A stretch of 64,000 nt of DNA from Halostagnicola kamekurae (GTDB lineage: Archaea; Halobacteriota; Halobacteria; Halobacteriales; Natrialbaceae), in contig NZ_FOZS01000001.1 of assembly GCF_900116205.1 (NCBI RefSeq), positions 124,001 through 188,000 of the forward strand. Direction: 5' to 3'. A model generated the notes under the pieces. It did not search any database and was not told the DNA's origin. It was given only the letters and a program-made list of their open reading frames with translations. Positions within the stretch are counted from its first letter, which is position 1; every line of letters starts with the position of its first letter. Below are positions 1 to 64,000 of the stretch, piece by piece. The translations under genes were made by a program, and so were the position numbers.

Positions 1-1598
1 GGGTGTTCGGTCGGCGGCGTCTCGAGGTCTCCGCCGAAGTCCCGGACGAGCGTCTGGAGTCGACCTTTCGCGTCCTCGTAGGCCGCATCGTGGCGTGCGA
101 GCACGGCACCGACGCTCCGGCGTTCGGCGACGCCCGTGTTCTCCGAGTCGTCGACCTCGGCCGCGAAGCCGATTTCGGCCAGATCCTGGGGATACGAGCG
201 GTGGGTGTTTCGCTCGAGGACCATCACCAGCGAGGGCAACACCCACGTCCGGAGCATGGTGTAGTCCTCGCTGTAGGGCTCTTTGATCGTGGCGGGCTCG
301 CCGACGCCGTAGACGGCCTCGTCCGCACTGTCGTCGTCCGACGTCGGAAGCGACAGTCGATCGAAGTTCTCGACCTCGTTGATCATGTGGAAGTTGAGCA
401 GGTCCTCGAACCCGAGCCCGACGAGACTCCGACGGGTCGCGTCCTCGAGGCGACTGCGCTCGTGCCGCCCGCCGACGGTCCCCGCGTCGGGGTAGCGTGG
501 CTCGAGTTCGTTGAAGCCGTAGGCCCGCCCGAGGTCGTCGATGAGGTCCATCGGGTGGAGCACGTCGACGCGGTAGGGCGGGATCGTCATCTCGTAGGTG
601 AGGGAAGCGGCGTCGCTTTCCGCCGTCTCGGCCTCTTCCGTATCGGCCTCGAGACCGGCTCGTTCGGCCAGATCGACGACTTCCTCGGGATCGAGGTCGA
701 TACCGAGAATCGTCTCGATGCGGTCGTGGGCGACGGTCTTGGTCTCGAGCGAGAGGTCGGGCCGAACGAGTTCGCGATCCGGATACGCGACGGTCACCTC
801 CTCGATAGTGCCGCCGCGGGCGCTTAACGCATAGCAGATGATCGCGCACATCTTGTCGATCGTCCACTGATCGGTGCCGGTCAGTTCGACGAACAGGTCT
901 CTCGAGTCGGTCGAGACCTCGGTTCGCCGGCCGTTGATCACCGGCGGGAACGAGAACAGACCGAGTTCGTCGTAAATCGCCGGGTACCGCTCGGTATCAC
1001 GGACGAGGTCGGCGTAGGTTTCGCCGGTTGGGTGCTCGGAGAGCACGTCCGCTGGCGTCATCTCCCGATCTGAATCCAGCGGCACGAACGTATCGCTGTC
1101 GGGGGCGATACCGGTGTAGCGGACGCTCGAGTCGGCCGCTCCCGTCGAGGCGCCCTTGAGCATGGTGAGGTCGTGAATGCCGATCGCGCCCTTCGCGCGC
1201 TTTCGGCCCATCGTCGCGTGGAGCTTCTCCTGTAGCTGGATGAGCGAATCCAGCGCGTCCTCGTCTAGATTCACGCCGCGGACGACCGCGCCCGTGACGT
1301 ACGGGCGCTCGTCGGGGACGCCGTCGTCGACCTCGATGGTCCACTCGGCCGAGTTCGTGTTCGGCACGTAGACGCCCCGGTCGTCGCCGTACTGGTAGCG
1401 AAGCGAACGGGCGACGCCCTCGACCGAAAGCCGATCGAGTCGATCCGGCGCGAACTCGAGTTCGAACTCGTCGTCCTCGGTTCGGCCCTCGAACTCCAGT
1501 CCGAGCGCGAACAGGTCCTCAATCAGGTCGTCGTCGCTCTTTTCGTCGGCGCTGGTTAACTCGCGTAACTCGTCGGGGTCGATTTCGACCGTGGGCAT
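1..1598 (-). CDS. pheT: Phenylalanyl-tRNA synthetase beta subunit, 3' end cut by window edge
   Basis: Beta chain of the heterotetrameric PheRS that charges tRNA-Phe in the cytoplasm. The frame reads from ATG at 1598 to base 1 without a stop, about 532 codons, so only a short C-terminal part is missing. The start reads MPTVEIDPDELREL. Around residues 110-140 it has EKLHATMGRKR followed by GAIGIHDL, typical of archaeal PheT. The ATG overlaps the pheS stop by one base (TGATG), so the two are translationally coupled. The sequence shows the frame and motifs; the function follows from the family and the neighbouring pheS. Confidence 0.93.
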   Translation of the reverse strand, partial: MPTVEIDPDELRELTSADEKSDDDLIEDLFALGLEFEGRTEDDEFELEFAPDRLDRLSVEGVARSLRYQYGDDRGVYVPNTNSAEWTIEVDDGVPDERPYVTGAVVRGVNLDEDALDSLIQLQEKLHATMGRKRAKGAIGIHDLTMLKGASTGAADSSVRYTGIAPDSDTFVPLDSDREMTPADVLSEHPTGETYADLVRDTERYPAIYDELGLFSFPPVINGRRTEVSTDSRDLFVELTGTDQWTIDKMCAIICYALSARGGTIEEVTVAYPDRELVRPDLSLETKTVAHDRIETILGIDLDPEEVVDLAERAGLEADTEEAETAESDAASLTYEMTIPPYRVDVLHPMDLIDDLGRAYGFNELEPRYPDAGTVGGRHERSRLEDATRRSLVGLGFEDLLNFHMINEVENFDRLSLPTSDDDSADEAVYGVGEPATIKEPYSEDYTMLRTWVLPSLVMVLERNTHRSYPQDLAEIGFAAEVDDSENTGVAERRSVGAVLARHDAAYEDAKGRLQTLVRDFGGDLETPPTEH

Positions 1599-3139
1599 CA
1601 GTAAGTCACCTCCGTCTCTCGCAGCAGTTCCAGATCGCACAGCGTCCCGTGAATGTCGCGGATATCCTCGAAGCCGTACATCAACATCAGCAGGCGCTCT
1701 AAGGCCAATCCCCAGGCCATCACGTCGCAGTCGACGCCGAGGGGCTCGAGCATTTCCTCGCGGAAGATCCCTGAGTTACCGATCTCGACGAGTTCGCCCG
1801 TCGTCGGATGCGTCCCGAACAGCTCGAAGCTCGGCTCCGTGTACGGATTATAGTGTGGCTTGAACTCGATGTCCGTGATCCCGAACTGGGCGTAGAACTC
1901 CTCGAAGGTTCCCATCAGATCGCGAACGGAGAGGTCCTCGGCCATCACCCAGCCTTCGATCTGGAAGAACTCGAGGAGGTGGGTCGGATCGAGCGTGTCG
2001 TTTCGATACACCTTCTCGACGCTGAAGAATCGCTGTGGCGGCTCGAGGTCGCCGATCTCCTCGCCGGAGAGGTACCGCGCCGAAAGCGAGGTCGTGTGGC
2101 CGCGCAGTGCGAGCGCACGCGCGAACTCCTCGTCCCACGGCGAGTGGTATCCCTCTCCGTCCGAACCGACGCCCTCGCGGTGGGCGCGCTCGACCCGGTC
2201 GACGAGGTCCGCGGGTAGCTCGTCGATGTGGGTCGGTTGCTCTAAGGCGAACCGATCCCAGTGAGTCCGCGCCGGGTGGTCCTGGGGCATGAACAGGCAG
2301 TCGTTGATCCAGAAGTCGGCGTCGACGTGCGGGCCTTCCATCTCCTGAAAGCCCATGCCGACGAGGACGTCTTTCACGCGATCCGCGGTCTGGCGCAGGA
2401 TGTGGGTCTTGCCACCCTCGACCGCCTCAGCGTCGGCCTCGACGTTGTACTCGGCGAACTCCGCATCTTCCCAGTCGCCGCTTGTGAGCAGTTCGGGCGT
2501 GACCTGCCCGACGGTCTCTGCGGTCTCGATGCCCGCCATCAGCTCCGTGACGCCGAGTTCGGAAAGCGTCGCGGAGCGGACGGTCGTCTCGCTTCGCTCG
2601 AGTAAGTCCCGACGCTCGAGGTCGGCAATCGTCTCCGCGTCAGTCTCGAGGGAATCGACGGGCGTCTCCCCGCCGTCGCTTCCCGTCGCGTCGGCGGTTT
2701 CGGCGAGCGCGTTCGCCTCCGAATCCGCGTCGGGGTCGGCGTCGGGATCGGCGGTGATCTCGCCGCTGTCGATCGAGCCGTACCCCTTCCGGGCGTAGTT
2801 CGACAGCGCGATGTCGACCGCTTGGCCCTCGAGCCCGGACGCGCCGATGACCTGCCCCATCGAGACGGGCCCATCGTCTGCACCGGCCTCGAGTGCCGCC
2901 TCGTAGAGTCGCACTTCGGGAAGGCCCGCATCGACGTACTCGCGGCCCTCATCGGTGATCGATACCGTTTCGTCGACGCGTTCATCGACGGCGACCAATC
3001 CCTCGTCCTCGAGTTCGAAGAGCGCGCCGGTCACGGTCTCCGGGGGAAGCTCGGTCGCCGCAGCGAGGGCGTCGACGGACTGTGCCTCGTCTGCGCTCGC
3101 GGCCTCGATGACCGCGGCCTGTGCGTGTGGGAGTTTCAT
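1598..3139 (-). CDS. pheS: Phenylalanyl-tRNA synthetase alpha subunit
   Basis: Catalytic class II subunit of PheRS, 513 aa. The N-terminal ~75 residues form a winged-helix-like tRNA-binding region (LPPETVTGALFELEDEGLV), as in archaeal and eukaryotic PheS. A haloarchaeal Asp/Glu/Ala-rich insertion follows at ~130-175. The catalytic core is in the C-terminal half, with RFFSVEKVYRNDTLDPTHL (motif 2 region) and WGLALERLLMLMYG (motif 3). It lies directly upstream of pheT with a one-base overlap and forms a pheS-pheT operon. The acidic insertion is a salt-adaptation feature and not a sign of decay. Confidence 0.97.
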   Translation of the reverse strand: MKLPHAQAAVIEAASADEAQSVDALAAATELPPETVTGALFELEDEGLVAVDERVDETVSITDEGREYVDAGLPEVRLYEAALEAGADDGPVSMGQVIGASGLEGQAVDIALSNYARKGYGSIDSGEITADPDADPDADSEANALAETADATGSDGGETPVDSLETDAETIADLERRDLLERSETTVRSATLSELGVTELMAGIETAETVGQVTPELLTSGDWEDAEFAEYNVEADAEAVEGGKTHILRQTADRVKDVLVGMGFQEMEGPHVDADFWINDCLFMPQDHPARTHWDRFALEQPTHIDELPADLVDRVERAHREGVGSDGEGYHSPWDEEFARALALRGHTTSLSARYLSGEEIGDLEPPQRFFSVEKVYRNDTLDPTHLLEFFQIEGWVMAEDLSVRDLMGTFEEFYAQFGITDIEFKPHYNPYTEPSFELFGTHPTTGELVEIGNSGIFREEMLEPLGVDCDVMAWGLALERLLMLMYGFEDIRDIHGTLCDLELLRETEVTY

Positions 3140-3459
3140 TCGCTTACTTCAATGGCTGTGGGTCGGTCAGTTAGCGGTTCCGACTCGGTACGGCCGGTTT
3201 CGACCCGATCGGCTCGGCGGAGCCGCTCGAGCGTTCACCGACTCACCGGAAAAAAGCGAAGCCGAATCCCGACGGCGGCTGCTGTGGCTTGCGAGTGACA
3301 CTGGCACGGACACGGGATTCGGTTGCCATACCTGTCAGGTGAGCCGGTCCCGCCAAAAGCCTTGCGGGACGGTCCCACGCCTCGAGTGCGAGCGGTTGTC
3401 GGCCGGTCGGATCTATCCGCGGCGACCGACCCCAACCTGCGTTCCGGCGACTCGAGACC
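3140..3459. other. Intergenic region between trpS and pheS
   Basis: About 320 bases between the pheS start and the trpS stop. It should hold the pheS promoter, because the operon is transcribed leftward. Short open frames here have no family motifs and look like GC-rich shadows. No RNA gene or repeat was recognised. Confidence 0.5.
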
Positions 3460-5085
3460 CTACCCGCGTCGCGGCGACTCGAGTTCGATGTCCGCCTCCT
3501 CGAGCAGGTCCTCGACCTCCTCGCGCTTTTCCTGGTGGTCCGCGAGGAAGTCCCGCATCAGTTCGGCGGCCTGTTCCTTGCAGCCGCCACAGAGGCGTTC
3601 GCCGCCGACGCACTCGTCGTATACCTCCTTTGCGAACTCGTCGTCGTCGCCCGCGAGCAGGTAGGCGTACAGCTCGTAGACCGGACACTCGTCGGCCCGA
3701 CCGCCGAGTTCGCGCTGTTTCTCTGCCGTCTCGCGGCCGCCGGTCGTCGCCGACTTGACCTTGTCGTATCCCTCCTGTGGGTCGTCGAGCAGGGAGATGT
3801 GGGAGGCCTCGATCGACGAGGACATCTTCCCGCCGGTTAGACCGGTCATGAACCGGTGGTAGATCGACGACGGCGCCACGAATCCGTAGCCGCCGTTCTC
3901 GACTTCGACGGTCTTCGCCAGCGACTCGGCCGCCTCGAGGTCGAGATCGAACGCGTCGACGTGGTTCTCGTAGACACGCTTCTCGCCGTCGATGGCGTCG
4001 ATGAGCGCCTCGAAGGCCTCGTCGGTCGCCCGCCGGTTGAAGAACCGGGTTCGCGGCCGAACCGGCTCCTTGCCGGCTTCCGAGAGCTTCGAGACGACCG
4101 AACCCAGGGTGTCGGGCGAAACCTCGAGTTCCTCGAGCGGCGTCCGCTCCAGTTCGTCGGCGACGTGCACGCACCGAAGCGAGTCATCGTCGAAGTCCGC
4201 GGGCTCGAGGCGGTCGTAATACTCGGCGACGAGTTCGCGTTCGTCGTCGTCGAGTTCGAAACTCGCGTAGGCCTTCGAGACCTTGAAGAATCGCATCCGC
4301 TCGGCGAGGTCTCGAGCCAGCCTGACGTGGGGGTCCTGATCGGGACCGACGGGGATCACGGTCGGCTTTGGCTCCTCGAGTTGGGGGTAGAGGATGTCGG
4401 CCATCTGGGTCACGACGCTTTGCATGTGCGAGACGTCGGTTTCACCGTCGAAGCCGTAGATCGCCTCGAACTCCGAGAAGTTCGCCTCCGCGCCGAGTTC
4501 GAACGCCAGATCCTGCACCTCGCGGTTGGTCGACTGGCGGTACAGGGTGCCATCCTCGGGGTCAAACCCGAGCGCAAGCAAGGAAAGGAGGTAGTTCCGG
4601 CTGTGCTCGTCGATCTCGTCCCAGGTCAGCCCGCGAGCGGCGTGGGCCTCGAGATCCGCGATGAGCCCGTAGGCGTCGCCCCCCTGCTGTTGGTGCCAGA
4701 TGATCTCGTCGAAAACCAGCTTGTGACCGATGTGGGGATCACCGGTCGGCATGAACCCCGAAAGCGCCGCGAACGGCTCGTCGTTGCGCATCGCCTCGGC
4801 GACGGGCCGGTAATCCCGATGGCCGAAGATGACGCCCCGGCGCAACAGATAGTGTGGGTTCGGCACCTCCGGGAGAATTTTCTCGAACTCCTCGATGCCG
4901 AACTCCTCGAAGAGGTTCCGGTAATCGGAGACGCTCGAGGAACCCCACGGATCCAGCGCGACGTCGTCTGCACCTGCGGCTCCACCGTCGGAACGGAGTT
5001 CCGGCGAGGATCGCGATCCACGGGATCGCTCACCGCCATCCGTTCTCAGTTCCATCGAGTCCTCGAGTGGCTCGTCTCCGGTCAT
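3460..5085 (-). CDS. trpS: Tryptophanyl-tRNA synthetase (first of two)
   Basis: Class Ic aminoacyl-tRNA synthetase charging tRNA-Trp, 541 aa. The nucleotide-binding signature MPTGDPHIGHK (HIGH box) lies at about residues 112-122 and the KMSKS equivalent GGKMSSS lies in the C-terminal third. I chose ATG at 5085 (MTGDEPLED). The frame stays open another 48 codons upstream to 5229, but that stretch looks non-coding and the chosen start gives a normal haloarchaeal length. A Gly/Ser/Asp-rich linker occupies residues ~12-45. It lies 314 bp downstream of endA, and endA-trpS adjacency is common in haloarchaea. A second, more divergent trpS lies at 11973-13184. Confidence 0.95.
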   Translation of the reverse strand: MTGDEPLEDSMELRTDGGERSRGSRSSPELRSDGGAAGADDVALDPWGSSSVSDYRNLFEEFGIEEFEKILPEVPNPHYLLRRGVIFGHRDYRPVAEAMRNDEPFAALSGFMPTGDPHIGHKLVFDEIIWHQQQGGDAYGLIADLEAHAARGLTWDEIDEHSRNYLLSLLALGFDPEDGTLYRQSTNREVQDLAFELGAEANFSEFEAIYGFDGETDVSHMQSVVTQMADILYPQLEEPKPTVIPVGPDQDPHVRLARDLAERMRFFKVSKAYASFELDDDERELVAEYYDRLEPADFDDDSLRCVHVADELERTPLEELEVSPDTLGSVVSKLSEAGKEPVRPRTRFFNRRATDEAFEALIDAIDGEKRVYENHVDAFDLDLEAAESLAKTVEVENGGYGFVAPSSIYHRFMTGLTGGKMSSSIEASHISLLDDPQEGYDKVKSATTGGRETAEKQRELGGRADECPVYELYAYLLAGDDDEFAKEVYDECVGGERLCGGCKEQAAELMRDFLADHQEKREEVEDLLEEADIELESPRRG

Positions 5086-5399
5086 TATCACCGTGTTGGC
5101 GTGCCAGCGCGCAAAAGGCTTCGGCTTCGGGGCGGATTCGGCGTGATCGGCCAGATATCCGGCAGTGGCGCGCGCTCGATCGCGGTTCGCTTGAACCGCG
5201 ATCTGAAGTCGTGCGAGGTCTTCGGTCACGAGGTGACCGAACGGCTTGGAAGTCGCGAAGCGTCTTCCAGTGGATGAGCGAAAGCGCGGAGCGATTGAGC
5301 GAATCGGCTGGGGAGGGTGTGGAAATCAGTGTTGCCAGCGTGAGCAGCGTTCCTGAATCCGACATCTACGCCGGAAAGTAATCACAAAATACCGTTGAA

Positions 5400-6446
5400 T
5401 CAGGGGGTGAGTCGCTCGAGCGACCACCACTCGACCGACTCACCGTCTACGAGCGCGAACACCATCGTCTTCCGAACGCCGTGGGCGAGCCGAACGTCAA
5501 GCGCGAGGTCTCGCGGTTCGAAGACGTGATCCCCGGAGAGCACCCGGATCAGCAACTCGGAGTGGCCCAAGTCGTCGATCGAGTCCACCTCGGCGTAGGT
5601 CCGAAAGTCGGCTCCAAACTTGTAGCCCGTCTTCGGGACGACGCCGCGCTCGCGCAGCGTCTCGTAGACCCGAAGCCGCCGATCGAACCGCTCGCCTTCG
5701 ACCGCTCGCCCCCGCTCGCGAACGACCGACGGCTCGAGGCCGAGGATCCCCCGCTCGGCGAGGTGAGCCGCCTCGAGCAGAGAACACTGCAGCGTCGGCC
5801 GGTCGTACTCCCGGCCCTCGAGCGGCTGGCCGTAGAAGGCCGTCTCGTAGAGGGCCGCCGGCGGCTCCCAGACGACGACCCGATCGGCGAGCAGGTCAGC
5901 GTCGACTCCCCGGACCGAATCGATTCTCGCGGAGTCCCCAGTCGGCTCCCTCGGGTTCACGTCGAAGTACGTGATCTCGCTCTCCTCGTCGACGACCGCG
6001 AGGACGCTCTCCTCGAGCGCCGTCGCCGGAATGTCGGTTCGCTCGCCGATAACCCGCAAGGCGTAGGCGATTTCGCCGTCGCCGGGGCCCTTGCCCCGTG
6101 GAAACACCGCGAAGTCACAGTCCGGCGGGTCGGCCACCCACGGCTCCGCGGCGGGCGAGAGGTAGAATCCCCTCGAGCGCAGGTCGGCGTACACGAGGAA
6201 TCGAACCCCGAAATCGGTGCCGGGCTCGCGGGCGAGCAGATCCCGAAAGGCGAGTCGCTCGCCGCCGTCGACCACCGCCTCGAGGTCGCCCCGATAGAGC
6301 AAGTGCGCCGCCTCGACGGGCGCGAGCGCGATTTCGTTTCCCTCGAGCGGATAGCCGTAGCCCCGCGAATCGTGGTAGCGCTGGCGCGCGTCGGCGCCCA
6401 CCCGGACGACGCCCGCGTCCTCGTCGAACCGACCCTCGAGTGTCAT
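5400..6446 (-). CDS. endA: tRNA-splicing endonuclease
   Basis: Cuts the bulge-helix-bulge at tRNA exon-intron junctions. At 348 aa it is the double-length type with two tandem repeats of the endonuclease fold, expected to act as a homodimer. The C-terminal repeat carries the catalytic region: GYKFGADFRTY (Tyr), GHSELLIRV (His) and HGVRKTMVFA (Lys). The N-terminal repeat has a matching FGVRFLVYADLRSRGFY but lacks the full triad. The start is taken at ATG 6446 (MTLEGRF). The frame continues 26 codons upstream with proline-rich sequence unlike the family. Co-oriented with trpS downstream. Confidence 0.93.
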   Translation of the reverse strand: MTLEGRFDEDAGVVRVGADARQRYHDSRGYGYPLEGNEIALAPVEAAHLLYRGDLEAVVDGGERLAFRDLLAREPGTDFGVRFLVYADLRSRGFYLSPAAEPWVADPPDCDFAVFPRGKGPGDGEIAYALRVIGERTDIPATALEESVLAVVDEESEITYFDVNPREPTGDSARIDSVRGVDADLLADRVVVWEPPAALYETAFYGQPLEGREYDRPTLQCSLLEAAHLAERGILGLEPSVVRERGRAVEGERFDRRLRVYETLRERGVVPKTGYKFGADFRTYAEVDSIDDLGHSELLIRVLSGDHVFEPRDLALDVRLAHGVRKTMVFALVDGESVEWWSLERLTP

Positions 6447-6548
6447 GGTCGCGGTTGTGCCGCCCGGCACAAAGGGACTGTGGATCGGACCGGGAGGGTG
6501 GGTCCGGAAATCCGACGGCTGCATTGAGAGCGCGTCGCGAACCCGGCT

Positions 6549-7313
6549 CTAGTCACCGCTGGTCGCTTTGGGTGCGTGCTCTACCACCCCCTCGCAGGTG
6601 GCGTCGAGACAGCGCGTGCCGCCGGGGGTGTTGAACGTCGGGAGCCCGCAGGCGCACTCGCCGTCGACGACCCCCGACGGGACCCTGAATCCGGTGTCGC
6701 AGTCGGGGTAGTGCTCGCAGCCGGCGAGCAACCCGCCGCGTCTGAGAATTCGCAGGTCACCGTCGCAGTCGGGTTCGGGACAGTCCCACTCGCGGTCGAA
6801 CGCCTCCGAGACCGCGTCGTCGAGCGACTCGCACTGCCGGTCGAGACAGACGTTGAACGCCAGCCCGCGTTCGACGCGCATCCGAGGAAGCCCGCAGTCG
6901 CAGGCGTCCTCGCGGATCGTCGCGTCCGAGGGAAGGCCGTAGCGGGTTCCACAGTCGACGCAGTTCACGCCGCTCGAGCGCACGAGCGCGCCGCCGCAAT
7001 CGGGACAGTCGCCGACCGGCGTTCCCGCCGACGAGGCGGGGTAGTGGGCGAAGGCGTCCTGTTCGTGGGCCGCGATCCGAAGCGTCTGGGTGTCCTTTTT
7101 CGCCACGAGCGTGAAGCCGTCCGAGCGGTCGCTCGAGACGCTGTCGGCCCGCGTCAACCACGCGACCGGCTGGTAGCCGTCGATATCGTGGACGAGGACG
7201 GTGTTGTCGGGCTTGACGAGGGTCGTCACGCGGCCGCGATACTCCTCTCGAGACGTTCCGTCGGTGATTACGGTACAGTCGCCCGCGAGCACGCGGAGTG
7301 CGTCGTCGATCAT
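6549..7313 (-). CDS. NucS N-terminal-like domain fused to topoisomerase-type zinc fingers
   Basis: A 254-aa protein. Residues ~1-90 resemble the N-terminal ssDNA-binding domain of archaeal NucS/EndoMS (REEYRGRVTTLVKPDNTVLVHD then GYQPVAWL). No NucS nuclease core follows. Residues ~100-245 hold about seven cysteine pairs (CPDCGG, CVDCG, CDCGLP, CPEPDC, CEHYPDC, CACGLP), like the C4 zinc fingers at the end of topoisomerase I. I infer a nucleic-acid-binding protein without endonuclease activity, possibly an accessory factor in repair or RNA processing. It is 102 bp upstream of endA on the same strand. The gene starts close to its TATA box at 7336-7343. Confidence 0.8.
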   Translation of the reverse strand: MIDDALRVLAGDCTVITDGTSREEYRGRVTTLVKPDNTVLVHDIDGYQPVAWLTRADSVSSDRSDGFTLVAKKDTQTLRIAAHEQDAFAHYPASSAGTPVGDCPDCGGALVRSSGVNCVDCGTRYGLPSDATIREDACDCGLPRMRVERGLAFNVCLDRQCESLDDAVSEAFDREWDCPEPDCDGDLRILRRGGLLAGCEHYPDCDTGFRVPSGVVDGECACGLPTFNTPGGTRCLDATCEGVVEHAPKATSGD

Positions 7314-7335
7314 GGGCGGTCTGGCCGCGGGTTCG

Positions 7336-7343
7336 TATATAAA
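7336..7343 (-). promoter_or_regulatory. TATA box for the NucS-N/zinc-finger gene
   Basis: The minus strand reads TTTATATA, centred about 27 bases upstream of ATG 7313. This is the spacing expected for a leaderless haloarchaeal transcript and supports that start. Confidence 0.7.
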
Positions 7344-7359
7344 CTACAGGGCCGTCAGC

Positions 7360-8127
7360 CTAAACGAAGGCTCTTGCATTCTCGAGACGCGCACACAACG
7401 TCTCGAGGAATCGCGCCGCGTCCGCGCCGTCGACGACCCGGTGGTCGAAGCTCAGGTCGAACGCGAGCTGCTTGCGGAACTCCACGCCGCCGTCGTCGCC
7501 CGGCCGGGCGCGTTCGCGGATGCGGTTGACGCCGAGGATCGCGACCTCGGGCGGGTTGATGATCGGCGTAAACGAATCGACGCCCAGCACGCCGAGGTTC
7601 GTCACAGTGAACGTCCCGCCCCGCAGGTCGGACATCGAGTAGTCGCCGGTCTGTACCAACGCGGTCAGTTCGCGCCGATCGAGTGCTATTTTCTCGAGCG
7701 ACTTCGACTCGAGACCCGCGAGCACGGGCGTCACTAACCCCGCGTCGATATCGACCGCGATACCGACGTTCTGGGTCTCGTACATGCGGTGGAGGCCGTC
7801 CTCGAGCGTCGCGTTAAATCCGGGATGTTCCGCGAGCGTTTCCGACAGCGCGCACAGAACGATGTCGAGCACCGACACGTCCACGTCGAACTCATCGTTC
7901 GCGAGCGTCGCGGCCCTCGAGAGTTCTTCGGCGTCGACCTCACGGGTCGCCGTCACGTGAGCCGCGTTCTGGGAACTCTCCTGCAGTCGGTTCGCGATCG
8001 TTCGGCGCATGCCGGTGAGTTTGCGCTCCTCGAGGACGGTGCGCTCCGTTCCCGACGAATCGGTCTGTGAGCCGCTGGTACTGCCCTCGGTGTCGCTCGA
8101 GTCGCCGTTTTCGGTGGGTGGTGACAT
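7360..8127 (-). CDS. 2-oxoacid dehydrogenase E2 acyltransferase catalytic domain (no lipoyl domain)
   Basis: Transfers the acyl group from lipoyl to CoA in an oxoacid dehydrogenase complex. The protein is 255 aa and holds only the catalytic domain plus a Ser/Thr/Gly/Glu-rich N-terminal tail of ~30 residues. The acyltransferase fold is clear from LTGMRRTIANRLQES, TFTVTNLGVLGVDSFTPIINPPEVAILG and the active-site DHRVVDGADAARFL (His and Asp). No lipoyl domain is present. An N-terminal subunit-binding domain cannot be recognised either, though a full E2 carries both. The lipoyl domain is a separate gene 23 bp upstream. Last gene of a four-gene operon without E3. Confidence 0.92.
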   Translation of the reverse strand: MSPPTENGDSSDTEGSTSGSQTDSSGTERTVLEERKLTGMRRTIANRLQESSQNAAHVTATREVDAEELSRAATLANDEFDVDVSVLDIVLCALSETLAEHPGFNATLEDGLHRMYETQNVGIAVDIDAGLVTPVLAGLESKSLEKIALDRRELTALVQTGDYSMSDLRGGTFTVTNLGVLGVDSFTPIINPPEVAILGVNRIRERARPGDDGGVEFRKQLAFDLSFDHRVVDGADAARFLETLCARLENARAFV

Positions 8128-8150
8128 GATGAATCGAGTAGCAGGATCGC

Positions 8151-8411
8151 TTAGGCTGGCTCGAGCACCGCCAGCGTGTCGCCGCGCTCGAACTCGTCGT
8201 CCTCGTCGCAGACGATTTCGCGGACAGTGCCCGAAACGGGTGCCGGGACATCGACGCTGACCTTCTCGACCTGAATCTCACAGAGCGTGTCACCCTCGTC
8301 GACCTGAGCTCCCTCGCTGGTGAACCAGTTGGTGACGACGCCCTCGTCCTCGTCCGCGTCCTCCGGCCAGACGTCCGCCGTGTTGATCTCGAGGCGATCA
8401 GTCCCCGACAT
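8151..8411 (-). CDS. Stand-alone lipoyl (biotinyl/lipoyl attachment) domain protein
   Basis: An 86-aa free lipoyl domain that carries the swinging acyl arm. The lipoylation site is the Lys in QVEKVSVDVPAP, at about residue 49. The hairpin halves are TNWFTSEGAQVDEGDTLCEI and SGTVREIVCDEDDEFERGDTLAVL. The ATG lies two bases after the E1 beta stop (stop at 8414-8416) and the E2 catalytic gene follows after 23 bp, so it replaces the lipoyl domain missing from that E2. Whether it binds the E2 core or diffuses between enzymes cannot be told from sequence. Confidence 0.93.
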   Translation of the reverse strand: MSGTDRLEINTADVWPEDADEDEGVVTNWFTSEGAQVDEGDTLCEIQVEKVSVDVPAPVSGTVREIVCDEDDEFERGDTLAVLEPA

Positions 8412-8413
8412 GA

Positions 8414-9442
8414 TCAGGAACTGAGCGAGCGAACGGTCTCTTCGATATCGTCCGTCGCCGGAATCACTTCGTTCTCGAGCGGTCTCGAGTACGGAAGCGG
8501 CACGTCGGGCACCGCGAGGCGTTCGACCGCCTCGAGCGACGCCAGCTCTTCCTCCGCGACGCGGGCGATAATCTCGCTCGTGACGCCGTAGGAGCGATAG
8601 TCCTCGTCGACGACGACCAGTTTACCGGTCTTCGCGACCGACTCGAGCACCGTCTCCGTGTCGAGGGGAACGAGCGTCCGCAGATCGACGATCTCGGCGT
8701 CGATGCCGTCCTCGACGAGGGAGTCGGCGGCCTCGAGCGCCCGATGGACGTGCAGGCCGAGGGTGACGACGGTGACGTCCTCGCCCTCGCGCTTGACGTC
8801 TGCACTCCCGAACGGAATGGTGTACTCCTCCTCGGGAACGGGCGTCTTGGGGCCGTCCGGGGCCGGCATCCAGCCGATTCCCATGAGCCGCTTGTGGAAC
8901 ATGTAGACGACCGGATCGTCGTCCCGGATGGCGTTGTGCATCAGTCCCTTCGCGTCGTAGGCCGTCGAGGGCACGACGACTTTCATTCCCGGCAGGTGCG
9001 CGAAGGTGCCGTAGAGGGTTTGGGAGTGCTGGGCGGCGTCGTTGTACGTCCCGCCGACGGCCGTCGTCAGCACCATCGGAACGTTGACGCTCCCGCCGCT
9101 CATGTAGGTGTTCTTGGCCATCTGGTTGTAGATCTGGTCCATTCCGACGCCGAAGAAATCGGCGAACATGAGCTCCGCGATCGGCCGCATCCCCGCCTGA
9201 GCGGCCCCCACCGCGGCACCGATGTATGCCGTCTCGCTGATCGGAACGTCCATGATACGATCGTGGCCGAAATCCTCGAGCAGCCCCTGCGTGCTGTCGA
9301 AGATGCCGCCATAGTCGGCCACGTCCTCGCCCATGTAGAACACCTCCTCGTCGGCGCGCATCTCGTCGGCGACGGCCTCGACCATCGCCCGGCTCATCGT
9401 CAGTTTGCGGTCGACCGTCTGCGCGGATTCCTCTCCCGCCAT
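8414..9442 (-). CDS. 2-oxoacid dehydrogenase E1 component, beta subunit
   Basis: Pairs with E1 alpha to form the thiamine-diphosphate decarboxylase of a pyruvate, branched-chain or acetoin dehydrogenase-type complex. At 342 aa it has the expected length. Typical features are LTMSRAMVEAVADEM, VFYMGEDVADYGGIF, FGHDRIMDVPISETAYIGAAVG and the C-terminal GKLVVVDEDYRSYGVTSEI. The ATG overlaps the E1 alpha stop by one base. The substrate cannot be fixed from sequence alone; the E1 alpha/E1 beta split excludes the homodimeric bacterial E1. Confidence 0.93.
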   Translation of the reverse strand: MAGEESAQTVDRKLTMSRAMVEAVADEMRADEEVFYMGEDVADYGGIFDSTQGLLEDFGHDRIMDVPISETAYIGAAVGAAQAGMRPIAELMFADFFGVGMDQIYNQMAKNTYMSGGSVNVPMVLTTAVGGTYNDAAQHSQTLYGTFAHLPGMKVVVPSTAYDAKGLMHNAIRDDDPVVYMFHKRLMGIGWMPAPDGPKTPVPEEEYTIPFGSADVKREGEDVTVVTLGLHVHRALEAADSLVEDGIDAEIVDLRTLVPLDTETVLESVAKTGKLVVVDEDYRSYGVTSEIIARVAEEELASLEAVERLAVPDVPLPYSRPLENEVIPATDDIEETVRSLSS

Positions 9443-10497
9443 CAGTCCTCACCTCCCGCTCGAGTCTCGCCGGCGAGTTCGTGTGTCGGTTCAGTCGTCG
9501 TCACACCGGATTCCGACCCGACGAAGACATCGCTGTATGCGTCTTCTGGATCGGGCAGGGGTTGTTCTTTGGCCCACTCGATCGCGTCGTCGACCCGGTC
9601 GCGTGCGTTCTCGCGAAGTTCCTCGAGAGCATCGTCCTCGACGCCCGCCGCGCGAAGCTCCGAAGCGAGGCGTTCGATCGAATCTCGCTGTTTCGCGGCC
9701 TCCGCGTCCTCGTCCGGTCGATAGCTCTCCGGGTCGCCCATGAAGTGGCCCATCCGCCGGTGGACCTGCACCTCGAGCAGCGTCGGCCCGTTCCCGTCTC
9801 GAGCGCGCCCGACCGCCTCCTTGGCGGCGTCGTAGACGGCGGTCGCGTCGTCGGAGTCGACGCGCATCCCCGGCATGTCGAACCCGCCCGCACGTTGGGA
9901 GGCGTCCTCGAGATCCGTCACGCGATCCTTGGGCATGCTGATCGCCCAGTCGTTGTCCTCGATGACGAAGACGACCGGCAAGTTCTGGACCGCAGCGAGG
10001 TTCAGCGACTCGAGGAAACCGCCCTGACTCACCGCGCCCTCGCCGAGGAACGCGACCGCGACGCTGTCCTCGTTGCGCTTTTTCGCGGCGAGTCCGGCCC
10101 CCACGGCGGGCGGACAGCCCTGTGCGATGATGCCGCTGCACGCGAAGTTGACCTCGGGATCGAACAGGTGCATGTGCCCGCCTTTTCCCTCGCTGAGTCC
10201 CGTCTCCCGGCCGAAGATCTCCGCGGTCATCCGGTTCAGATCGACCCCTTTGGCGATGGCGATGTGGTGAGGCCGGTGGGGTGCCGTAACCGTGTCGTCG
10301 TCCCGCAGGTGTTGACAGACGCCCGCCGCGGAGGCCTCGTGGCCCGCCGCGAGGTGTAGCTCTCCGGGAATCGGTCCGGCGGAGATGTCAAACGCCGGCT
10401 GTTTTCCCTCCAGATACTCCTCCTGAAGGCGCTCCTCGTAGTACCGGGCCGTGACCATGTCGGTGTACATGGTCTGTAATTTGCTAACTGCCACCAT
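9442..10497 (-). CDS. 2-oxoacid dehydrogenase E1 component, alpha subunit
   Basis: Thiamine-diphosphate-binding subunit of E1, 351 aa from ATG 10497 (MVAVSKLQTMYTDMVTARYYEERL). The cofactor motif is FLGEGAVSQGGFLESLNLAAVQ followed by VVFVIEDNDWAISMP. Phosphorylation-loop-like HRRMGHFMGDPESYR comes later. An alternative ATG at 10524 is in frame, but the TATA-like box at 10533-10540 would put the transcript start near 10510, so I prefer 10497. First gene of the operon E1 alpha, E1 beta, lipoyl domain, E2 core. No dihydrolipoamide dehydrogenase (E3) lies within the window. Confidence 0.92.
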   Translation of the reverse strand: MVAVSKLQTMYTDMVTARYYEERLQEEYLEGKQPAFDISAGPIPGELHLAAGHEASAAGVCQHLRDDDTVTAPHRPHHIAIAKGVDLNRMTAEIFGRETGLSEGKGGHMHLFDPEVNFACSGIIAQGCPPAVGAGLAAKKRNEDSVAVAFLGEGAVSQGGFLESLNLAAVQNLPVVFVIEDNDWAISMPKDRVTDLEDASQRAGGFDMPGMRVDSDDATAVYDAAKEAVGRARDGNGPTLLEVQVHRRMGHFMGDPESYRPDEDAEAAKQRDSIERLASELRAAGVEDDALEELRENARDRVDDAIEWAKEQPLPDPEDAYSDVFVGSESGVTTTEPTHELAGETRAGGED

Positions 10498-10532
10498 ATC
10501 AGATCCATCACGAATGTTCGGCATAGAAGTGG

Positions 10533-10540
10533 TTATAGTT
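10533..10540 (-). promoter_or_regulatory. TATA-like box for the oxoacid dehydrogenase operon
   Basis: The minus strand reads AACTATAA about 36-43 bases upstream of the chosen E1 alpha start at 10497. It is the only AT-rich stretch in this otherwise GC-rich divergent region between E1 alpha and the HAD gene. Confidence 0.5.
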
Positions 10541-10674
10541 ATGCCTCGAGCGGCGTTCAGCGACAGGCAGGCGGTCCAATCGGACAGCAACGGCGACGAC
10601 GCGGACGCCGAAAGCGGGGCGAGACGCGGGATAACGGCTATCCGTTCGGCGGGCGAACCTCGAGACGACTCCAA

Positions 10675-11325
10675 ATGACTGCAGTGCTCTTCGACATGGA
10701 CGGCGTGATCATCGATTCTGAGGACTACTGGGTCGAGCGCGAACGCGAACACATTTTGCCGATGACCGTACCCGACGAGACCGTCCCCGTCGCCGAGATA
10801 TCGGGAATGAACTACCGGGAGACCTACGAGTATCTCGAGTCGAACTACGAGACGGCGATTTCGCGCGAACGCTTCGTCGAGGTCTTCGCCGAGACGGCCC
10901 GCGAGATATACAGCGAGCACGTCTCGCTGCTGCCGGGCTTTCACGATCACCTCGAGAAACTACACGACCGGGACGTCACCGTCGCGCTGGTCACCTCCTC
11001 GCCCCACGACTGGATCGAAATCGTCTTCGATCGCTTCGATCTCGAGGGCCGGTTCGACGAGATCGTCAGCGGCGAAGATATCGAGGGACCGGGCAAACCC
11101 CACCCCTACATCTTCGAGGAGGCGGCGACGAAAGTCAACCGCGAGCCCGGCGACTGCGTCGCCGTCGAGGACTCCGAGAACGGCGTTCGATCGGCGGCTC
11201 GAGCCGGAACGCACACCGTCGCTTACCGGATCGACGCCCACACGGGGCTCGACCTCTCGCCTGCAGATTCGATCGTCGAAACGCCCCGTGAGCTTCGAGA
11301 GACGGTACTCGAGCAAGTCGAGTAA
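10675..11325 (+). CDS. HAD superfamily hydrolase, beta-phosphoglucomutase-like subfamily
   Basis: Cytosolic phosphatase or phosphomutase of 216 aa. HAD motif I is LFDMDGVIIDSE at the N-terminus (both catalytic Asp). Motif II is VTSSPHDW, and motif III/IV is GKPHPYIF followed by VAVEDSENGVRSAARAG. An alpha-helical cap at ~18-90 identifies the subfamily with cap type C1. The natural substrate (sugar phosphate, phosphoglycolate or similar) cannot be deduced. Divergent from the E1 alpha operon, with about 180 bp between starts. Confidence 0.9.
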   Translation: MTAVLFDMDGVIIDSEDYWVEREREHILPMTVPDETVPVAEISGMNYRETYEYLESNYETAISRERFVEVFAETAREIYSEHVSLLPGFHDHLEKLHDRDVTVALVTSSPHDWIEIVFDRFDLEGRFDEIVSGEDIEGPGKPHPYIFEEAATKVNREPGDCVAVEDSENGVRSAARAGTHTVAYRIDAHTGLDLSPADSIVETPRELRETVLEQVE

Positions 11326-11363
11326 ACCGGGAAACGTCGCAGTTTCACGTGCGGTTCGACGCG

Positions 11364-11867
11364 CTACTCGAGCACCGACCGGAACCGAACCGACTCCGAG
11401 CGCGTGTCCACGATTGCGACCGTCCGGTCGTCGTCGGGCGTCGGCGGAAAGTGCGCGCCGGGGTTGAGTACCGTGGTTCGGCCTTCCTCCGAGTGTTCTC
11501 GAGCGTGGTGGTGGCCGTAACAGACGTAGTCGTAGCGCTCGCCCTCGGCGACGGCGCGAACCTCCTCGAGCGACTCGCCGTGAAGCACGGCCATCGAGAG
11601 CCCATCGAACTCGAGGGACGCGAACCGGCCGTGGAGTTCGCTCTCGCCGCCTAAAGCGTCGAACGCCGACTGCAGATTGGCGGCGTCGCCGTCGTTGTTC
11701 CCGAGGACGCCGTGGAGTTCGAACTCCGAGAAGTACGGCGGAACGAGCGGGGCGACGAAGTCGCCGCAGTGGACCACGATTTCGACGCCTTCCTCTGCGA
11801 AGATCTCCGTCGCGCGTTCGATCGCCGGAACGTTGTCGTGCGTGTCCGCGATGATCCCAACGTGCAT
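11364..11867 (-). CDS. YfcE/MJ0936-type metallophosphoesterase
   Basis: Small dinuclear-metal phosphodiesterase of 167 aa. All family metal ligands are visible: GIIADTHDN (DxH), VVHCGDFV (GD), GVLGNNDGD (GNND), VLHGES (H) and CYGHHHARE (GHxH). This small single-domain class acts on phosphodiesters such as cyclic nucleotides in vitro; the physiological substrate is unknown. Convergent with the HAD gene, whose stop is 38 bp away. Confidence 0.92.
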   Translation of the reverse strand: MHVGIIADTHDNVPAIERATEIFAEEGVEIVVHCGDFVAPLVPPYFSEFELHGVLGNNDGDAANLQSAFDALGGESELHGRFASLEFDGLSMAVLHGESLEEVRAVAEGERYDYVCYGHHHAREHSEEGRTTVLNPGAHFPPTPDDDRTVAIVDTRSESVRFRSVLE

Positions 11868-11972
11868 ACGCCATCACGGGACGGCGAGGCACAAATCGGT
11901 TCGGGACGGCGCGGCACAGAGTGATCCGGACGGCGCTGCGGGCTCGTCGGTCGGACCCGACGGGCGAGCGCG

Positions 11973-13184
11973 CTAGAGTCCCGGAACCCCGGCCGATTCG
12001 AGCGCCCGCGCTCGCTCGTTCGCCGAAAGCTCGTAGGGCTCGAGTTCGTCCGCGAGCGAGCCCAGTTCGGAACGCCGGCGCTGGTGGTCGGCCAGGAAGT
12101 CGGTGATCCGATCGATCGCAATCGCTTTCAACTCGCCGCTCAGCAGGTCGCCCGCGCGGTAATCGGCGGCGAGACGCTCGAGTTCGTCGTCGTCGGGCTC
12201 GAAGAAGAATCGCAGGTACTGGAACGGGACGTCGACCGACGGATCGCCGCCGCGTTCGCGGTGTTGCTCGAGCGTCGGCTGGCCGCCGGTGTAGGCGTGC
12301 GTGCGGATCGTCTCGGCGACCGTATCTGGGTCGTCGGTAAGCTCGATCGATGGCGCGTCGCCGGAGGAACTCATCTTCCCCGGGCCCTCGAGACTCGGGA
12401 GGAACCGGCCCAGTAGCGCGCCCGGTTTGTCGACCGGTAATGCCTCCTTCGCAGCCACGTCTCGGCAGACGCGAACGTGGGGATCCTGATCGACGGCGAT
12501 CGGCACGAGCGTCGGCTGGCGTCCGGCGACGAGCTGGGGCAACAGGAGGTGCGTCGCCTGCACTGCCGGGTAGAACTGCAGGCCGACGGTCTCTTGCTCG
12601 CCGTAGACTCCCTCGACTGTCGCCGGCGTGAGGTGCTTTGCGAGTCGGACCGCGATCGGATAGATCACGTCGGCGTCGGCGGTGTCGACGACGATCCGAG
12701 TCCGATCGGGATCGAAGCCGACCGCGAGAACGTCCCTGAGATTATCGCGAGTGCGCTCGCCGATGTCCGCGAAGGACTGGTCTTTCGCGAGGAATTTCTC
12801 GTCGTCCGAAAGCGGGATATAGACCGTCGCCCCCGTTTCCCGCTGGAAGCGCTTCGCGAGATACAGCGGGAGGACGTGCCCGAGGTGCATCGGCCCCGAG
12901 GGCCCCCGACCGGTGACGATCGAGTGTGGCGCGCCCGACTCGGCGGCCTCGAGGTACCGGTCGACGTCTCGGGCGGCGTAAAACGTCCGGCGTCGGACCA
13001 GCGGGTGGTCCGGAAACCGGGCAATCTGCTCGTCGGTCAGCGGGTCGGCCCCGAATCGCTCTGTGAGCTTCTCGTAGTCGATATCGCCCTCGACGGCGTA
13101 GGGCGTGACGGTGAAGTCGTCAGCGGCAGTCTCGGATAGTCGTGAGTCGGTGCGGTCGTCGGTCGGATCGGTCGGATTCGTCAT
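11973..13184 (-). CDS. trpS2: Second tryptophanyl-tRNA synthetase-like protein
   Basis: Class Ic synthetase of 403 aa, shorter than the TrpRS at 3460-5085. The HIGH box is PSGPMHLGHVLPLYLAK, the KMSKS equivalent is GPGKMSSSGD, and DQDPHVRVCRDVA is shared with the first copy. Both catalytic signatures are intact, so it should activate an amino acid. The N-terminal ~30 residues are Thr/Asp-rich and disordered. Many haloarchaea carry two trpS genes. Whether this one charges tRNA-Trp or has a specialised role is not visible. Confidence 0.88.
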   Translation of the reverse strand: MTNPTDPTDDRTDSRLSETAADDFTVTPYAVEGDIDYEKLTERFGADPLTDEQIARFPDHPLVRRRTFYAARDVDRYLEAAESGAPHSIVTGRGPSGPMHLGHVLPLYLAKRFQRETGATVYIPLSDDEKFLAKDQSFADIGERTRDNLRDVLAVGFDPDRTRIVVDTADADVIYPIAVRLAKHLTPATVEGVYGEQETVGLQFYPAVQATHLLLPQLVAGRQPTLVPIAVDQDPHVRVCRDVAAKEALPVDKPGALLGRFLPSLEGPGKMSSSGDAPSIELTDDPDTVAETIRTHAYTGGQPTLEQHRERGGDPSVDVPFQYLRFFFEPDDDELERLAADYRAGDLLSGELKAIAIDRITDFLADHQRRRSELGSLADELEPYELSANERARALESAGVPGL

Positions 13185-13473
13185 TCGGTATCGAACGTAT
13201 CGCGGCGTGAGTGCTGTCGGCTCGAGACGTGCGAGAAACGAGAGAGCGAAGGGAGCGAGTGCGATCCGAACGACGGGTTAGGCCGCGTCGTCCGAACCGA
13301 CGAGACTGTCCGCTCTCGAGGACGCGTGCCAACGCCATCCGAGAGCGGTTCGCATGAGCGATCCTTTCGCCGGAACGGCAAAGAGTATTTCGGAGCCGCC
13401 GGTTCTGTCAATTATTCCATACTCCATCGGTCGATAGAAAAAGGGATTAGTGGGAACGTGGGGATCTCAAACG

Positions 13474-14283
13474 ATGACGCGACGACACGCGCTCGCCGCA
13501 GGCTGTGTCGCCGTCGGTGGAATCGTCGCCGGCGCGCTCTCGAGACCGTCCTCCGACGATGGTCCAGTCGCGACGGCGCGACGGCCCCGCGGTTCCGGCG
13601 AGGTCGCTCGTCGCTCGGAATCGCTGCTCGATGGGACGGACCACGAGACCACGCTGTACGAGATCGACGCGTCCGAAGCGGGGCCCACGGCGATGGTCTT
13701 CGGCGGCGTCCACGGCGACGAGCGAAACGGGATCGCGGTCGCCCACGAGATGGTCGAGTGGCACCCGGATGCGGGTACGCTCGTCGTGATTCCCGAAACG
13801 AACCGCGTCGCGATCGAAAACGAGGAACGAGACGGGGTCGGCGGCGACCTGAATCGTCAGTTCCCGCTGGGAGACGACCCCCAGACCGAACTCGCCCGCG
13901 GCATCTGGGACGCCCTCGAGCGCTACGACCCCGACGTGGTCTGTGACCTCCACCGGTCGCTTGGCATCTCCGGACTCCACCACCAGTACGTCGGCCAGAT
14001 GGTGTTTTACTCACCGGGCGCCTGCGGACCGGCGGTCGCGGGCGCGCTCAACGACGCCATGATCCCCTGGTACACGCCGCTGCACAGGTTTCGCGCCAGC
14101 CTGAGCGACATCAACGGCCCGCTGCTCTTTCAGGCCGCGAACCGCGAACTCGGGGCGATGAGTTACCTCCTCGAGTCGACCTCGTTCGTCCTCGACGAGG
14201 CGGCGATGATCCGCCACACCCGGTTCGGAGCCGCGAAAGTCCTCGAGGTACACGGCCTGATCGAATCGGAGGGGGGCCGATGA
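13474..14283 (+). CDS. Tat-exported succinylglutamate desuccinylase/aspartoacylase-like zinc carboxypeptidase
   Basis: M14-type metalloenzyme of 269 aa. The start at ATG 13474 (MTRRHALAAGCVAVGG) gives a twin-arginine signal; eight further codons upstream would break its N-terminus. Zinc-binding GGVHGDERNG (His, Glu) is followed by the family element GGDLNRQFPLG and then VCDLHRSLG (third ligand His). The AstE/AspA family hydrolyses N-acyl amino acids. Export to the cell surface suggests action on an external acyl substrate, which is an inference. Its last four bases overlap the next gene (ATGA). Confidence 0.85.
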   Translation: MTRRHALAAGCVAVGGIVAGALSRPSSDDGPVATARRPRGSGEVARRSESLLDGTDHETTLYEIDASEAGPTAMVFGGVHGDERNGIAVAHEMVEWHPDAGTLVVIPETNRVAIENEERDGVGGDLNRQFPLGDDPQTELARGIWDALERYDPDVVCDLHRSLGISGLHHQYVGQMVFYSPGACGPAVAGALNDAMIPWYTPLHRFRASLSDINGPLLFQAANRELGAMSYLLESTSFVLDEAAMIRHTRFGAAKVLEVHGLIESEGGR

Positions 14284-14573
14284 GCCGCCGGCCGTCGCTC
14301 AAGCAGGTCCTCGCCAGTCCCGCGACGCTTCTGACGTACGTGGTACTCGTGGTGCCGTTCGCGCTGGGGTGGCTCCGATCGTCGTGGCTGTCGCCGCTCG
14401 CGCTCCCGGGATACCTCGTCTACGTCATCGGCTCCGCGATCGGCAACGCCATCGCCCCGCGCTACGAGTTCTGGACCTACTGGGGACCGTTTCTCGTCGG
14501 CTGTTTCGGACTCTCGAGTATCGTCGGCTACGTCTACGAAGTTCGGCGAGGCGAACGATCGGACGAAAAGTAG
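14280..14573 (+). CDS. Small membrane protein coupled to the AstE/AspA-like gene
   Basis: A 97-aa protein with three hydrophobic segments (about residues 14-34, 38-57 and 67-86) and a charged C-terminus. It starts inside the stop of the preceding gene (ATGA overlap), so the two are translated together. It may anchor or assist the exported hydrolase. No family with known function was recognised. Confidence 0.75.
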   Translation: MSRRPSLKQVLASPATLLTYVVLVVPFALGWLRSSWLSPLALPGYLVYVIGSAIGNAIAPRYEFWTYWGPFLVGCFGLSSIVGYVYEVRRGERSDEK

Positions 14574-14615
14574 ACCCCTGAAAACCAGATTCGCGCCGCC
14601 ACACCGCAGGAAACC

Positions 14616-15482
14616 CTACGAACTCCGCGAGGGGTCGGGCTCGGGGTCGGTCACGAACTCGAGGAGTTCCTCGCCGGTGACCGAGAACCCCTCTCTGGAG
14701 AAGAAGTTCGCGACGTTCTGACAGTCTCGCTCGAGGAACGTCCGGCTGTTGGGGTGGTGGACGGTGACCGCCTGTCCGAGGTCGATGACGACGAGTTGCC
14801 CCTCGTCGAAGACGATGTTGTACTCGCTCAGATCGCCGTGGATCAGGCCGGCCGCGTAGAGTCGTCGCATGTACTCGCGGACTACCTCGTAGGCGGTCTC
14901 GGGGTTCTCGATCGAGACTTCTCCTAGCCGCTTCGCGCGTCCGTCCTCGTCCCCAATGTATTCCATCACGAGGACGTTGCGCTCGGTCGCGATCGGATCG
15001 GGGACGTTCACCCCCGCCGCCTTGGCCCGCTGTAAGTTCGCGTACTCCTTTTTGACCCACGCGAGGACGACGTCCTTCTTCTTCCCGCCGAGCCCCTCGA
15101 AGCGCGGGTCGCCCTCGAGATACGAGCGCATCTGCCGGAAGTCGGAGGAGTTGATCCGATAGATTTTCACGGCGACCTCGCGGTCGCCTCCCAGCGCGTG
15201 GTAGACGTTCGCCTCCTTGCCGGTCGAGAGCGGGCCGCCGAACGCCTCGACGTGGCCGTCCTGGACGAGTTTGTACAGGGCCGCGAACGTCGCGTCGTCG
15301 AACACCGACTGCTCGACTTTGAACTGGTCGGCGTCCTTGATGCGCGCCTCGAACTGCTCGAACTCCCGGTCGCGCTTGCGAGCGATCCGGTCGGCTTCGG
15401 TGTCCGACACGTCGATCTCCTCCCACTCGTCGCCGGGAGTGTCGACCGCATCGGCGTCTATCAGTCCGTACTCCGAATCCAT
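14616..15482 (-). CDS. rio1: RIO1-type serine/threonine protein kinase
   Basis: Atypical protein kinase of 288 aa, acting in ribosome small-subunit maturation by analogy with archaeal and eukaryotic RIO1. The nucleotide loop is STGKEANVYHA, the ATP-contacting Lys is in VAVKIY, the catalytic loop is GLIHGDLSEYNIVF (Asp and Asn) and the metal-binding loop is VVIDLGQAV. An acidic N-terminal region (~1-50) precedes the fold. Convergent with the small membrane protein gene upstream on the plus strand. Confidence 0.94.
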   Translation of the reverse strand: MDSEYGLIDADAVDTPGDEWEEIDVSDTEADRIARKRDREFEQFEARIKDADQFKVEQSVFDDATFAALYKLVQDGHVEAFGGPLSTGKEANVYHALGGDREVAVKIYRINSSDFRQMRSYLEGDPRFEGLGGKKKDVVLAWVKKEYANLQRAKAAGVNVPDPIATERNVLVMEYIGDEDGRAKRLGEVSIENPETAYEVVREYMRRLYAAGLIHGDLSEYNIVFDEGQLVVIDLGQAVTVHHPNSRTFLERDCQNVANFFSREGFSVTGEELLEFVTDPEPDPSRSS

Positions 15483-15576
15483 CTACTGTGTGCTCGTCGT
15501 CCACGCGGGTAAAGTACCCGGGTATCGTTCCGTAGAGTATCCTTCTAGGACGCACTCGAGAAGAGAACGGACCGTA

Positions 15577-18357
15577 TCAGGCGTTCAACACGCGCCGGAG
15601 CACGTCGGGCGCGTCCTCGAGAGCGTCCTCGAGGGCCGCCTCGTCCGGACCGCCACCCTGTGCGAAATCCGGCGGGCCGCCGCCGCCGCCGCCGACCTTG
15701 CTCGCGAGTTCGCCGACGACCTCGCCGGCGTTGACGGGAACGTCGTCGGGCACGGCGACGACGAACTGGGCACCGCTCTGGCCCGAGCCCAGCACGGCGA
15801 CCGACCCGTCCTCGACGAGCGCGTTCGCGGTGGCCCGAAGTTCGTCCATGTCCGCGTCGATTCGCTGGACGACGGCGGTCGTTTCGCCGATTTCGACCTC
15901 CTCGCCGCCACCACCGCCGCCGGCGCGGGCCGCGGCGAGCTGTTCTTTGAGGTCCTCGATCTGTTTGCCGCGCGCTTTCCACTCCTCGAAGAACCGCGCC
16001 GCGGTCTCGGGGACGTTCTGGGGCGTCACGTCGAGGGTCTCTGCGGCCTCGTAGAGCGCGTCTTCTTTCGCCTGGGTCGAGTCGATGGCCGCCTCGCCGG
16101 CGGCGAAGACGAGTCGCTCGACGCCATCCTGGACGCGTTCGGTGTTGAGGACCTTGATCGCGCCGATATCGCCGGTTCTGGCGACGTGGGTGCCACCACA
16201 GGCCTGGATGTCCTCGCCGACCTGGATCAAGCGAATGTTCGTCCCCGGCGGGATGCCGCCCTGATAGAGGTCGAAGCCGTGTTCGGCCTCGGCCTCGTTT
16301 CGGTGGGGCCACTCCTGGGTCACCGCGATGTTGTCCATCACCATCTCGTTCGCGAGGTGTTCGATTCGTTTGACCTCCTCGCGGGAGATTCGATCGTAGT
16401 GGCGAACGTCGATTCGGGAGGAGTCGACGCCCTTCTGTGCGCCGGCCTGTCGGATGTGCTCGCCGAGTACCTGTCTGGCGGCGTGGACGACGATGTGGGT
16501 CGCCGTGTGCTGGCGCATGAGCTGTCGGCGTCGGGGGCCGTCGATCTGGCCGTTGACGAACTCGCCTTTCCCGAGTTTCTCGTCGGACCGGTGGAAGATG
16601 ACCCCGTCCTCGACCTGGACGTCCCGAATCTCGACGGTCGCGTCGTCCGTCGAGATCGTTCCCGTATCGGCCGGCTGCCCGCCGCCTTCGGGGTAGAACA
16701 TCGTCTGATCGAGAACGATGTCGTACCCGTTCTCGCGCTCGAACACGTCGAGCACGACGGCTTCGAACTGGGTCCGCTGCTGGTCGTCGTAGTAGAGCTT
16801 CTCCGTCTCGGGCAGATCCGAAAAGCGGGAATCCTCGTCGCCACCTGCCTCGAGTCCGGCCTCTGCCGTATCGTGTCGATCGGCGACGAGGCTGTAGAAG
16901 TCGTCCGGGACGTCGACCTCGGCACCGGCCTCCGCGGCGATCTCCTCGACCATGTCGGGCTGAATGCCGTGGGAGTCGTAGAGTTCGATCAGTTCGTCGG
17001 TCGGGATCGGTTCGCCCTTCTTCGCGTACTCCTCGGCGAGCGTTTCGACCCGTCGGCCGCCGCGATCGAGCGTTTCGCGATACTTCTCGACTTCCGTTCG
17101 GACGATGTCGCGGATCGTATCGCGGTTCTCGTACTCGAGGCGCTCGGCCTGCATGTCGACGAGTTCGTCGAGCGGCGCGTCGACGCCGACGGTGTCACAG
17201 AGTCGCTTGGTGCGCCGAAGTACCATCCGGGTGAGATACCCCGTACCGACGTTCGAGGGGACGATGCCGTCGCCGAGCATGTACGCGAGCGTCCGGCAGT
17301 GGTCCGCGATGGCGTAGATCGTCTCCAGCGGTTCCAGCAGGTCCCGAAGCTCGTCGGTCGGAATGTCGAGCGTGTCGGCGATTTCGTCTCGCGCGGCTTC
17401 CACGTCGTCGACGTCGTCGATGTCGAGTTGGCCCGAGAGCCGCGAGGCGCGGGCGATGATCTCCTCCTCGCGCTCGGTGTGCTCGAGGCCGGCGTTCTCG
17501 GTGAGGAAGTCGATCATCTCGGGGTAGATCGCCTGGTAGACCGTCGACGTCCCCTGGCTCATCCAGGTCCAGCGCTCTAACCCGTAGCCCGTGTCCACGA
17601 CGTAGGTGTCCATGTAGGAGTAGCGGTTCCCGTCTTTGAGTTCGTACTCGCCGTCGGGGTCTTGCTCCATGCACATGAAGACCAGCGTCGCCAGCTCGAG
17701 GCCGCGATAGATGACTTCGATGGCGGGGCCGGCGTTGCCGCCGCCGACCCAGGGATCCTCGATGTAGGTGACATCCTCGATGTCCGCGCCAAGCGACTCG
17801 AGCAGTTCGTCGCAGTACTGGACCGTCTGGTCCTTCCAGTAGACCTCACCCTGATAGGCGTACTGCTCGGGGTCGTCGATGTCTTCGCGCGCGTTGAACG
17901 CGTGGTGGGCCATCATCTCGAAGGCCATCGTGTGGCGACCCGTCTTGCCGACGTTGTCGATGTCCTGCATCCGGATGCAGGGCTGGGAGATCGTCAGCGG
18001 GTTCGCCGGCGGCGGCGTCTGGCCGCTCGTGATCAGCGGCTGGAAGTCGTAGATCGACGCCTGAGTCAACAACACGTCGTCGCGCCAGCGATTCGCCGCG
18101 ACTGGATAGGGGTCGATGCGCTCGTGGTCGTGGTCCTCGAAAAAGGAGAGGAAGGCCTCCCGCATCTCCTCGAGGCTGTACTCCTGCTCGAAGCCGGGGC
18201 TCCCGATGAAGTCGTACTCGGCACACGGGGGTTCGCCGCAGGTCTCCCGCTCGTGATCGCGCGTCCAGAAGTGCGCGCCACACTCCGAGCACGTCTTTCG
18301 CTCGAAGCCCTCCTCCTCGAAGTACTCGAGGCGGTATTCTTCCTCCAGTTCGCTCAT
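15577..18357 (-). CDS. alaS: Alanyl-tRNA synthetase (archaeal type)
   Basis: Class II synthetase with editing activity, 926 aa from ATG 18357 ([13 protein letters not shown]). The frame is open 96 codons further upstream, but without similarity to the family. The N-terminal Cys-rich [23 protein letters not shown] is typical of archaeal AlaRS. The catalytic domain has [20 protein letters not shown]. The editing domain has [18 protein letters not shown] and [12 protein letters not shown] (HxxxH and CxxxH zinc ligands). A Gly-rich stretch ([14 protein letters not shown]) leads to the C-terminal DHHA1-like domain. Confidence 0.96.
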
Positions 18358-18713
18358 TCTACGTGTGATTGGCTCTGGAGAGCCTAAAACAGTTCCGCAA
18401 CGGGTATCCGGGAAATAATCGCAAGACGAACACGTTGTTTCAGGAGTTTGAGTCGGTTGTACCGACGCGGATCGAACCACCAACTGCGAGGAATCGCCCG
18501 GGGAGTGGACTCTGCGGCAGATTTCGGGGACGGGAGAATCGTGGGACAGCCAGTACAACTCAGCTACGTTATAGAACTGCGACACCCTCGAGCGGCGGCA
18601 GTCTCGAGGCGGATCGGTAGAGCCCAAGCCCGACGGCTCTGTCACGGACCGGACTGACGATGACTTCGAACTGCGTCTCCGTTACCAGTGCCGTTTTGGG
18701 TTGAACGGACGAT
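18358..18713. other. Intergenic region between alaS and the HTH gene
   Basis: About 355 bases between two divergent genes, so it should contain both promoters. GC content is lower than in the flanking coding DNA. Short frames on either strand show no motifs. No RNA gene or obvious repeat was seen. Confidence 0.5.
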
Positions 18714-19193
18714 ATGACCGGTAAGATATCCATGGGTCGACTCTTTTCACGAGATTCAGATACGACGTTCGAGCGAAGCGAGACGCCGCAAGTCGTCTGT
18801 CTCGACGACGAGCACGCGGACGAGGTCCTCGGAGCCCTCCAGTCTGAGACCGCACAGTCCGCGTTTCGAGCCCTGAACCGCGAACCGATGGCCGCGGCGG
18901 AGCTCGCCGACGAACTCGAGGTGTCGGTCCAGACGATCGGCTACCATCTCGAGAAGCTGATCGACGCGAACCTGATCGAACACCATGAGACGGTCTACTC
19001 CGAAAAGGGGCGTGAGATGGTCGTCTACGGCCCGGCGACGGAACCGACCATGCTGTTTTTCGGCACGTCGGACGACCGGCGAGCGCTCGAGTCGGCGTTC
19101 AGGGAGTACGCCTCGGTGCTCGGACTCGGGGCCGTCGTACTCGCGATTCGAGCGGTGTTATCGCCGTTAGAGCCTCTTTTCGACTGGCTGTAG
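18714..19193 (+). CDS. Winged-helix transcriptional regulator with C-terminal hydrophobic segment
   Basis: An ArsR-like HTH protein of 159 aa (154 if it starts at the internal ATG 18732). Residues ~42-95 form the winged helix: ALQSETAQSAFRALNREPM, then AAELADELEVSVQTIGYHLEKLIDANLIE as the recognition unit, then a wing (ETVYSEKGREMVVYG). The last ~28 residues (VLGLGAVVLAIRAVL) could be a membrane helix, suggesting a membrane-tethered regulator. The ligand and targets are unknown. Convergent with the DUF6159 gene. Confidence 0.82.
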   Translation: MTGKISMGRLFSRDSDTTFERSETPQVVCLDDEHADEVLGALQSETAQSAFRALNREPMAAAELADELEVSVQTIGYHLEKLIDANLIEHHETVYSEKGREMVVYGPATEPTMLFFGTSDDRRALESAFREYASVLGLGAVVLAIRAVLSPLEPLFDWL

Positions 19194-19227
19194 CGGATCG
19201 CGGGAGTCCATCGCCGGCGTCGTTCGG

Positions 19228-20049
19228 TCACGAGGGATCCGCGTCATCGGCGAGTGCGGACTCGTCGAACTCCCCAGGCATCGTTCCCGTGCAAGCGAAG
19301 ACGTACAGCGCCGTTTTCGCGATCGCACCGAGCGTGTAGCCGACGAGCATGCCGACGCAGACGACCAGCCCGCCGCCGATGACGGCGACCAGAAGCGCGG
19401 ATTCGCCGGGGACGAGGAAGTACAACGCGACGCCGAGCACCAGTCCCGGAACGAGCAACAGAGCGGTGACGAACCCGACGCCGAACTCCGATCCGAGGGT
19501 TTCGCCCCACGTGTCGCGGATTATCCGGCCGCTCTCCTGTATCATCGTAGTCGGCCCGGCGTCCTCGAGGACGACCACCGGGATGACGAAGTACGTCAGC
19601 GCGAGCCATCCGGTGCTAAGCAGCGCGGAGAGGATGACGCCGACGATCTCGCTCGATTCCTCGAGCGCCTGCAGCGCGATACCGACGAACGCGCTCAGGA
19701 TCGACCAGACCAAAAGCGCCCGGAGATGGGAGCCGGCGGCGCGGAACGCGGCGGTCGCCGAGGGCGTCCGCCCGGCGAACGTTTCCCTGCTCGCCCAGAC
19801 GAGCGCGGCAACGCTGACGGAGACGAGAAACATCGAGCCGGCGTAGGCACCAACCAGCAGTCCGATCACGAGCGCGAGCGACTCCGAGCCGCCGATCGCG
19901 ACGAATCCGCCGAAGACGGTGGCGAGATACGCGACGGTCGCGAGGCCGCCCACGAGGGGATAAACCGCGAGACGGGGGTTCGCTCGAAGCACTGCCGCAC
20001 TGGCACCGGCGAGTTGAAAGCCGGTTCCGAGGCGCTCGCGGAGACTCAT
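19228..20049 (-). CDS. DUF6159-like polytopic membrane protein
   Basis: A 273-aa integral membrane protein with about six hydrophobic segments, beginning MSLRERLGTGFQLAGASAAVLRANP. The C-terminal ~15 residues are acidic. The start at ATG 20049 is chosen over the longer frame to 20265, because the upstream extension has no hydrophobic or conserved sequence. It resembles the DUF6159 family of unknown function. Confidence 0.8.
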   Translation of the reverse strand: MSLRERLGTGFQLAGASAAVLRANPRLAVYPLVGGLATVAYLATVFGGFVAIGGSESLALVIGLLVGAYAGSMFLVSVSVAALVWASRETFAGRTPSATAAFRAAGSHLRALLVWSILSAFVGIALQALEESSEIVGVILSALLSTGWLALTYFVIPVVVLEDAGPTTMIQESGRIIRDTWGETLGSEFGVGFVTALLLVPGLVLGVALYFLVPGESALLVAVIGGGLVVCVGMLVGYTLGAIAKTALYVFACTGTMPGEFDESALADDADPS

Positions 20050-20322
20050 TCGTGGATCACCACCGTTGTGGGCGGCGCTCTCGCCGATCGTTCGACGATC
20101 GCCTCCGCTGGCACTCGAGTCGACCTCGCGCTCGAGCGAGTCCGTTCCGTCGGTCGCCAGCGTCCGAATCTCGGCTTCCGCCGCCGTCTGAGCGTTCGAG
20201 CCATACACGCCTATTTGTCGGGAGAAAAGAAAAACTAGCCGAACGGTTCGAAACGCTTCGAACACACGGCGTCGCTCGATCTCACCGACTCGCGGATCAT
20301 TTTCGACGCCAGTGGCGCCGAC

Positions 20323-21315
20323 TCAGGCCTCGTTCTCGAGTGCCAGCGCCGCCAGCATCGCCTCGAGTTGCAGTCGCTCGTTCGCACCCTCCGTGATGCG
20401 GTAGTCGACCTCGCCGAGTCGCTCGAGCAGTCGCACGGTGGCGTCCTCCGAGAGGTCGAACTCCCAGGCCGAGCGGTGAAGCTGATCGATGACGTCGCCG
20501 CCCGCGAGACCGCGGTCCATCAGCAGCGTCTCGAGCGTCGAGCGAGCGGCGGTGAAGTCGCCGTCGATGGCCTGCTCGACCATCTGCTCGACCTCCTCGG
20601 GGCGGGCCGTCGCCGTGATCGCGAAGACGCTTTCCTCGTCGACGGTGTCGCCCATCACCGCCGCGGCCTGCAGGCCGTTGATCGCCTTTCGCATGTCGCC
20701 CGCGGCCGCGTAGACCAGCGCGTCGACGCCGTCGTCGGTCACGTCGATGTCCTCGTTTTCGGCGATTTCGCGAACCTGCGCTTCGATCGCAGATTCGGAG
20801 AGTTCGGTGAAGCGAAACACCGCACAGCGGGACTGAATCGGGTCGATGATCTGGCTCGAGTAGTTACACGAGAGGATAAATCGGGTGTTATGGGAGAACT
20901 GCTCCATCGTCCGGCGGAGCGCGGACTGAGCGTCGGAAGTCAGCGCGTCGGCCTCGTCCAGGAAGATGATCCGGTAGTCGTAGCCGCCGAAACTCGAGCG
21001 GGCGAAGTTCTTGATTCGGTCGCGGACGACGTCGATCCCGCGCTGATCGGAAGCATTCAGTTCGAGGAAGTTATCTCGCCAGTCGCTTCCGTATATTTCG
21101 CGCGCTACGGCCTGTGAGGCAGTGGTTTTCCCGGTACCGGCTGGGCCCCCAAGCATGAGGTGCGGCAGGTCGTCCTGCTCGACGTACTGAGAGAGCCGCG
21201 GGATGATGTCTTCGTGGCCCTTGATGTCGTCGAGGGTTTCGGGACGGTACTTCTCGATCCAGACTTCGGTCCGTCCCGGCGTCGACTCCGCGGTCTCGGC
21301 GTCGGCCTCGCTCAT
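20323..21315 (-). CDS. rfcS: Replication factor C small subunit
   Basis: Clamp-loader AAA+ ATPase that opens the PCNA ring, 330 aa. Walker A is [10 protein letters not shown] (~57-66), Walker B is [11 protein letters not shown] (DEAD), the arginine-finger SRC motif is [10 protein letters not shown], and the C-terminal collar helices follow. No intein interrupts it, although rfcS is a frequent intein host in haloarchaea. It starts at 21315 with a TATA-like box at 21338-21346. Divergent from the bactofilin-like gene. Confidence 0.97.
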
Positions 21316-21337
21316 ACACGCCGAGAGGGGCGGGCCG

Positions 21338-21346
21338 AAGATAAAA
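21338..21346 (-). promoter_or_regulatory. TATA box for rfcS
   Basis: The minus strand reads GTTTTATCT centred about 27 bases upstream of the rfcS ATG at 21315, consistent with leaderless transcription. Confidence 0.6.
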
Positions 21347-21444
21347 CGACCGAACCGCGAGCGGACTGGAACGCTCGAGCGTCCAGTTCGCCGACGGTCT
21401 CGAGTCGGTCGTTCTGACGCTCACTAAAAGTATCATCATAGACA

Positions 21445-21453
21445 CTATTTTAT
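21445..21453 (+). promoter_or_regulatory. TATA box for the bactofilin-like gene
   Basis: The plus strand reads CTATTTTAT about 25-33 bases upstream of ATG 21478. With the rfcS box it makes a compact divergent promoter region of about 160 bp. Confidence 0.6.
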
Positions 21454-21477
21454 CCGCCAGCGCGGCGTACCGGCGAT

Positions 21478-22608
21478 ATGTCACCTGATACCACAGCAGC
21501 GTCGAAACCCAACGCGTCGAACCGGTCGTCGGCCGGTCAGCTCGCTCGAGTCGCCGTGCTCGTAGCGGTCCTCGTGCTCGTCGTCGGCAGCGGGCCGGGG
21601 CTGGTCGCCGCCCAGTCGGTCGACGGCCCCGACGGGTTCGACGGCACGGTCACCGTCGAGGAGGGAGAAACCGTCGACAGCGTCGAGGCGTTCGCGGGCA
21701 ACGTCATCGTCGACGGCACCGTCACCGGCGACGTGAGCGCGCTCGCCGGAAACGTCTACGTCAACGGCGAGGTCGAAGGGGACGTTTCCGTCGCCTCGGG
21801 CAACCTCGAGATCAACGGGACCGTCGGCGACGACGTGAGCGCGGCCGCGGGGAACGTCCGCCTCGCCGAGAACGGGTCGGTCGGCGGCGACTTTCAGGCT
21901 GGCGGGGGAACCGTCGTGATCGACGGAGCGATAGACGGCGACGCGCGGATCGGCGCGGACACGATCGAACTCGGCGAGACGGCGTCCATCTCGGGCGACC
22001 TCGAGTACAGCGGGGACCTGCAGGGCGAGACGGGAGTCGTCGAGGGCGAGGTCACCGAGGACTCGTCCATCGGCGTCGGACCCGATACGGGGCTCGAGCC
22101 GATCGTGACGTGGGTGTTCGCGCTGTACACGCTGGCGCTGAACCTACTCCTCGGAGTGGCGTTGCTCTTGCTCTTCCCGCGGTTTTCGAGCGGCGTCGCC
22201 GACCGGGTCGCGAACGCGCCGGTGCGGGCGGGGCTGGTCGGGCTGGCGGTGCTCATCGTCGTCCCCATCGCGCTGATCGCCCTCGCGATCACGGTGGTGG
22301 GAATCCCGCTCTCGATAATCGGCGGATTCGTTTTCGCGCTGTTCGTCTGGATCGGAATCGTCTACGGGCGGTTCGCCGTGGCCGCCTGGCTCCTGTCGCT
22401 GGTGGGACTCGACAACCGGTGGCTCGCGCTCGTCGTGGGACTGGTCGGCGGCGCGTTGCTCGCGCGAGTTCCGATCGTCGGCGGAATCGTGAACTTCCTG
22501 ATCTTCCTGCTCGGTCTCGGCGCGCTCGCGATGACCCTCTACGGAGGACGGCGACGAAGCCGCGAGTCCCGGGCGCGAACGGGAACCGGCGAATCGACCG
22601 CCGACTGA
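21478..22608 (+). CDS. Secreted bactofilin-like polymer-forming domain fused to a membrane region
   Basis: A 376-aa envelope protein. Residues ~20-45 are a Sec-type signal or anchor (ARVAVLVAVLVLVVGSG). Residues ~55-195 contain a beta-helical series of G-[ND]-V-x-[VI]-x-G repeats (NVIVDGTVTGDVSALAGNV, EGDVSVASGNLEINGTV), as in bactofilin-type solenoids. Three or four membrane helices follow at ~205-345, then a basic tail. The solenoid should lie outside the membrane. A role in envelope organisation is an inference from bactofilins; the exact family function is unknown. Confidence 0.82.
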   Translation: MSPDTTAASKPNASNRSSAGQLARVAVLVAVLVLVVGSGPGLVAAQSVDGPDGFDGTVTVEEGETVDSVEAFAGNVIVDGTVTGDVSALAGNVYVNGEVEGDVSVASGNLEINGTVGDDVSAAAGNVRLAENGSVGGDFQAGGGTVVIDGAIDGDARIGADTIELGETASISGDLEYSGDLQGETGVVEGEVTEDSSIGVGPDTGLEPIVTWVFALYTLALNLLLGVALLLLFPRFSSGVADRVANAPVRAGLVGLAVLIVVPIALIALAITVVGIPLSIIGGFVFALFVWIGIVYGRFAVAAWLLSLVGLDNRWLALVVGLVGGALLARVPIVGGIVNFLIFLLGLGALAMTLYGGRRRSRESRARTGTGESTAD

Positions 22609-22718
22609 TCGGCCTCGAGCGGTCGACCGACGCCGTCTCGGACTCGAGCCGAATTGGACTCGAGCGCTCGATAGGCGTCCAACGACGCCCTCAAGTTCGA
22701 ACGGCGACAACGGATCGT

Positions 22719-22952
22719 ATGCGCGTCACCGTGGACGTCAAAGGCGAAGACACCCACGAGTTCGCCCTCGAGGACGTTCCCACCGATCCAGCCGCGGAGT
22801 CGAACGGGCCGCCGACGTACGCCGACCTCCTTTCCGAAGTCGATCTCAGCCCCCACGAGGTGTCCGTTCTCGTGGACGGCCGCCCCGTTCCGGAGGATCA
22901 GCCGGTCGACGCCGACCACGTCACCGTGCTTCGATTGATCAAGGGCGGGTAA
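22719..22952 (+). CDS. samp2: SAMP2-like ubiquitin-like small archaeal modifier protein
   Basis: Beta-grasp protein of 77 aa ending in the diglycine required for conjugation and sulfur transfer (VLRLIKGG). The middle LSPHEVSVLVDGRPVPEDQ is very close to what I remember of Haloferax SAMP2. SAMPs are adenylated by the E1-like UbaA, attached to lysines of target proteins and used as sulfur carriers in tRNA thiolation. Compared with SAMP2 it carries an extra ~12-residue proline/acid-rich insertion near residues 20-33. I start at ATG 22719; the longer frame upstream overlaps the preceding gene and is a shadow. Confidence 0.9.
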   Translation: MRVTVDVKGEDTHEFALEDVPTDPAAESNGPPTYADLLSEVDLSPHEVSVLVDGRPVPEDQPVDADHVTVLRLIKGG

Positions 22953-23575
22953 GCCCGAATTACTAAATTCGCCAGCGCGGTCGGGCGATCGGGGTTGACC
23001 GATCGATCGCGCAGTGCAGAGACCGACTCACTCATCGGCTCGTTCGACCCGGTAGGGCGCGTCTCCGCTCCGAATCGGATGTGACACGCCAGTCCGTCAT
23101 CGCCGGTTCGAACGAACTGCGGGTCGGTTTCCATCGCTGAACGCTGGGCGACTCGAGGGGGCACACGAGTCGAGTTCGACGACTCGAGGACCTCGAGATC
23201 GACGGCAATTCCGTCGCTGTCGACTCGAATTTTACTTCGTGTCTCAAACCGAGCAATGAGCGGAAGCTGAGAGATCAGCGGGCTAGTCGATAGCTCTGAT
23301 CGTCCGGCCGCGATACCGGTCGACGAGCCCGTGTATCGGGGGCGAGTCAATCGTCTTTTATCGGCCCCAGTCTCTCGGTTTCGGTCGCCGATCGGCAGGA
23401 GAGCAACTCGGCTGGTGGTTCGGTTCGCTCTCGATCCGTGACGGCTCGAGATCCGTGTTACTCTCCGTAGCAGGTAGTTCATCGATCGTATCAACCGCGT
23501 TGGAAACGGAGTTTTTTACAGACTCCAAAATACCTACACAATTACAAAGGCCGGATCGAGCCAACGTCGACTGGC
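22953..23575. other. 620-bp region without a convincing gene
   Basis: Between samp2 and the MscS-like gene. A minus-strand frame (22898-23494, 198 codons) contains a passage with plausible codon use (FETRSKIRVDSDGIAVDLEV) but no motif that I recognise and no good start. It may be a decayed gene. The last 100 bases are AT-rich and hold the promoter of the gene at 23576. Confidence 0.4.
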
Positions 23576-24364
23576 ATGGTACAATCTCTACCCGCACAGG
23601 CGGTACAGCTTCCGAACTGGCTGCAAGAGCCGGTCGCAGAACTGATAACGTTCGTTCCCCGGCTGATCGGGGCGGTGGTCATCCTCCTCATCGGCTGGGT
23701 CGTCGGCCGCTTCGCCGCGCGCGTCGTGGGACGCATCGCCGACGGCATCGAACTCGATCGGATGGTCCTCGAGACCCCGCTCGGGCGAATCCTCGGCGGC
23801 ACCGAACAGGCCGTCTCGAACGCGTTCGGGTCGTTGGCGAAGTGGTTCGTCTACGCACTCGCGATCCTCGCGGCGGCGAACGCGCTGGCGATCCCGACGC
23901 TCTCGGAGTGGATCTCGACGGCGGTGTCGTACCTGCCGGCGTTCATCGCCGGCCTGCTCGTCATCGTCCTCGGATTCGTCGTCGCGGACTTCGTCGGCGA
24001 CGTGATCGAACGGACTCGAGCCGCGACGCAGACGGCCTACGCGGGCTGGTTCGCGAACGGCGCACGGATGTTCCTGTACTTCACGGCGATCGTCATCGGC
24101 CTCGACACGATGGGGATCGACGTCGGCATCCTCTACGTCTTCGCCAGAGCGCTCGCGTGGGGACTGGCGGCCGCGGTGGCCATCGGTGCCGGCGTCGCCT
24201 TCGGCTGGGGCGGCAAGGACTACGTCTCCGAGAACATCGACGGCTGGATGGGCCGGACGAGTACGGTCACGCCGTCCGAAGAGACCCGAAGCGAGAGTCC
24301 GCGCGGCAGCGACCGCGATACGGGCTCCGAACCGAGCGCCGGACCGGGTGCAGAGGACGACTAG
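23576..24364 (+). CDS. MscS-like small-conductance channel or conserved-TM-helix protein
   Basis: Membrane protein of 262 aa with four hydrophobic helices (about residues 22-45, 75-102, 110-135 and 155-205) and the amphipathic pattern of the conserved TM helix repeat found next to MscS channels (LIGAVVILLIGWVVGRFAARVV). The C-terminal part GVAFGWGGKDYVSENI matches the end of such repeats. The cytoplasmic beta domain of a full MscS is absent, and a disordered acidic tail (~225-262) ends the protein. It may help in osmotic response; gating is not proven. Confidence 0.82.
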   Translation: MVQSLPAQAVQLPNWLQEPVAELITFVPRLIGAVVILLIGWVVGRFAARVVGRIADGIELDRMVLETPLGRILGGTEQAVSNAFGSLAKWFVYALAILAAANALAIPTLSEWISTAVSYLPAFIAGLLVIVLGFVVADFVGDVIERTRAATQTAYAGWFANGARMFLYFTAIVIGLDTMGIDVGILYVFARALAWGLAAAVAIGAGVAFGWGGKDYVSENIDGWMGRTSTVTPSEETRSESPRGSDRDTGSEPSAGPGAEDD

Positions 24365-24422
24365 ACGACCCGCACGGGCGGGCCGGCCCACGCCCGAAAG
24401 ACGCGTCGCGGACGGGTCGGCG

Positions 24423-24848
24423 TTACTCGGTCGGCGGCGCTATTTTTTCGGCTCGCTCGTCGTCTCCCTCCCAGGGAAAGAGCGGCTTGACCGGGACGAC
24501 GACGTCGGATCTGACGAGTTTGCCGTCGATCCGTCGCCGCTTTTTGACGCGGGCAAGTCGGTGCGTCCCGGCGTAGACGCGCTCGATCCGCTCGAGGATC
24601 GACTCGAACGCGTCGGCGTCGAAGCGCTCGGCCGAAACCCGATCCGTGGCGACGGCGACGCCGTTTGATCGCGCGTAGACGTCGAGACGGCCCTCGAAGA
24701 CGCGCTCGAGGGCGGCGATCTGCTCGTGAACGTCGCCGACCGACTCCCGACCAGATCTTTCTGGGAACGAGACGTACGCCTGATACTCCTCGGGATCGTC
24801 CACGACGTAGCGGTGCCAGAGTCGCTTCGCTCGAGATAACCCCCTCAT
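24423..24848 (-). CDS. Hypothetical cytosolic protein
   Basis: A 141-aa soluble protein (MRGLSRAKRLWHRYVVDD) with no motif that I recognise. It has an alternating helix/strand pattern with a predicted amphipathic helix at ~85-105 and a basic patch RVKKRRRIDGK. The start is ATG 24848; an ATG two codons upstream (24854) is also possible. Convergent with the MscS-like gene, with the stops 59 bases apart. Confidence 0.65.
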   Translation of the reverse strand: MRGLSRAKRLWHRYVVDDPEEYQAYVSFPERSGRESVGDVHEQIAALERVFEGRLDVYARSNGVAVATDRVSAERFDADAFESILERIERVYAGTHRLARVKKRRRIDGKLVRSDVVVPVKPLFPWEGDDERAEKIAPPTE

Positions 24849-25169
24849 CGACATCGCACGCGAGGATCGCGCGGGGCAGTTGGAGTGCGGTCGGCCACTC
24901 GAGAGATCTCGATCGGCGGCGCGGTATCGATCGAGGGCGAATTTTGGCTCGGCGACGCGATCTCGGTCACTCGCGGATCGTCGGCCGGCGGCGATCCTTC
25001 GAACGGTCGGTGTGTCTCCTGTCGCATCGTTCTCACGTTCGTCTCGTCCGCGGCGGTAATACGTTCTTTGTTGTCCGCTCAGGAGCGTCATCGAGCCGTT
25101 TATTCACCGAACCTGATCGTTTCGCAGTCCGCGAGACATATGTACTGGCATCCGATACTTGCTGGTAGA

Positions 25170-25622
25170 ATGCGTCCCACAATCCCTGCGCGGTCGACGC
25201 TCTCTCTCGCAGTTTCGGCCGGAGTCGTCGCCCTCGGCGTCGCGGTTAACGACGGATTTGCGCCCTCGCTTCGAACGGTTCTCGCGCTCGCGATCACCGC
25301 CGTCGGACTCTTCGGTATCGGAATCGTCGTCCGCGACCGCTCGCTCGAGTCCCTTCGGCTCGCCGCGGGCCAGTTCTGGGCGGGCGCGTTCGTGGCGTTT
25401 CTCCCCTACGGGCTGGCGACCTCCCCGAACAGCGAGGCGGCGGCGGCACTCGGCGATGCGTTCGCCGGGCCGCTCGCGTTCGTCGCGCTCGAGGCCGTCG
25501 CCGGGGCGGGGGTCCTCTGTGCGACCCTAGTAACGGTTCTTTATGCGTTCGCGAGTTACGGTATCTATCCGGGGCGACCGACGCCCGAAGAACGCGTGCT
25601 CGAGCGCCAGCGAAACGAGTAG
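25170..25622 (+). CDS. Small four-helix membrane protein
   Basis: A 150-aa integral membrane protein with four hydrophobic segments starting SLAVSAGVVALGVAV, then ALAITAVGLFGIGIVV, QFWAGAFVAFLPYGLA and ALEAVAGAGVLCATLVTVLYAFASYGIYPG. The frame allows an earlier ATG at 25140. I prefer 25170 (MRPTIPARSTLS), which places a basic residue just before the first helix. Function unknown. It is followed 50 bp later by the GNAT gene. Confidence 0.75.
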   Translation: MRPTIPARSTLSLAVSAGVVALGVAVNDGFAPSLRTVLALAITAVGLFGIGIVVRDRSLESLRLAAGQFWAGAFVAFLPYGLATSPNSEAAAALGDAFAGPLAFVALEAVAGAGVLCATLVTVLYAFASYGIYPGRPTPEERVLERQRNE

Positions 25623-25672
25623 GTTCCGAGGACGTGACCGTGTCGGCGACCGACTAGCAGACCACCAGAACA

Positions 25673-26197
25673 ATGTACACCCGTACTGCGACCAGCGAGG
25701 ACGCCCTCGAGGTCCGGCGGATTCTCGACGCGGCGATGCTCGAGCCCGGCGACGTCGAAGGACGAATCGACGCGAACGACGTCTTCGTCGCGGGGGATCG
25801 CCGGCCAGCGACCCGCGCTCGCGCTGACCGCGCCGGATCGGCACGGATCGACAAGACCTCGAGAGCTGAGAGTGGTGAGTCGACACAAACAGGACGCGAC
25901 GAATCAGCGAACGCCGACGAGCGAATCCTCGGAACGATCGTCCTCGAGCCGCTCGAAGACGTCGCGGAGGGGTTCGAAGGCGCTGGGGACAGCGCACACA
26001 TCGGTGCGATCGGCGTTCGACGGCGACACCGCGGCCAGGGAATCGGACGGGCGCTGGTCGAGCGTGCCCTCGAGCGCGAGGGCCGGTTGACCGCCCACTT
26101 CGACGCCGGGGTTCGGCCGTTCTACGACTCGCTCGAGTTCTCGATTGAGCCGATCGACGACGAGCGGTATCGGGGCTCGCTCGAGGAATCGCGCTGA
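25673..26197 (+). CDS. GNAT family N-acetyltransferase
   Basis: Acetyl-CoA-dependent acetyltransferase of 174 aa. The acetyl-CoA pyrophosphate-binding motif is IGAIGVRRRHRGQGIGRALVERALE (~125-150). Residues ~42-80 are a disordered Arg/Ser/Asp-rich insertion within the N-terminal part of the fold. The acceptor substrate is unknown. It probably shares a transcript with the membrane protein gene 50 bp upstream. Confidence 0.85.
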   Translation: MYTRTATSEDALEVRRILDAAMLEPGDVEGRIDANDVFVAGDRRPATRARADRAGSARIDKTSRAESGESTQTGRDESANADERILGTIVLEPLEDVAEGFEGAGDSAHIGAIGVRRRHRGQGIGRALVERALEREGRLTAHFDAGVRPFYDSLEFSIEPIDDERYRGSLEESR

Positions 26198-26227
26198 GAG
26201 GTTGGAGTAGTCGTCTCTGTCCCCTGA

Positions 26228-26319
26228 GAGCGCGGGCCGGTTATCGCTGCGAGCGCGGATAAGTTATCCCCGCAAGTGCGGATCGGGTATCTCTGCGAGC
26301 GCGGGTCGGTTTTATGGGT
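26228..26319 (+). repeat. Four tandem copies of a 23-bp unit in a promoter region
   Basis: Copies lie at 26228-26250, 26251-26273, 26274-26296 and 26297-26319. The unit has the form GAGCGCGG, then a variable part with a TATC-like core, then CTGC; copy 3 starts AAGTGCGG. Copy 4 carries the best TATA match (GTTTTATG), about 28-33 bases before the ATG at 26343. The array therefore covers the promoter of the next gene and could be a multi-copy operator, or a slippage expansion. Confidence 0.8.
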
Positions 26320-26342
26320 GATACCGTGGTACGTCGGTGCGC

Positions 26343-26711
26343 ATGAATCTACAACGGCTCCTCCGCGGTGATCCCGGGCGGAACTCGCTGCTGTACCTCG
26401 GGATCGGTGGCATCTCGCTGGTGAAAGCCCTCGCGGTCAGGGACGACCCGGAACGGTTCCGCCGCGAACTGCTCGACGCCGGGTTGTTCATCGGCGTCGG
26501 ACTCCTTTTGCGCCGCTACAGCACGATGCGAGAACAGAAGCGCGCGGAACTGCAGGAACAGATTCCGGACTGGGTCGTCGACGTCGCCGGCTCGACGGGC
26601 TCACAGAGCGGTCTGCGATCGAAAGCGAAACGGCGGCTCACCGGCGGGGCGCAAGCGGAGACGGAACCGACGCTCGGCGATCACGCACGGAGTATTCTGA
26701 AAAACCGCTAA
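26343..26711 (+). CDS. Hypothetical protein with a possible membrane-associated helix
   Basis: A 122-aa protein (MNLQRLLRGDPGRNSLLYLGIGGISLVKALAV). One hydrophobic stretch (~17-30) and a weaker one (LLDAGLFIGVGLLLRRY) suggest peripheral or two-helix membrane association; the rest is charged and basic. I use ATG 26343; an ATG two codons earlier (26337) is in frame. Its stop codon lies inside a 20-bp tandem duplication. No family was recognised. Confidence 0.65.
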   Translation: MNLQRLLRGDPGRNSLLYLGIGGISLVKALAVRDDPERFRRELLDAGLFIGVGLLLRRYSTMREQKRAELQEQIPDWVVDVAGSTGSQSGLRSKAKRRLTGGAQAETEPTLGDHARSILKNR

Positions 26712-26736
26712 CTGTCCTGAAAAACCGCTAACTGTC
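26697..26736 (+). repeat. 20-bp tandem duplication over a stop codon
   Basis: Two identical 20-base copies (CTGAAAAACCGCTAACTGTC) at 26697-26716 and 26717-26736. The first includes the last codons and the TAA of the preceding gene. This is a recent slippage-type duplication without effect on the protein. Confidence 0.9.
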
Positions 26737-26796
26737 CCTGCAGACTGAACGAAGGCTCAACGACGGACCGCAAACGCGCTCGCTTCTAGACCGCCG

Positions 26797-28143
26797 CTAG
26801 TTCGTGACCGGCTCGAGTTCGGCGGTAAAGTGGCGCAGTTCCGGAATCTCGGGCTCGGTCGCGAGCCGAAGTCCGTCGACCGCGTCGCGGTTCTCGTAGG
26901 CGCTCTCGACCGTCTCGAGGACGTGTTCGAAGTGCTCCTGGTGGTAGGTGCGACGAGGGATCGCGAGCCGAACGAGTTCCGGTCGGTCCGAGTCGGGGAA
27001 CGCGAAGCTGCCGAGTTCGACCCCGCGGACACCGCCTTCCCGGTAGAGTTCGCAGACCAGGACCTGTCCGGGGAACTCGCTCGAGTCGAGGTGTGGGTAA
27101 AACGAGCCGGCGTCGAGGTAGACGGCGTGGCCGCCGGCCGGCGTATAGATCGGGATATCGGCGTCCTCGAGCATCGATGCGAGCGTTCGAACCTGCTCGA
27201 TTCGGTCCTCAATGTAGGCGTCGGTGACCGCCTCGCGAAGCCCGACGGCCATCGCCTCGATGTCTCGGCCGGCCATGCCGCCGTAGGTCGGGAACCCTTC
27301 GTAGAGGATCGCGCGACTCTTACAGCGCTCGAAGAGGGCGTCGTCTCGAGTCGCGACGAACCCGCCCGTGTTCGCGAGGCCGTCTTTCTTCCCGCTCATG
27401 ACGACGGCGTCGGCGTACTCGAGCTGTTCTCGAGCGATGTCGCCGACGGTCGCGTCGGCGTACTCGTCCTCACGTTCGCGGACGAAGAAGGCGTTCTCGG
27501 CGAATCGACAGGCGTCGATGACAAACGTGGCGTCGATCTCGTCGGCGAAGGCGCGAACCCGGCGCGTGTTCTCGATGCTGACCGGCTGTCCGGCCGTCGA
27601 GTTGTTCGTGATCGTCGAGATGACAAGCGGCACGTTCTCCGCGCCGACCTCGGAGACGGCCTCGCGGGCGCGTTCGACGGAAAAGTTGCCTTTGAACGGT
27701 TCCTCTGCGGTCAGGTCGTGTGCGGCGTCGGTCGGACAGTCGACTGCCTCCGCCCCCTGGTTCGCGACGTGGGCTCGAGTCGTATCGAAGTGGGTGTTGT
27801 TCGGGACGACGTCGCCTTCGGAGAGAATTGAGCCATAGAGCACGTTCTCCGCGCCTCGGCCTTGATGGGCCGGGATCACGTGCGGGAATCCCATCACGTC
27901 TTCGACGGCCGACTCGAGGCGTTCGAAACTCGACGACCCGGCGTAGGACTCGTCGCCGCGGTGGAGCGCGGCCCATTGCTCGTCGCTCATCGCTCCCGTT
28001 CCGCTGTCGGTGAGAAGGTCTATGTAGACGTCGTCGGCCGCGAGCGAGAAGACGTTGTAGCCGGCTTCCTCGAGCGCGCGCTCGCGCTCGTCCCTGTCGG
28101 GTAACCGGATCCGCTCGACGGATTTGGATTTGTAGGCGACCAT
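26797..28143 (-). CDS. tnaA: Tryptophanase (tyrosine phenol-lyase family)
   Basis: PLP-dependent beta-eliminating lyase that splits tryptophan to indole, pyruvate and ammonia, 448 aa. It matches the family from IDLLTDSGTGAMSDEQWAA through PAHQGRGAENVLY, NVPLVISTITNNSTAGQPVS and FVIDACRFAENAFF to the PLP lysine in VMSGKKDGLANTGG and EGFPTYGGMAGRD. The start at ATG 28143 (MVAYKSKSVERIRLPDRD) aligns with bacterial enzymes. An in-frame open stretch of 61 codons extends upstream without a start codon (28144-28326). Tyrosine phenol-lyase activity cannot be excluded. It borders the AT-rich accessory island. Confidence 0.93.
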   Translation of the reverse strand: MVAYKSKSVERIRLPDRDERERALEEAGYNVFSLAADDVYIDLLTDSGTGAMSDEQWAALHRGDESYAGSSSFERLESAVEDVMGFPHVIPAHQGRGAENVLYGSILSEGDVVPNNTHFDTTRAHVANQGAEAVDCPTDAAHDLTAEEPFKGNFSVERAREAVSEVGAENVPLVISTITNNSTAGQPVSIENTRRVRAFADEIDATFVIDACRFAENAFFVREREDEYADATVGDIAREQLEYADAVVMSGKKDGLANTGGFVATRDDALFERCKSRAILYEGFPTYGGMAGRDIEAMAVGLREAVTDAYIEDRIEQVRTLASMLEDADIPIYTPAGGHAVYLDAGSFYPHLDSSEFPGQVLVCELYREGGVRGVELGSFAFPDSDRPELVRLAIPRRTYHQEHFEHVLETVESAYENRDAVDGLRLATEPEIPELRHFTAELEPVTN

Positions 28144-28326
28144 GAACCCGGTGACGGCCTCGAGGTTGTTTACTCTATCTGATACAAAATAGCCATCGAA
28201 GGGGCGACCCGGACCCCAGCCGACGGCTTCGCGCAGTAATGAACGAAAGCGCGTGTACCCGGCGCGTCCATTATACTGCTCGGCGAGACCGTTGATCCAC
28301 TTGCAAAGTGCTGCTTGGTCATGATG
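28144..28326 (-). pseudogene. Start-less open segment in frame with tnaA, possible gene remnant
   Basis: From the TAG at 28327-28329 the frame stays open for 61 codons straight into the tnaA ATG. It has normal-looking haloarchaeal codons and protein-like sequence (KWINGLAEQYNGRAGYTRF, then EAVGWGPGRPFDGYFVSDR) but no ATG or convincing GTG/TTG start. Bacterial tryptophanases begin at the tnaA start used here, so this segment is not part of the enzyme. It could be the 3' remnant of a gene destroyed when the island formed. I do not recognise its family. Confidence 0.35.
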
Positions 28327-28511
28327 CTATGGCTTGTCGTCGTGATCTGGTGGCATTCGAAGAACCTCGAGAACAGCGATTGTCGGTTTCTAGTCGTAAT
28401 ACACCAACATGAATTCAGTGAATGTCGCATAAATATATTGGGGAAGAAACTTAACCCCACTAAGTATATCTTGATTCTTGAATAGTACTAATATACTAAT
28501 GAAAATGACCA

Positions 28512-28519
28512 GATATAAG
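28512..28519 (+). promoter_or_regulatory. TATA box for the Tat-exported island protein
   Basis: GATATAAG lies about 29-36 bases upstream of the ATG at 28548, within very AT-rich DNA. It supports a nearly leaderless transcript. Confidence 0.55.
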
Positions 28520-28547
28520 TGCTAATGGAAATTGCCCCCATATGCAG

Positions 28548-29315
28548 ATGTCAGACAAAACTAATGATTTTAACCGAAGGAAAGTGCTTCAAAAGGCCGG
28601 ATTTGGCGTTGTCGGATCTAGCCTCGCCCTCTCATCAGTGGGGGCTGCCCAATCGGCTGGAGCAAATGAGGGTGAAAACAAACTTAGTGAAGAAGAGAAA
28701 GAAGCGGTTCTCAAAGAGTTGGAAGAAATTGCTGAGGAAGAACTGAACGAGTGTCTTAAAAATAATACTGATGGTGACCTGAGTACAAAAGCTACAATTC
28801 CTAAGTGGGTTCCGGGACTTCCAGACGGGCTTCCGTTCAATTGGTGCCTAAATGTTCCGTTTGGTCCTGAGATGTGTGCACTCGCTGAAGCACCAATCAT
28901 GGAGGAATCACTCAGTTGTGGCGGAAACTATTTTACTGGCCGATCTGTCGGCATGTCGTTCGGTTACGGTCCTAATATAGATATCGAAGATGATGATATC
29001 ACAGGGAATATCCAGAACGAAATCAGCTTTAGTCTTTTAATAGACGAAAGCAACGGTTGTATCTATGTTGAAACAGGCGTTGGATTTGACACAGCGTGTC
29101 TCGGACCAAACTGTCCCGATTATCCTGACCTAAGTGACGTTTCCGTTACTGAGTTGGCTAATACACTGTACGATACCTCTCGAGACTTAGCTGAAGATAT
29201 CTTTGACGCCGCTGGTCTTAATCCACCAGAAATTATCATCATTGCCGCGGCTATTTTGATCGCAGTTGCAGGGTCCCTGATCACTCTTAAACCACCGACC
29301 CTTGTTCCGGCATAG
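28548..29315 (+). CDS. Tat-exported cysteine-containing protein of unknown function
   Basis: A 255-aa protein (MSDKTNDFNRRKVLQKAGFG). NRRKVLQKAG followed by a hydrophobic stretch and an Ala-rich cleavage region ending near residue 38 is a Tat signal. A Glu/Lys-rich helical segment follows (~42-68), then a domain with seven cysteines (ECLKN, NWCLN, MCAL, SCGG, GCIY, ACLGPNC). The C-terminus is a hydrophobic helix (EIIIIAAAILIAVAGSLI) with a short tail, like a membrane anchor. Layout and codon use differ from core genes (AT-rich). It is reminiscent of halocin-type precursors but lacks the cysteine-dense halocin C8 core. Two codons upstream an ATG (28542) is also possible. Confidence 0.75.
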   Translation: MSDKTNDFNRRKVLQKAGFGVVGSSLALSSVGAAQSAGANEGENKLSEEEKEAVLKELEEIAEEELNECLKNNTDGDLSTKATIPKWVPGLPDGLPFNWCLNVPFGPEMCALAEAPIMEESLSCGGNYFTGRSVGMSFGYGPNIDIEDDDITGNIQNEISFSLLIDESNGCIYVETGVGFDTACLGPNCPDYPDLSDVSVTELANTLYDTSRDLAEDIFDAAGLNPPEIIIIAAAILIAVAGSLITLKPPTLVPA

Positions 29316-29460
29316 ACTATAGGAGCCTTTGTAAACGGATTCCTCCTCTGATTGTGAAGCCGTCTTTTGACGGGTGTATAGCGATTTTTACCAGTAACTA
29401 TCCATCGCATGGTTAATAATATAATCTGGTTCTTTAGTTTATAGCGTGTAGAACAGAAAG

Positions 29461-29468
29461 TATATAAA
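29461..29468 (+). promoter_or_regulatory. TATA box for the small membrane protein at 29491
   Basis: TATATAAA lies 23-30 bases upstream of ATG 29491, matching the archaeal consensus and position. Confidence 0.65.
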
Positions 29469-29490
29469 GTTCAGAACCCCAACAGGCAAT

Positions 29491-29823
29491 ATGGTTTCGA
29501 TAAACCGTTGGCAATATCCATATATTGCATTAGCTGTTGCAGCATTTGGCCTTACTATTGCTGGGTATTATTTCGCTGGTATTAGCATAGCATCTGTGTA
29601 TCCTGCAGTTATCGGTGTTGGATTGCTAATTATTGTAGCACACCCTACTCTATCTGGATATGTGATGTCTGGTTTTGGAGTCCTATCGCTAATTACTGCT
29701 GGCATGCTCACAATTGGTGATGCAAGCTTTATTGTCCAAGGAACTCTTATTGTTATTGGAATAGGTGCTCTCGTCGGGGGCATCCGGTTTGAAAAACGTC
29801 GTACCAATAACCAGCTTAAATAG
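29491..29823 (+). CDS. Small four-helix membrane protein of the island
   Basis: A 110-aa protein consisting almost entirely of four hydrophobic helices (~9-30, 33-52, 56-75 and 79-98) with a basic tail RFEKRRTNNQLK on the presumed cytoplasmic side. It is AT-rich, with its own TATA box. It lies 175 bp after the Tat-exported protein gene and just before a decayed IS. Its role is unknown; partner or immunity function for its exported neighbour is speculation. Confidence 0.7.
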   Translation: MVSINRWQYPYIALAVAAFGLTIAGYYFAGISIASVYPAVIGVGLLIIVAHPTLSGYVMSGFGVLSLITAGMLTIGDASFIVQGTLIVIGIGALVGGIRFEKRRTNNQLK

Positions 29824-29831
29824 TGATTATA

Positions 29832-30751
29832 GGTTCTGGTGAACCGCTGGACGGCGCCGGCTTCGACCGTCAGAGCGAGAGAGATAAAGCGGGAAGCCGA
29901 TGCCTATGCCGAAGATCTTCCGCTTCACGAGCAAAGCCGTTCAGTTAGCTAAAATGCTGTTGGTGGCCGAGACGAAGTTGCCGCCCCCTAAGAGGTGGCG
30001 GCTTCGCTGAGCGTGCGTGGTGTCGCTGCACTGTCTGTGAGTTTACCTGAAGAAGTCCTACCAAGAATCGTAAGATTTGCTGAGCGAAATGCCACAGATA
30101 CTCGGGGAAATCGGCCTCGAAGCGGCCGATCTTCCCAATCACTCGACGCTAGTCAAGTGGTTTGACGGAATCAAGACAGCACTCTGGCGAGTGCTGCTGC
30201 GCCTCTCGGCGCAACTGCACGATCTCTCTGAGCACGCTGCGATCGATGCAACGTTCTATGAACGAGACCATGGCAGCCGCCATTACTGCCATCGAACGAA
30301 TTATCGCGTTCAGACGCTCAAAGTCACAAAACTCGTCGATACAGCAACGCAAGCTGTGCTCGATCTTCACTGCTCGACGACGTTAGAAGGTAGCGACGTG
30401 GATCTCTGTAAGCAGATCGCCCGCCGGAACGCGGGCGATCTGCGGTCTCTAGCCGCTGATAAGGCTATGACAAGCAACAACTCCGTGACCTCGACATTCG
30501 ACCGCTGATCAAACACCGGATCTTCGCACCGTACGATCACGCACACAACGCCCATATTGACGAATATCGATACGCTCAGCGGTCAATGACCGAAACCGTC
30601 ACTCCGCCGTCAAGCGCTCGCTCGGCTACGCCGTGCGAGCGTGTAGCTGGTATCGAGAGTTCCGGGAAATTACTCTGATGTGTGCCGTCTATAACATCAA
30701 ACGCGCTGTCAAACAGTAAAATTCACCGCCTTACAGCGATTCAACAGAGCC
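29832..30751 (+). mobile_element. Degenerate IS5-family insertion sequence with imperfect terminal inverted repeats
   Basis: A 920-bp element. The left end GGTTCTGGTGAACCGCT (29832-29848) and the reverse complement of the right end GGCTCTGTTGAATCGCT (30735-30751) match at 14 of 17 positions. The transposase inside is broken. No target-site duplication is visible in the flanks, so the copy is old or was rearranged. Confidence 0.7.
29906..30719 (+). pseudogene. Broken IS5-family transposase
   Basis: Reads MPKIFRFTSKAVQLAK, then a one-base loss shifts the frame. A second frame continues VVSLHCL, stop, VYLKKSYQES, stop, DLLSEMPQILGEIGLEAADLP and on through AAIDATFYERDH (first catalytic Asp) and SLAADKAM. 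It shifts again to DIRPLIKHRIF and RYAQRSMTETV, and ends CAVYNIKRAVKQ. At least two frameshifts and two in-frame stops are visible, so it cannot make an active transposase. The longest intact piece is at 30077-30508. Confidence 0.85.
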
Positions 30752-30924
30752 GTGGATTCAGAAGCACCTCTATCGACTTGAGTGTTATATCTTGAATATA
30801 TAATTATTATAGAACAGATTGAAAATATTAGTTGGTGTTAAATTTGTTGGGGTGAATAGCGTGCTTTCCGAGGACAAGTTCGACATACTGTAGCCCTGTT
30901 GAACCCTAACAATACGTTATGGAT

Positions 30925-32256
30925 TTATTGATTAAGGTAGTCTATCGTGGTACGAGCGTCGATTCGACCTGCACCGAGCCCGGTCGTTCCATCGCCAGTC
31001 AACGGAACAGCCCCCTTCTGAATCGCCTGTGTAATCTTTCGCGGATGGATGTCGGGGTTAAGCTCTCGGACCAGACATGCAAGGCCAGCAACGTGTGGTG
31101 CCGCGACTGATGTCTGCGATGTATACGAATATCGCTGGGGACTGAGCTCTTCTGGGACCGTTGAAAGAATCTGTTCACCAGGCGCTGCGACTGTTGTCGT
31201 ACTGTCTCCAAAGTTAGAGTCGTCTCGTCGGGTGTCGGTTTCGTCGACTGCTGCAACGCTGATCGTTCCTGGATTGCTGGCAGGAAGTACGTATCCGGGA
31301 TACTCGTTCATGTTGAGGCCCTGATTGCCCATCGCAGTAACGACAGTCGTCCCCTGCTCGATCGCGTATTGGATAACTCGATTGAACGCAGCGAACATTC
31401 GTCGCCGAGCAACGCTCCCAGGATTACGGCCAGTAACAACTAAGCTGATGTTCGCTACGTCAACGCCGATTTTAGCGGCGTAATCGATCGCAATTAATAG
31501 ATCAACTGAATTACCACTCAAACGATAATCATTGGCCTTCTCAAGGAAGAATGGTCGGAGCGAGACGAGTTTTGCATCGGGTGCAACGCCGACAATTCCG
31601 CTTTCATTTCGCGGTGCAGTGGCAATCCCGGCAACGTGAGAGCCGTGCCAATTGACATCAGTTGCAACGAATCGCTCGACCGACTCCAACTTCGTCGAGA
31701 GGTTAATTGTATCGACTCCGGCAGCGATAGTTCCATTGCGGAAGAGTCGACTGCGGTCGCGGTCAAGTTGCGATTTCAAGTCGGGATGAGTGTGATCAAC
31801 ACCAGTATCGATTACCGCAATCGTCGTTCCCTTCCCGGTTACGATATCGTGTGCGTCGAATGCACGGATATGTTCCATAGACCACTGTTCTTTGTATGGC
31901 GACGTTTCGTCTTCCGTGCTATTGTCCTTTCCCAGACCAGTCGGTTTGACGGTAACCGATTGATTCGCAACCGCACTCGTGACAACTACCATAGACTGGA
32001 GTTCAGCCACCGTCCCCGCGGGCCCCTGAACGATAAGGACAGAACCATCCGCAAGTTCGTGCAAAATCTCGTACCCTGCATGTTCGAGTCGTGCAGTCTG
32101 ATCTGTGCTGCCTGCTAGGACGATATATTGGTCTTCGTCAGGTTTTCGTTGCCCACTCCCAGTAGTAGTACCAATCAAATCGACTGATAGACCAGCCACT
32201 ACACTCTTCCGAAGTAGCGAACGTCGGTGGAAATTATCAATGGAGTCCCCCATCAT
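30925..32256 (-). CDS. Tat-exported subtilisin-like serine protease
   Basis: Subtilase (S8) of 443 aa. The N-terminal HRRSLLRKSVVAGLSVDLIG is a twin-arginine signal. A propeptide-like region (~38-110, QYIVLAGSTDQTARLEHAG) follows, as in halolysins. The catalytic triad is Asp in AVIDTGVDHTHPDL, His in WHGSHVAGIAT and Ser in TSVAAPHVAGLA; the oxyanion Asn region is VVTAMGNQG. The usual GTS before the active serine is TSVAAP here. No C-terminal extension of the halolysin type is present. AT-richer than core genes. Its TATA box lies at 32276-32286. Secreted digestion or maturation of an exported substrate is likely. Confidence 0.9.
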   Translation of the reverse strand: MMGDSIDNFHRRSLLRKSVVAGLSVDLIGTTTGSGQRKPDEDQYIVLAGSTDQTARLEHAGYEILHELADGSVLIVQGPAGTVAELQSMVVVTSAVANQSVTVKPTGLGKDNSTEDETSPYKEQWSMEHIRAFDAHDIVTGKGTTIAVIDTGVDHTHPDLKSQLDRDRSRLFRNGTIAAGVDTINLSTKLESVERFVATDVNWHGSHVAGIATAPRNESGIVGVAPDAKLVSLRPFFLEKANDYRLSGNSVDLLIAIDYAAKIGVDVANISLVVTGRNPGSVARRRMFAAFNRVIQYAIEQGTTVVTAMGNQGLNMNEYPGYVLPASNPGTISVAAVDETDTRRDDSNFGDSTTTVAAPGEQILSTVPEELSPQRYSYTSQTSVAAPHVAGLACLVRELNPDIHPRKITQAIQKGAVPLTGDGTTGLGAGRIDARTTIDYLNQ

Positions 32257-32275
32257 AGTCGGTTGTTATCTCTTT

Positions 32276-32286
32276 ATTATATATTT
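32276..32286 (-). promoter_or_regulatory. TATA region for the subtilase gene
   Basis: An AT-only stretch (minus strand AAATATATAAT) about 20-30 bases before the start at 32256. Confidence 0.55.
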
Positions 32287-32386
32287 AACTATAATGTTTA
32301 GACAAAGTAACTACCAAATACCACCTCGAAAATGGCGGTACTCAGATAAAGATTGAAGAATGAAACGTAGCGTTTTTTGAGTGTCT

Positions 32387-33004
32387 ATGCCGAAAACGCT
32401 ATCCTTGGCGGTAATCTTGACCAGGTCGCTTTAGACTTTATTGAACGGGAAGCGACACCGCGGCTGTTGATGAAGTTGAGTATTCAACTCCATCTCGTTG
32501 GGCCTTCACTCTCGAATACTATTTTTATTCTTTAGCTATTCGATATCAAACATGATCGACCAATGGTTCATAAGGCCGATTTACAGTCCGAGTCTGGCCA
32601 GTGTCCGGATCATGTCGCGGTTGACGGGACTGTGATCCAGTTCAATGACGAGCAATATTGGCTGTACGCCACCGTCGATCCTGAAACAAACCAATTATTC
32701 CATACAAGACTCGTACCGACGACAACGAAGGTTATCGCTCATTCGTTTCTGACTGAACTCTCCGAGAAAACAGACGTCGAGAACGCCGTGTTTCTCATCG
32801 ATAAATTGCATTCGTTACAATATGCGTGTCAGCGTCACGGCTTTGATTTCAGATTCGAGAAACATGGAAATTAGAATGTTATTGAACGTGTCTTTCAGGT
32901 GATAAAACAACGAACCATCTGTTTCTCAAACTGTTTCAGCAACGCCGAAGCAGAAACTGTCGACGACTGGATTGTTCAGCTTCGCATGGAATCAGCTTAT
33001 CTGA
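32387..33004 (+). pseudogene. Broken IS6-like transposase (second island IS)
   Basis: The first codons read MPKTL, then a frameshift leads into LGGNLDQVALDFIEREATP and LLMKLSIQLHLVG. A TAG stop follows NTIFIL, and the HTH region is shortened. The catalytic part reads HVAVDGTVIQ (first Asp) and AVFLIDKLHSLQ (second Asp), with a stop after FEKHGN and then VIERVFQVIKQR (Glu). The end SNAEAETVDDW shifts again to AWNQLI and stop at 33002-33004. Terminal repeats could not be found. Clearly inactive. Confidence 0.75.
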
Positions 33005-33091
33005 ACACTACCAGCCGAACCAGCCGAAGGATAAATAGTAAGTAAGCCGTTCGAAATGCTTTTAATTCATAGCTAGCTCATTCTGAGTATA

Positions 33092-33547
33092 ATGGCGTCT
33101 GGTACTGATTCAGCTTATTGTGGCGTCGGTGTCCGTGGAGTTGCCATGTTTGTCGATTCGTTTATCTGGCTCCTTCTTACGTTCATTGCGATGCCGATAA
33201 TCGGACTTCTCACTGGAAACATCGAGACAAGCAATGGTGTTTATGCGGACTTAGACGGTATCGCTGCGATTCTTGGACTTACTCTGTGGTTTATACTTGC
33301 AATTAGCTATCACACTATCTGCGAGTGGAAATATGGACAAACGGTAGGCAAATATCTTGTTTCAATCAAAGTTACACACGAAAATGGAGGATCACTTTCT
33401 TTGCAAGAATCATCTCTTCGGAACCTACTCAGACTCATTGACTGGCTCCCAGCATTCTATATTGTTGGGATGGGGGTGTTGCTCATGTCTGATCAATATC
33501 AGCGAATTGGGGACCGGGTTGCGAACACAATTGTTGTTCGGAAGTGA
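33092..33547 (+). CDS. RDD family membrane protein
   Basis: A 151-aa protein with the RDD signature: R-D near GVAMFVDSFIWLLLTF in helix 1, EWKYGQTVGKYLVSIKVTHENGG after helix 2, and IGDRVANTIVV at the end. Three to four membrane helices. RDD proteins are small transport or ion-homeostasis-related proteins of largely unknown mechanism. It has its own TATA-like stretch (TTTTAATT near 33060) about 28 bp upstream. It lies between two decayed IS copies in AT-rich DNA. Confidence 0.85.
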   Translation: MASGTDSAYCGVGVRGVAMFVDSFIWLLLTFIAMPIIGLLTGNIETSNGVYADLDGIAAILGLTLWFILAISYHTICEWKYGQTVGKYLVSIKVTHENGGSLSLQESSLRNLLRLIDWLPAFYIVGMGVLLMSDQYQRIGDRVANTIVVRK

Positions 33548-33648
33548 TATTGATTATACAGCTCATCATGTGGCTCTTATGCGGGGAGCAACCAGATATT
33601 CATCACACAGAGATATTTCACTCTCTCACTCGAAAGCATCTATTCAAT

Positions 33649-34387
33649 GGCACTGTCTAGTTGAGCCAGTTTGAGGAACGAGCAGGTCGTTGAGTGAATT
33701 GGACTAGAATGCTCGCAGACCTGCTCATCGAGTGCTATGACCCGTATTTAGAAGAATCTTGGGAGCGGACGGCGACGCCGGTCAGGGCGTTCGCCATCCG
33801 CCTCCACGAAACCGGTTGTTCGCTCCGTGAGACAACTACAATCGTGGCGGAATTAGGCGTTGAACGCTCGCATGGAGCGGTTTGGAATTGGGTACATCGG
33901 CTGGCTGACAGCGAGTACAACCCGCCTTAGCGCAGCCGAAGCGGGTCGCGGTTGACGAGACTGCTATCAAAATCAACGGCGGGTGGTTTTGGTTGTACGT
34001 TGCAATAGACACTGAGACGAAGCTAATTCTCGATGTCGCGTTGTTTGGTCGGCATGGCACCGATCCGGCAGCTGCGTTTCTGCATCGACTCGACGAGAAA
34101 TACGATCTCTCCGACACCGTATTCCTCGTGGATCAGTTCGGGTATCGGACTGCCCTTGCTCGATTGGGATTGAACGGTCGGTTCAGCTACACCGAGCGAA
34201 ACCTCATCGAAAAGTGGTTTCACACCCTCAAAATGCGTATCGACCGCCTCCACAACTCGTGGGTGGGCCGCCGGTCGAGCGCACGCGAATGGATTGAACA
34301 ATTCATGCACTACTACAACCGACAGAGACCGCACCACGCTCTCGACGGAAAGACGCAGATCGAGGAGGTACAGAGCTAGACAGTGCC
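33649..34387 (+). mobile_element. Degenerate IS6-family insertion sequence with 15-bp terminal repeats
   Basis: A 739-bp element. The left end is GGCACTGTCTAGTTG (33649-33663). The reverse complement of the right end is GGCACTGTCTAGCTC (34373-34387); 13 of 15 positions match. The 8-bp flanks (TATTCAAT left, GGCGCGTC right) are not repeats, so either this copy lost its duplication or one end recombined. The right end stands 79 bp before the acyl-CoA synthetase ATG. Confidence 0.8.
33709..34379 (+). pseudogene. Frameshifted IS6-family transposase
   Basis: The first part (MLADLLIECYDPYLEESWERTAT) contains the helix-turn-helix region and stops at the TAG after SEYNPP. A one-base loss near 33928 separates it from the second part AQPKRVAVDETAIKINGGW (first Asp), VFLVDQFGYRTALARLG (second Asp) and LIEKWFHTLKMRID (Glu), which ends at 34379. 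Only this single frameshift is evident, so it is the youngest of the three island IS copies. Programmed frameshifting is possible but is not usual in this family. Confidence 0.8.
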
Positions 34388-34432
34388 GGCGCGTCGTATA
34401 TTTCTTTTCGCTGACAATGTGATGACAACACA

Positions 34433-34440
34433 TACTATTA
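34433..34440 (+). promoter_or_regulatory. TATA-like box for the acyl-CoA synthetase
   Basis: TACTATTA lies about 27-34 bases upstream of ATG 34467, between the IS right end and the gene. The IS insertion thus left only a minimal promoter. Confidence 0.5.
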
Positions 34441-34466
34441 TGAGGAATAGGGCAGAACCCAGAGAC

Positions 34467-36095
34467 ATGGCTGGGTACGACCAGACGTTGAGACCGTTTC
34501 TGTGGCGTGCCGAACGACTGTATCCCGACCGAGAGGTCGTCTCGCGAACACACGAGGGGATCGAGCGACAGACCTACGGCGAGTTCGCCGACCGAACCCG
34601 GCAGTTGGCGAACGCGCTCTCCGATCTCGGCGTCGACGACGGCGAGCGGGTCGGCACCTTCTGCTGGAATCACAGCAGACACGCCGAGATCTACTTCGGG
34701 GCTCCTAACATCGGGGGGCAACTGCACACGATCAACCCGCTGCTTCCGCCCGAGCACATTCAGTACATCGTCGAAAACGCCGAAGATACGGTGCTTGTCG
34801 TCGATCCGTCGCTGCTCGAGCCCCTCGAAGCGGCCTACGACGAAACGGCGTTCTCGAGCGTCGAGCAGTACGTCGTCATCGGCTCGGAGGTCCCCGAAAC
34901 CAGCCTCGGTCCCGTCACCGACTACGAGTCCTTTATCGGCGGACAGTCGATCGAGTACGACTGGCCCGAACTCGACGAGGAGACGCCGGCGGGGATGTGC
35001 TACACCTCCGGAACCACCGGCAAGCCCAAGGGCGTCGAGTACACCCAGCGGATGCTGTGGTCGCACACGATGGCCACGCTTACCCCCCAGGGGCTCGGGG
35101 TTCGCGACGCGGACGTCGTGATGCCCGTCGTCCCGATGTTCCACGTCAACGCCTGGGGAATTCCGTTTACGGCCACCGCCGCCGGCGCGAAGCACGTCTA
35201 TCCCGGCCCCTCGCCCGCGCCCGAAGACCTCGTCTCGCTCATCGAATCGGAAGGCGTCACGATTTCGGCCGGAGTCCCCACGGTCTGGCTCGGCGTCCTC
35301 GAGTACTTAGAGGAGAACGACGCGGACCTCTCCTCGCTCGAGCGTATCGTCATCGGCGGCAGCGCGGCCCCCAAGAGCCTGATCGAGCAGTACGACGACC
35401 TCGGCGTCGACGTCGTCCACGCCTGGGGGATGACTGAGATGTCGCCCGTCGGGACCGTCGCGCACATCAAGGAAGGGCTCGGCGACCTCTCGACCGACCA
35501 GCAGTACGAGAAACGCGGCAAACAGGGGCTTGCCGTCCCCGGTCTCGAGTTCAAAGTGGTCGACGACGACGGCGGGGAAATCGAGTGGAACGGCGAGGAG
35601 TTCGGCGAGCTGTACGTTCGGGGCCCGTGGGTGACCGACTCGTACTTCGAACGCCCCGATGCGAACGAGGCGGACTTCGAGGGGTCGTGGCTCAAGACCG
35701 GCGACATCGTCACCGTCGACGACGAGGGCTACATCCAGATCGTCGACCGCGCCAAGGACGTGATCAAAAGCGGCGGCGAGTGGATCTCCTCGGTCGAACT
35801 CGAGAACGCCATCATGGCCCACGACGACGTCAGCGAGGCGACCGTCGTCGGCGTCCCCCACGAGCGCTGGCAGGAACGACCCGCCGCGTTCGTGGTGCCG
35901 GCCGAGGGCGCTGACCTCGAGGAAGACGAGTTCGAGAGCGAACTCGAGGCGTTCGTCGGCGAGAACTACCCCGATTGGTGGACGCCCGATACCGTGGTCT
36001 TCATCGACGAGGTACCCAAGACCGCGACCGGGAAGTTCGACAAGAAGGCGCTGCGCGAGGAGTACGCGACGGAGGGCCTGCTCGCGGAGGAGTGA
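34467..36095 (+). CDS. Long-chain acyl-CoA synthetase (AMP-forming, ANL family)
   Basis: Activates fatty or other carboxylic acids to acyl-CoA through an acyl-adenylate, 542 aa from ATG 34467 (MAGYDQTLRPFLWRAE). The P-loop-like motif is GMCYTSGTTGKPKGVEYTQR (~178-197). AWGMTEMSPVG is motif A5, and LKTGDIVTVDDEGYIQIVDRAKDVIKSGGEWIS holds the hinge. The catalytic C-terminal Lys is in KTATGKFDKKALRE. The frame extends 28 codons further upstream to 34383, overlapping the IS end, and that part is not conserved-looking. Back in high-GC core DNA. Confidence 0.93.
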   Translation: MAGYDQTLRPFLWRAERLYPDREVVSRTHEGIERQTYGEFADRTRQLANALSDLGVDDGERVGTFCWNHSRHAEIYFGAPNIGGQLHTINPLLPPEHIQYIVENAEDTVLVVDPSLLEPLEAAYDETAFSSVEQYVVIGSEVPETSLGPVTDYESFIGGQSIEYDWPELDEETPAGMCYTSGTTGKPKGVEYTQRMLWSHTMATLTPQGLGVRDADVVMPVVPMFHVNAWGIPFTATAAGAKHVYPGPSPAPEDLVSLIESEGVTISAGVPTVWLGVLEYLEENDADLSSLERIVIGGSAAPKSLIEQYDDLGVDVVHAWGMTEMSPVGTVAHIKEGLGDLSTDQQYEKRGKQGLAVPGLEFKVVDDDGGEIEWNGEEFGELYVRGPWVTDSYFERPDANEADFEGSWLKTGDIVTVDDEGYIQIVDRAKDVIKSGGEWISSVELENAIMAHDDVSEATVVGVPHERWQERPAAFVVPAEGADLEEDEFESELEAFVGENYPDWWTPDTVVFIDEVPKTATGKFDKKALREEYATEGLLAEE

Positions 36096-36190
36096 GCCAT
36101 CTCGAGGTGAATCGAGACGATGGTCCGTGATTCGCTGACTTGGCGAACGCTCGTGATATACTATAGGTCTCCGAACGCAATCGGTGATCG

Positions 36191-36574
36191 ATGAACGAAT
36201 CTCGGTCACTTTCCGAACGGCTCACCGACGACCTGACAGCGGATCTATCGGTCAGCATCGCAGCGGTCGGTCTCGCACTGGTCGCGTTTTTCCTCGCACC
36301 AGTCGGCGAGAGCGTCGGCAATCGATTCCTGCTGATCTGTACGCTCGGCATCTTCATCCCGTACGCGTACGGCGAGTACTGGCCGGTGGAGTATTCGCCG
36401 ACGTACGCGGCCGTCTGGACGGTCTCGGCAGGACTCGTAGCGTCAGGCATCTTTATCGGAGTCTTCGCGGTGGCTCAGTCCGCCCTGTCGAGTACCGCTG
36501 CGGGGGCCCTCGCGTTTGTCGCGACCGTCTGCGTGCAGTACGGGATCGCGATGGGGTTTCCCCGCGTTCGTTAG
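36191..36574 (+). CDS. Four-helix membrane protein
   Basis: A 127-aa protein with four hydrophobic segments (~22-41, 46-62, 72-92 and 98-120) after a charged N-terminus (MNESRSLSERLTDDLTAD). No conserved motif was recognised. It is followed by the HTH/DUF7521 pair on the same strand, with a gap of ~210 bp, so probably a separate transcript. Confidence 0.7.
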   Translation: MNESRSLSERLTDDLTADLSVSIAAVGLALVAFFLAPVGESVGNRFLLICTLGIFIPYAYGEYWPVEYSPTYAAVWTVSAGLVASGIFIGVFAVAQSALSSTAAGALAFVATVCVQYGIAMGFPRVR

Positions 36575-36782
36575 CGCCGACGAACCGGCAGACAGGAAAC
36601 GCCACGGACGAGAAAGAGAGCCGCCGAAACGAACAGGCTCGAACGGCGTGTGACACAGACCGAAAAAAATACCTCGAGAATCGAACGTGATTGTCGTGAC
36701 GGGAGCTTACCGAACAGGGCGTGACGGATTACAAACGAGCGCTCGGAACTCGAGACGCCGGATCATCGCGGAGCCACGACAC

Positions 36783-37160
36783 GTGAGCGAACCAAACCGA
36801 GACGACAACGACGAGCGCGAGCGCGATCGATCGCACGAGATATTCGCCCAGCTCGACGACGAGTACGCGCGCGAAATCCTCGTCGAGACGGTCGGTGGTT
36901 CGCGGTCGGCACACGAACTCAGCGAGGCGTGTGACGCCTCGCTATCGACGATCTACCGGCGGGCCGAGCGGCTCATCGACTGTGGACTCCTCGCGGAGCA
37001 AACCGTGGTCGAAGACGACGGGAACCATTACAGCGTGTACGAAGCCCAACTCGACAATATCACGGTCGACTTAGACGAGGACGGCTTCACCGTCACGATC
37101 GAATCGAAACCGACGGAGAGCCTCTCGGACCGCTTCACAAATATGTGGGAGGGACTTTGA
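36783..37160 (+). CDS. ArsR-like winged-helix regulator paired with DUF7521
   Basis: A 125-aa regulator beginning at GTG 36783 (VSEPNRDDNDERERDRSHEIFAQL). The HTH is at ~28-75: DEYAREILVETVGGSRSAHELSEACDASLSTIYRRAERLIDCGLL. A beta-rich C-terminal domain (YEAQLDNITVDLDEDGFTVTIE) follows. The frame is open 32 codons further upstream to an ATG at 36687, but this region is not HTH-like. The stop at 37160 is two bases from the next ATG, so it is co-translated with the DUF7521 membrane protein. It probably senses a membrane-related signal; unproven. Confidence 0.85.
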   Translation: MSEPNRDDNDERERDRSHEIFAQLDDEYAREILVETVGGSRSAHELSEACDASLSTIYRRAERLIDCGLLAEQTVVEDDGNHYSVYEAQLDNITVDLDEDGFTVTIESKPTESLSDRFTNMWEGL

Positions 37161-37162
37161 CG

Positions 37163-37495
37163 ATGACACCGATTCCAGCGGCGACGCGACTCTCGTTCGA
37201 CTACCTGACGCTCCTCTCGGTGACGCTCGTCGCGATCGGGTTGGCGCTGTTCATCGTGTTTCAGGCCTATCGCGGCTATCGCCACCACCAGAGCCGTCGA
37301 ATGCTGTTTCTCGCGACGGGATTGTTCCTGCTGACGATCGTTCCGTTCGCGTTCTCGATCGTCGTCGACTCGGCGGGGCAGCTAACGACGCTCGAACCTC
37401 GAGTCAGATCGTACTACCTCCCGATGGCGAGCCGGCTCAGCGAAGTCGGCGGACTCGGGTGTCTGCTCTATTCGCTGCTGATCGACGTCGAGTGA
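37163..37495 (+). CDS. DUF7521-like three-helix membrane protein
   Basis: A 110-aa protein (MTPIPAATRLSFDYLTLLSVTLVAIGLALFIVFQAYRGYR) with three membrane helices (~14-36, 46-68 and 90-108). Such proteins are commonly the second gene of an HTH pair in haloarchaea, as here. A paralogue without an HTH partner lies at 56792-57103. Biochemical function unknown. Confidence 0.75.
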   Translation: MTPIPAATRLSFDYLTLLSVTLVAIGLALFIVFQAYRGYRHHQSRRMLFLATGLFLLTIVPFAFSIVVDSAGQLTTLEPRVRSYYLPMASRLSEVGGLGCLLYSLLIDVE

Positions 37496-37525
37496 AGATC
37501 GTCACGTCCGGCGCGTGATGGACGT

Positions 37526-37672
37526 TTAGAGAAGCAGCGAAACGACCGCGAGCGCCAGAAAGATGAGCACGAGCCACTTCGCGATCGCCATCGTGAGCCC
37601 CGCGATCCCGTTGAGTCCGAAGAATCCTGCGAGTACCGCGACGACGAAGAACGTGAGCGCGAGTTCTAGCAT
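37526..37672 (-). CDS. DUF1328-like 48-aa two-helix membrane protein
   Basis: A small gene reading MLELALTFFVVAVLAGFFGL and then NGIAGLTMAIAKWLVLIFL, ending VVSLLL. Two hydrophobic helices with a central glycine-rich turn and length of 48 aa match the DUF1328/YtjA family of small stress-linked membrane proteins. It lies between the DUF7521 gene and aspartate kinase. No good TATA box was identified. Confidence 0.8.
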   Translation of the reverse strand: MLELALTFFVVAVLAGFFGLNGIAGLTMAIAKWLVLIFLALAVVSLLL

Positions 37673-37773
37673 GAATCGAACGTCGCCCCTCGCGGCAAAG
37701 TCACTTCTGCCAGACTATGCAAGCAGCGTGAAATTGACGCGAGCGTAAACGAGACGAGACGGGCGACCGAGAC

Positions 37774-38952
37774 CTAGAACAGGTCCTGCGTGATCTCTAA
37801 GGTTTCCTCGCGATCGTCCCAGTCGACGACGAGCGCGACGCTGGTCGCGCTCGTGATTATGTCCTGAAGGTTGATCCGGGCCTCTGCGAGCGGGTTGACG
37901 ATGTCGCTGATGATTCCCGGCTGGTTCGGCAGTTCGCCGCCGGTCACGCGAACGACGGCCATCGGCGAGTCGACGGTCACGCTCGAGAACTCGTCGCGAG
38001 CGATGACCTCGCGGTGGAGGATGTTCTCGGCTCGTTCGGCCTCCTCTTCGTCGATGTAGAACGTCACCGTGTCGACGCCGCTCGCGACGGCTTCGATGTT
38101 GACGTCGCTCTCACCGAGCGCTTGCGAGAGGTGCTGGAAGACTCCCGGCTGGTTCCGAATCGCCCGGCCCGCGACGGTGAGACAGGCGATCGGGCGCTCC
38201 CGGAGATCGACGAGGTTCTGGAACTCGCCTTCGATGCTCGTCCCGCCGCTGAGAAGGTCGCCGTGCTGGTAGTGGACGACTCGAACGTCGAGCGTGGTGT
38301 CCTTGTACGAAAGCGCGGAGGGAGCGACGACCTCGGCACCCCGGAACGAGAGGTTTCGAAGCTCGTCGACCGAGATCTCGCCGACGTTTCTGGCCCCTTC
38401 GACGACCCGCGGATCGCCCGTCATGACGCCCTCAACGTCGGTGACGATGACGACCTCGTCCGCGTCCATATACTTACCGAGCATGACGGCCGTCGTGTCG
38501 CTGCCGCCCCGACCGAGCGTGGTGATCGAGCCGTCGGTTCCCTCGGCGAGGAACCCGGTGATGACCGGGACGACGTCGTCGAGCGACTCGGCGACCTCGT
38601 AGGCGCGCCGTTGGGTCTCCTCGACGTCGACCTCGCCGTGCTCGTCCGTGATGATCGGCCAGTCCTCGCTGCCCGGCTCGAGGAATCGCGCCTCGATGCC
38701 GCGGGCCGAGAGCGCCGCCTTGAGCATCCGAACGGAGGTCCGTTCGCCCATGCTGACGATCTGGGCTCTGTCCTTGTCGCCCGTCTCGAAGGTGATGTCC
38801 TCGAGCAAGTCGTCGGTAGTCGATCCCATCGCGCTGGCGACGACGGCGATTTCGTGGCCGTCTTCGACCGCCGCGGCGACGGAGTCTGCGGCCCGGTTGA
38901 TTCGGTCGCCCGACCCCAGGCTGGTTCCCCCGAACTTCGCTACGACGCGCAT
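37774..38952 (-). CDS. lysC: Aspartate kinase
   Basis: First step of lysine, threonine and methionine synthesis: ATP plus aspartate gives aspartyl phosphate. 392 aa from ATG 38952 (MRVVAKFGGTSLGSGDRI, the nucleotide-binding start). Catalytic motifs are TLGRGGSDTTAVMLG and VVIVTDVEGVMTGDPR. Two ACT domains fill residues ~255-392 (CLTVAGRAIRNQPGVFQHLS and VVRVTGGELPNQPGIISDIV), as in feedback-regulated enzymes. The frame continues 77 codons upstream with non-conserved sequence, excluded. Confidence 0.95.
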   Translation of the reverse strand: MRVVAKFGGTSLGSGDRINRAADSVAAAVEDGHEIAVVASAMGSTTDDLLEDITFETGDKDRAQIVSMGERTSVRMLKAALSARGIEARFLEPGSEDWPIITDEHGEVDVEETQRRAYEVAESLDDVVPVITGFLAEGTDGSITTLGRGGSDTTAVMLGKYMDADEVVIVTDVEGVMTGDPRVVEGARNVGEISVDELRNLSFRGAEVVAPSALSYKDTTLDVRVVHYQHGDLLSGGTSIEGEFQNLVDLRERPIACLTVAGRAIRNQPGVFQHLSQALGESDVNIEAVASGVDTVTFYIDEEEAERAENILHREVIARDEFSSVTVDSPMAVVRVTGGELPNQPGIISDIVNPLAEARINLQDIITSATSVALVVDWDDREETLEITQDLF

Positions 38953-39156
38953 AGAGACACCCCACAATCGACGTGAGTGGCCGTGGTTCTGCTCATGTGC
39001 CAGTCCATTACAAGAGCGAGCAAATAACTGTGTCCCATCGATCTCATTTTTACTTCCGATCGCATCGGTGCGTTCGAATCCGTCCGAACGGGGTCGATTC
39101 GGTAGGGTACTCGAGCGGACTGGGCGATTGCGGGCGCGGGTGAGCCGCCGGGCGAG

Positions 39157-39164
39157 ATTTATAG
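39157..39164 (+). promoter_or_regulatory. TATA box for the gene at 39190
   Basis: ATTTATAG lies 26-33 bases upstream of ATG 39190, the position expected for a leaderless transcript. Confidence 0.65.
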
Positions 39165-39189
39165 TAGTGCAAGCCATTACCACACACTA

Positions 39190-39633
39190 ATGAACATACG
39201 CGACGCACTCGAGGCCGATGCCGATGCACTTGCGTCCATCGCTGACTCGCCGACTGACGTGATGCGAAACCTCGTACACGATCGGACGGTACGCGTCGCC
39301 GAAGACGGCACCCACGATCCGAACGCCGACGTCCGGACCGGCGACACGCAGTATGACGAGTCGAACCCGGAGGACCTCCTCGGATTCGTCAGCTTCGACG
39401 CGAAAGGCGAGACGGTCCACGTCACCCAGATCGGCGGCACGGACGACGCCTGCGTCGAACTGCTGGCCGAGCCGGTCCGGTTCGCGGAGGGCGAATCGAT
39501 GACCGTCGAGCTCCTGATCCCGCCGGAGGCCGACGGCGTCAAAGCCGCCGCCGACGAACTCGGGTTCCGAAACTGCGGCTCTGGTCCCCGTTTCGAGAAC
39601 GCCCGCACGGAGAAGTTCCGACTCGAGCCCTGA
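39190..39633 (+). CDS. GNAT-like small protein
   Basis: A 147-aa protein starting MNIRDALEADADALASIADSP, with DLLGFVSFDAKGETVHVTQIGG as a central sheet and AADELGFRNCGSGPRFE near the end. The pattern resembles the N-acetyltransferase fold, but the acetyl-CoA-binding motif is weak, so catalysis is uncertain. Divergent from lysC by 237 bp. Confidence 0.7.
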   Translation: MNIRDALEADADALASIADSPTDVMRNLVHDRTVRVAEDGTHDPNADVRTGDTQYDESNPEDLLGFVSFDAKGETVHVTQIGGTDDACVELLAEPVRFAEGESMTVELLIPPEADGVKAAADELGFRNCGSGPRFENARTEKFRLEP

Positions 39634-39674
39634 TACAACCGAAATTGGGCTCGAGTCGAAGGGCCAACGGGCAG

Positions 39675-39800
39675 GATTCGACTCGAGTCGACTCGTGGCG
39701 GAGTTAGGGTTCGATCTCGAGCCGAGTCGTGACGGAATCGGGACTCGGTTTCGAGTCGAATGGTGGTAGAGTCAGGCCTCGGTTTCGACTCGAGGGCGAA
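39675..39800. repeat. Degenerate repeats rich in TCGACTCGAG
   Basis: About four imperfect units of 33-40 bp, each with a TTCGA-CTCGAG-like core, beginning near 39677, 39710, 39750 and 39784. They fill the gap between two convergent genes. Function unknown. Confidence 0.5.
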
Positions 39801-39830
39801 TAGCGTCGTTCCGCATCTCGGGGTCGCTTC

Positions 39831-41480
39831 TTAGCTAAACTTCTGGACGGTCACGTCGAGCGTGTCGAGGTCGACGATGGGCGCGTAGCCGGCGTCGGGA
39901 TCGATGTTGACGCTCTTCTGGAACTCCGTCTGGGCCTGCCAACACCCGGAGTTGATCGCAAGCACGTTGTGGTACTTGCCGAAGCCGAGTTTGTGGACGT
40001 GGCCGGTGTGGAAAATGTCGGGGACGTCTTCGATGATCAGGTAATCTTCCTTCTCGGGAGCGAGCCTCGTGTGGCCGCCGAACTGGGGAGCGACGTGGCG
40101 CTTTTTGAGGAGCTGGTACATCGCTTTGTGCGGCTCGTCGTAATTGGCCTTCTCCTCGGGCAGTTCAGCGATCACTTCGTCGAGACTGACCCCGTGGTAC
40201 ATCAGGACCGAGACCCCCTCGAGAGTGACCGTCGAGGGGTTGCTCACGATCTGCGGGTCGTGTGCGGACATGATGTTTCGCAACCGTTCGTCGAATCCAG
40301 GTTGGGGTTCCGCGAGTCTGACCGCGTCGTGGTTGCCCGGAATCATGACGATATCCAGATCACCTGGCACTCGCTTGAGGTGCTCGTTGAACGCCTCGTA
40401 CTGGTCGTAGATGTCGACGATGTCGAGTTCCTCGTCCTGATCCGGATAGACGCCGACGCCCTCGACCATGTCGCCGGCGAGCAACAGATACTCGACGTGC
40501 TGGGCTTCCGCCGTATGCAGCCAGTCGGCGAACCGATTCCAGGCGTCCGCCATGAACTCCTGGCTGCCCACGTGAACGTCGCTGATGAGCGCAGCCTGGA
40601 CGTGGCGATTCGCGGTCGACGGCTCGTACGTCCGCGGCACGTCCGGAAACGACATCGAATCGACGAATGCGATGCCCGAATCGTCCGCCAGCGTCCCCTC
40701 CATCGCCAGCACCTCGTCGCAGAGCAACTCCTCGACGAGGCCGGCGTACTCCCTGTCTTTCATCACGAGCCACGGGAACGTCCCGGTCGCGTCCTCGAGT
40801 TCGATCAGCCAGTGCCCGCTCGCGGTCGAGCGGATGTCGTTGACGAGTCCGACCATCGCCGCCTCGCTCCCGCCCGGCATGCTCTGGATAGCGGAGGCCG
40901 GACGGTGGTTGAACCGACCGCGGAGTTTCGACCCCAACCGCTCGAGTCGGTCGCGAAAGACGGCGACGAAATCCTTGTACTCGCCCGTCCCCGTGCTCTC
41001 GCCGGTCATGTCGTTCGCGATCTCGAGCGACCGACTCGAGGCGTCGCCAGCTCGATCGAAACGATCGGTAGACCCCATCGTTTCGACTGGAGAATCGGTC
41101 TTCGAACTGGACGACGTCCGGGATGAATCTCCAGTTGAAACAGAGGGGTCGTCCAGCGGCGCGTCCGTGGGATCGTTTGCACCGCTCGAACGATCGTGTC
41201 CGATCGAGTCGCTCGGGGACGCCGGTGAATCGCTCGACGCTGGCGGGGAGTCGCTCGAGCGTGACGACGATTCGCCGGAAGCCGATTCGGACTCCTCGAG
41301 AACCGATCGAACGTGCTCCGAGCGCACGACAAGCGTCCCCTCGGGGAGCGCGTCGACGACCCGCTCGAGGGTCGGCTGTGGTCGCTCCGCGGCGGCGATG
41401 AGGGTCACGGCCTCGCGCTCTGCGTTGTACCCGCGGGTGGTCAACTCGCTGACGATCCGGGCCGGACCCTCGAGTGGCAC
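39831..41480 (-). CDS. polB: DNA polymerase D (family D) small subunit DP1
   Basis: Replicative archaeal polymerase subunit with 3'-5' exonuclease activity, 549 aa. N-terminal helical region ~1-58; disordered Ser/Asp-rich insertion ~60-170; OB fold near MVGLVNDIRSTASGHWLIELEDATGTFPWLVM; then a calcineurin-like phosphoesterase with all metal motifs: ALISDVHVGSQEF, LLAGDMVEGV, IPGNHDAVR, YHGVS, FGGHTRLAP and FHTGHVHKLG. The disordered segment contains two sequences resembling origin boxes (41072-41092 and 41128-41150). No intein is present. Confidence 0.94.
   Translation of the reverse strand: MPLEGPARIVSELTTRGYNAEREAVTLIAAAERPQPTLERVVDALPEGTLVVRSEHVRSVLEESESASGESSSRSSDSPPASSDSPASPSDSIGHDRSSGANDPTDAPLDDPSVSTGDSSRTSSSSKTDSPVETMGSTDRFDRAGDASSRSLEIANDMTGESTGTGEYKDFVAVFRDRLERLGSKLRGRFNHRPASAIQSMPGGSEAAMVGLVNDIRSTASGHWLIELEDATGTFPWLVMKDREYAGLVEELLCDEVLAMEGTLADDSGIAFVDSMSFPDVPRTYEPSTANRHVQAALISDVHVGSQEFMADAWNRFADWLHTAEAQHVEYLLLAGDMVEGVGVYPDQDEELDIVDIYDQYEAFNEHLKRVPGDLDIVMIPGNHDAVRLAEPQPGFDERLRNIMSAHDPQIVSNPSTVTLEGVSVLMYHGVSLDEVIAELPEEKANYDEPHKAMYQLLKKRHVAPQFGGHTRLAPEKEDYLIIEDVPDIFHTGHVHKLGFGKYHNVLAINSGCWQAQTEFQKSVNIDPDAGYAPIVDLDTLDVTVQKFS
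41072..41092 (-). promoter_or_regulatory. ORB-like element inside the DP1 coding sequence
   Basis: The minus strand reads CTCCAGTCGAAACGATGGGG, against CTCCAGTCGAAACGAAGGGG in ORB3 of oriC at 45714-45740. The first 14 bases are identical and the G4 block is kept. It encodes SPVETMG in the disordered region of DP1. Protein binding is not shown. Confidence 0.45.
41128..41150 (+). promoter_or_regulatory. Second ORB-like element inside the DP1 coding sequence, opposite orientation
   Basis: The plus strand reads CTCCAGTTGAAACAGAGGGG from 41129, about 19 of 23 matching ORB3 over the whole box. It is read antisense by the DP1 gene (PSVSTG), so amino-acid similarity cannot explain it. With the element at 41072 it forms a divergent pair separated by 35 bp, the same relative orientation as ORB2 and ORB3. 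Confidence 0.4.
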
Positions 41481-41603
41481 ACGATTCGCATTCGCGAGTG
41501 GCGAGAAAAGGATGACGGATCGGCGGTCTCCAACTGCCCGTCGGCCGGCCCTGTCTGACCCGAGGGGGAAAGTTGATACACGGTCCTCGCAAAATGAGAT
41601 TCA

Positions 41604-42848
41604 ATGGGCGATGGCGACGGCAACGACGGCTACGACGACCGAGACCGAACTGGTTCGTCGTCCGAGTCAGACGACTATCGCGAACCGAAAAACAGGGGCG
41701 AATCTGAAAACGGCATCGAGGATCATGGGAACGGTGCTGACGACCTCGAAAGCGGCGCTGACGACCCCGGAAACGGTGCCGACGAGTCCGCACACGCCAG
41801 CGACGAACTCGAGAACGACACCCACGACTTCGAGAGTGGCGGCGATGGCTTCGAACACGGCGGCGACGGCTTCGAACACGGCGGCGACGGTTCCGAATCC
41901 AGCGGCGATGGGCTTGAGCACGGCAGCGATGCCGCCGGCAATCGCGGTGGCGAACCCGAACGAGACGACCTGGAATCTCGTCGAGCGACTGCCGACGGAT
42001 TCGACGGTTCGGACGACCGCACGGTCTCGAGGGGTGGCTCGAGCGCTTCGAGTGGGTCAGAGAACGCTCGAGGCGAATCGGCGGATGGAGTAACGATCGA
42101 GGACGACGGTCTCTTCCGGTGGTTCTTGAAGACGGACGACGGGACAGTCATGATGGTCAGAGACGTCCTGACGAGCGTCGCGATCGTCGCAGCGATCGGC
42201 CTCGTGCTGTTCGCCGTCAGCGGCATCTGGCCTCCACTGGTCGCCGTCGAGAGCGGGAGCATGCATCCGAATATGCAGGAGGGAGACCTGATCTTCGTCG
42301 TCGGCGAGGATCGGTTCGTTGGCGAGAACCCGGTCGACGGAACCGGCGTCGTCACGCTCGAGAACGGGCAAGAAAGCGGCTACGACAAGTTCGGAAAGGC
42401 CGGCGATGTCGTCGTGTTTCAGCCGGGCGGGAACGAGAGAGCCACGCCGGTGATACACAGAGCCCACTTCTGGGTCGAGGAGGGAGACAACTGGGTCGAA
42501 CAGGCGGATCCGGCGATCATCGGCGAGGATACGACCTGTAGCGAGGTCGAATCGTGCCCCGCGGACCACGCCGGGTTCATCACGAAAGGAGACCACAACA
42601 GCGGCTACGACCAGCAGACCGGTCTCGGTGCGAGCTCCGACGAAATCGTCAAACCCGAGTGGATCACCGGCAAGGCGTCGTTCCGAATCCCGTGGCTCGG
42701 AAACATCCGCCTGCTGTTCGATAAGTACCTGTTCGGTGCGGTCGGCGGGACCGTCGCCCCGCAGGCGGTCGCCGGCATTTCGGCCGGTGCCGGCAGCGTC
42801 GCCGGTGCCGTGACCGTGGCGGGAAAACGCTGGTCCGATCGAAACTGA
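41604..42848 (+). CDS. sec11: Signal peptidase I (archaeal/ER type) with long acidic N-terminal extension
   Basis: Removes signal peptides from Sec-exported proteins; 414 aa, about twice the usual catalytic size. Residues 1-165 are disordered and rich in Asp, Gly, Ser and Glu, with repeats GFEHGGDGFEHGGDGSESSG. A membrane helix (~183-210, VLTSVAIVAAIGLVLFAVSG) comes next. The catalytic Ser is in VAVESGSMHPNMQEGDL and the second catalytic residue is the His in ITKGDHNSGYDQ. That Ser/His arrangement is the archaeal/ER type and not the bacterial Ser/Lys type. A C-terminal membrane segment (~387-405) ends the protein. Confidence 0.9.
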   Translation: MGDGDGNDGYDDRDRTGSSSESDDYREPKNRGESENGIEDHGNGADDLESGADDPGNGADESAHASDELENDTHDFESGGDGFEHGGDGFEHGGDGSESSGDGLEHGSDAAGNRGGEPERDDLESRRATADGFDGSDDRTVSRGGSSASSGSENARGESADGVTIEDDGLFRWFLKTDDGTVMMVRDVLTSVAIVAAIGLVLFAVSGIWPPLVAVESGSMHPNMQEGDLIFVVGEDRFVGENPVDGTGVVTLENGQESGYDKFGKAGDVVVFQPGGNERATPVIHRAHFWVEEGDNWVEQADPAIIGEDTTCSEVESCPADHAGFITKGDHNSGYDQQTGLGASSDEIVKPEWITGKASFRIPWLGNIRLLFDKYLFGAVGGTVAPQAVAGISAGAGSVAGAVTVAGKRWSDRN

Positions 42849-42944
42849 ATCACGACGGCTTTCTGCGGAGAAACGAGGGTCTCGAGGAGTGATCGAGAGC
42901 AAACGTCCGGACTCGAGGAGCGATCGCGAGGAAACTTCAGGGAG

Positions 42945-45065
42945 CTAGTTCTCGAATCGGGCCTGCACGAATGGCTGGATGTCGTCGATGTCGCTCAGAC
43001 GCGAGTCGCTCAGTAAGACGGCCTCCGTCTCTTCGAGTGGAACCGAGAGGCTGATCTCCTTGGTTCGGCCGTAGCGTCCCTTCGAGACGACGACCGCGTT
43101 GACGATCCCGAGCATGTCGAGTTCGCTGATGAGGTCCGTCACGCGCCGCTGGGTGAGGACGTCCGCGTCGATCTCCTCACAGAGGCGCTTGTAAATGTTG
43201 AACACTTCTCCCGTGTTGATGCTCTGGACGCCGTGTTTCTCGAGCGAGATGATCGAGAAGAGGACGAGTTTGCTCTGGGTGGGGAGGGTCCGAACGACCT
43301 CGACGACCCGATCGAGTTCGATCTTGTCCTGGGCCTGCCGGACGTGTTCCTCGACGATGGTCTCTGACTGGGACCGCTCGGCGAGTTCGCCCGCCGTCCG
43401 AAGGAGATCCAGTGCGCGCCGCGCGTCGCCGTGTTCCTGTGCGGCGAAGGCCGCACACAGCGGGATGACGTCGCCCGAGAGCGCTCCGCCTTTGAACGCG
43501 ACCTCCGAGCGGTGCTGGAGGATATCGCGCAACTGGTTCGCGTCGTAGGGCGGGAAGACGATCTCCTCTTCGCCGAGACTCGACTTCACGCGCGGGTCGA
43601 GAAAGTCGGTGAACTTCAGGTCGTTCGAGATGCCGATGATCGAGACTCGAGAGTTATCGAGTTCCGAATTCATCCGCGAGAGGTTATAGAGCGTGTCGTC
43701 GCCGCTTTTCTCGACGAGTTTATCGATCTCGTCGAGCATGATGACCACGACCCGTTCGGAGTAATCGACCGCGTCGAAAAAGACGCTGTAAACGCGGTCG
43801 GTCGGCCAGCCGGTCATCGGTACCTCCTCGAAGGATTCCTTGTCTTCCTCGAGTTCCTCCATTCGATCCTCGATGTCCTCGAGCGAGTCGAACGGCGTCG
43901 CCTCGAGCGGATGCTCGATAGAGCCGGTCGACGACCCGTCGCCACTGGACTCGAACCCCTCCGTTTCGACTGGAGAATCGCCCGACGTGAAGTCGACGTT
44001 AGAGTCAGCAGAACCGTGGTCACCAGCGGACGAAGACGGATCGGCGGACGAAGCCGGATCCGTGGTACCAGAAGTCCGATCGACTTCTGTGCTCGCGTGT
44101 GCGCGCGGAGAAGAGTTTTGGTGGCTCGTTTCTTCTTGCGAGGTCGTTGCACTCGCCGGATCAGGCGATTTCTCCGAATTCGTGCTATCCACCGCGGATA
44201 TACTGGTCTGTTCTGTCGCCGCATCCGCTGATTCGACTGTGTCGTCTCGGTCCGGCGAGTCGGTCGTTGGTTCTCGAGTTCCCGACGGAGCAGTATCGGA
44301 GTCGATCGAACCACGAGCGTCGGAGGCGTTCGAGGCGTCGCCGTCGATCGCGTTCGAAGCGCCGTCATCGACCGCGGTCGAATCAGCTGCGTGTGAATTC
44401 GTCGCCGATCCGCTAGTCGTTTCTTCCTCCGCTTCGGTGGTCGTGTTCGATCCAGCGGTTGGGTCGAGTTCCGTCTGATGCTGTGGACTCGAGGTGTCGC
44501 CGGAGGACTGCTCGTCTCCCGCGTCTGTATCGTGATCTCGATCGAACTCCTCGACCGAATCGACGAGTGATCGGAGCTCGTCGAGTCGCGTCTCGATTCG
44601 CTTTTCGTTCTCTTCGATGAACTTGTTCGCGAGTTGTGCGAGGACTCGATACTGAGTGTCGGTCACTTCGCAGTTGATATACTCGACGTCGCAGGGAACG
44701 CTGTACTTCGAGGACGTGCTCTCGAGTTCCTTGCTCACGAACTTCGCGCTCGCGGTCTTTCCCGTTCCCGTCTTGCCGTAGATCAGAATGTTCGACGGGG
44801 TTTCCCCACGTAGCGCAGCGACGAGAATAGTCGCCATCTTGTTGATCTGATCGCTGCGATGGGGAAGCTCGTGTGGCGTGTACGACGGTCTGAGGACTTC
44901 CTTGTTCTCGAAGATAGGTTCGCCGCTCAACAGATCGTCGAACAGACCCTGGTTCGGCTCGTCATCGCCGAGATTGGATCCTTTCAGCTCGGTAGAGAAC
45001 CCGTCCGGGCCTCCGAGCTCGACGTTGCGGTCCGAATCCGTCATATCTAGGTCGTCGTCAGACAT
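42945..45065 (-). CDS. orc1: Orc1/Cdc6 origin-binding initiator with large disordered insertion
   Basis: AAA+ initiator that binds ORB elements and starts chromosome replication; 706 aa from ATG 45065 (MSDDDLDM), against roughly 400 for archaeal Orc1 without insertion. Walker A is IYGKTGTGKTASAK (~92-104) and Walker B is VVIMLDEIDKL (~435-446). Between them, about residues 170-382 form an Asp/Ser/Thr/Glu/Ala-rich disordered insertion. Sensor and lid follow (IIGISNDLKFTDFLDPRV, HGDARRALDLLRTAGELAE), then a C-terminal winged helix (LTQRRVTDLISELDMLGIV). It is transcribed away from the adjoining oriC, with ORB1 12 bp from the start, suggesting autoregulation. Confidence 0.95.
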   Translation of the reverse strand: MSDDDLDMTDSDRNVELGGPDGFSTELKGSNLGDDEPNQGLFDDLLSGEPIFENKEVLRPSYTPHELPHRSDQINKMATILVAALRGETPSNILIYGKTGTGKTASAKFVSKELESTSSKYSVPCDVEYINCEVTDTQYRVLAQLANKFIEENEKRIETRLDELRSLVDSVEEFDRDHDTDAGDEQSSGDTSSPQHQTELDPTAGSNTTTEAEEETTSGSATNSHAADSTAVDDGASNAIDGDASNASDARGSIDSDTAPSGTREPTTDSPDRDDTVESADAATEQTSISAVDSTNSEKSPDPASATTSQEETSHQNSSPRAHASTEVDRTSGTTDPASSADPSSSAGDHGSADSNVDFTSGDSPVETEGFESSGDGSSTGSIEHPLEATPFDSLEDIEDRMEELEEDKESFEEVPMTGWPTDRVYSVFFDAVDYSERVVVIMLDEIDKLVEKSGDDTLYNLSRMNSELDNSRVSIIGISNDLKFTDFLDPRVKSSLGEEEIVFPPYDANQLRDILQHRSEVAFKGGALSGDVIPLCAAFAAQEHGDARRALDLLRTAGELAERSQSETIVEEHVRQAQDKIELDRVVEVVRTLPTQSKLVLFSIISLEKHGVQSINTGEVFNIYKRLCEEIDADVLTQRRVTDLISELDMLGIVNAVVVSKGRYGRTKEISLSVPLEETEAVLLSDSRLSDIDDIQPFVQARFEN
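43954..43975 (-). promoter_or_regulatory. ORB-like element inside the orc1 coding sequence
   Basis: The minus strand reads CTCCAGTCGAAACGGAGGGG, matching ORB3 at 14 consecutive bases plus the G4 block (20 of 23 over the box). It lies in the disordered insertion, encoding SPVETEGF, with the unusual Ser codon TCT just before. An Orc1 site within orc1 is inferred only from sequence. Confidence 0.45.
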
Positions 45066-45076
45066 TCCTCGTTCGT

Positions 45077-45100
45077 ACACCCCGTCATTTCAAGTGGAAC
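45077..45100 (-). promoter_or_regulatory. Origin recognition box ORB1
   Basis: The minus strand reads GTTCCACTTGAAATGACGGG followed by GTGT. It is adjacent to the orc1 start and probably binds Orc1 both for origin function and for autoregulation. Confidence 0.75.
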
Positions 45101-45350
45101 GTGACTCGAGCGCGATCTATTGTGGCCCGTACGAGCCTGAAAGAAGCCATTCGAGCGTACGAGTTCGCGATCGGAGTCCAGTTGATGCAAACGAACCAGA
45201 GGAACACCTAGCTATTAAATTCTTCCCTTCGGTCTCCAAGAACTGTTGGGAGTTTGTCCGTTCGGAGATCTCGAACGGTTTCGAATGGATTGGATAAATA
45301 GTGAGAGAACATAGCACGCGAGAAAACATAGCACATTGGACTGTGCGGAA

Positions 45351-45380
45351 ACCCCCCACCCCTTCGTTTCAGGTGGAAAC
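45351..45380 (-). promoter_or_regulatory. Origin recognition box ORB2
   Basis: The minus strand reads GTTTCCACCTGAAACGAAGG then GGTGGGG, the closest match in the window to the haloarchaeal ORB consensus. It is followed on the inner side by a G-run-rich stretch at 45388-45410. Confidence 0.9.
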
Positions 45381-45461
45381 GGTTCCGAGAGGGGGTGGGT
45401 GGGAGGGGGGATTGAATATGGGAAGATTCAAGTTGGTAACACAGAAACAGTATCCGCAGAA

Positions 45462-45768
45462 CTAGCAAAACTAGTAATTTACTAGAGTTAGATTAATCAA
45501 CGCTAGTGTTTACTAGAAAGCGGACTCTATAGCAACTCAGTTACTAGAACGGCCGGATCTCCGCTTTCGTTTTTCGAACGGCCCTCTTTCCCCACGAATC
45601 CCCTCCAAATCCTACTTAGAACTCTTCTCTCGGCTATTTCTCCGTCTCTCGCTCGAGTTTGCACTCGGATCATCCCGTTTTCCACCGATCCGCCACCCTC
45701 CCTGATTCGCGATCTCCAGTCGAAACGAAGGGGTGGGGGATCAGCCGCTTATACTAGTATGGTTCTAG
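45462..45768. other. CTAG cluster in the origin's AT-rich core
   Basis: CTAG occurs at 45462, 45471, 45482, 45503, 45513, 45544, 45754 and 45765: eight copies in 307 bp, most as ACTAG. Further copies are at 45208 and 46293. Elsewhere in the window CTAG appears roughly once per 2 kb by eye. CTAG is known to be depleted in haloarchaeal genomes and to be methylated in several of them. Confidence 0.85.
45714..45740 (+). promoter_or_regulatory. Origin recognition box ORB3
   Basis: The plus strand reads CTCCAGTCGAAACGAAGGGG followed by TGGGGGA, in the orientation opposite to ORB2. It closes the AT-rich core on the right side. Confidence 0.85.
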
Positions 45769-46297
45769 TACCCACACTCTCCCGGGCTGTCCGAGCCCAC
45801 GTGGGACGTCCAGTCGACCACACTACTCCTCGTTTTGGGAATACTGGTACCATCTTCGGACTCGAGCAGCTGCTATCTCTCTCGGAGACTCTATTCTCAC
45901 ACCTCTCTTTCCAGTGGATCAGTCTCGAACACTTCGAACTCGACAGGCTATCCGAATTCACAGTTCGAAAGGCTATCCGCACCCACTATTTGAGGATCTA
46001 TTCACATCTGCTGTTTGAGAGGCCGTTTCGCGAATTTCGAGTGCACTCAGCTTGTGTTCTCTGGACGTAGCCTCTCACGTTCTCCCGTTACTCTCAATTT
46101 CCAGCTCTCCCAATTATCTCCGTTTAGTCTTTTGTGTCGGATCGCTCCAGCCATATCCGAATCGTTTCTTAGTACTACTGTCTCGGCTACGACAGTCTCA
46201 TTGCTGTTGGATGCTCAATACGTCTGACGTAGGCTTAAGTGAGTTCAGTTCCGTAGTACGCGCAGATGCGCCACTATGGTGCTGGAGGCCCCCTAGG

Positions 46298-46936
46298 ATG
46301 GGACTGTTAAAAGGACTTAAAGATAGTATCTCTCGCGTTACGGATCGGTTGTTTTCCGAACAGGAGCCAAAACGGATTGGAATCTACGGGCCGCCGAACG
46401 CCGGGAAGACGACGTTAGCGAACCGCATTGCTCGAGACTGGACAGGTGACGCGATCGGGACGGAGAGTCACATTCCACACGAAACGCGCCGCGCACGAAG
46501 AAAGGAAGGAGTCGAAATCGAGCGCAACGGCAAATCCGTGACGATCGATATCGTCGATACGCCCGGTGTCACGACGAAAGTGGACTACGAGGAGTTCACC
46601 GGAGAGATGGAAGAAGACGACGCGATCCGTCGCTCTCGGGAGGCGACCGAAGGCGTCGCAGAGGCCATGCACTGGCTTCGCGAGGACGTCGATGGCGTCA
46701 TTTACGTTCTCGATAGCGCGGAAGATCCGATCACGCAGGTCAATACGATGTTGATCGGAATCATCGAGTCGCGAGAGCTGCCGGTTCTCATCTTCGCGAA
46801 CAAGATCGACCTCGACGACTCGAGTGTCAAACGCATCGAGGACGCGTTCCCACAGCACAAGACCGTCCCGTTGTCGGCCAAAGAAGGCGACAACATGGAC
46901 GAAGTGTACGAGAACATCGCGGAGTACTTCGGGTGA
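46298..46936 (+). CDS. Era-like small GTP-binding protein, origin-associated (OapA-type)
   Basis: A 212-aa GTPase from ATG 46298 (MGLLKGLKDSISRVTDRLF). G1 is GIYGPPNAGKTTLANRI, G3 is IVDTPGVTTKVDYEEF, G4 is FANKIDLDDS and G5 is PLSAKEGDNMDE. A switch I-like segment SHIPHETRRARRKEGVEIE precedes G3. It is the first gene of the three-gene operon next to oriC in many haloarchaea (origin-associated proteins, from memory; naming is tentative). Six bases separate its stop from the DUF2073 gene. A role in replication or in cell-surface processes is not decided by sequence. Confidence 0.88.
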   Translation: MGLLKGLKDSISRVTDRLFSEQEPKRIGIYGPPNAGKTTLANRIARDWTGDAIGTESHIPHETRRARRKEGVEIERNGKSVTIDIVDTPGVTTKVDYEEFTGEMEEDDAIRRSREATEGVAEAMHWLREDVDGVIYVLDSAEDPITQVNTMLIGIIESRELPVLIFANKIDLDDSSVKRIEDAFPQHKTVPLSAKEGDNMDEVYENIAEYFG

Positions 46937-46942
46937 TCTGAG

Positions 46943-47353
46943 ATGCCCAAAGCAACGAACGCAGACGACGGCGATGGCCCGGAACGTCCCGACGGCGTCC
47001 AGATCGACCTCATCAGCGGCGAACGGATGGAGGGGATGGCCAGCATGGAGAAGATCCGGATGATTCTCGACGGCGTCCACGACGGCAACATCGTCATCCT
47101 CGAGGAGGGGCTCTCGCCCGACGAAGAGAGTCGGCTCATCGAGGTGACGATGGCCGAAATCAGTCCCGACGAGTTCAACGGCATCGAGATCGAAACCTAT
47201 CCGAAATCCAGCACCGGCAACTCGTCGATCCTCGGTCGGATCATGGGGAACAACGAATCGACGAACAAACTCACCGTCATCGGACCGGCGAACCAGATCG
47301 AAACCCTTCACAAGGACGAAACGCTCATCAGCGCGCTCGTCAGCCGTAACTAA
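46943..47353 (+). CDS. DUF2073 protein, origin-associated (OapB-type)
   Basis: A 136-aa cytosolic protein with the DUF2073 pattern: GVQIDLISGERMEGMASMEKIRMILDGVHDGNIVILEEGLSPDEESRL, then EIETYPKS and LTVIGPANQIETLHKDETLISALVS. It lies in an operon between the GTPase and the zinc-ribbon protein, and its TAA overlaps the next ATG by one base. Constant linkage with the GTPase suggests they form a complex; the activity is unknown. Confidence 0.85.
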   Translation: MPKATNADDGDGPERPDGVQIDLISGERMEGMASMEKIRMILDGVHDGNIVILEEGLSPDEESRLIEVTMAEISPDEFNGIEIETYPKSSTGNSSILGRIMGNNESTNKLTVIGPANQIETLHKDETLISALVSRN

Positions 47354-48636
47354 TGCCCCACCAGTGTACGAACTGCGGTCGAACGTTTCCCGACGGCTCC
47401 AAAGAGATGCTCTCGGGCTGTCCCGACTGTGGCGGCAACAAGTTCCAGTTTGCACCCGCCTCGACGGGTACCGGGGATCCTGCGGGTAGCTCACAGGGGG
47501 AGTCTGCGAGCACCGCTCCGGACGACTCGAGGACACCACCCGAGCGACCGACCGGCGAGTCGGCCGACAGCGTCGCTGCTCGAGCGGCTGAATCGGTTCG
47601 TGATTTCGTCTCGAGCAGGTCGGACACTCCGAACGCGGAGAATCCGAACCCACAGTCCGGTGAGACCGCTGAATCTGGCGTGGCTGAGCAGTCAACGACC
47701 GAGGCCGAAGTCAGTTCGAAATCAGATGCTGCAGACGTAGCTCGGACGCACCGCTCGGACGAACCGTCTCAGAACGAGAAAACCGACCAGGCCGAGAAAA
47801 CGGACGAGGCCATCACTAGTACGAGCGAGACGACCAAAAACGCGAGTACGGACGAGCCGATTCAAAATACGGCTTCTGGCTGGACGACAGCCAGCGAGAG
47901 CGACGACATCCCATCCTCGAGTGGCGAGTTCCCCGAGTGGCCCGATTCTGCCAGACCGCCCGAAGATCGCTCGACAGCCGTCGCCGACGATGGTGAAACG
48001 ACGTCCTCCGAGGCCAGTTCGAGGGCAACTTCGCCCGGGAGTGAAACGACCTCCTCCAAAACGAGTTCGACGGCGGGTTCCCAACAGAGTTCGTCGATGG
48101 GTTCCCAACAGAACTCGACGGCGGCCGTCGAAGAGGGTTCGACGGCGCCGCCCCAGGATACATCGAAAGCAGCCTCACGGGACGATATCGCCACGTCACA
48201 GAGTGGAACTGCCACGTCACAGGGTGGAACCGCCGCGACGCGGGACGACACCACCTCGTCGACGACACGGACGGAGGCGGAGTCCGAGCGAGCCGACGCC
48301 GATCCGGTCGAGAACGAAGATATCGCTCAGGCCAGCGCACGAAGCGACGTCGTCGGTTCCGACGAACTTCCGGACTCGAGCGACGAGATCGAGGAGGCGA
48401 CCGCGCCGGACCACGGCCGAGTCGTGAGCGAACCGACCGGAGACCAGCCGTCGCTCGAGGAGCTCAGAGCGGAACTCAACGAGCAGTTCGAAAGCATCAA
48501 AATTCTCAAACCCGGCCAGTACGAGCTCAATCTGATGGAACTGTACAACCGCGAGGAGTACATCATCTCGTTGCAGGAAGACGGTCGGTACGTCATCGAC
48601 GTTCCCGACTCTTGGCGGGACGGTACAGATGAGTAA
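47353..48636 (+). CDS. Zinc-ribbon protein with long disordered middle, origin-associated (OapC-type)
   Basis: A 427-aa protein. The N-terminal zinc ribbon (QCTNCGRTF at C5/C8 and SGCPDCGG at C23/C26) is followed by about 340 disordered residues dominated by Ser, Thr, Glu, Asp and Ala (TSSKTSSTAGSQQSSSMGSQQ). A conserved C-terminal domain of ~60 residues (LEELRAELNEQFESIKILKPGQYELNLMELYNREEYIISLQ) ends it. The domain pair matches the protein that follows DUF2073 at haloarchaeal origins. The long linker could bring DNA- or protein-bound ends together. Confidence 0.83.
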   Translation: MPHQCTNCGRTFPDGSKEMLSGCPDCGGNKFQFAPASTGTGDPAGSSQGESASTAPDDSRTPPERPTGESADSVAARAAESVRDFVSSRSDTPNAENPNPQSGETAESGVAEQSTTEAEVSSKSDAADVARTHRSDEPSQNEKTDQAEKTDEAITSTSETTKNASTDEPIQNTASGWTTASESDDIPSSSGEFPEWPDSARPPEDRSTAVADDGETTSSEASSRATSPGSETTSSKTSSTAGSQQSSSMGSQQNSTAAVEEGSTAPPQDTSKAASRDDIATSQSGTATSQGGTAATRDDTTSSTTRTEAESERADADPVENEDIAQASARSDVVGSDELPDSSDEIEEATAPDHGRVVSEPTGDQPSLEELRAELNEQFESIKILKPGQYELNLMELYNREEYIISLQEDGRYVIDVPDSWRDGTDE

Positions 48637-48689
48637 CTCCTGACGGGACGCTTCCGACGAGTAGGGTGTAACGCGCCGCCGGAGCCCAC

Positions 48690-48712
48690 TCCACTCGAAA
48701 CGAAGGGGTATA
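48690..48712 (+). promoter_or_regulatory. ORB-like element beyond the oap operon
   Basis: CTCCACTCGAAACGAAGGGG followed by TAT, 20 of 23 matching ORB3, including all of TCGAAACGAAGGGGT. It is intergenic, about 3 kb from ORB3 and in the same orientation. It may be a distal Orc1 site flanking the whole origin locus. Confidence 0.65.
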
Positions 48713-48781
48713 CTCGGACTCGGACAGATTCGTGGATTGTCCGTGCTCTTTTACCGATCACCGACCCCTATCACCATGACA

Positions 48782-48835
48782 GACTCTACACTGGTGACTG
48801 ACTCTACACCGGTGACCAACTCTACACAGGTGACC
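48782..48835 (+). repeat. Three tandem 18-bp repeats
   Basis: Copies at 48782-48799, 48800-48817 and 48818-48835, with unit form GACTCTACACNGGTGACN. They lie between the distal ORB-like box and the promoter of the microprotein gene. The frame through them could code for a 6-residue repeat, but the promoter position argues that they are not translated. Confidence 0.8.
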
Positions 48836-48904
48836 GACCGCTATAGGTACCTGTTCGACTCGAGAGCGACGATCGATCGCTCCCCCAGTGCAGCGGAGAA
48901 AGAT

Positions 48905-48912
48905 GGATTTAA
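48905..48912 (+). promoter_or_regulatory. TATA box for the microprotein gene
   Basis: GGATTTAA stands 26-33 bases upstream of ATG 48938. It fits leaderless transcription and decides the start of the 29-aa gene over upstream in-frame ATGs at 48737 and 48776. Confidence 0.6.
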
Positions 48913-48937
48913 GCGACGTGACCGAGACGAATTCGGT

Positions 48938-49027
48938 ATGAGTACTGCAACCAAGATCGTTCTCACGACGGTCGCCGCATCGGCGTTGCTGTCGATCCTG
49001 CTCGTCTTCCAGACAGTCTTCATCTGA
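48938..49027 (+). CDS. 29-aa single-helix membrane microprotein
   Basis: MSTATKIVLTTVAASALLSI then LLVFQTVFI: one hydrophobic helix with a short N-terminus. Its TGA shares one base with the ATG of the next gene (TGATG), so it is translationally coupled to it. The start is supported by the TATA box at 48905-48912. The frame is open upstream to 48737, but that part includes the tandem repeats. Function unknown. Confidence 0.65.
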   Translation: MSTATKIVLTTVAASALLSILLVFQTVFI

Positions 49028-49815
49028 TGTTCGAGGAGCGTGACCTGTCGAGTCCGGTGCGAGCCGCTCGAGCGGAGTACGCACCGACGACTCTGGTTTT
49101 CGACTGCGAACAGGATTTCGAGACGCTCCCGCCGGCACAGGCTGAAGAACTCGGACTCGTCGTCGAGTCGCTCGACCCGGCGACGTATCCGCAGTCGTGG
49201 CTTCCCGACGATGCGCCCGAACTGCTCTCTCGGTACGTCGGGTCCGACTTTACGATCGGCATGCCGGGCGATGGAAGCGTCGTCTGGACGCGACAGACCG
49301 ATCCCCCGGTCGTTCTCGTCAAACCTCGAGTCGAGGGCTCTCCGGACGAATTCATCGACTTCTTGCTCGCTGAGGCGTTCGTCGAGCTCTCACTCGACGT
49401 TCCGGAACACTTCATCGGGTTCTTCGAAGCACAGTACGCCGACCTCTCGAGCGTGACCCCGCGTGGACCGAACTCGACCTATCAGATCGCGGCGGCGTTG
49501 TTCGACGCCTGGACGGGTCTCCAGACGCGAGCGGAGTTCGCCGACTGGCACGCGGACCATCCCGAACTCGCCAGCGCGTGGCAGGACGCGGGCTCGAGTC
49601 TCGAAGAACGCGTCGGCGAACTTCCGCGTGCGGTCGCTCGCGGGGAGACGGACTTCGCCGATGCGACGGAGCTAGCGTGTGCCGCGATCAAACACGCGAT
49701 CGAGTTACCGGCGCCGTTCGGCGCGCTCGATACGCAGGCCTACCGAGATCACGGCCCCGAGTACGGGATCCAGTGGGCCAAAAAGACCTTCGACGCGCTC
49801 GAGGACGAGTCGTAA
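49027..49815 (+). CDS. DUF7089-like hypothetical protein
   Basis: A 262-aa soluble acidic protein (MFEERDLSSPVRAARAEYAPTTLVFDCEQDFETLPPAQAEEL). It is rich in helices with conserved-looking aromatic runs (EYGIQWAKKTFDALED at the end). It resembles an uncharacterised haloarchaeal family (DUF7089, tentative). Coupled to the upstream microprotein by a one-base overlap. Confidence 0.72.
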   Translation: MFEERDLSSPVRAARAEYAPTTLVFDCEQDFETLPPAQAEELGLVVESLDPATYPQSWLPDDAPELLSRYVGSDFTIGMPGDGSVVWTRQTDPPVVLVKPRVEGSPDEFIDFLLAEAFVELSLDVPEHFIGFFEAQYADLSSVTPRGPNSTYQIAAALFDAWTGLQTRAEFADWHADHPELASAWQDAGSSLEERVGELPRAVARGETDFADATELACAAIKHAIELPAPFGALDTQAYRDHGPEYGIQWAKKTFDALEDES

Positions 49816-49899
49816 CGTTCACCGTTTTCCGACGGCGTTAGAACTTTGCAGCGCCAATCCCGGCGAGTTCGAACTCGTCCACTGGTGATTCCGACGGCG

Positions 49900-50478
49900 T
49901 TAGAACTCCGCAGCGACGGTTCCGTCCGCGTCGAGGTCGATCACGCCGTCGAAGCGGTCGCGAAACGCGTCGACGATTTCGTCGTCGTGGACCTCCTCGG
50001 AGAGGTGAAAGAGCCCGATCGCGTCGTACTCCGCGAGCAGTTCGAGAATCGAATCGACGGCATCGAGCGCCGCCTCGTCGTCGGCGTAGTAGGCGAGTTC
50101 CGTGACCGAGTCGATGCTGACGCGGAGTTTCCCCTCGTGTGCGTCGAGGAAGCCTTCGATGTGCTCGAGGATGCCGTCGATGTCGTCCGGTGCGCTGACG
50201 TAGTGGACCGTATCGCTCGAGCGGCGGGAGTGCCCTCGTTCGATACTCAGCGTGTCGAGTATCTCCGCGGATTCCTCGTCGACGTCGTAGTACTCGAGTT
50301 TCTGTCGGACCTCGCGGGCGGTCGTTCGAGTCGAGACGACCAGAAACTTGTCGGTGTCCGTCTTGAAAAAATCGGTATCGATTCGGTCGGTTTCGCCCGT
50401 GCTCGGATGAAGAAGTAGTACGCCGGTACCGCCCGGGACCGTCGGCGGTGTCTCATCGATGTCGAGAGTATACTCCAT
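49900..50478 (-). CDS. DUF7090-like protein with degenerate RecA/KaiC-type fold
   Basis: A 192-aa protein from ATG 50478 (MEYTLDIDETPPTVPGGTGVLLLHPSTGETDRIDTDFFKT). The alternating strands and helices (FLVVSTRTTAREVRQKLEYYDVDEE, KLRVSIDSVTELAYYADDEAALDAVDSILELL) resemble KaiC-like or DUF835 proteins, but the Walker A loop is replaced by LLHPSTGETDR without GKT, so ATP use is unlikely. Probably regulatory. Its 3' end is partly duplicated just downstream (see findings). Confidence 0.7.
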   Translation of the reverse strand: MEYTLDIDETPPTVPGGTGVLLLHPSTGETDRIDTDFFKTDTDKFLVVSTRTTAREVRQKLEYYDVDEESAEILDTLSIERGHSRRSSDTVHYVSAPDDIDGILEHIEGFLDAHEGKLRVSIDSVTELAYYADDEAALDAVDSILELLAEYDAIGLFHLSEEVHDDEIVDAFRDRFDGVIDLDADGTVAAEF

Positions 50479-50570
50479 ATTGAGGGTATCAACTTCCGGG
50501 ATCGACTTAAGCGTGCGGATGTATCGAACGTGGTAGGGTTGCGAGCGTTGAGACTCCACAGACAGCAGGT

Positions 50571-50682
50571 CTGTGAATGCTTCGGTTGCGCGGCTGTAAA
50601 CTGTGAATGCGTAACTTCGCGGGCTGTGAGTCTGTAGTAAGCTTTGAATGTGTAGACTGCGCAGGCTGTAAGTCTGTGAGTG
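50571..50682. repeat. Degenerate tandem repeats, about 30-41 bp
   Basis: Three units starting CTGTGAATGC (50571), CTGTGAATGC (50601) and CTTTGAATGT (50642). The last two are 41 bp apart and share GGGCTGT-AGTCTGT parts. The first unit lacks about 11 bp. They lie upstream of the operator-like palindrome at 50779. Confidence 0.65.
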
Positions 50683-50778
50683 CTATGGGAAAAGGGCGAG
50701 AGGTGGGACAGCTTACGGCTGGTCTCCGTCCGATGCCCAGGGACGCGTCCCAGCCGGGACCTCTCTACACTCTATTTT

Positions 50779-50792
50779 TTAGGCGAGCCTAA
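50779..50792. promoter_or_regulatory. DtxR/IdeR-like palindromic operator next to a TATA-like run
   Basis: TTAGGCGAGCCTAA is a palindrome with a 2-bp centre and closely resembles the half-site TTAGGTTAGCCTAA of DtxR-family metal repressors. It overlaps TCTATTTTTT (50771-50780), a possible TATA element. The next gene starts at 50994. Metal regulation is inferred from the motif only. Confidence 0.5.
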
Positions 50793-50993
50793 AGTATCTG
50801 TCGGTCGACTGTATCACTGTTTTCGCGGCGACGGACACAGCTGCTTTTCGGTCACCGATCCCGTTCTCACATTGGTTCGTGAGGCCGTCCGTCGCCGTCG
50901 CGGCTTGCAATCCAGTGTGGCTTGCAGTCCAGTGATGCGAACGCGAGTCCAGCGATGCGAACGCGTTTTGTCATTCGCGCCGTATCGTCACCC

Positions 50994-51674
50994 ATGAGTG
51001 TTCGCGAGGAGTTCGACGAGTGGGCCACGGACGGCCGCGACAAGGGAATGGAGGATCGCCACTGGCACACCGCAAAGCACGCGCTCGCCAGGATGCCGGT
51101 CGAGCCCGGCGACACCGTCCTCGATCTCGGCTGTGGCAGTGGATATGCCGGTCGCGCGATTCGAGACACCAACGACGCGGGTCGGGTCTACGGACTGGAC
51201 GGCTCCCCGGAAATGGCGTCGAACGCTGGAGCCTATACGTCCGACCCGCAGGTCGGGTTCGTCGTCGGCGACTTCGGCTCGCTGCCGTTCGAGACGGACT
51301 CGATCGATCACGTCTGGTCGATGGAAGCGTTTTACTACGCGGCGGACCCCCACGAGGCCCTCGAGGAAATCGCCCGCGTACTCGCGCCCGGCGGGACCTT
51401 CTACTGCGCCGTCAACTACTACGAGGAGAACGTCCACTCCCACGAGTGGCAGGAGTTCATCTCCGTCGAGATGACTCGCTGGTCCCGCGAGCAGTATCGG
51501 GACGCCTTCCGAGCGGCGGGTCTGTCGGTCGCGGCCCAGGACAACATTCCGGATCGCGAGATCACGATCCCGGCCGAAGCCGAGTTCCCGATCGACGACT
51601 GGGACACTCGAGACGCGATGGTCGAACGCTATCGAGAGTACGGCACCCTCCTCACCGTCGGCGTCGCACTCTGA
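50994..51674 (+). CDS. Class I SAM-dependent methyltransferase
   Basis: A 226-aa enzyme starting MSVREEFDEWATDGRDKGMED. SAM motif I is TVLDLGCGSGYAGRAI (~38-53), motif II is RVYGLDGSPEM, motif post-II is GFVVGDFGSLPFETDSIDHVWSMEAFYYAADPHEALEEIARVLAPGG. It resembles UbiE/COQ5-like small-molecule methyltransferases; the substrate is unknown. ATG 50994 is chosen because the upstream open frame (to 50922) contains short DNA repeats. A 200-bp leader separates it from the operator-like site at 50779. Confidence 0.85.
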   Translation: MSVREEFDEWATDGRDKGMEDRHWHTAKHALARMPVEPGDTVLDLGCGSGYAGRAIRDTNDAGRVYGLDGSPEMASNAGAYTSDPQVGFVVGDFGSLPFETDSIDHVWSMEAFYYAADPHEALEEIARVLAPGGTFYCAVNYYEENVHSHEWQEFISVEMTRWSREQYRDAFRAAGLSVAAQDNIPDREITIPAEAEFPIDDWDTRDAMVERYREYGTLLTVGVAL

Positions 51675-51830
51675 ACGTCTCGAACCCCTCTATTTCCACT
51701 CGAGATCGTGTCAGCCCGCACAAATCGGGAGCAAACGATCGAACGCTATCCTTTCGGGATGCGGTCGCTCGAGTCGAAATGGTCCCCTTTTCCAGCGTGA
51801 AACGATCCTCTATTCCCAACGTGTGATTGG

Positions 51831-52409
51831 TCACTCCTCGAATCGCTCGCCCGCCGGAATCGTCACCTCGAGCCAGTTCTCCTCGGGCGGGAGCGGACAG
51901 TCGAACGTCTCGCTGTAGGCACAAAACGGCGTGTACGCCAGGTTCAGATCGAGGACGACATCCTCGCCGTCCTCGAGGTCGCGATCCGGCGACAGTTCCA
52001 TGTACCGTCCCCCCTCGTACGTCTGCTGGCCAGTCGTCTTGTCTCGAAACGGGATAAAAAGCGGCTCTTCTTCGGGCCGCTCCATCTGGTAGGCCGCCAG
52101 TTCGTAGCTCCCGTCGGACAGCTCCGGGTCGTCTCGCTCGAGGTCGAACGAGAGCGTTGCGACTCGGAGGTATCTGACCTCTCTCCCCGTCGTCGTGTCC
52201 ATCGTCACCGGGTCGGGATCGTCGTGGACCGACACGGTCGCGTGAACTCGATAATCGGCGTCCGGATCGAAGTACTCGAGCCCGGAGAACGCCTCGCGCT
52301 CTTCCGGCGGGATTGGCGACTGGGGATGCTCGGCGAAGAACTCGTCTTTCTCGTCGCGTTTGTCCTCGAGTTCCGCTCGCCACGTGTCGACGTCGAACGA
52401 ATTGCTCAT
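51831..52409 (-). CDS. DUF1684 family protein
   Basis: A 192-aa acidic protein with the DUF1684 pattern: WRAELEDKRDEKDEFFAEHPQSPIPPEEREAFSGLEYFDPD, LFIPFRDKTTGQQTYEGGRYMEL and LNLAYTPFCAYSETFDCPLPPEENWLEVTIPAGE. The conserved KTTGxxTYxGGRY and NPYCAY-like elements are typical. The family occurs in bacteria and haloarchaea; the biochemical role is unknown. No signal peptide is seen. Confidence 0.88.
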   Translation of the reverse strand: MSNSFDVDTWRAELEDKRDEKDEFFAEHPQSPIPPEEREAFSGLEYFDPDADYRVHATVSVHDDPDPVTMDTTTGREVRYLRVATLSFDLERDDPELSDGSYELAAYQMERPEEEPLFIPFRDKTTGQQTYEGGRYMELSPDRDLEDGEDVVLDLNLAYTPFCAYSETFDCPLPPEENWLEVTIPAGERFEE

Positions 52410-52490
52410 AGGAATCGTACCGGCCGCGGACTCGAGTGGGTTGTGGTTTCGAAGTCGGATGCGGTTCGAAAGCGACCGACGAATCGATCG

Positions 52491-52730
52491 CTACTCGGCG
52501 ATCGTGAGGATACCGTTTTTCACCGAGATGTCGCTCGCGTCGGCCGGCAGTTCGAACTCGAACTGCTCGTCGTCGGTGACGACGATCACCGTGTCGTCGA
52601 TCACGTCGACCGTGATGTCGCCTGCCCCAACGCCGAAATCGACCGCGATTACCGCGCTGTCGTCGTAGTCGTAGGTCCGAACGGTGGCACCGTGTCGGTC
52701 GACGTCTCGCAGTTGTTTTGGGACTCTCAT
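52491..52730 (-). CDS. Short Hsp20-like (DUF7127-type) protein
   Basis: A 79-aa all-beta protein (MRVPKQLRDVDRHGATVRTYDYDDSAVIAVDFGV). The end FEFELPADASDISVKNGILTI matches the C-terminal strand of the alpha-crystallin domain (the GVL-type motif in small heat-shock proteins), but the rest is much shorter than an Hsp20. Probably a chaperone-like or structural relative. It sits alone between DUF1684 and the helicase gene. Confidence 0.75.
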   Translation of the reverse strand: MRVPKQLRDVDRHGATVRTYDYDDSAVIAVDFGVGAGDITVDVIDDTVIVVTDDEQFEFELPADASDISVKNGILTIAE

Positions 52731-52898
52731 ACCATGCCTAGGCGTCCGAGACGTGTAAGCCCCACGCTGGCAGTATCACCCTCCGATTTCTCGGCTCGTT
52801 GACTCTCACTACAGGGGGTTTCTGTATCGTTCAGCGGGCGAGTGTTTATACCGGAAGCCGCGCCTATCGAGGTCCGTCAACGATATGGACGACCGACG

Positions 52899-55289
52899 AT
52901 GAATACGGACACCATGACGAACTGGCGCTCGGTGTTCGGTCACCCGACCCCCTACGACGAGCAGGTCGACGGCATCGAGTCCGCCATCGAAACCGCTCGA
53001 GACGGTGGCTACACCGTGATCGAGGGGGCCTGTGGCACCGGCAAGACGATGATCGCGCTCACGGCGGGGATCGATCTGGTCCGCGACCCCGACAGCGACT
53101 ACGAGCGCGTGTTCGTCCTCACGAGCGTCAAACAACAGCTCCACCAGTTCGAGGAGGACCTCGAGACGATAAACGAGAACTTGCCCAGCGACTGGGATCC
53201 GGTCTCCGGACTCACCCTCGTCGGGAAGGCCGACGTCTGTCCGTACAACCGTGAGGGAAAGGGAGGTATCGACGACGGAAACGTCTACGACCGCTGTGAG
53301 TCGCTCCGGGACCGAACGCGAGCGCTGACCGGCGAGGGCGGGTCCACGACGGCCGGGGCCCTCGCCTCGCGCGCACGGAGTCAACAGATCGGACTCGCCG
53401 ACAGCGGGTCTCGCGGCGGATCGGCGAACTTCCTCGAGACCGCCGGTGAAGCGACGCCGTACCCGCCGGACATGCCCGAGTACGACGACGGCGGCCCGGC
53501 CGGGAGCGAAGTCGAGTACTGCCCGTTCTACGCCCAGTACCTCGAGGATCTTCCAGAGGACGGCAGCGACGGTGACGCCGCCGAGGCGGTCCCATTCGAT
53601 TTCACCGAAACCGGACTCGTGACGCCTGAGGATTTAGTCGGGCTCTCGGCCAGTCGCGGAACCTGTCCGCACTCGGTGATGGGTGCCGTGCTCGGCCACG
53701 TCGAGGTCGTCATCGGGAACTACTACCACGCGTTCGACCCGACGACCACCTCGTCGTTTACCGGTGCGCTGCTCGACGACTCGACGTTCGTCGTCTGCGA
53801 CGAAGCGCATATGTTAGAGCCCCGCGTTCGCAACCTCGTGAGCGACGGGGTCGCCGACCGGACGCTGCGAGACGCGGAGACGGAACTCTCGCGCGTGATC
53901 CAGCCGGTTCGCCAGGAACGACAGGGGAGGCGGGCGGAGGGCGGGTCCAAGACGGCGGACGCCGACCTCGTGCGCGGCGAACTCGCCGACAGCGATGTCT
54001 CCTACGAGGAACTCGAGCGGACCCTCGAGTTCGTTCAGGATCTGCGGGGCGAACTCGACCGTCGCGTCGAGGCTCACCTCGACAGAGAGTACGGGAACTG
54101 GAAGGCGGATCTAACGCAACTCGAGGACGACGAAATCCCGCTTCGAGACCCCGCCACGCCGTCAGAGGACGAACTGAGCGAGTGGGCGTCTCGGGCGGGC
54201 TACAGCGACGCGGTGTGGGTTCGCGCGGAGGCGGTCGGCGCGGTCGTCGAACGGATCTTGAACAGCGCGGAAGACGAGGAGCGCACCCGTTCGATGCCCG
54301 CCGCCGGCCGCCTCCTCGGCGAGTGGTACCGTCGCGGCCACACCGAGTACTTCAGGGAAATCGAACTCGAGCGGACGTGGAACGAGATGGAGCCCCAGGA
54401 TTCCTGGCGGCGGGCCTACACCGCCCGGCTCGCCCTGCACAATTGCGTCCCGAGCGACGCCATCGGCTCGCAGCTCTCATCGTTCGGCGGCGGCGTCCTC
54501 ATGAGCGCGACCCTCGAGCCGATGGACGCGTTTACGGAGGTGACGGGCCTCCAGTACCTCGAACGCGAGGAGGACCGCCCGGTGGCGACGCGCCAGTACG
54601 GCTTGCATTTCCCGGCGGAAAACCGCGAGAGCTTCGCGGTCGCCGCGCCGAAGTTCACCTACGAGAACAGGGGTCGACCCGGCGAGGAGAACCCGACGCG
54701 CAGAAGCTACGTCGACGCGCTCGAGCGCGTCGCCGAACTGCCGGGGAACGTCCTCGTCGGGATGCCGAGTTACGCCGAGGCCGAGTGGGCGGCGGGGGCG
54801 CTCGAGGACCGAATCGACAAGCCCGTCCTGCTCGACGCCTCGAGCAGCGACGACACCACGCAGTCGCTGAAAGACGAGTTCTTCGCGGGCGACGGGAAGG
54901 TGCTGGTGACGAGCCTGCGGGGAACGCTCACCGAGGGCGTCGACTACCGCGGCGACCGACTGTCAGCCGCGGTCGTCTGTGGCGTCCCCATCGTCAACAC
55001 CTCGAGCCCCCGGACGAAGGCCGTTCGCCGCGCTTACGACGACGAGTTCGGCGACGGGTTCGAGTACGCGCTGACCGTCCCCGCCGTGCGGAAAGCCCGG
55101 CAGGCGATCGGTCGGGTCGTTCGAAGTCCCGAGGACGTCGGCGTTCGCGTCCTGCTCGACGAGCGCTACGCCCGCGACAGCTGGGATTCGGTCCGTCCCT
55201 ATCTCGCCGCAGACGCGGAGTTCCAGTCGGTGAGCCCCGACATGCTCGAGTTCGGTCTCGACCGGTTTCGGTCGCGCCTCGAGCAGTAG
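52899..55289 (+). CDS. XPD/DinG-type ATP-dependent DNA helicase
   Basis: Superfamily 2 helicase with an iron-sulfur cluster, 796 aa. Walker A is VIEGACGTGKTMIALTAG (~46-60) and Walker B is VVCDEAHMLEPRVRNL. The four Fe-S cysteines are in ADVCPYNR, DRCESLRD, EYCPFYAQY and RGTCPHSV. HD2 has LVTSLRGTLTEGVDYRG and motif VI AIGRVVRSPEDVGVRVLLD. XPD-like helicases unwind 5'-3' in repair. The start at 52899 (MNTDTMTNWRSVFGHP) is likely; MTNWRS at 52914 is an alternative. A TATA-like TGTTTATA lies at 52843-52850. Confidence 0.93.
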   Translation: MNTDTMTNWRSVFGHPTPYDEQVDGIESAIETARDGGYTVIEGACGTGKTMIALTAGIDLVRDPDSDYERVFVLTSVKQQLHQFEEDLETINENLPSDWDPVSGLTLVGKADVCPYNREGKGGIDDGNVYDRCESLRDRTRALTGEGGSTTAGALASRARSQQIGLADSGSRGGSANFLETAGEATPYPPDMPEYDDGGPAGSEVEYCPFYAQYLEDLPEDGSDGDAAEAVPFDFTETGLVTPEDLVGLSASRGTCPHSVMGAVLGHVEVVIGNYYHAFDPTTTSSFTGALLDDSTFVVCDEAHMLEPRVRNLVSDGVADRTLRDAETELSRVIQPVRQERQGRRAEGGSKTADADLVRGELADSDVSYEELERTLEFVQDLRGELDRRVEAHLDREYGNWKADLTQLEDDEIPLRDPATPSEDELSEWASRAGYSDAVWVRAEAVGAVVERILNSAEDEERTRSMPAAGRLLGEWYRRGHTEYFREIELERTWNEMEPQDSWRRAYTARLALHNCVPSDAIGSQLSSFGGGVLMSATLEPMDAFTEVTGLQYLEREEDRPVATRQYGLHFPAENRESFAVAAPKFTYENRGRPGEENPTRRSYVDALERVAELPGNVLVGMPSYAEAEWAAGALEDRIDKPVLLDASSSDDTTQSLKDEFFAGDGKVLVTSLRGTLTEGVDYRGDRLSAAVVCGVPIVNTSSPRTKAVRRAYDDEFGDGFEYALTVPAVRKARQAIGRVVRSPEDVGVRVLLDERYARDSWDSVRPYLAADAEFQSVSPDMLEFGLDRFRSRLEQ

Positions 55290-55346
55290 GCGTTCGATCG
55301 GTAAGCACCGCATTCGGCCAAGCCGGACCTCGAGAACGCTATCGCA

Positions 55347-56705
55347 TTAGCTCGCTGTCCCTGCCGGAGTGTCCGTCCGTTCCGTTTCGGTCGTGGCGGT
55401 TCTCCCGAACCGATGTCCGATTGTGAACAGCGGAACGCCGAGCAGTGCCGTTATGAGGAATATTCCCGCGAACATCGTCGAGGAGATAATCGCGATCCCG
55501 ATCTGCGGGACGAGCGCCAATCCTGCCACTATCGGCCCCAGCGCGGCGACGAATGGGAACAGGAAGCGAGCAGGATGTTTCGCGCCGGAGAGCACGCCGA
55601 ACGGCAGGAAGATCAGCGGACCGGCGAAGAACACGAGCTTCGCGCTCAGTGGCGCACCGACAATAAGTGCACCCGTCCACGCGACGACTGCGACCGCGGC
55701 GATTCTCGAGACGTTCCTGTCGGTGTTCGCGCCCACGAAATCCGCAAGCAGCGCGGTGACGGCCGTCAGGAACGTCTGCGGTGCGAGAGTGATTCCGACG
55801 GTTGCGAGCACGGTCCAGAAATCGCCGGCGATGACGCCTGTGAGACCGGTGAATGCAACGTAGAGGCCGGTCCCGACACCCACCCATCGCGTCGTCGTTC
55901 GCCCTCGAGCAAGCGATCGTGGGAGCCGGTTGCCGACCAGAAGCAATCCGGCCGCGGCGAGGCCGAGGAGTCCCGTCGGAAGCTGCGCGAACTCCCGCAG
56001 TTCCGACTCGATCAGTCCGAACGAGTGGACCTCGAGCGCGCCGCTCGTGGCCGCCTTCGAGACGAGGCCGTCGTCGGGGGCGAACGCGACGGTCGGCTCT
56101 CGACCGAGTTCGGGGCCCTCGTACTCCTGATCGCTCTCGGACGTCCAGGTCGCTCGATTCTCCGCGATCGTCCCGCCGGGCGGCGCGTGCGTAACCGTGG
56201 TTCCGGACGGGCCCGTGATCGTGAACGTGTCCGCGTTGACGTACACGTCGGTCGTCGGCGGGGACTGGGTGAACTCGTCGAACACGATCACGCCGCCGGG
56301 GTACTGGTGGGTGGAATCATCGACGGCGAACGCGACCGTGAGGGTGCGGTCCTCGAGCGTCGTCGAGAGGTTTTCGACCTCGTCCCCGACGATCCCGGAG
56401 TGGGAATACGTCCGAGTGACGGCGCGCTCGAGGGCCGTCCGGTTCTCCTCGAACTGGGCCGCAGCGGTTCGGTTCAGGGTGGCGGTGGCGCGCCACTCAC
56501 TGTTTCCGTCGGCGTCGACTCGGATCTCGAGGTCACTTTCACCGACACTCGTGTTGACGCCGTTTTGCTCGGCTGCCCACTCGAAGTCGTCCCCACAGAT
56601 CCCGCAGACGCCTTCCGGCGGCGGCGCTGGCGAACCGATCGGGACGAACGCGACCGTGAAGAGGAGGACCACGGCGATACCGAGGACCACGCGTGGAGGG
56701 CGCAT
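55347..56705 (-). CDS. Polytopic membrane protein with large extracytoplasmic N-terminal domain
   Basis: A 452-aa protein. Residues 7-25 (VVLGIAVVLLFTVAFVPIG) form a signal or first helix, then GVCGICGDDFEWAAEQ has a CxxC pair. A beta-rich domain follows at ~45-240 (ATLNRTAAAQFEENRTALERAVTRTYS, VIVFDEFTQSPPTTDVYVNADTFTITGP). Eight or so membrane helices end it (~245-430). It resembles large haloarchaeal envelope proteins of unknown function. Confidence 0.75.
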   Translation of the reverse strand: MRPPRVVLGIAVVLLFTVAFVPIGSPAPPPEGVCGICGDDFEWAAEQNGVNTSVGESDLEIRVDADGNSEWRATATLNRTAAAQFEENRTALERAVTRTYSHSGIVGDEVENLSTTLEDRTLTVAFAVDDSTHQYPGGVIVFDEFTQSPPTTDVYVNADTFTITGPSGTTVTHAPPGGTIAENRATWTSESDQEYEGPELGREPTVAFAPDDGLVSKAATSGALEVHSFGLIESELREFAQLPTGLLGLAAAGLLLVGNRLPRSLARGRTTTRWVGVGTGLYVAFTGLTGVIAGDFWTVLATVGITLAPQTFLTAVTALLADFVGANTDRNVSRIAAVAVVAWTGALIVGAPLSAKLVFFAGPLIFLPFGVLSGAKHPARFLFPFVAALGPIVAGLALVPQIGIAIISSTMFAGIFLITALLGVPLFTIGHRFGRTATTETERTDTPAGTAS

Positions 56706-56791
56706 GATCGACGATATCTATCTCACGTGTCAAATAATTACCGTACCGACCGACACTCCGGTCCACCAGAGGACATACCGACGAACGGTGG

Positions 56792-57103
56792 CTACCGGAT
56801 TATCGTCGTCGATCCGGACGCCGAATCGCTCATCTCCGCGTACAACGAGTACAGGAGGACGGCGAAGCCAAACGCCGTAAACGAGTTCTGGACGGCGACG
56901 CCCAGGGCGACGTTCCCCTCGAGCGAGTGGATGAGTCCGCCGAGGATCGAGCCGATGATAATGCAACAAAAGCCGATCGTAACGGCTCGAAGCGCCGGTG
57001 CGCCGGTCCGTCTGTACGCGCGAAGGGCGAGCGCCGCCACGGCACCGCCGGTGAGCAGCGTCGCGGTGTTCGCGACCGTGATGATTGCCGTGTATTCGTC
57101 CAT
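56792..57103 (-). CDS. DUF7521-like membrane protein without HTH partner
   Basis: A 103-aa protein (MDEYTAIITVANTATLLTGGAVAALALRAYRRTGAPALRAVTIGFCCIIIGSILGGLIHSLEG) with three membrane helices (~5-28, 37-60 and 66-88), a paralogue of the DUF7521 protein at 37163-37495. The ~278 bases upstream do not hold a regulator gene. The start is ATG 57103. Function unknown. Confidence 0.75.
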   Translation of the reverse strand: MDEYTAIITVANTATLLTGGAVAALALRAYRRTGAPALRAVTIGFCCIIIGSILGGLIHSLEGNVALGVAVQNSFTAFGFAVLLYSLYAEMSDSASGSTTIIR

Positions 57104-57381
57104 GTCTCGAGTCGTCGAGTGATGTGGCCGCCGGGTCCAGAGCGAAACTGGTGAAAGAGTCCCGTGACGAGCGGCGGATCTGCGGGAATCGATCTGTGGT
57201 GGCCGTCTCAGGTGTCGTCCGAACGCGTCTTCGGAACCGCCGTGTTGAGTCGCGCAAGCGGCCGGGAGACGGGGTCGGGTTTTCGCTGTGTGAAAGAAAC
57301 TGAATCGGTTACTCTCTTGAGTAATGGGTTCGGTTCTCAGCAGCAAAGAATTGAACCGAATATGTTCGCACTGGACGTTCG

Positions 57382-58521
57382 CTACGGCGACCGTTCGACG
57401 AGTCGGGCGTCTTCGGGAGCGAACCCGACGGTCAGTTCCTCGGCGGGCGCCTCCTCGAGCAGCAGAACGACCGGCATCCCGTTCCACCGGCCGTGAACGC
57501 GAACGACCGGGCCGAGGAATTCGCTGGTTTCGACGGTCACCGGGAACCGGTTGGTCGACGCCGTCCGCGAGAGGTGTTCCGGTCGAATACAGATCGTCAC
57601 GCGATCGCCGACGGACGGCTGGCAGGGGTCGCCCGATCGCTCGGGGCCGCGTTCGTCCGTTCGCTCGAGGCCGCGTTCGCCCGACCGCTCGAGGTTACGT
57701 TCGCCCTCGAGCGCCGACATTCGAAACGTTCGGTCGGCGATTTCCACCCGCGTCTCCTCGGCGTTCGACTCGAGCACCCTGGCTTCGAAGACGTTGTTGT
57801 CGCCGACGAACTCGGCGACGAACCGGCTCGCCGGGTCGCGATAGACCGTCTCCGGCGGCCCGACCTGTTCGACCGCGCCGTCGTTCATCACGGCGACGCG
57901 GTCGGAGACGGCGAGCGCCTCTTCCTGATCGTGTGTCACGTAGACGGTCGTGATCTCGAGTCGCTCCTGGATTCGCTTGAGCTGTCGACGGAGCGATTCC
58001 CGAAGGCGGGCGTCGAGCGCGCTCATCGGTTCGTCGAGCAGGAGCACGCTGGGCTCGGGGGCGAGTGCGCGAGCGAGCGCGACGCGCTGTTGCTGACCGC
58101 CGGAGAGCTGTTCCGGCTCCCGATCGCCCATTCCCTCGAGATTGACCAGTTCGAGCAACTCCTCGATGCGCTGTTCGCTCGATGGACTCTCCTCCGACTC
58201 GAGAAACTGCAGGCCGTAGCCGACGTTTTCGGCGACGGTCATGTGCGAGAAGAGCGCGTAGTTCTGGAAGACGACGCCGACATCGCGGTTTTCGGGCTTG
58301 GTTCCAGTCGCGGGCGCGCCGTCGAACGAAACCGTTCCCGTCGTCGGCTCCTCGAAGCCCGCGATGGTCCGGAGCGTCGTCGTCTTTCCGCAGCCGGAGG
58401 GGCCGACGAGGGTGAAGAACTCCCCGTCCCGAACGCGGAGGTCGACCGACTCGAGCGCCGCGGTCCCGTCCTCGCTCGAGCCGTATCGCTTCGAGACGGA
58501 CTCGAGGCGGAGTTCGGTCAC
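57382..58521 (-). CDS. ABC transporter ATP-binding subunit (thiamine/iron-type importer)
   Basis: A 379-aa ATPase starting at GTG 58521 (VTELRLESVSKRYGSS); the GTGA overlaps the permease stop by four bases. Walker A is LVGPSGCGKTTTLR, the Q-loop FQNYALFSHM, signature LSGGQQQRVALARALA, Walker B SVLLLDEPMSALD and H-loop VTHDQEEAL. The C-terminal TOBE-like part contains an odd repeat LERSGERGLERTDERGPERSG (~285-305). The architecture fits the ThiQ/PotA/FbpC class. A much longer in-frame open stretch upstream is antisense-like sequence and not part of the protein. Confidence 0.9.
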   Translation of the reverse strand: MTELRLESVSKRYGSSEDGTAALESVDLRVRDGEFFTLVGPSGCGKTTTLRTIAGFEEPTTGTVSFDGAPATGTKPENRDVGVVFQNYALFSHMTVAENVGYGLQFLESEESPSSEQRIEELLELVNLEGMGDREPEQLSGGQQQRVALARALAPEPSVLLLDEPMSALDARLRESLRRQLKRIQERLEITTVYVTHDQEEALAVSDRVAVMNDGAVEQVGPPETVYRDPASRFVAEFVGDNNVFEARVLESNAEETRVEIADRTFRMSALEGERNLERSGERGLERTDERGPERSGDPCQPSVGDRVTICIRPEHLSRTASTNRFPVTVETSEFLGPVVRVHGRWNGMPVVLLLEEAPAEELTVGFAPEDARLVERSP

Positions 58522-60464
58522 CGTTCGAACCTCCCGCCGACGCGGTCGATGACGACGAAACTCGAGGCGGTGACGAAAAGCAGGATCGTCCCCATCGCGA
58601 TGGCGGGGCCGGACCGCCGCCCAAGATACCGCTCGAGTGCGACTGGCATGGTATAGGCGTCGGTTCCGCCCGCCAAAATCACCGTCGAAGAGAACTCGCC
58701 GATCGAGATGGCAAAGGCGAACGCCGCGCCGGCGACGATCCCGCTCGCGATCAGCGGCACTTCGATGTCGAGTACGGCGCGGATTCTCGAGGCGCCGAGC
58801 GCGCGGGCCGACTCGACGACCTTCGGGTCGAGGTTCGACAGCAGCGGGGAGACGTTCCGCGTCACGAACGGGTAGGCGGCGACCGCGTGGGCGACGACGA
58901 TCGCGACTGGCCCCGTCACTTCGAACTGCCAGCCGTAGGGGAGCTCGATTCCGAAGACGAGGCCCTGGAGGAGCCCGATTCCGACGACGACGCCGCTGAC
59001 GGCCAGGGGCACCATCGCGAGGGTTTCGACGATCGTTCCGCTCCGCCCCGCTCGAGTCGTTAGCACGCTCACGACGACGCCCATCGGCACGGCGAGCGCC
59101 AGCGTCCCGACGCCGAAAAGCAGCGAGTTTCGAATCGCCGGAAACGGCCGCGTCTGGAACGCCGCCCCGTCTAGCTGTCGCTCGAGCAGGAACGAGAAGT
59201 GCCCGAGGGTGAACCCACCGGCGTCGGTAACGCTCCCGACGACGAGACTCGCCATCGGCCCGACGAAGACGACGAGCGCGAGGACGCCGTAGCCGACGAT
59301 CGCGAGCCGTCGTGGCGACAGCGCGGTTCGAACCTCGGGAAATAGCGGCTCTCGAGCGGTCCTCGCGTCGACTCGAGCGAGTCCGGTCTGGGCGGACTCG
59401 TACCGGAGGTAGACGTAGGTGAGCGCGAGCGAGAGGACCGTCTCGAGCAGCGCCAGCGTCGCGGCCTCGGCGTACTCGAGCTGGCGCATCCGGTCGTAGA
59501 TCCAGACTTCGACGGTCGCCAGCTCGAGGCCGCCCAGCGCGAGGACGATGGGGAAGGTCATGAACGTGAAGATGAACGTCAACAGCGCGCCGGTCAACAC
59601 CGCCGGGAGCAGTTGCGGAACGACGACGTCTCGAAAGGCGCGCCGCTGGCTCGCACCGAGGCTGCGGGCCGTATCGACCGTCCGCGCGTCGACCGACTCC
59701 CAGGCGGCGACGGTGATCCTGGCGATCAGCGGCGCGTTGTAGAACGCGTGGGCGAGGATAACGATCGCGAGCGGACTGAACTGCATGAACGAAACAGGCC
59801 CGAGACCGACCAGTCCGAGCAGGGAGTTGAGCGTCCCTGCCTGCCCGAACATGGCGTAGAACCCGACCGCGACCATGATTCCGGGGAGGACGAACGGGAG
59901 GATCGTCAGCGACCGGATCGTCCGCCGGCCGCGAAACTCGTAGTTCGCGAGGATAGCCGCCGCCGGCAGCGCGAGCGCGACGCTCACGACCGTCGAGAGC
60001 GTCGCCTGATAGGCGGTAAATCCGAAGAGTCCACCCCGAATGCCCGGCGTCTGAATCGACAGCCAGGGCAGCGGGAGATCGATGCCCGGAACCGGCGTCG
60101 CGACCGTCGGCGAGACCGAACTCGAGCCGACCCAGTCGGCGAGCGCCCCGAGGTGGCTCCCGATCGCCAGCGGGTTCTCGAAGACCGCAGCCAGCGACCC
60201 GACGTAGAACGGATCGGTCAGGACGTCGCGCAGCGGCTCGAGGGTCGGCACCCCCTCGACGAACGCCGCGTTCGCGAAGACGACGCCGATTGGAAAGTAC
60301 AGCATGACGACGAGCAAGCCGGCAGTCAGCGCGGCGGCCAGCCCCAGGGCGTGGCGCTCGAGCCAATTCCTGCCGTCCACCGCCCAAAGATCCGGACTGC
60401 CTCGTCGAATCGAGCGGCGTTCGAACCAGGTCCGGTCGTCGTCGGCATCGTCGCTCCGTGTCAC
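58518..60464 (-). CDS. ABC transporter permease, fused two-domain (ThiP/FbpB type)
   Basis: A 648-aa permease with about 12 membrane helices. Both copies of the permease EAA loop are seen: EAxG-like TARSLGASQRRAFRDVVVPQLLPAVLTG and ESARALGASRIRAVLDIEVPLIASG. Such a fused duplicated subunit is usual for thiamine and iron(III) importers. It lies between the ATPase (4-bp overlap) and the binding-protein gene 60469-61566 (4 bp apart), so the three form one operon. Confidence 0.92.
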   Translation of the reverse strand: MTRSDDADDDRTWFERRSIRRGSPDLWAVDGRNWLERHALGLAAALTAGLLVVMLYFPIGVVFANAAFVEGVPTLEPLRDVLTDPFYVGSLAAVFENPLAIGSHLGALADWVGSSSVSPTVATPVPGIDLPLPWLSIQTPGIRGGLFGFTAYQATLSTVVSVALALPAAAILANYEFRGRRTIRSLTILPFVLPGIMVAVGFYAMFGQAGTLNSLLGLVGLGPVSFMQFSPLAIVILAHAFYNAPLIARITVAAWESVDARTVDTARSLGASQRRAFRDVVVPQLLPAVLTGALLTFIFTFMTFPIVLALGGLELATVEVWIYDRMRQLEYAEAATLALLETVLSLALTYVYLRYESAQTGLARVDARTAREPLFPEVRTALSPRRLAIVGYGVLALVVFVGPMASLVVGSVTDAGGFTLGHFSFLLERQLDGAAFQTRPFPAIRNSLLFGVGTLALAVPMGVVVSVLTTRAGRSGTIVETLAMVPLAVSGVVVGIGLLQGLVFGIELPYGWQFEVTGPVAIVVAHAVAAYPFVTRNVSPLLSNLDPKVVESARALGASRIRAVLDIEVPLIASGIVAGAAFAFAISIGEFSSTVILAGGTDAYTMPVALERYLGRRSGPAIAMGTILLFVTASSFVVIDRVGGRFER

Positions 60465-60468
60465 GGTG

Positions 60469-61566
60469 TTACTGGGCGATCGTCCGTCCCCACTCGTCGA
60501 CCCAGTCAGAGAGGTTCCCCTCGAGTTCGTCGTAGGTGAACGTGACCGATTCGTCGGGCTCGAGGGCGTGTTCGTAGAAGTCCTCGCCCAGATCGACGTG
60601 TTCGTCCGCGACCGCCGGGAACTGGACGTTCTTCTCGGCGATCGCCGCCTGGGCCTCGCTCGTGAGCGCGAAGTCTATGAACTCGTGGGCCAGATCGGCC
60701 TTTCCGCTGTCGGCGAAGACGGCCATCCCCTCGTGGTTTTCGTACCCCTTGCCGTCGAGAAACGCGACTTGATGGCGCGTGAGGTCGCCGCCCGCGTAAA
60801 AGACTTGATCGGTCGAGTAGGAGACGATGACCGACCGCTCTTCGTTGTCGTAGGGACCGTAGTACGTGTCGGTCCAGCTATCGCCGATCAAGGTGTCGTT
60901 TGCCTGCAGGTCCTCCCAGTACTCGAGGTAGCCGTCCTCGCCGTACTCGTCGATCGTCCAGAGCAGGAAGGCCCGCCCCGGATCGGAGCGCTGTGCATTC
61001 TGGACGACGAACTCGCCTTCGTACTCGCTCTCGAGCAGTCCCGCGAGCGTTTCGGGCGCCTCGACTGCGCTCTCGTCGTAGACGAGGCTGATGTAGCCCG
61101 TGTCGTAGGGAACCACCCGGTCGTCCGGGTCGCCGAAGTCGATGTCGTCCCGAACGCGGTCGACGTTCTCGAGTTCGTCCCGATCGATCGGATCGAACAA
61201 CTGCCCGTCGAACGTCTCGTCGATGCGGACGAGGTCGTCGACGTTGAGCCCCAGATAGATGTCGGGCCCGATCTCGTTTCCCTGCTGGGCGTCCCGAATG
61301 TAGCGATTGATCCCGTTTTCGGGGGCCGTCCACTTTATCTCTGCGTCGGGATATTTGTCCTCGAACGCCTCCGTGAGCCACTCGGCTGGCGACGTCACGT
61401 CTTCGAAGTTCCCTTCGACGAAGGACGTGTAGGTCGCGATCTCGAGCGGTCCGTCCTCGTCCCCAGTTCCGTTTCCGTCCCCACCATTTTCGCGCGTCAG
61501 ACAGCCGGCAAGTCCCATAGCGGCGGCCCCCATCCCGGCCGCGCGCACGAACGATCGTCGGTGCAT
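60469..61566 (-). CDS. ABC transporter substrate-binding lipoprotein, thiamine (ThiB) type
   Basis: A 365-aa Tat-exported lipoprotein from ATG 61566 (MHRRSFVRAAGMGAAAMGLAGC). RRSFVRAAG gives the Tat signal and LAGC the lipobox, and a low-complexity linker ENGGDGNGTGDEDG follows. LEIATYTSFVEGNFEDVTSPAEWLTEAFEDKYPDAEIKW, VVPYDTGYISLVYD and FIDFALTSEAQAAIAEKNVQFPA resemble the ThiB family. It is first in an operon with the permease and ATPase. A TATA-like CTTAAG near 61590 lies about 26 bp upstream. Iron or another substrate is possible. Confidence 0.88.
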   Translation of the reverse strand: MHRRSFVRAAGMGAAAMGLAGCLTRENGGDGNGTGDEDGPLEIATYTSFVEGNFEDVTSPAEWLTEAFEDKYPDAEIKWTAPENGINRYIRDAQQGNEIGPDIYLGLNVDDLVRIDETFDGQLFDPIDRDELENVDRVRDDIDFGDPDDRVVPYDTGYISLVYDESAVEAPETLAGLLESEYEGEFVVQNAQRSDPGRAFLLWTIDEYGEDGYLEYWEDLQANDTLIGDSWTDTYYGPYDNEERSVIVSYSTDQVFYAGGDLTRHQVAFLDGKGYENHEGMAVFADSGKADLAHEFIDFALTSEAQAAIAEKNVQFPAVADEHVDLGEDFYEHALEPDESVTFTYDELEGNLSDWVDEWGRTIAQ

Positions 61567-61729
61567 TACTGGGTTGTTACACTGAGTGGTCTTAAGCGGC
61601 GTGATCGATCCGTTCACCGCTTTGGCGCCGGTACCGACGTCGTGGGGCATCTCCGCGCCCTCACTCCCTCGACTCGCCCGCCGTCGCCCACCGACTTTTT
61701 CTCAGTGGCCGTCGACTAGCGACTCGAGC

Positions 61730-62380
61730 ATGGCTTCCGTACGGACACTCGTCAACGCGGTCATCGGCGCGGTCGTCGGCGTCGTCCTCTCCTTTCTCCC
61801 GATATCGCCGGCAATCGGCGGGGCGGTGGCCGGCTTCCTCGAGGGACCCGACGGCCGGGACGGACTCGTCGCCGGCACGCTAGCAGGACTGATCATGTTC
61901 TTGCCGATGGCCGGCATAGCGATGTTCCTGCTCGTTTTCTTCGGCTTCGGCGTCGGGTTCGTCGGCGTCCCCGCCAGCGGCGCCCTGTTCGGGCTGGTGG
62001 TGTTCGGACTGATCGCGGGGACGCTGTTCGTCACCATCGTCGGCCTCTCGATCCTCGGCGGACTACTCGGCGCGTACGTCGCGCGGGAGTACCCCGACAA
62101 ACACGCCGCCTCGCGGGAAACGATCGGAATGGATCGAGGACCAGCCCATTCGACCGACGTGTCGTCGACCCCACGATCACCCTCCGACACGGCCGATCGG
62201 GTCGACCGCTCCGACGCCGATCGGGCCGACGACCGCCAGTCGGACTCCTATTGGGATCGTGACCGACCGCCGGTCACCGACGACCGCGAGGAACACCGGA
62301 CCGGCTCTCGAGACGAGGCCGCCGATGAGCGCGACGACGGGCGAGATAGCGACGCTCGAGATGCCGACGATTCGCGATAG
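61730..62380 (+). CDS. DUF5518-like membrane protein with acidic disordered tail
   Basis: A 216-aa protein (MASVRTLVNAVIGAVVGVVLSFLPISPAIGGAVAGFLEG). Four membrane helices in the first ~120 residues carry Gly-rich patterns typical of DUF5518. Residues ~125-216 are disordered and rich in Asp, Arg and Ser (DRVDRSDADRADDRQSD). Function unknown. It starts 164 bp from the divergent ThiB-type gene. Confidence 0.78.
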   Translation: MASVRTLVNAVIGAVVGVVLSFLPISPAIGGAVAGFLEGPDGRDGLVAGTLAGLIMFLPMAGIAMFLLVFFGFGVGFVGVPASGALFGLVVFGLIAGTLFVTIVGLSILGGLLGAYVAREYPDKHAASRETIGMDRGPAHSTDVSSTPRSPSDTADRVDRSDADRADDRQSDSYWDRDRPPVTDDREEHRTGSRDEAADERDDGRDSDARDADDSR

Positions 62381-62436
62381 ATCACCGGCCGATCGCCGGG
62401 CCGTCTCGATCACCGACCGCCTCGATCGCCGACCGC

Positions 62437-63924
62437 CTACTTGTACCGGAGCGCGTCGATCGGATCCGTCCGCGCGGCCCGCCAGGCGGGATACAGGCCG
62501 GAGACGATGCCGACCAGAACGCCGACGACGATGGCGAGCGCGACGTACTCGAGCGGGTAGACCAGCGGGAGGTCGATGTACCACGCGCCGAGATAGCCCG
62601 TCGCGAACCCGAGTGCGGTCCCGAGCACCGCGCCGACGAGGCCGAGGATCACCGACTCCATCAGGAAGAGGCCGAGCACGTCGCGGTTCTGCGCACCGAC
62701 GGCTTTCATGATGCCGATTTCGCGCGTGCGCTCGGTGACCGACACCAGCATGATGTTCGCGATTCCGATCGAGCCGACGAGCAGCGAGATCGCCGCGATG
62801 CCGACGATGAAGCTCTGGAGCAGGTTCAGGATGTCCTGTACCTGCTGGAGGAGCTCAGTACTCGTCTCGAGCGAGACGACGAGATCGTCTCCCAGGAACT
62901 CGCTCGCGTCGGACTCGTCGCTCTCGAGGTAGTTCGTGGCGGCGTCTCGAGCGGCCTCGATGGCCGCGTCGTCGCTCGACTCGGCCTCGACCACGATGGC
63001 GGTGAACCGGACGTTTTCGGCGCTCGAGTCGCCGTCTGCCCCGTCCTGTATCGAGAGCGTGCGGGTTTGCAGGCCGCCAGTGTCAGTGTGACTCGCGGCT
63101 CCGTACCGTTCCGCGTTGCTCGTAGTAACTAGCTGTCCACCGCCGCTCGCGTTCGTCGGCTGTCCGCTGTCGTTCGCTCCCGTTTCGCCGCTTTGATTCG
63201 TCCCGCCGCTCTGATTCGCCCCGCCGTTCTGGCTGGCTCCGTCTCCCTGACTGGTTCCGGCGCCCAGTCCCGCAATCTGCTCCGTGTAGTAGGGGTCGGT
63301 CGGAACGTAGATTCGCGGCGCGCTCTCGAAGCCTTCGAACGGACTCAACCCCTCCGACGTCTCGGTGATTCCGACGACCTCGGTTTCGATCTCCTGACCG
63401 CCGAGCAGGGTGAGCGTGACGGTGTCGCCGACCGCCACCTCATCTTCGAACTGGCCGGCTGCAGCGGGGTTGAGCACCGCTTGGGTCTCCCCCATCTCGA
63501 ACCGTTCGCCCTCTTCGAGATTGTCGTCCCCGATATACGACGGCCCGGACGCGACCACCCCGTCGCCCTGTGGGACCGTCTCGTTTCCGCTGGAGACCGT
63601 CTGCGCCTGTAACGGCGCGTAGCCGTAGGCCGCCTCGACCTCCTCGAGTTCGCCGACGGCCTCGAGGTCGCTCTGGCTGAAGATCGGCTGTCCGCCGGCA
63701 CCCGGTCCGGCCTCGACGTCGGGATCTGCCGCCCAGCCGTAGAGGGACCGCTGGTCGTCGGGGCTGATGTCGCCGATGATACCCGCCTGCAGGCTCGCGC
63801 CGAGCGTGACGAACGCGATCACCGCCGCGATGCCGATGACGATTCCGAGCATCGTCAGTCCAGATCGAAGTTTGTGGCCGGCGATCGAGCGCCATGAGAG
63901 CCGCAGCGTCTCGAGGACCTTCAT
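62437..63924 (-). CDS. MacB/LolC-like ABC transporter permease
   Basis: A 495-aa FtsX-type permease: the N-terminal helix LRLSWRSIAGHKLRSGLTMLGIVIGIAAVIAF, a large extracytoplasmic domain (~45-375), and three C-terminal helices (SFIVGIAAISLLVGSIGIANIMLVSVTERTREIGIMKAVG through VSGLYPAWRAARTDPIDALRYK). The outer domain contains a Gly/Gln/Asn/Ser-rich disordered insertion near 222-262 (NGGANQSGGTNQSGETGAN). It starts at ATG 63924, overlapping the ATPase stop by four bases. The exported substrate is unknown. Confidence 0.9.
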   Translation of the reverse strand: MKVLETLRLSWRSIAGHKLRSGLTMLGIVIGIAAVIAFVTLGASLQAGIIGDISPDDQRSLYGWAADPDVEAGPGAGGQPIFSQSDLEAVGELEEVEAAYGYAPLQAQTVSSGNETVPQGDGVVASGPSYIGDDNLEEGERFEMGETQAVLNPAAAGQFEDEVAVGDTVTLTLLGGQEIETEVVGITETSEGLSPFEGFESAPRIYVPTDPYYTEQIAGLGAGTSQGDGASQNGGANQSGGTNQSGETGANDSGQPTNASGGGQLVTTSNAERYGAASHTDTGGLQTRTLSIQDGADGDSSAENVRFTAIVVEAESSDDAAIEAARDAATNYLESDESDASEFLGDDLVVSLETSTELLQQVQDILNLLQSFIVGIAAISLLVGSIGIANIMLVSVTERTREIGIMKAVGAQNRDVLGLFLMESVILGLVGAVLGTALGFATGYLGAWYIDLPLVYPLEYVALAIVVGVLVGIVSGLYPAWRAARTDPIDALRYK

Positions 63925-64000
63925 CTCTCCTCGACCCCGTCGAGCTCCTCGATTCGCTCGATCTCGCCGTCGAGCAGGTGGACGATTCGCTCGGCGCGCT
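63921..64000 (-). CDS. MacB/LolD-like ABC transporter ATP-binding subunit, cut by window edge
   Basis: Only the last ~26 codons are in the window, ending RAERIVHLLDGEIERIEELD and GVEER. The sequence ADRxIHLxDGxI is the usual end of MacB/LolD-type ATPases. Its stop overlaps the permease start (ATGA), so both belong to one exporter operon that continues past the edge. Confidence 0.75.
   Translation of the reverse strand, partial: RAERIVHLLDGEIERIEELDGVEER

Follow-up and report, generated by a model that had tools for sequence, protein, structure and literature searches.

The predicted replication origin oriC1 within the analysed window, a stretch of 64,000 nucleotides from Halostagnicola kamekurae, carries an array of CTAG tetramers which we interpret as a methylation-readable element, with its sites on one face of the helix, that would couple re-initiation or duplex opening to the methylation state of the DNA; we assign this reading a probability of roughly 0.55. 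At the level of sequence, the array is defined by the sites themselves, their fixed positions in related origins, a phasing of 10.4 bp, the shared orientation of a CTAGTAA heptamer, linkage to the ORBs rather than to orc1, and the loss of most CTAG from lineages without the corresponding methyltransferase. Conservation of the array in place across dozens of related species suggests that a protein reads its methylation state, as SeqA does in E. coli.

Assignment of the locus to oriC1 is a prediction that relies on two hallmarks of such origins in haloarchaea, both of which are present: an adjoining orc1/cdc6 gene, here with recognizable Cdc6 domains, and an AT-rich region flanked by inverted G-string ORBs (Table 1). 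The 711-aa Orc1/Cdc6 protein contains an acidic low-complexity insert of ~240 residues between the start of the ATPase and the lid domain, and the conserved gene next to that of the GTPase is, we presume, oap (origin-associated protein). The preliminary description had counted eight CTAG in 307 bp (45462-45768) and about one per 2 kb in the rest of the window. Both figures hold: the eight copies start at positions 45462, 45471, 45482, 45503, 45513, 45544, 45754, and 45765, and of the 43 CTAG in the whole window the remaining 35 amount to ~1 per 1.8 kb. The cluster had also been placed in the AT-rich core of the origin, which is correct for the first six sites, located in the 86-bp core between the inverted ORB2 and ORB3 (45462-45547), where the GC content is 32-40% with the minimum of 32% between the two ORBs, but not for the pair at 45754/45765, which lies outside the AT-rich core, beyond ORB3 and toward the GTPase gene. 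Two relatives within the genus (L003:3144-3158 and L237:5102-5116) likewise carry a CTAG pair spaced by 11 bp. The general layout resembles that of oriC1 of Haloarcula hispanica, in which inverted G-string ORBs surround an AT-rich region with a C/G-rich repeat just inside, and the C-rich stretch in our window is likely the equivalent of the G-rich repeat which enhances that origin (PMC3936714). The text of that study makes no mention of CTAG, and our window adds the CTAG array and the CGGATACTGTTT core to this layout.

Table 1 Features of the predicted oriC1 region in the window. Offsets are relative to the CGG of the conserved core; counts are origins with CTAG at the position
Feature	Coordinates	Strand	CTAG start	Remarks
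orc1/cdc6 gene, 711 aa	42945..45080	-		Cdc6_C E 1.9e-31, Cdc6_lid E 1.2e-30
Weaker ORB-like element at orc1 start	45080..45100	+		ORB pattern scan, 4 mismatches
ORB2 with G-string	45351..45380	+		ORB pattern scan, core match 45359-45379
C-rich stretch	45383..45411	-		read from sequence
Site F position	45413..45416	-	absent	+40; CTAG missing in window, present in 23/47 relatives
Conserved origin core, TGCGGATACTGTTTC...CTTGAAT in window	45425..45458	-		consensus CGGATACTGTTT-N17-ATAAA
Site E, TTTTGCTAGT, adjoins core	45462..45465	-	45462	-9; 39/47 related origins, 22/25 held-out
Extra CTAG	45471..45474	.	45471	-18; also in some relatives
Site D, CTAGTAA	45479..45485	-	45482	-29; 45/47 related origins, 24/25 held-out
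Site C, CTAG	45500..45506	-	45503	-50; 40/47 related origins, 23/25 held-out
Site B, CTAGTAA	45510..45516	-	45513	-60; 41/47 related origins, 23/25 held-out
Site A, CTAGTAA	45541..45547	-	45544	-91; 37/47 related origins, 22/25 held-out
ORB3 with G-string, inverted relative to ORB2	45713..45740	-		ORB pattern scan, core match 45713-45733
Two CTAG at 11-bp spacing, beyond ORB3	45754..45768	.	45754, 45765	same spacing in L003, L237
GTPase gene, far side of origin from orc1	46299..46936	+		open frame, conserved synteny
Conserved downstream gene	46943..47353	+		open frame; beside GTPase gene in relatives

For comparison, 80 orc1-bearing loci were collected from haloarchaea. In most Natrialbaceae, the CTAG spacings repeat as 31, 10, 21-22, and 20 bp, and the array is adjoined by the core CTAGTnnTACGGATACTGTTTC-N-ATAAA, to which succeed position F with TTCTAGA, a stretch rich in C, and finally an ORB. 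The window is matched at 45391-45478 by a model of the core region (R1; E = 2e-16). When 47 Natrialbaceae origins were aligned on the core, with its CGG set to 0, CTAG recurred at -112 (12 origins), -92/-91 (37), -61/-60 (41), -51/-50 (40), -30/-29 (45), -9 (39), +12 (8), and +40 (23). The shared positions account for 214 of the 254 upstream CTAG in these origins, and in a set of 50 non-redundant origins the largest CTAG pile-up was 40, compared to a maximum of 10 in 2000 shuffles. It should be noted that the 47 origins were chosen partly by their CTAG; hence 25 further, held-out origins were analysed, located with the core-region model, which spans sites E and F and is to that extent not fully independent, whereas sites A to D lie outside it. 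Each of the sites A to E carried CTAG in 22 to 24 of these 25 origins (Table 1). All compared origins share ancestry, and the poorly conserved columns of the spacer serve as an internal control. The comparison with oriC1 of related genera, suggested in the preliminary description, thus shows the cluster to be shared, in the 47 and the 25 held-out origins alike. CTAG is over-represented in the spacer of the origin and keeps its place across orthologous loci, as expected of an origin-clustered orphan-methyltransferase motif (Blow et al. 2016).

The core itself extends further than the array. Of 293 genomes of the order, 231 have CGGATACTGTTT...ATAAA, genomes that lack the methyltransferase among them, and haloarchaeal origins in general may contain this element. 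Small contigs that are probably plasmids also have it next to other orc1 genes, mostly without a CTAG array (L206:4314-4352, L207:3700-3744, and L235 near 3333). A relationship between the core and ORB half-sites was discarded after visual inspection, as only CGG and GTT are steady across families.

The sites of the array are directional and helically phased. Among the 47 origins, CTAG is followed by TAA in 123 cases; the mirrored form is absent from the frequent flanks in this set and the other side displays no comparable preference. Most sites are therefore CTAGTAA heptamers repeated in one direction, including site C in most relatives (CTAGCGT in the window). The pooled CTAG positions of these origins have a best period of 10.40 bp (R = 0.82), and those of the held-out origins (n = 25) one of 10.45 bp. 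For the five consensus sites with gaps of 31, 10, 21, and 20 bp, random gaps are phased equally well at P = 2e-4 (~2 of 10,000 trials), and for the variant with gaps of 31, 10, 22, and 20 bp in 22 of 10,000 trials. Clear phasing and a clear heptamer are confined to Natrialbaceae: in Haloarcula and other families, CTAG has other flanks and spacings, and no phasing was seen there by eye. CTAG is the element common to the families, and the CTAGTAA heptamer and its phasing are a refinement of Natrialbaceae. The preliminary description had noted neither the heptamer with its direction, nor the phasing, nor the core.

Such phasing brings to mind SeqA, which in vitro binds efficiently to sites two to three 10.4-bp turns apart, although the GATC sites of E. 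coli oriC itself are not phased (PMC5145175). The comparison made in the preliminary description with the GATC sites at oriC of E. coli is apt insofar as methyltransferase sites are clustered at an origin and spaced by whole helical turns, as the in vitro preference of SeqA requires. It fails for the reader protein: a profile search for SeqA (PF03925) found no homolog in the genome, with the E. coli control positive, so that a reader, if there is one, differs from SeqA. Furthermore, the array would carry m4C in CTAG rather than m6A in GATC, CTAG is rare in the genome, and the array is phased, unlike E. coli oriC.

The genome encodes one full-length N4/N6 methyltransferase of the right kind, a 351-aa protein (G000:C2:1149199-1150251) with the motifs TSPPY and, further on, DPFWGTG. 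It is an ortholog of the haloarchaeal CTAG (m4C) methyltransferase, and from orthology and distribution we infer that it shares the specificity of that enzyme. No nuclease was recognized among the open frames read in the 3.7 kb around the gene; a cognate methyltransferase, of inferred specificity, without a restriction partner is a further feature of the systems described by Blow et al. (2016). A predicted CTAG methyltransferase, the absence of which from this strain had been named, together with a lack of methylation, as an argument against the proposal, is encoded. Strong orthologs were found in 73 of the 80 named genomes, with a weak 74th match in Halorubrum tebenquichense, and an ortholog is present in 266 of the 293 genomes of the order, being missing mainly from one family, that of Halorubrum-like and related genera, a pattern that matches the one published for the CTAG enzyme HVO_0794 (PMC5867850, PMC6471742).

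Presence of this enzyme and presence of the sites go broadly together. Without correction for phylogeny, Natrialbaceae have on average 5.89 CTAG per 180 bp around the core, enzyme-positive genomes of other groups 2.84, and genomes lacking the enzyme 0.54, compared to 0.05-0.07 in the far background; the enzyme-negative origins are no less AT-rich than the enzyme-positive ones, and in fact have the highest AT content. At site F, CTAG was found in 43 of 58 enzyme-positive genomes (Halorubrum-like ones left out) versus 0 of 13 enzyme-negative genomes. In this comparison, some core calls are weak and absence means absence of this particular ortholog. The sequences thus read indicate that lineages without the enzyme keep the core and have lost most of the CTAG. 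A strict one-to-one link is not supported: three Halorubrum-like genomes have the enzyme and no CTAG at the core, and four of 13 enzyme-negative cores keep one or two.

CTAG is methylated in some haloarchaea, as the preliminary description stated: in two Natrinema species, 97% and 98.7% of CTAG are modified, as species-level figures (PMC6696651), and both species carry the array (L027 and L038). Against the favoured reading, unmethylated CTAG are clustered in low-GC regions in Haloferax lucertense (PMC11001535), which implies that origin sites might stay unmethylated. Also against it counts the single enzyme-gene deletion that has been studied, which caused no growth defect, although it was made in Haloferax volcanii, a species able to live without origins. 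The strain in question lacked the CTAG enzyme gene along with other RM genes, and CTAG density in this species is high at only one origin (PMC5867850). The other Haloferax oriC1 loci examined contain few CTAG.

Neither the clustering of CTAG at origins of haloarchaea nor the correlation of such clusters with the enzyme is new: both were described by Blow et al. (2016), for clusters upstream of orc1/cdc6 genes in haloarchaea and an orphan methyltransferase (PMC4752239). The array resembles these clusters in its CTAG-enriched spacer upstream of orc1/cdc6, the orphan methyltransferase, and the occurrence at more than one origin per genome. However, that study considered motif density in 500-bp windows, and its text gives neither spacing nor helical phasing; the fixed positions, the orientation of CTAGTAA, the 10.4-bp phasing, and the linkage to ORBs despite a moved orc1 go beyond it. 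In the open-licence literature, supplementary figures aside, we found no description of the fixed positions, directional heptamer, helical phasing, or core. The phased array and the CGGATACTGTTT core add two origin elements to the ORB-based picture of haloarchaeal oriC1. Moreover, what the CTAG methyltransferase so widespread in haloarchaea does is recognized as an open question (PMC6471742), and the array offers defined bases, spacings, and species, such as Natrinema with its 97-98.7% CTAG methylation, in which to look for a link between DNA methylation and the initiation of archaeal replication.

A methylation-readable array could operate as follows. In oriC1 of Natrialbaceae, five to seven CTAG, mostly as directional CTAGTAA, lie on one helix face in the unwinding region between inverted ORBs, next to a core found throughout the class, each CTAG being a predicted target of the m4C methyltransferase of the same genome. 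Passage of the fork would leave all sites hemimethylated together; a putative reader protein, or the methyltransferase itself, might then bind neighbouring same-face sites cooperatively and hold the duplex shut, or bar Orc1/MCM, until the sites are remethylated. The arrangement would be analogous to GATC/Dam/SeqA at E. coli oriC, with another enzyme and another reader. A more specific version, which we put forward tentatively as possible, is an archaeal counterpart of origin sequestration, in which the hemimethylated m4C CTAGTAA array and a putative cooperative reader would ensure that oriC1 fires once per cycle; if true, the CTAG methyltransferase conserved among haloarchaea would serve this function.

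Protein binding to CTAGTAA that does not depend on methylation is a serious rival to this reading, even if on balance we consider it unlikely. The repeats would then be iterons, bound in the unwinding region by a phased oligomer of Orc1 or another origin factor, and CTAG would be methylated there simply because the enzyme acts on all CTAG. Indeed, the heptamer is directional where the methylation site is palindromic, conservation extends beyond CTAG to TAA, and direct repeats on a single helix face, at whole-helical-turn spacing, are what origins of iteron plasmids also have. Each repeat of the array, however, holds a methyltransferase site, and no iteron-type replication initiator was identified. 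Outside Natrialbaceae, it is CTAG that stays while flanks and spacings change, and lineages lacking the enzyme retain the core mostly without CTAG, both of which speak against iterons.

Improbable, in our estimate, is a purely physical effect, whereby CTAG and its N4-methylation alter melting or bending of the unwinding element with no dedicated reader, phased steps adding up to a coherent bend. The array does occupy the most AT-rich stretch between the ORBs, a bend can sum over phased sites, and DNA kinks have been associated with CTAG (PMC6471742), but this explanation accounts for neither the conserved TAA flank nor the exact positions, and other families have core-bearing origins without CTAG.

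Identity of the array as the orc1 promoter is ruled out by origins that are separated from orc1. In Natrinema ejinorense (L024, L222/L233), the GTPase gene has stayed with the array and two inverted ORBs, while orc1 lies ~155 kb away, and in two further genomes (L225 and L228) the array with ORBs has neither of these genes within 1.5 kb; since the array keeps to the ORBs even when orc1 is so distant, it is an element of the origin. In Natronococcus, the array module is inverted relative to orc1. The broader proposal, that CTAG serves as an operator and the ATAAA core as a TATA box, for orc1 or for a transcript crossing the origin, draws on the opposite-strand reading of ATAAA (TTTAT) as a possible TATA box and on a core spacing that would fit a start site; given the separated origins and the reversed module, we regard it as very improbable. 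An inverted core was recorded in L018, L019, L033, L043, and L082, which comprise Natronococcus-type loci with the array and Halonotius with the core only; in two Natronococcus loci that were checked, the inverted module is still flanked by ORBs.

The density of the cluster was compared with several null models. A first-order Markov model of the whole window predicts 0.53 CTAG per 311 bp, and eight were reached in 0 of 3000 draws; a first-order model of the local intergenic region (50% GC) predicts 1.3, with P(>=8) = 5e-5, and a second-order local model gives P = 0.0015 for at least eight. A null built from the 136-bp AT-rich core alone yields CTAG numbers as high as observed, because this stretch consists largely of the repeats themselves. 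Among 212 equally AT-rich 311-bp control windows, 146 contain no CTAG, 54 one, and 12 two, the maximum; comparable density in other AT-rich regions, which would have spoken against the proposal, is thus not seen among these controls. The presumed depletion of CTAG outside the cluster is real, the whole-window frequency being below the composition-based expectation. This rarity, together with 34 CTAG in 8 kb elsewhere in the genome, is what could favour neutral accumulation, in which CTAG purged from coding sequence piles up in any AT-rich spacer, a scarcely credible account in view of the 0-2 CTAG of AT-matched windows, the equally AT-rich and nearly CTAG-free enzyme-negative origins, and the positions conserved in held-out species, which we count as refuting it. 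Composition alone is ruled out by the same windows and enzyme-negative origins.

Genome-wide clustering was searched via triplets of CTAG and via the CTAGTAA heptamer, of which the genome has 54 copies. Chains of at least four CTAG at gaps of <=28 bp occur at only three places in the 4.1-Mb genome. Two of these lie upstream of orc1 genes, namely the present cluster and another at a second orc1 gene; the third has a different location. The dense stretch with 34 CTAG (G000:C2:394000-402000, L134) has no comparable closely spaced run and is apparently an island of surface-glycan-like genes. Four CTAG within ~70 bp lie in a spacer (G000:C1:63612-63684, L131:3613-3685) ~1.4 kb upstream of a gene which by eye resembles that for the small subunit of replication factor C. 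Eight CTAG in 55 bp, with another spacing, are found ~0.8 kb upstream of another orc1 gene of the same genome (G000:C1:1477286-1477340, L132:5287-5338).
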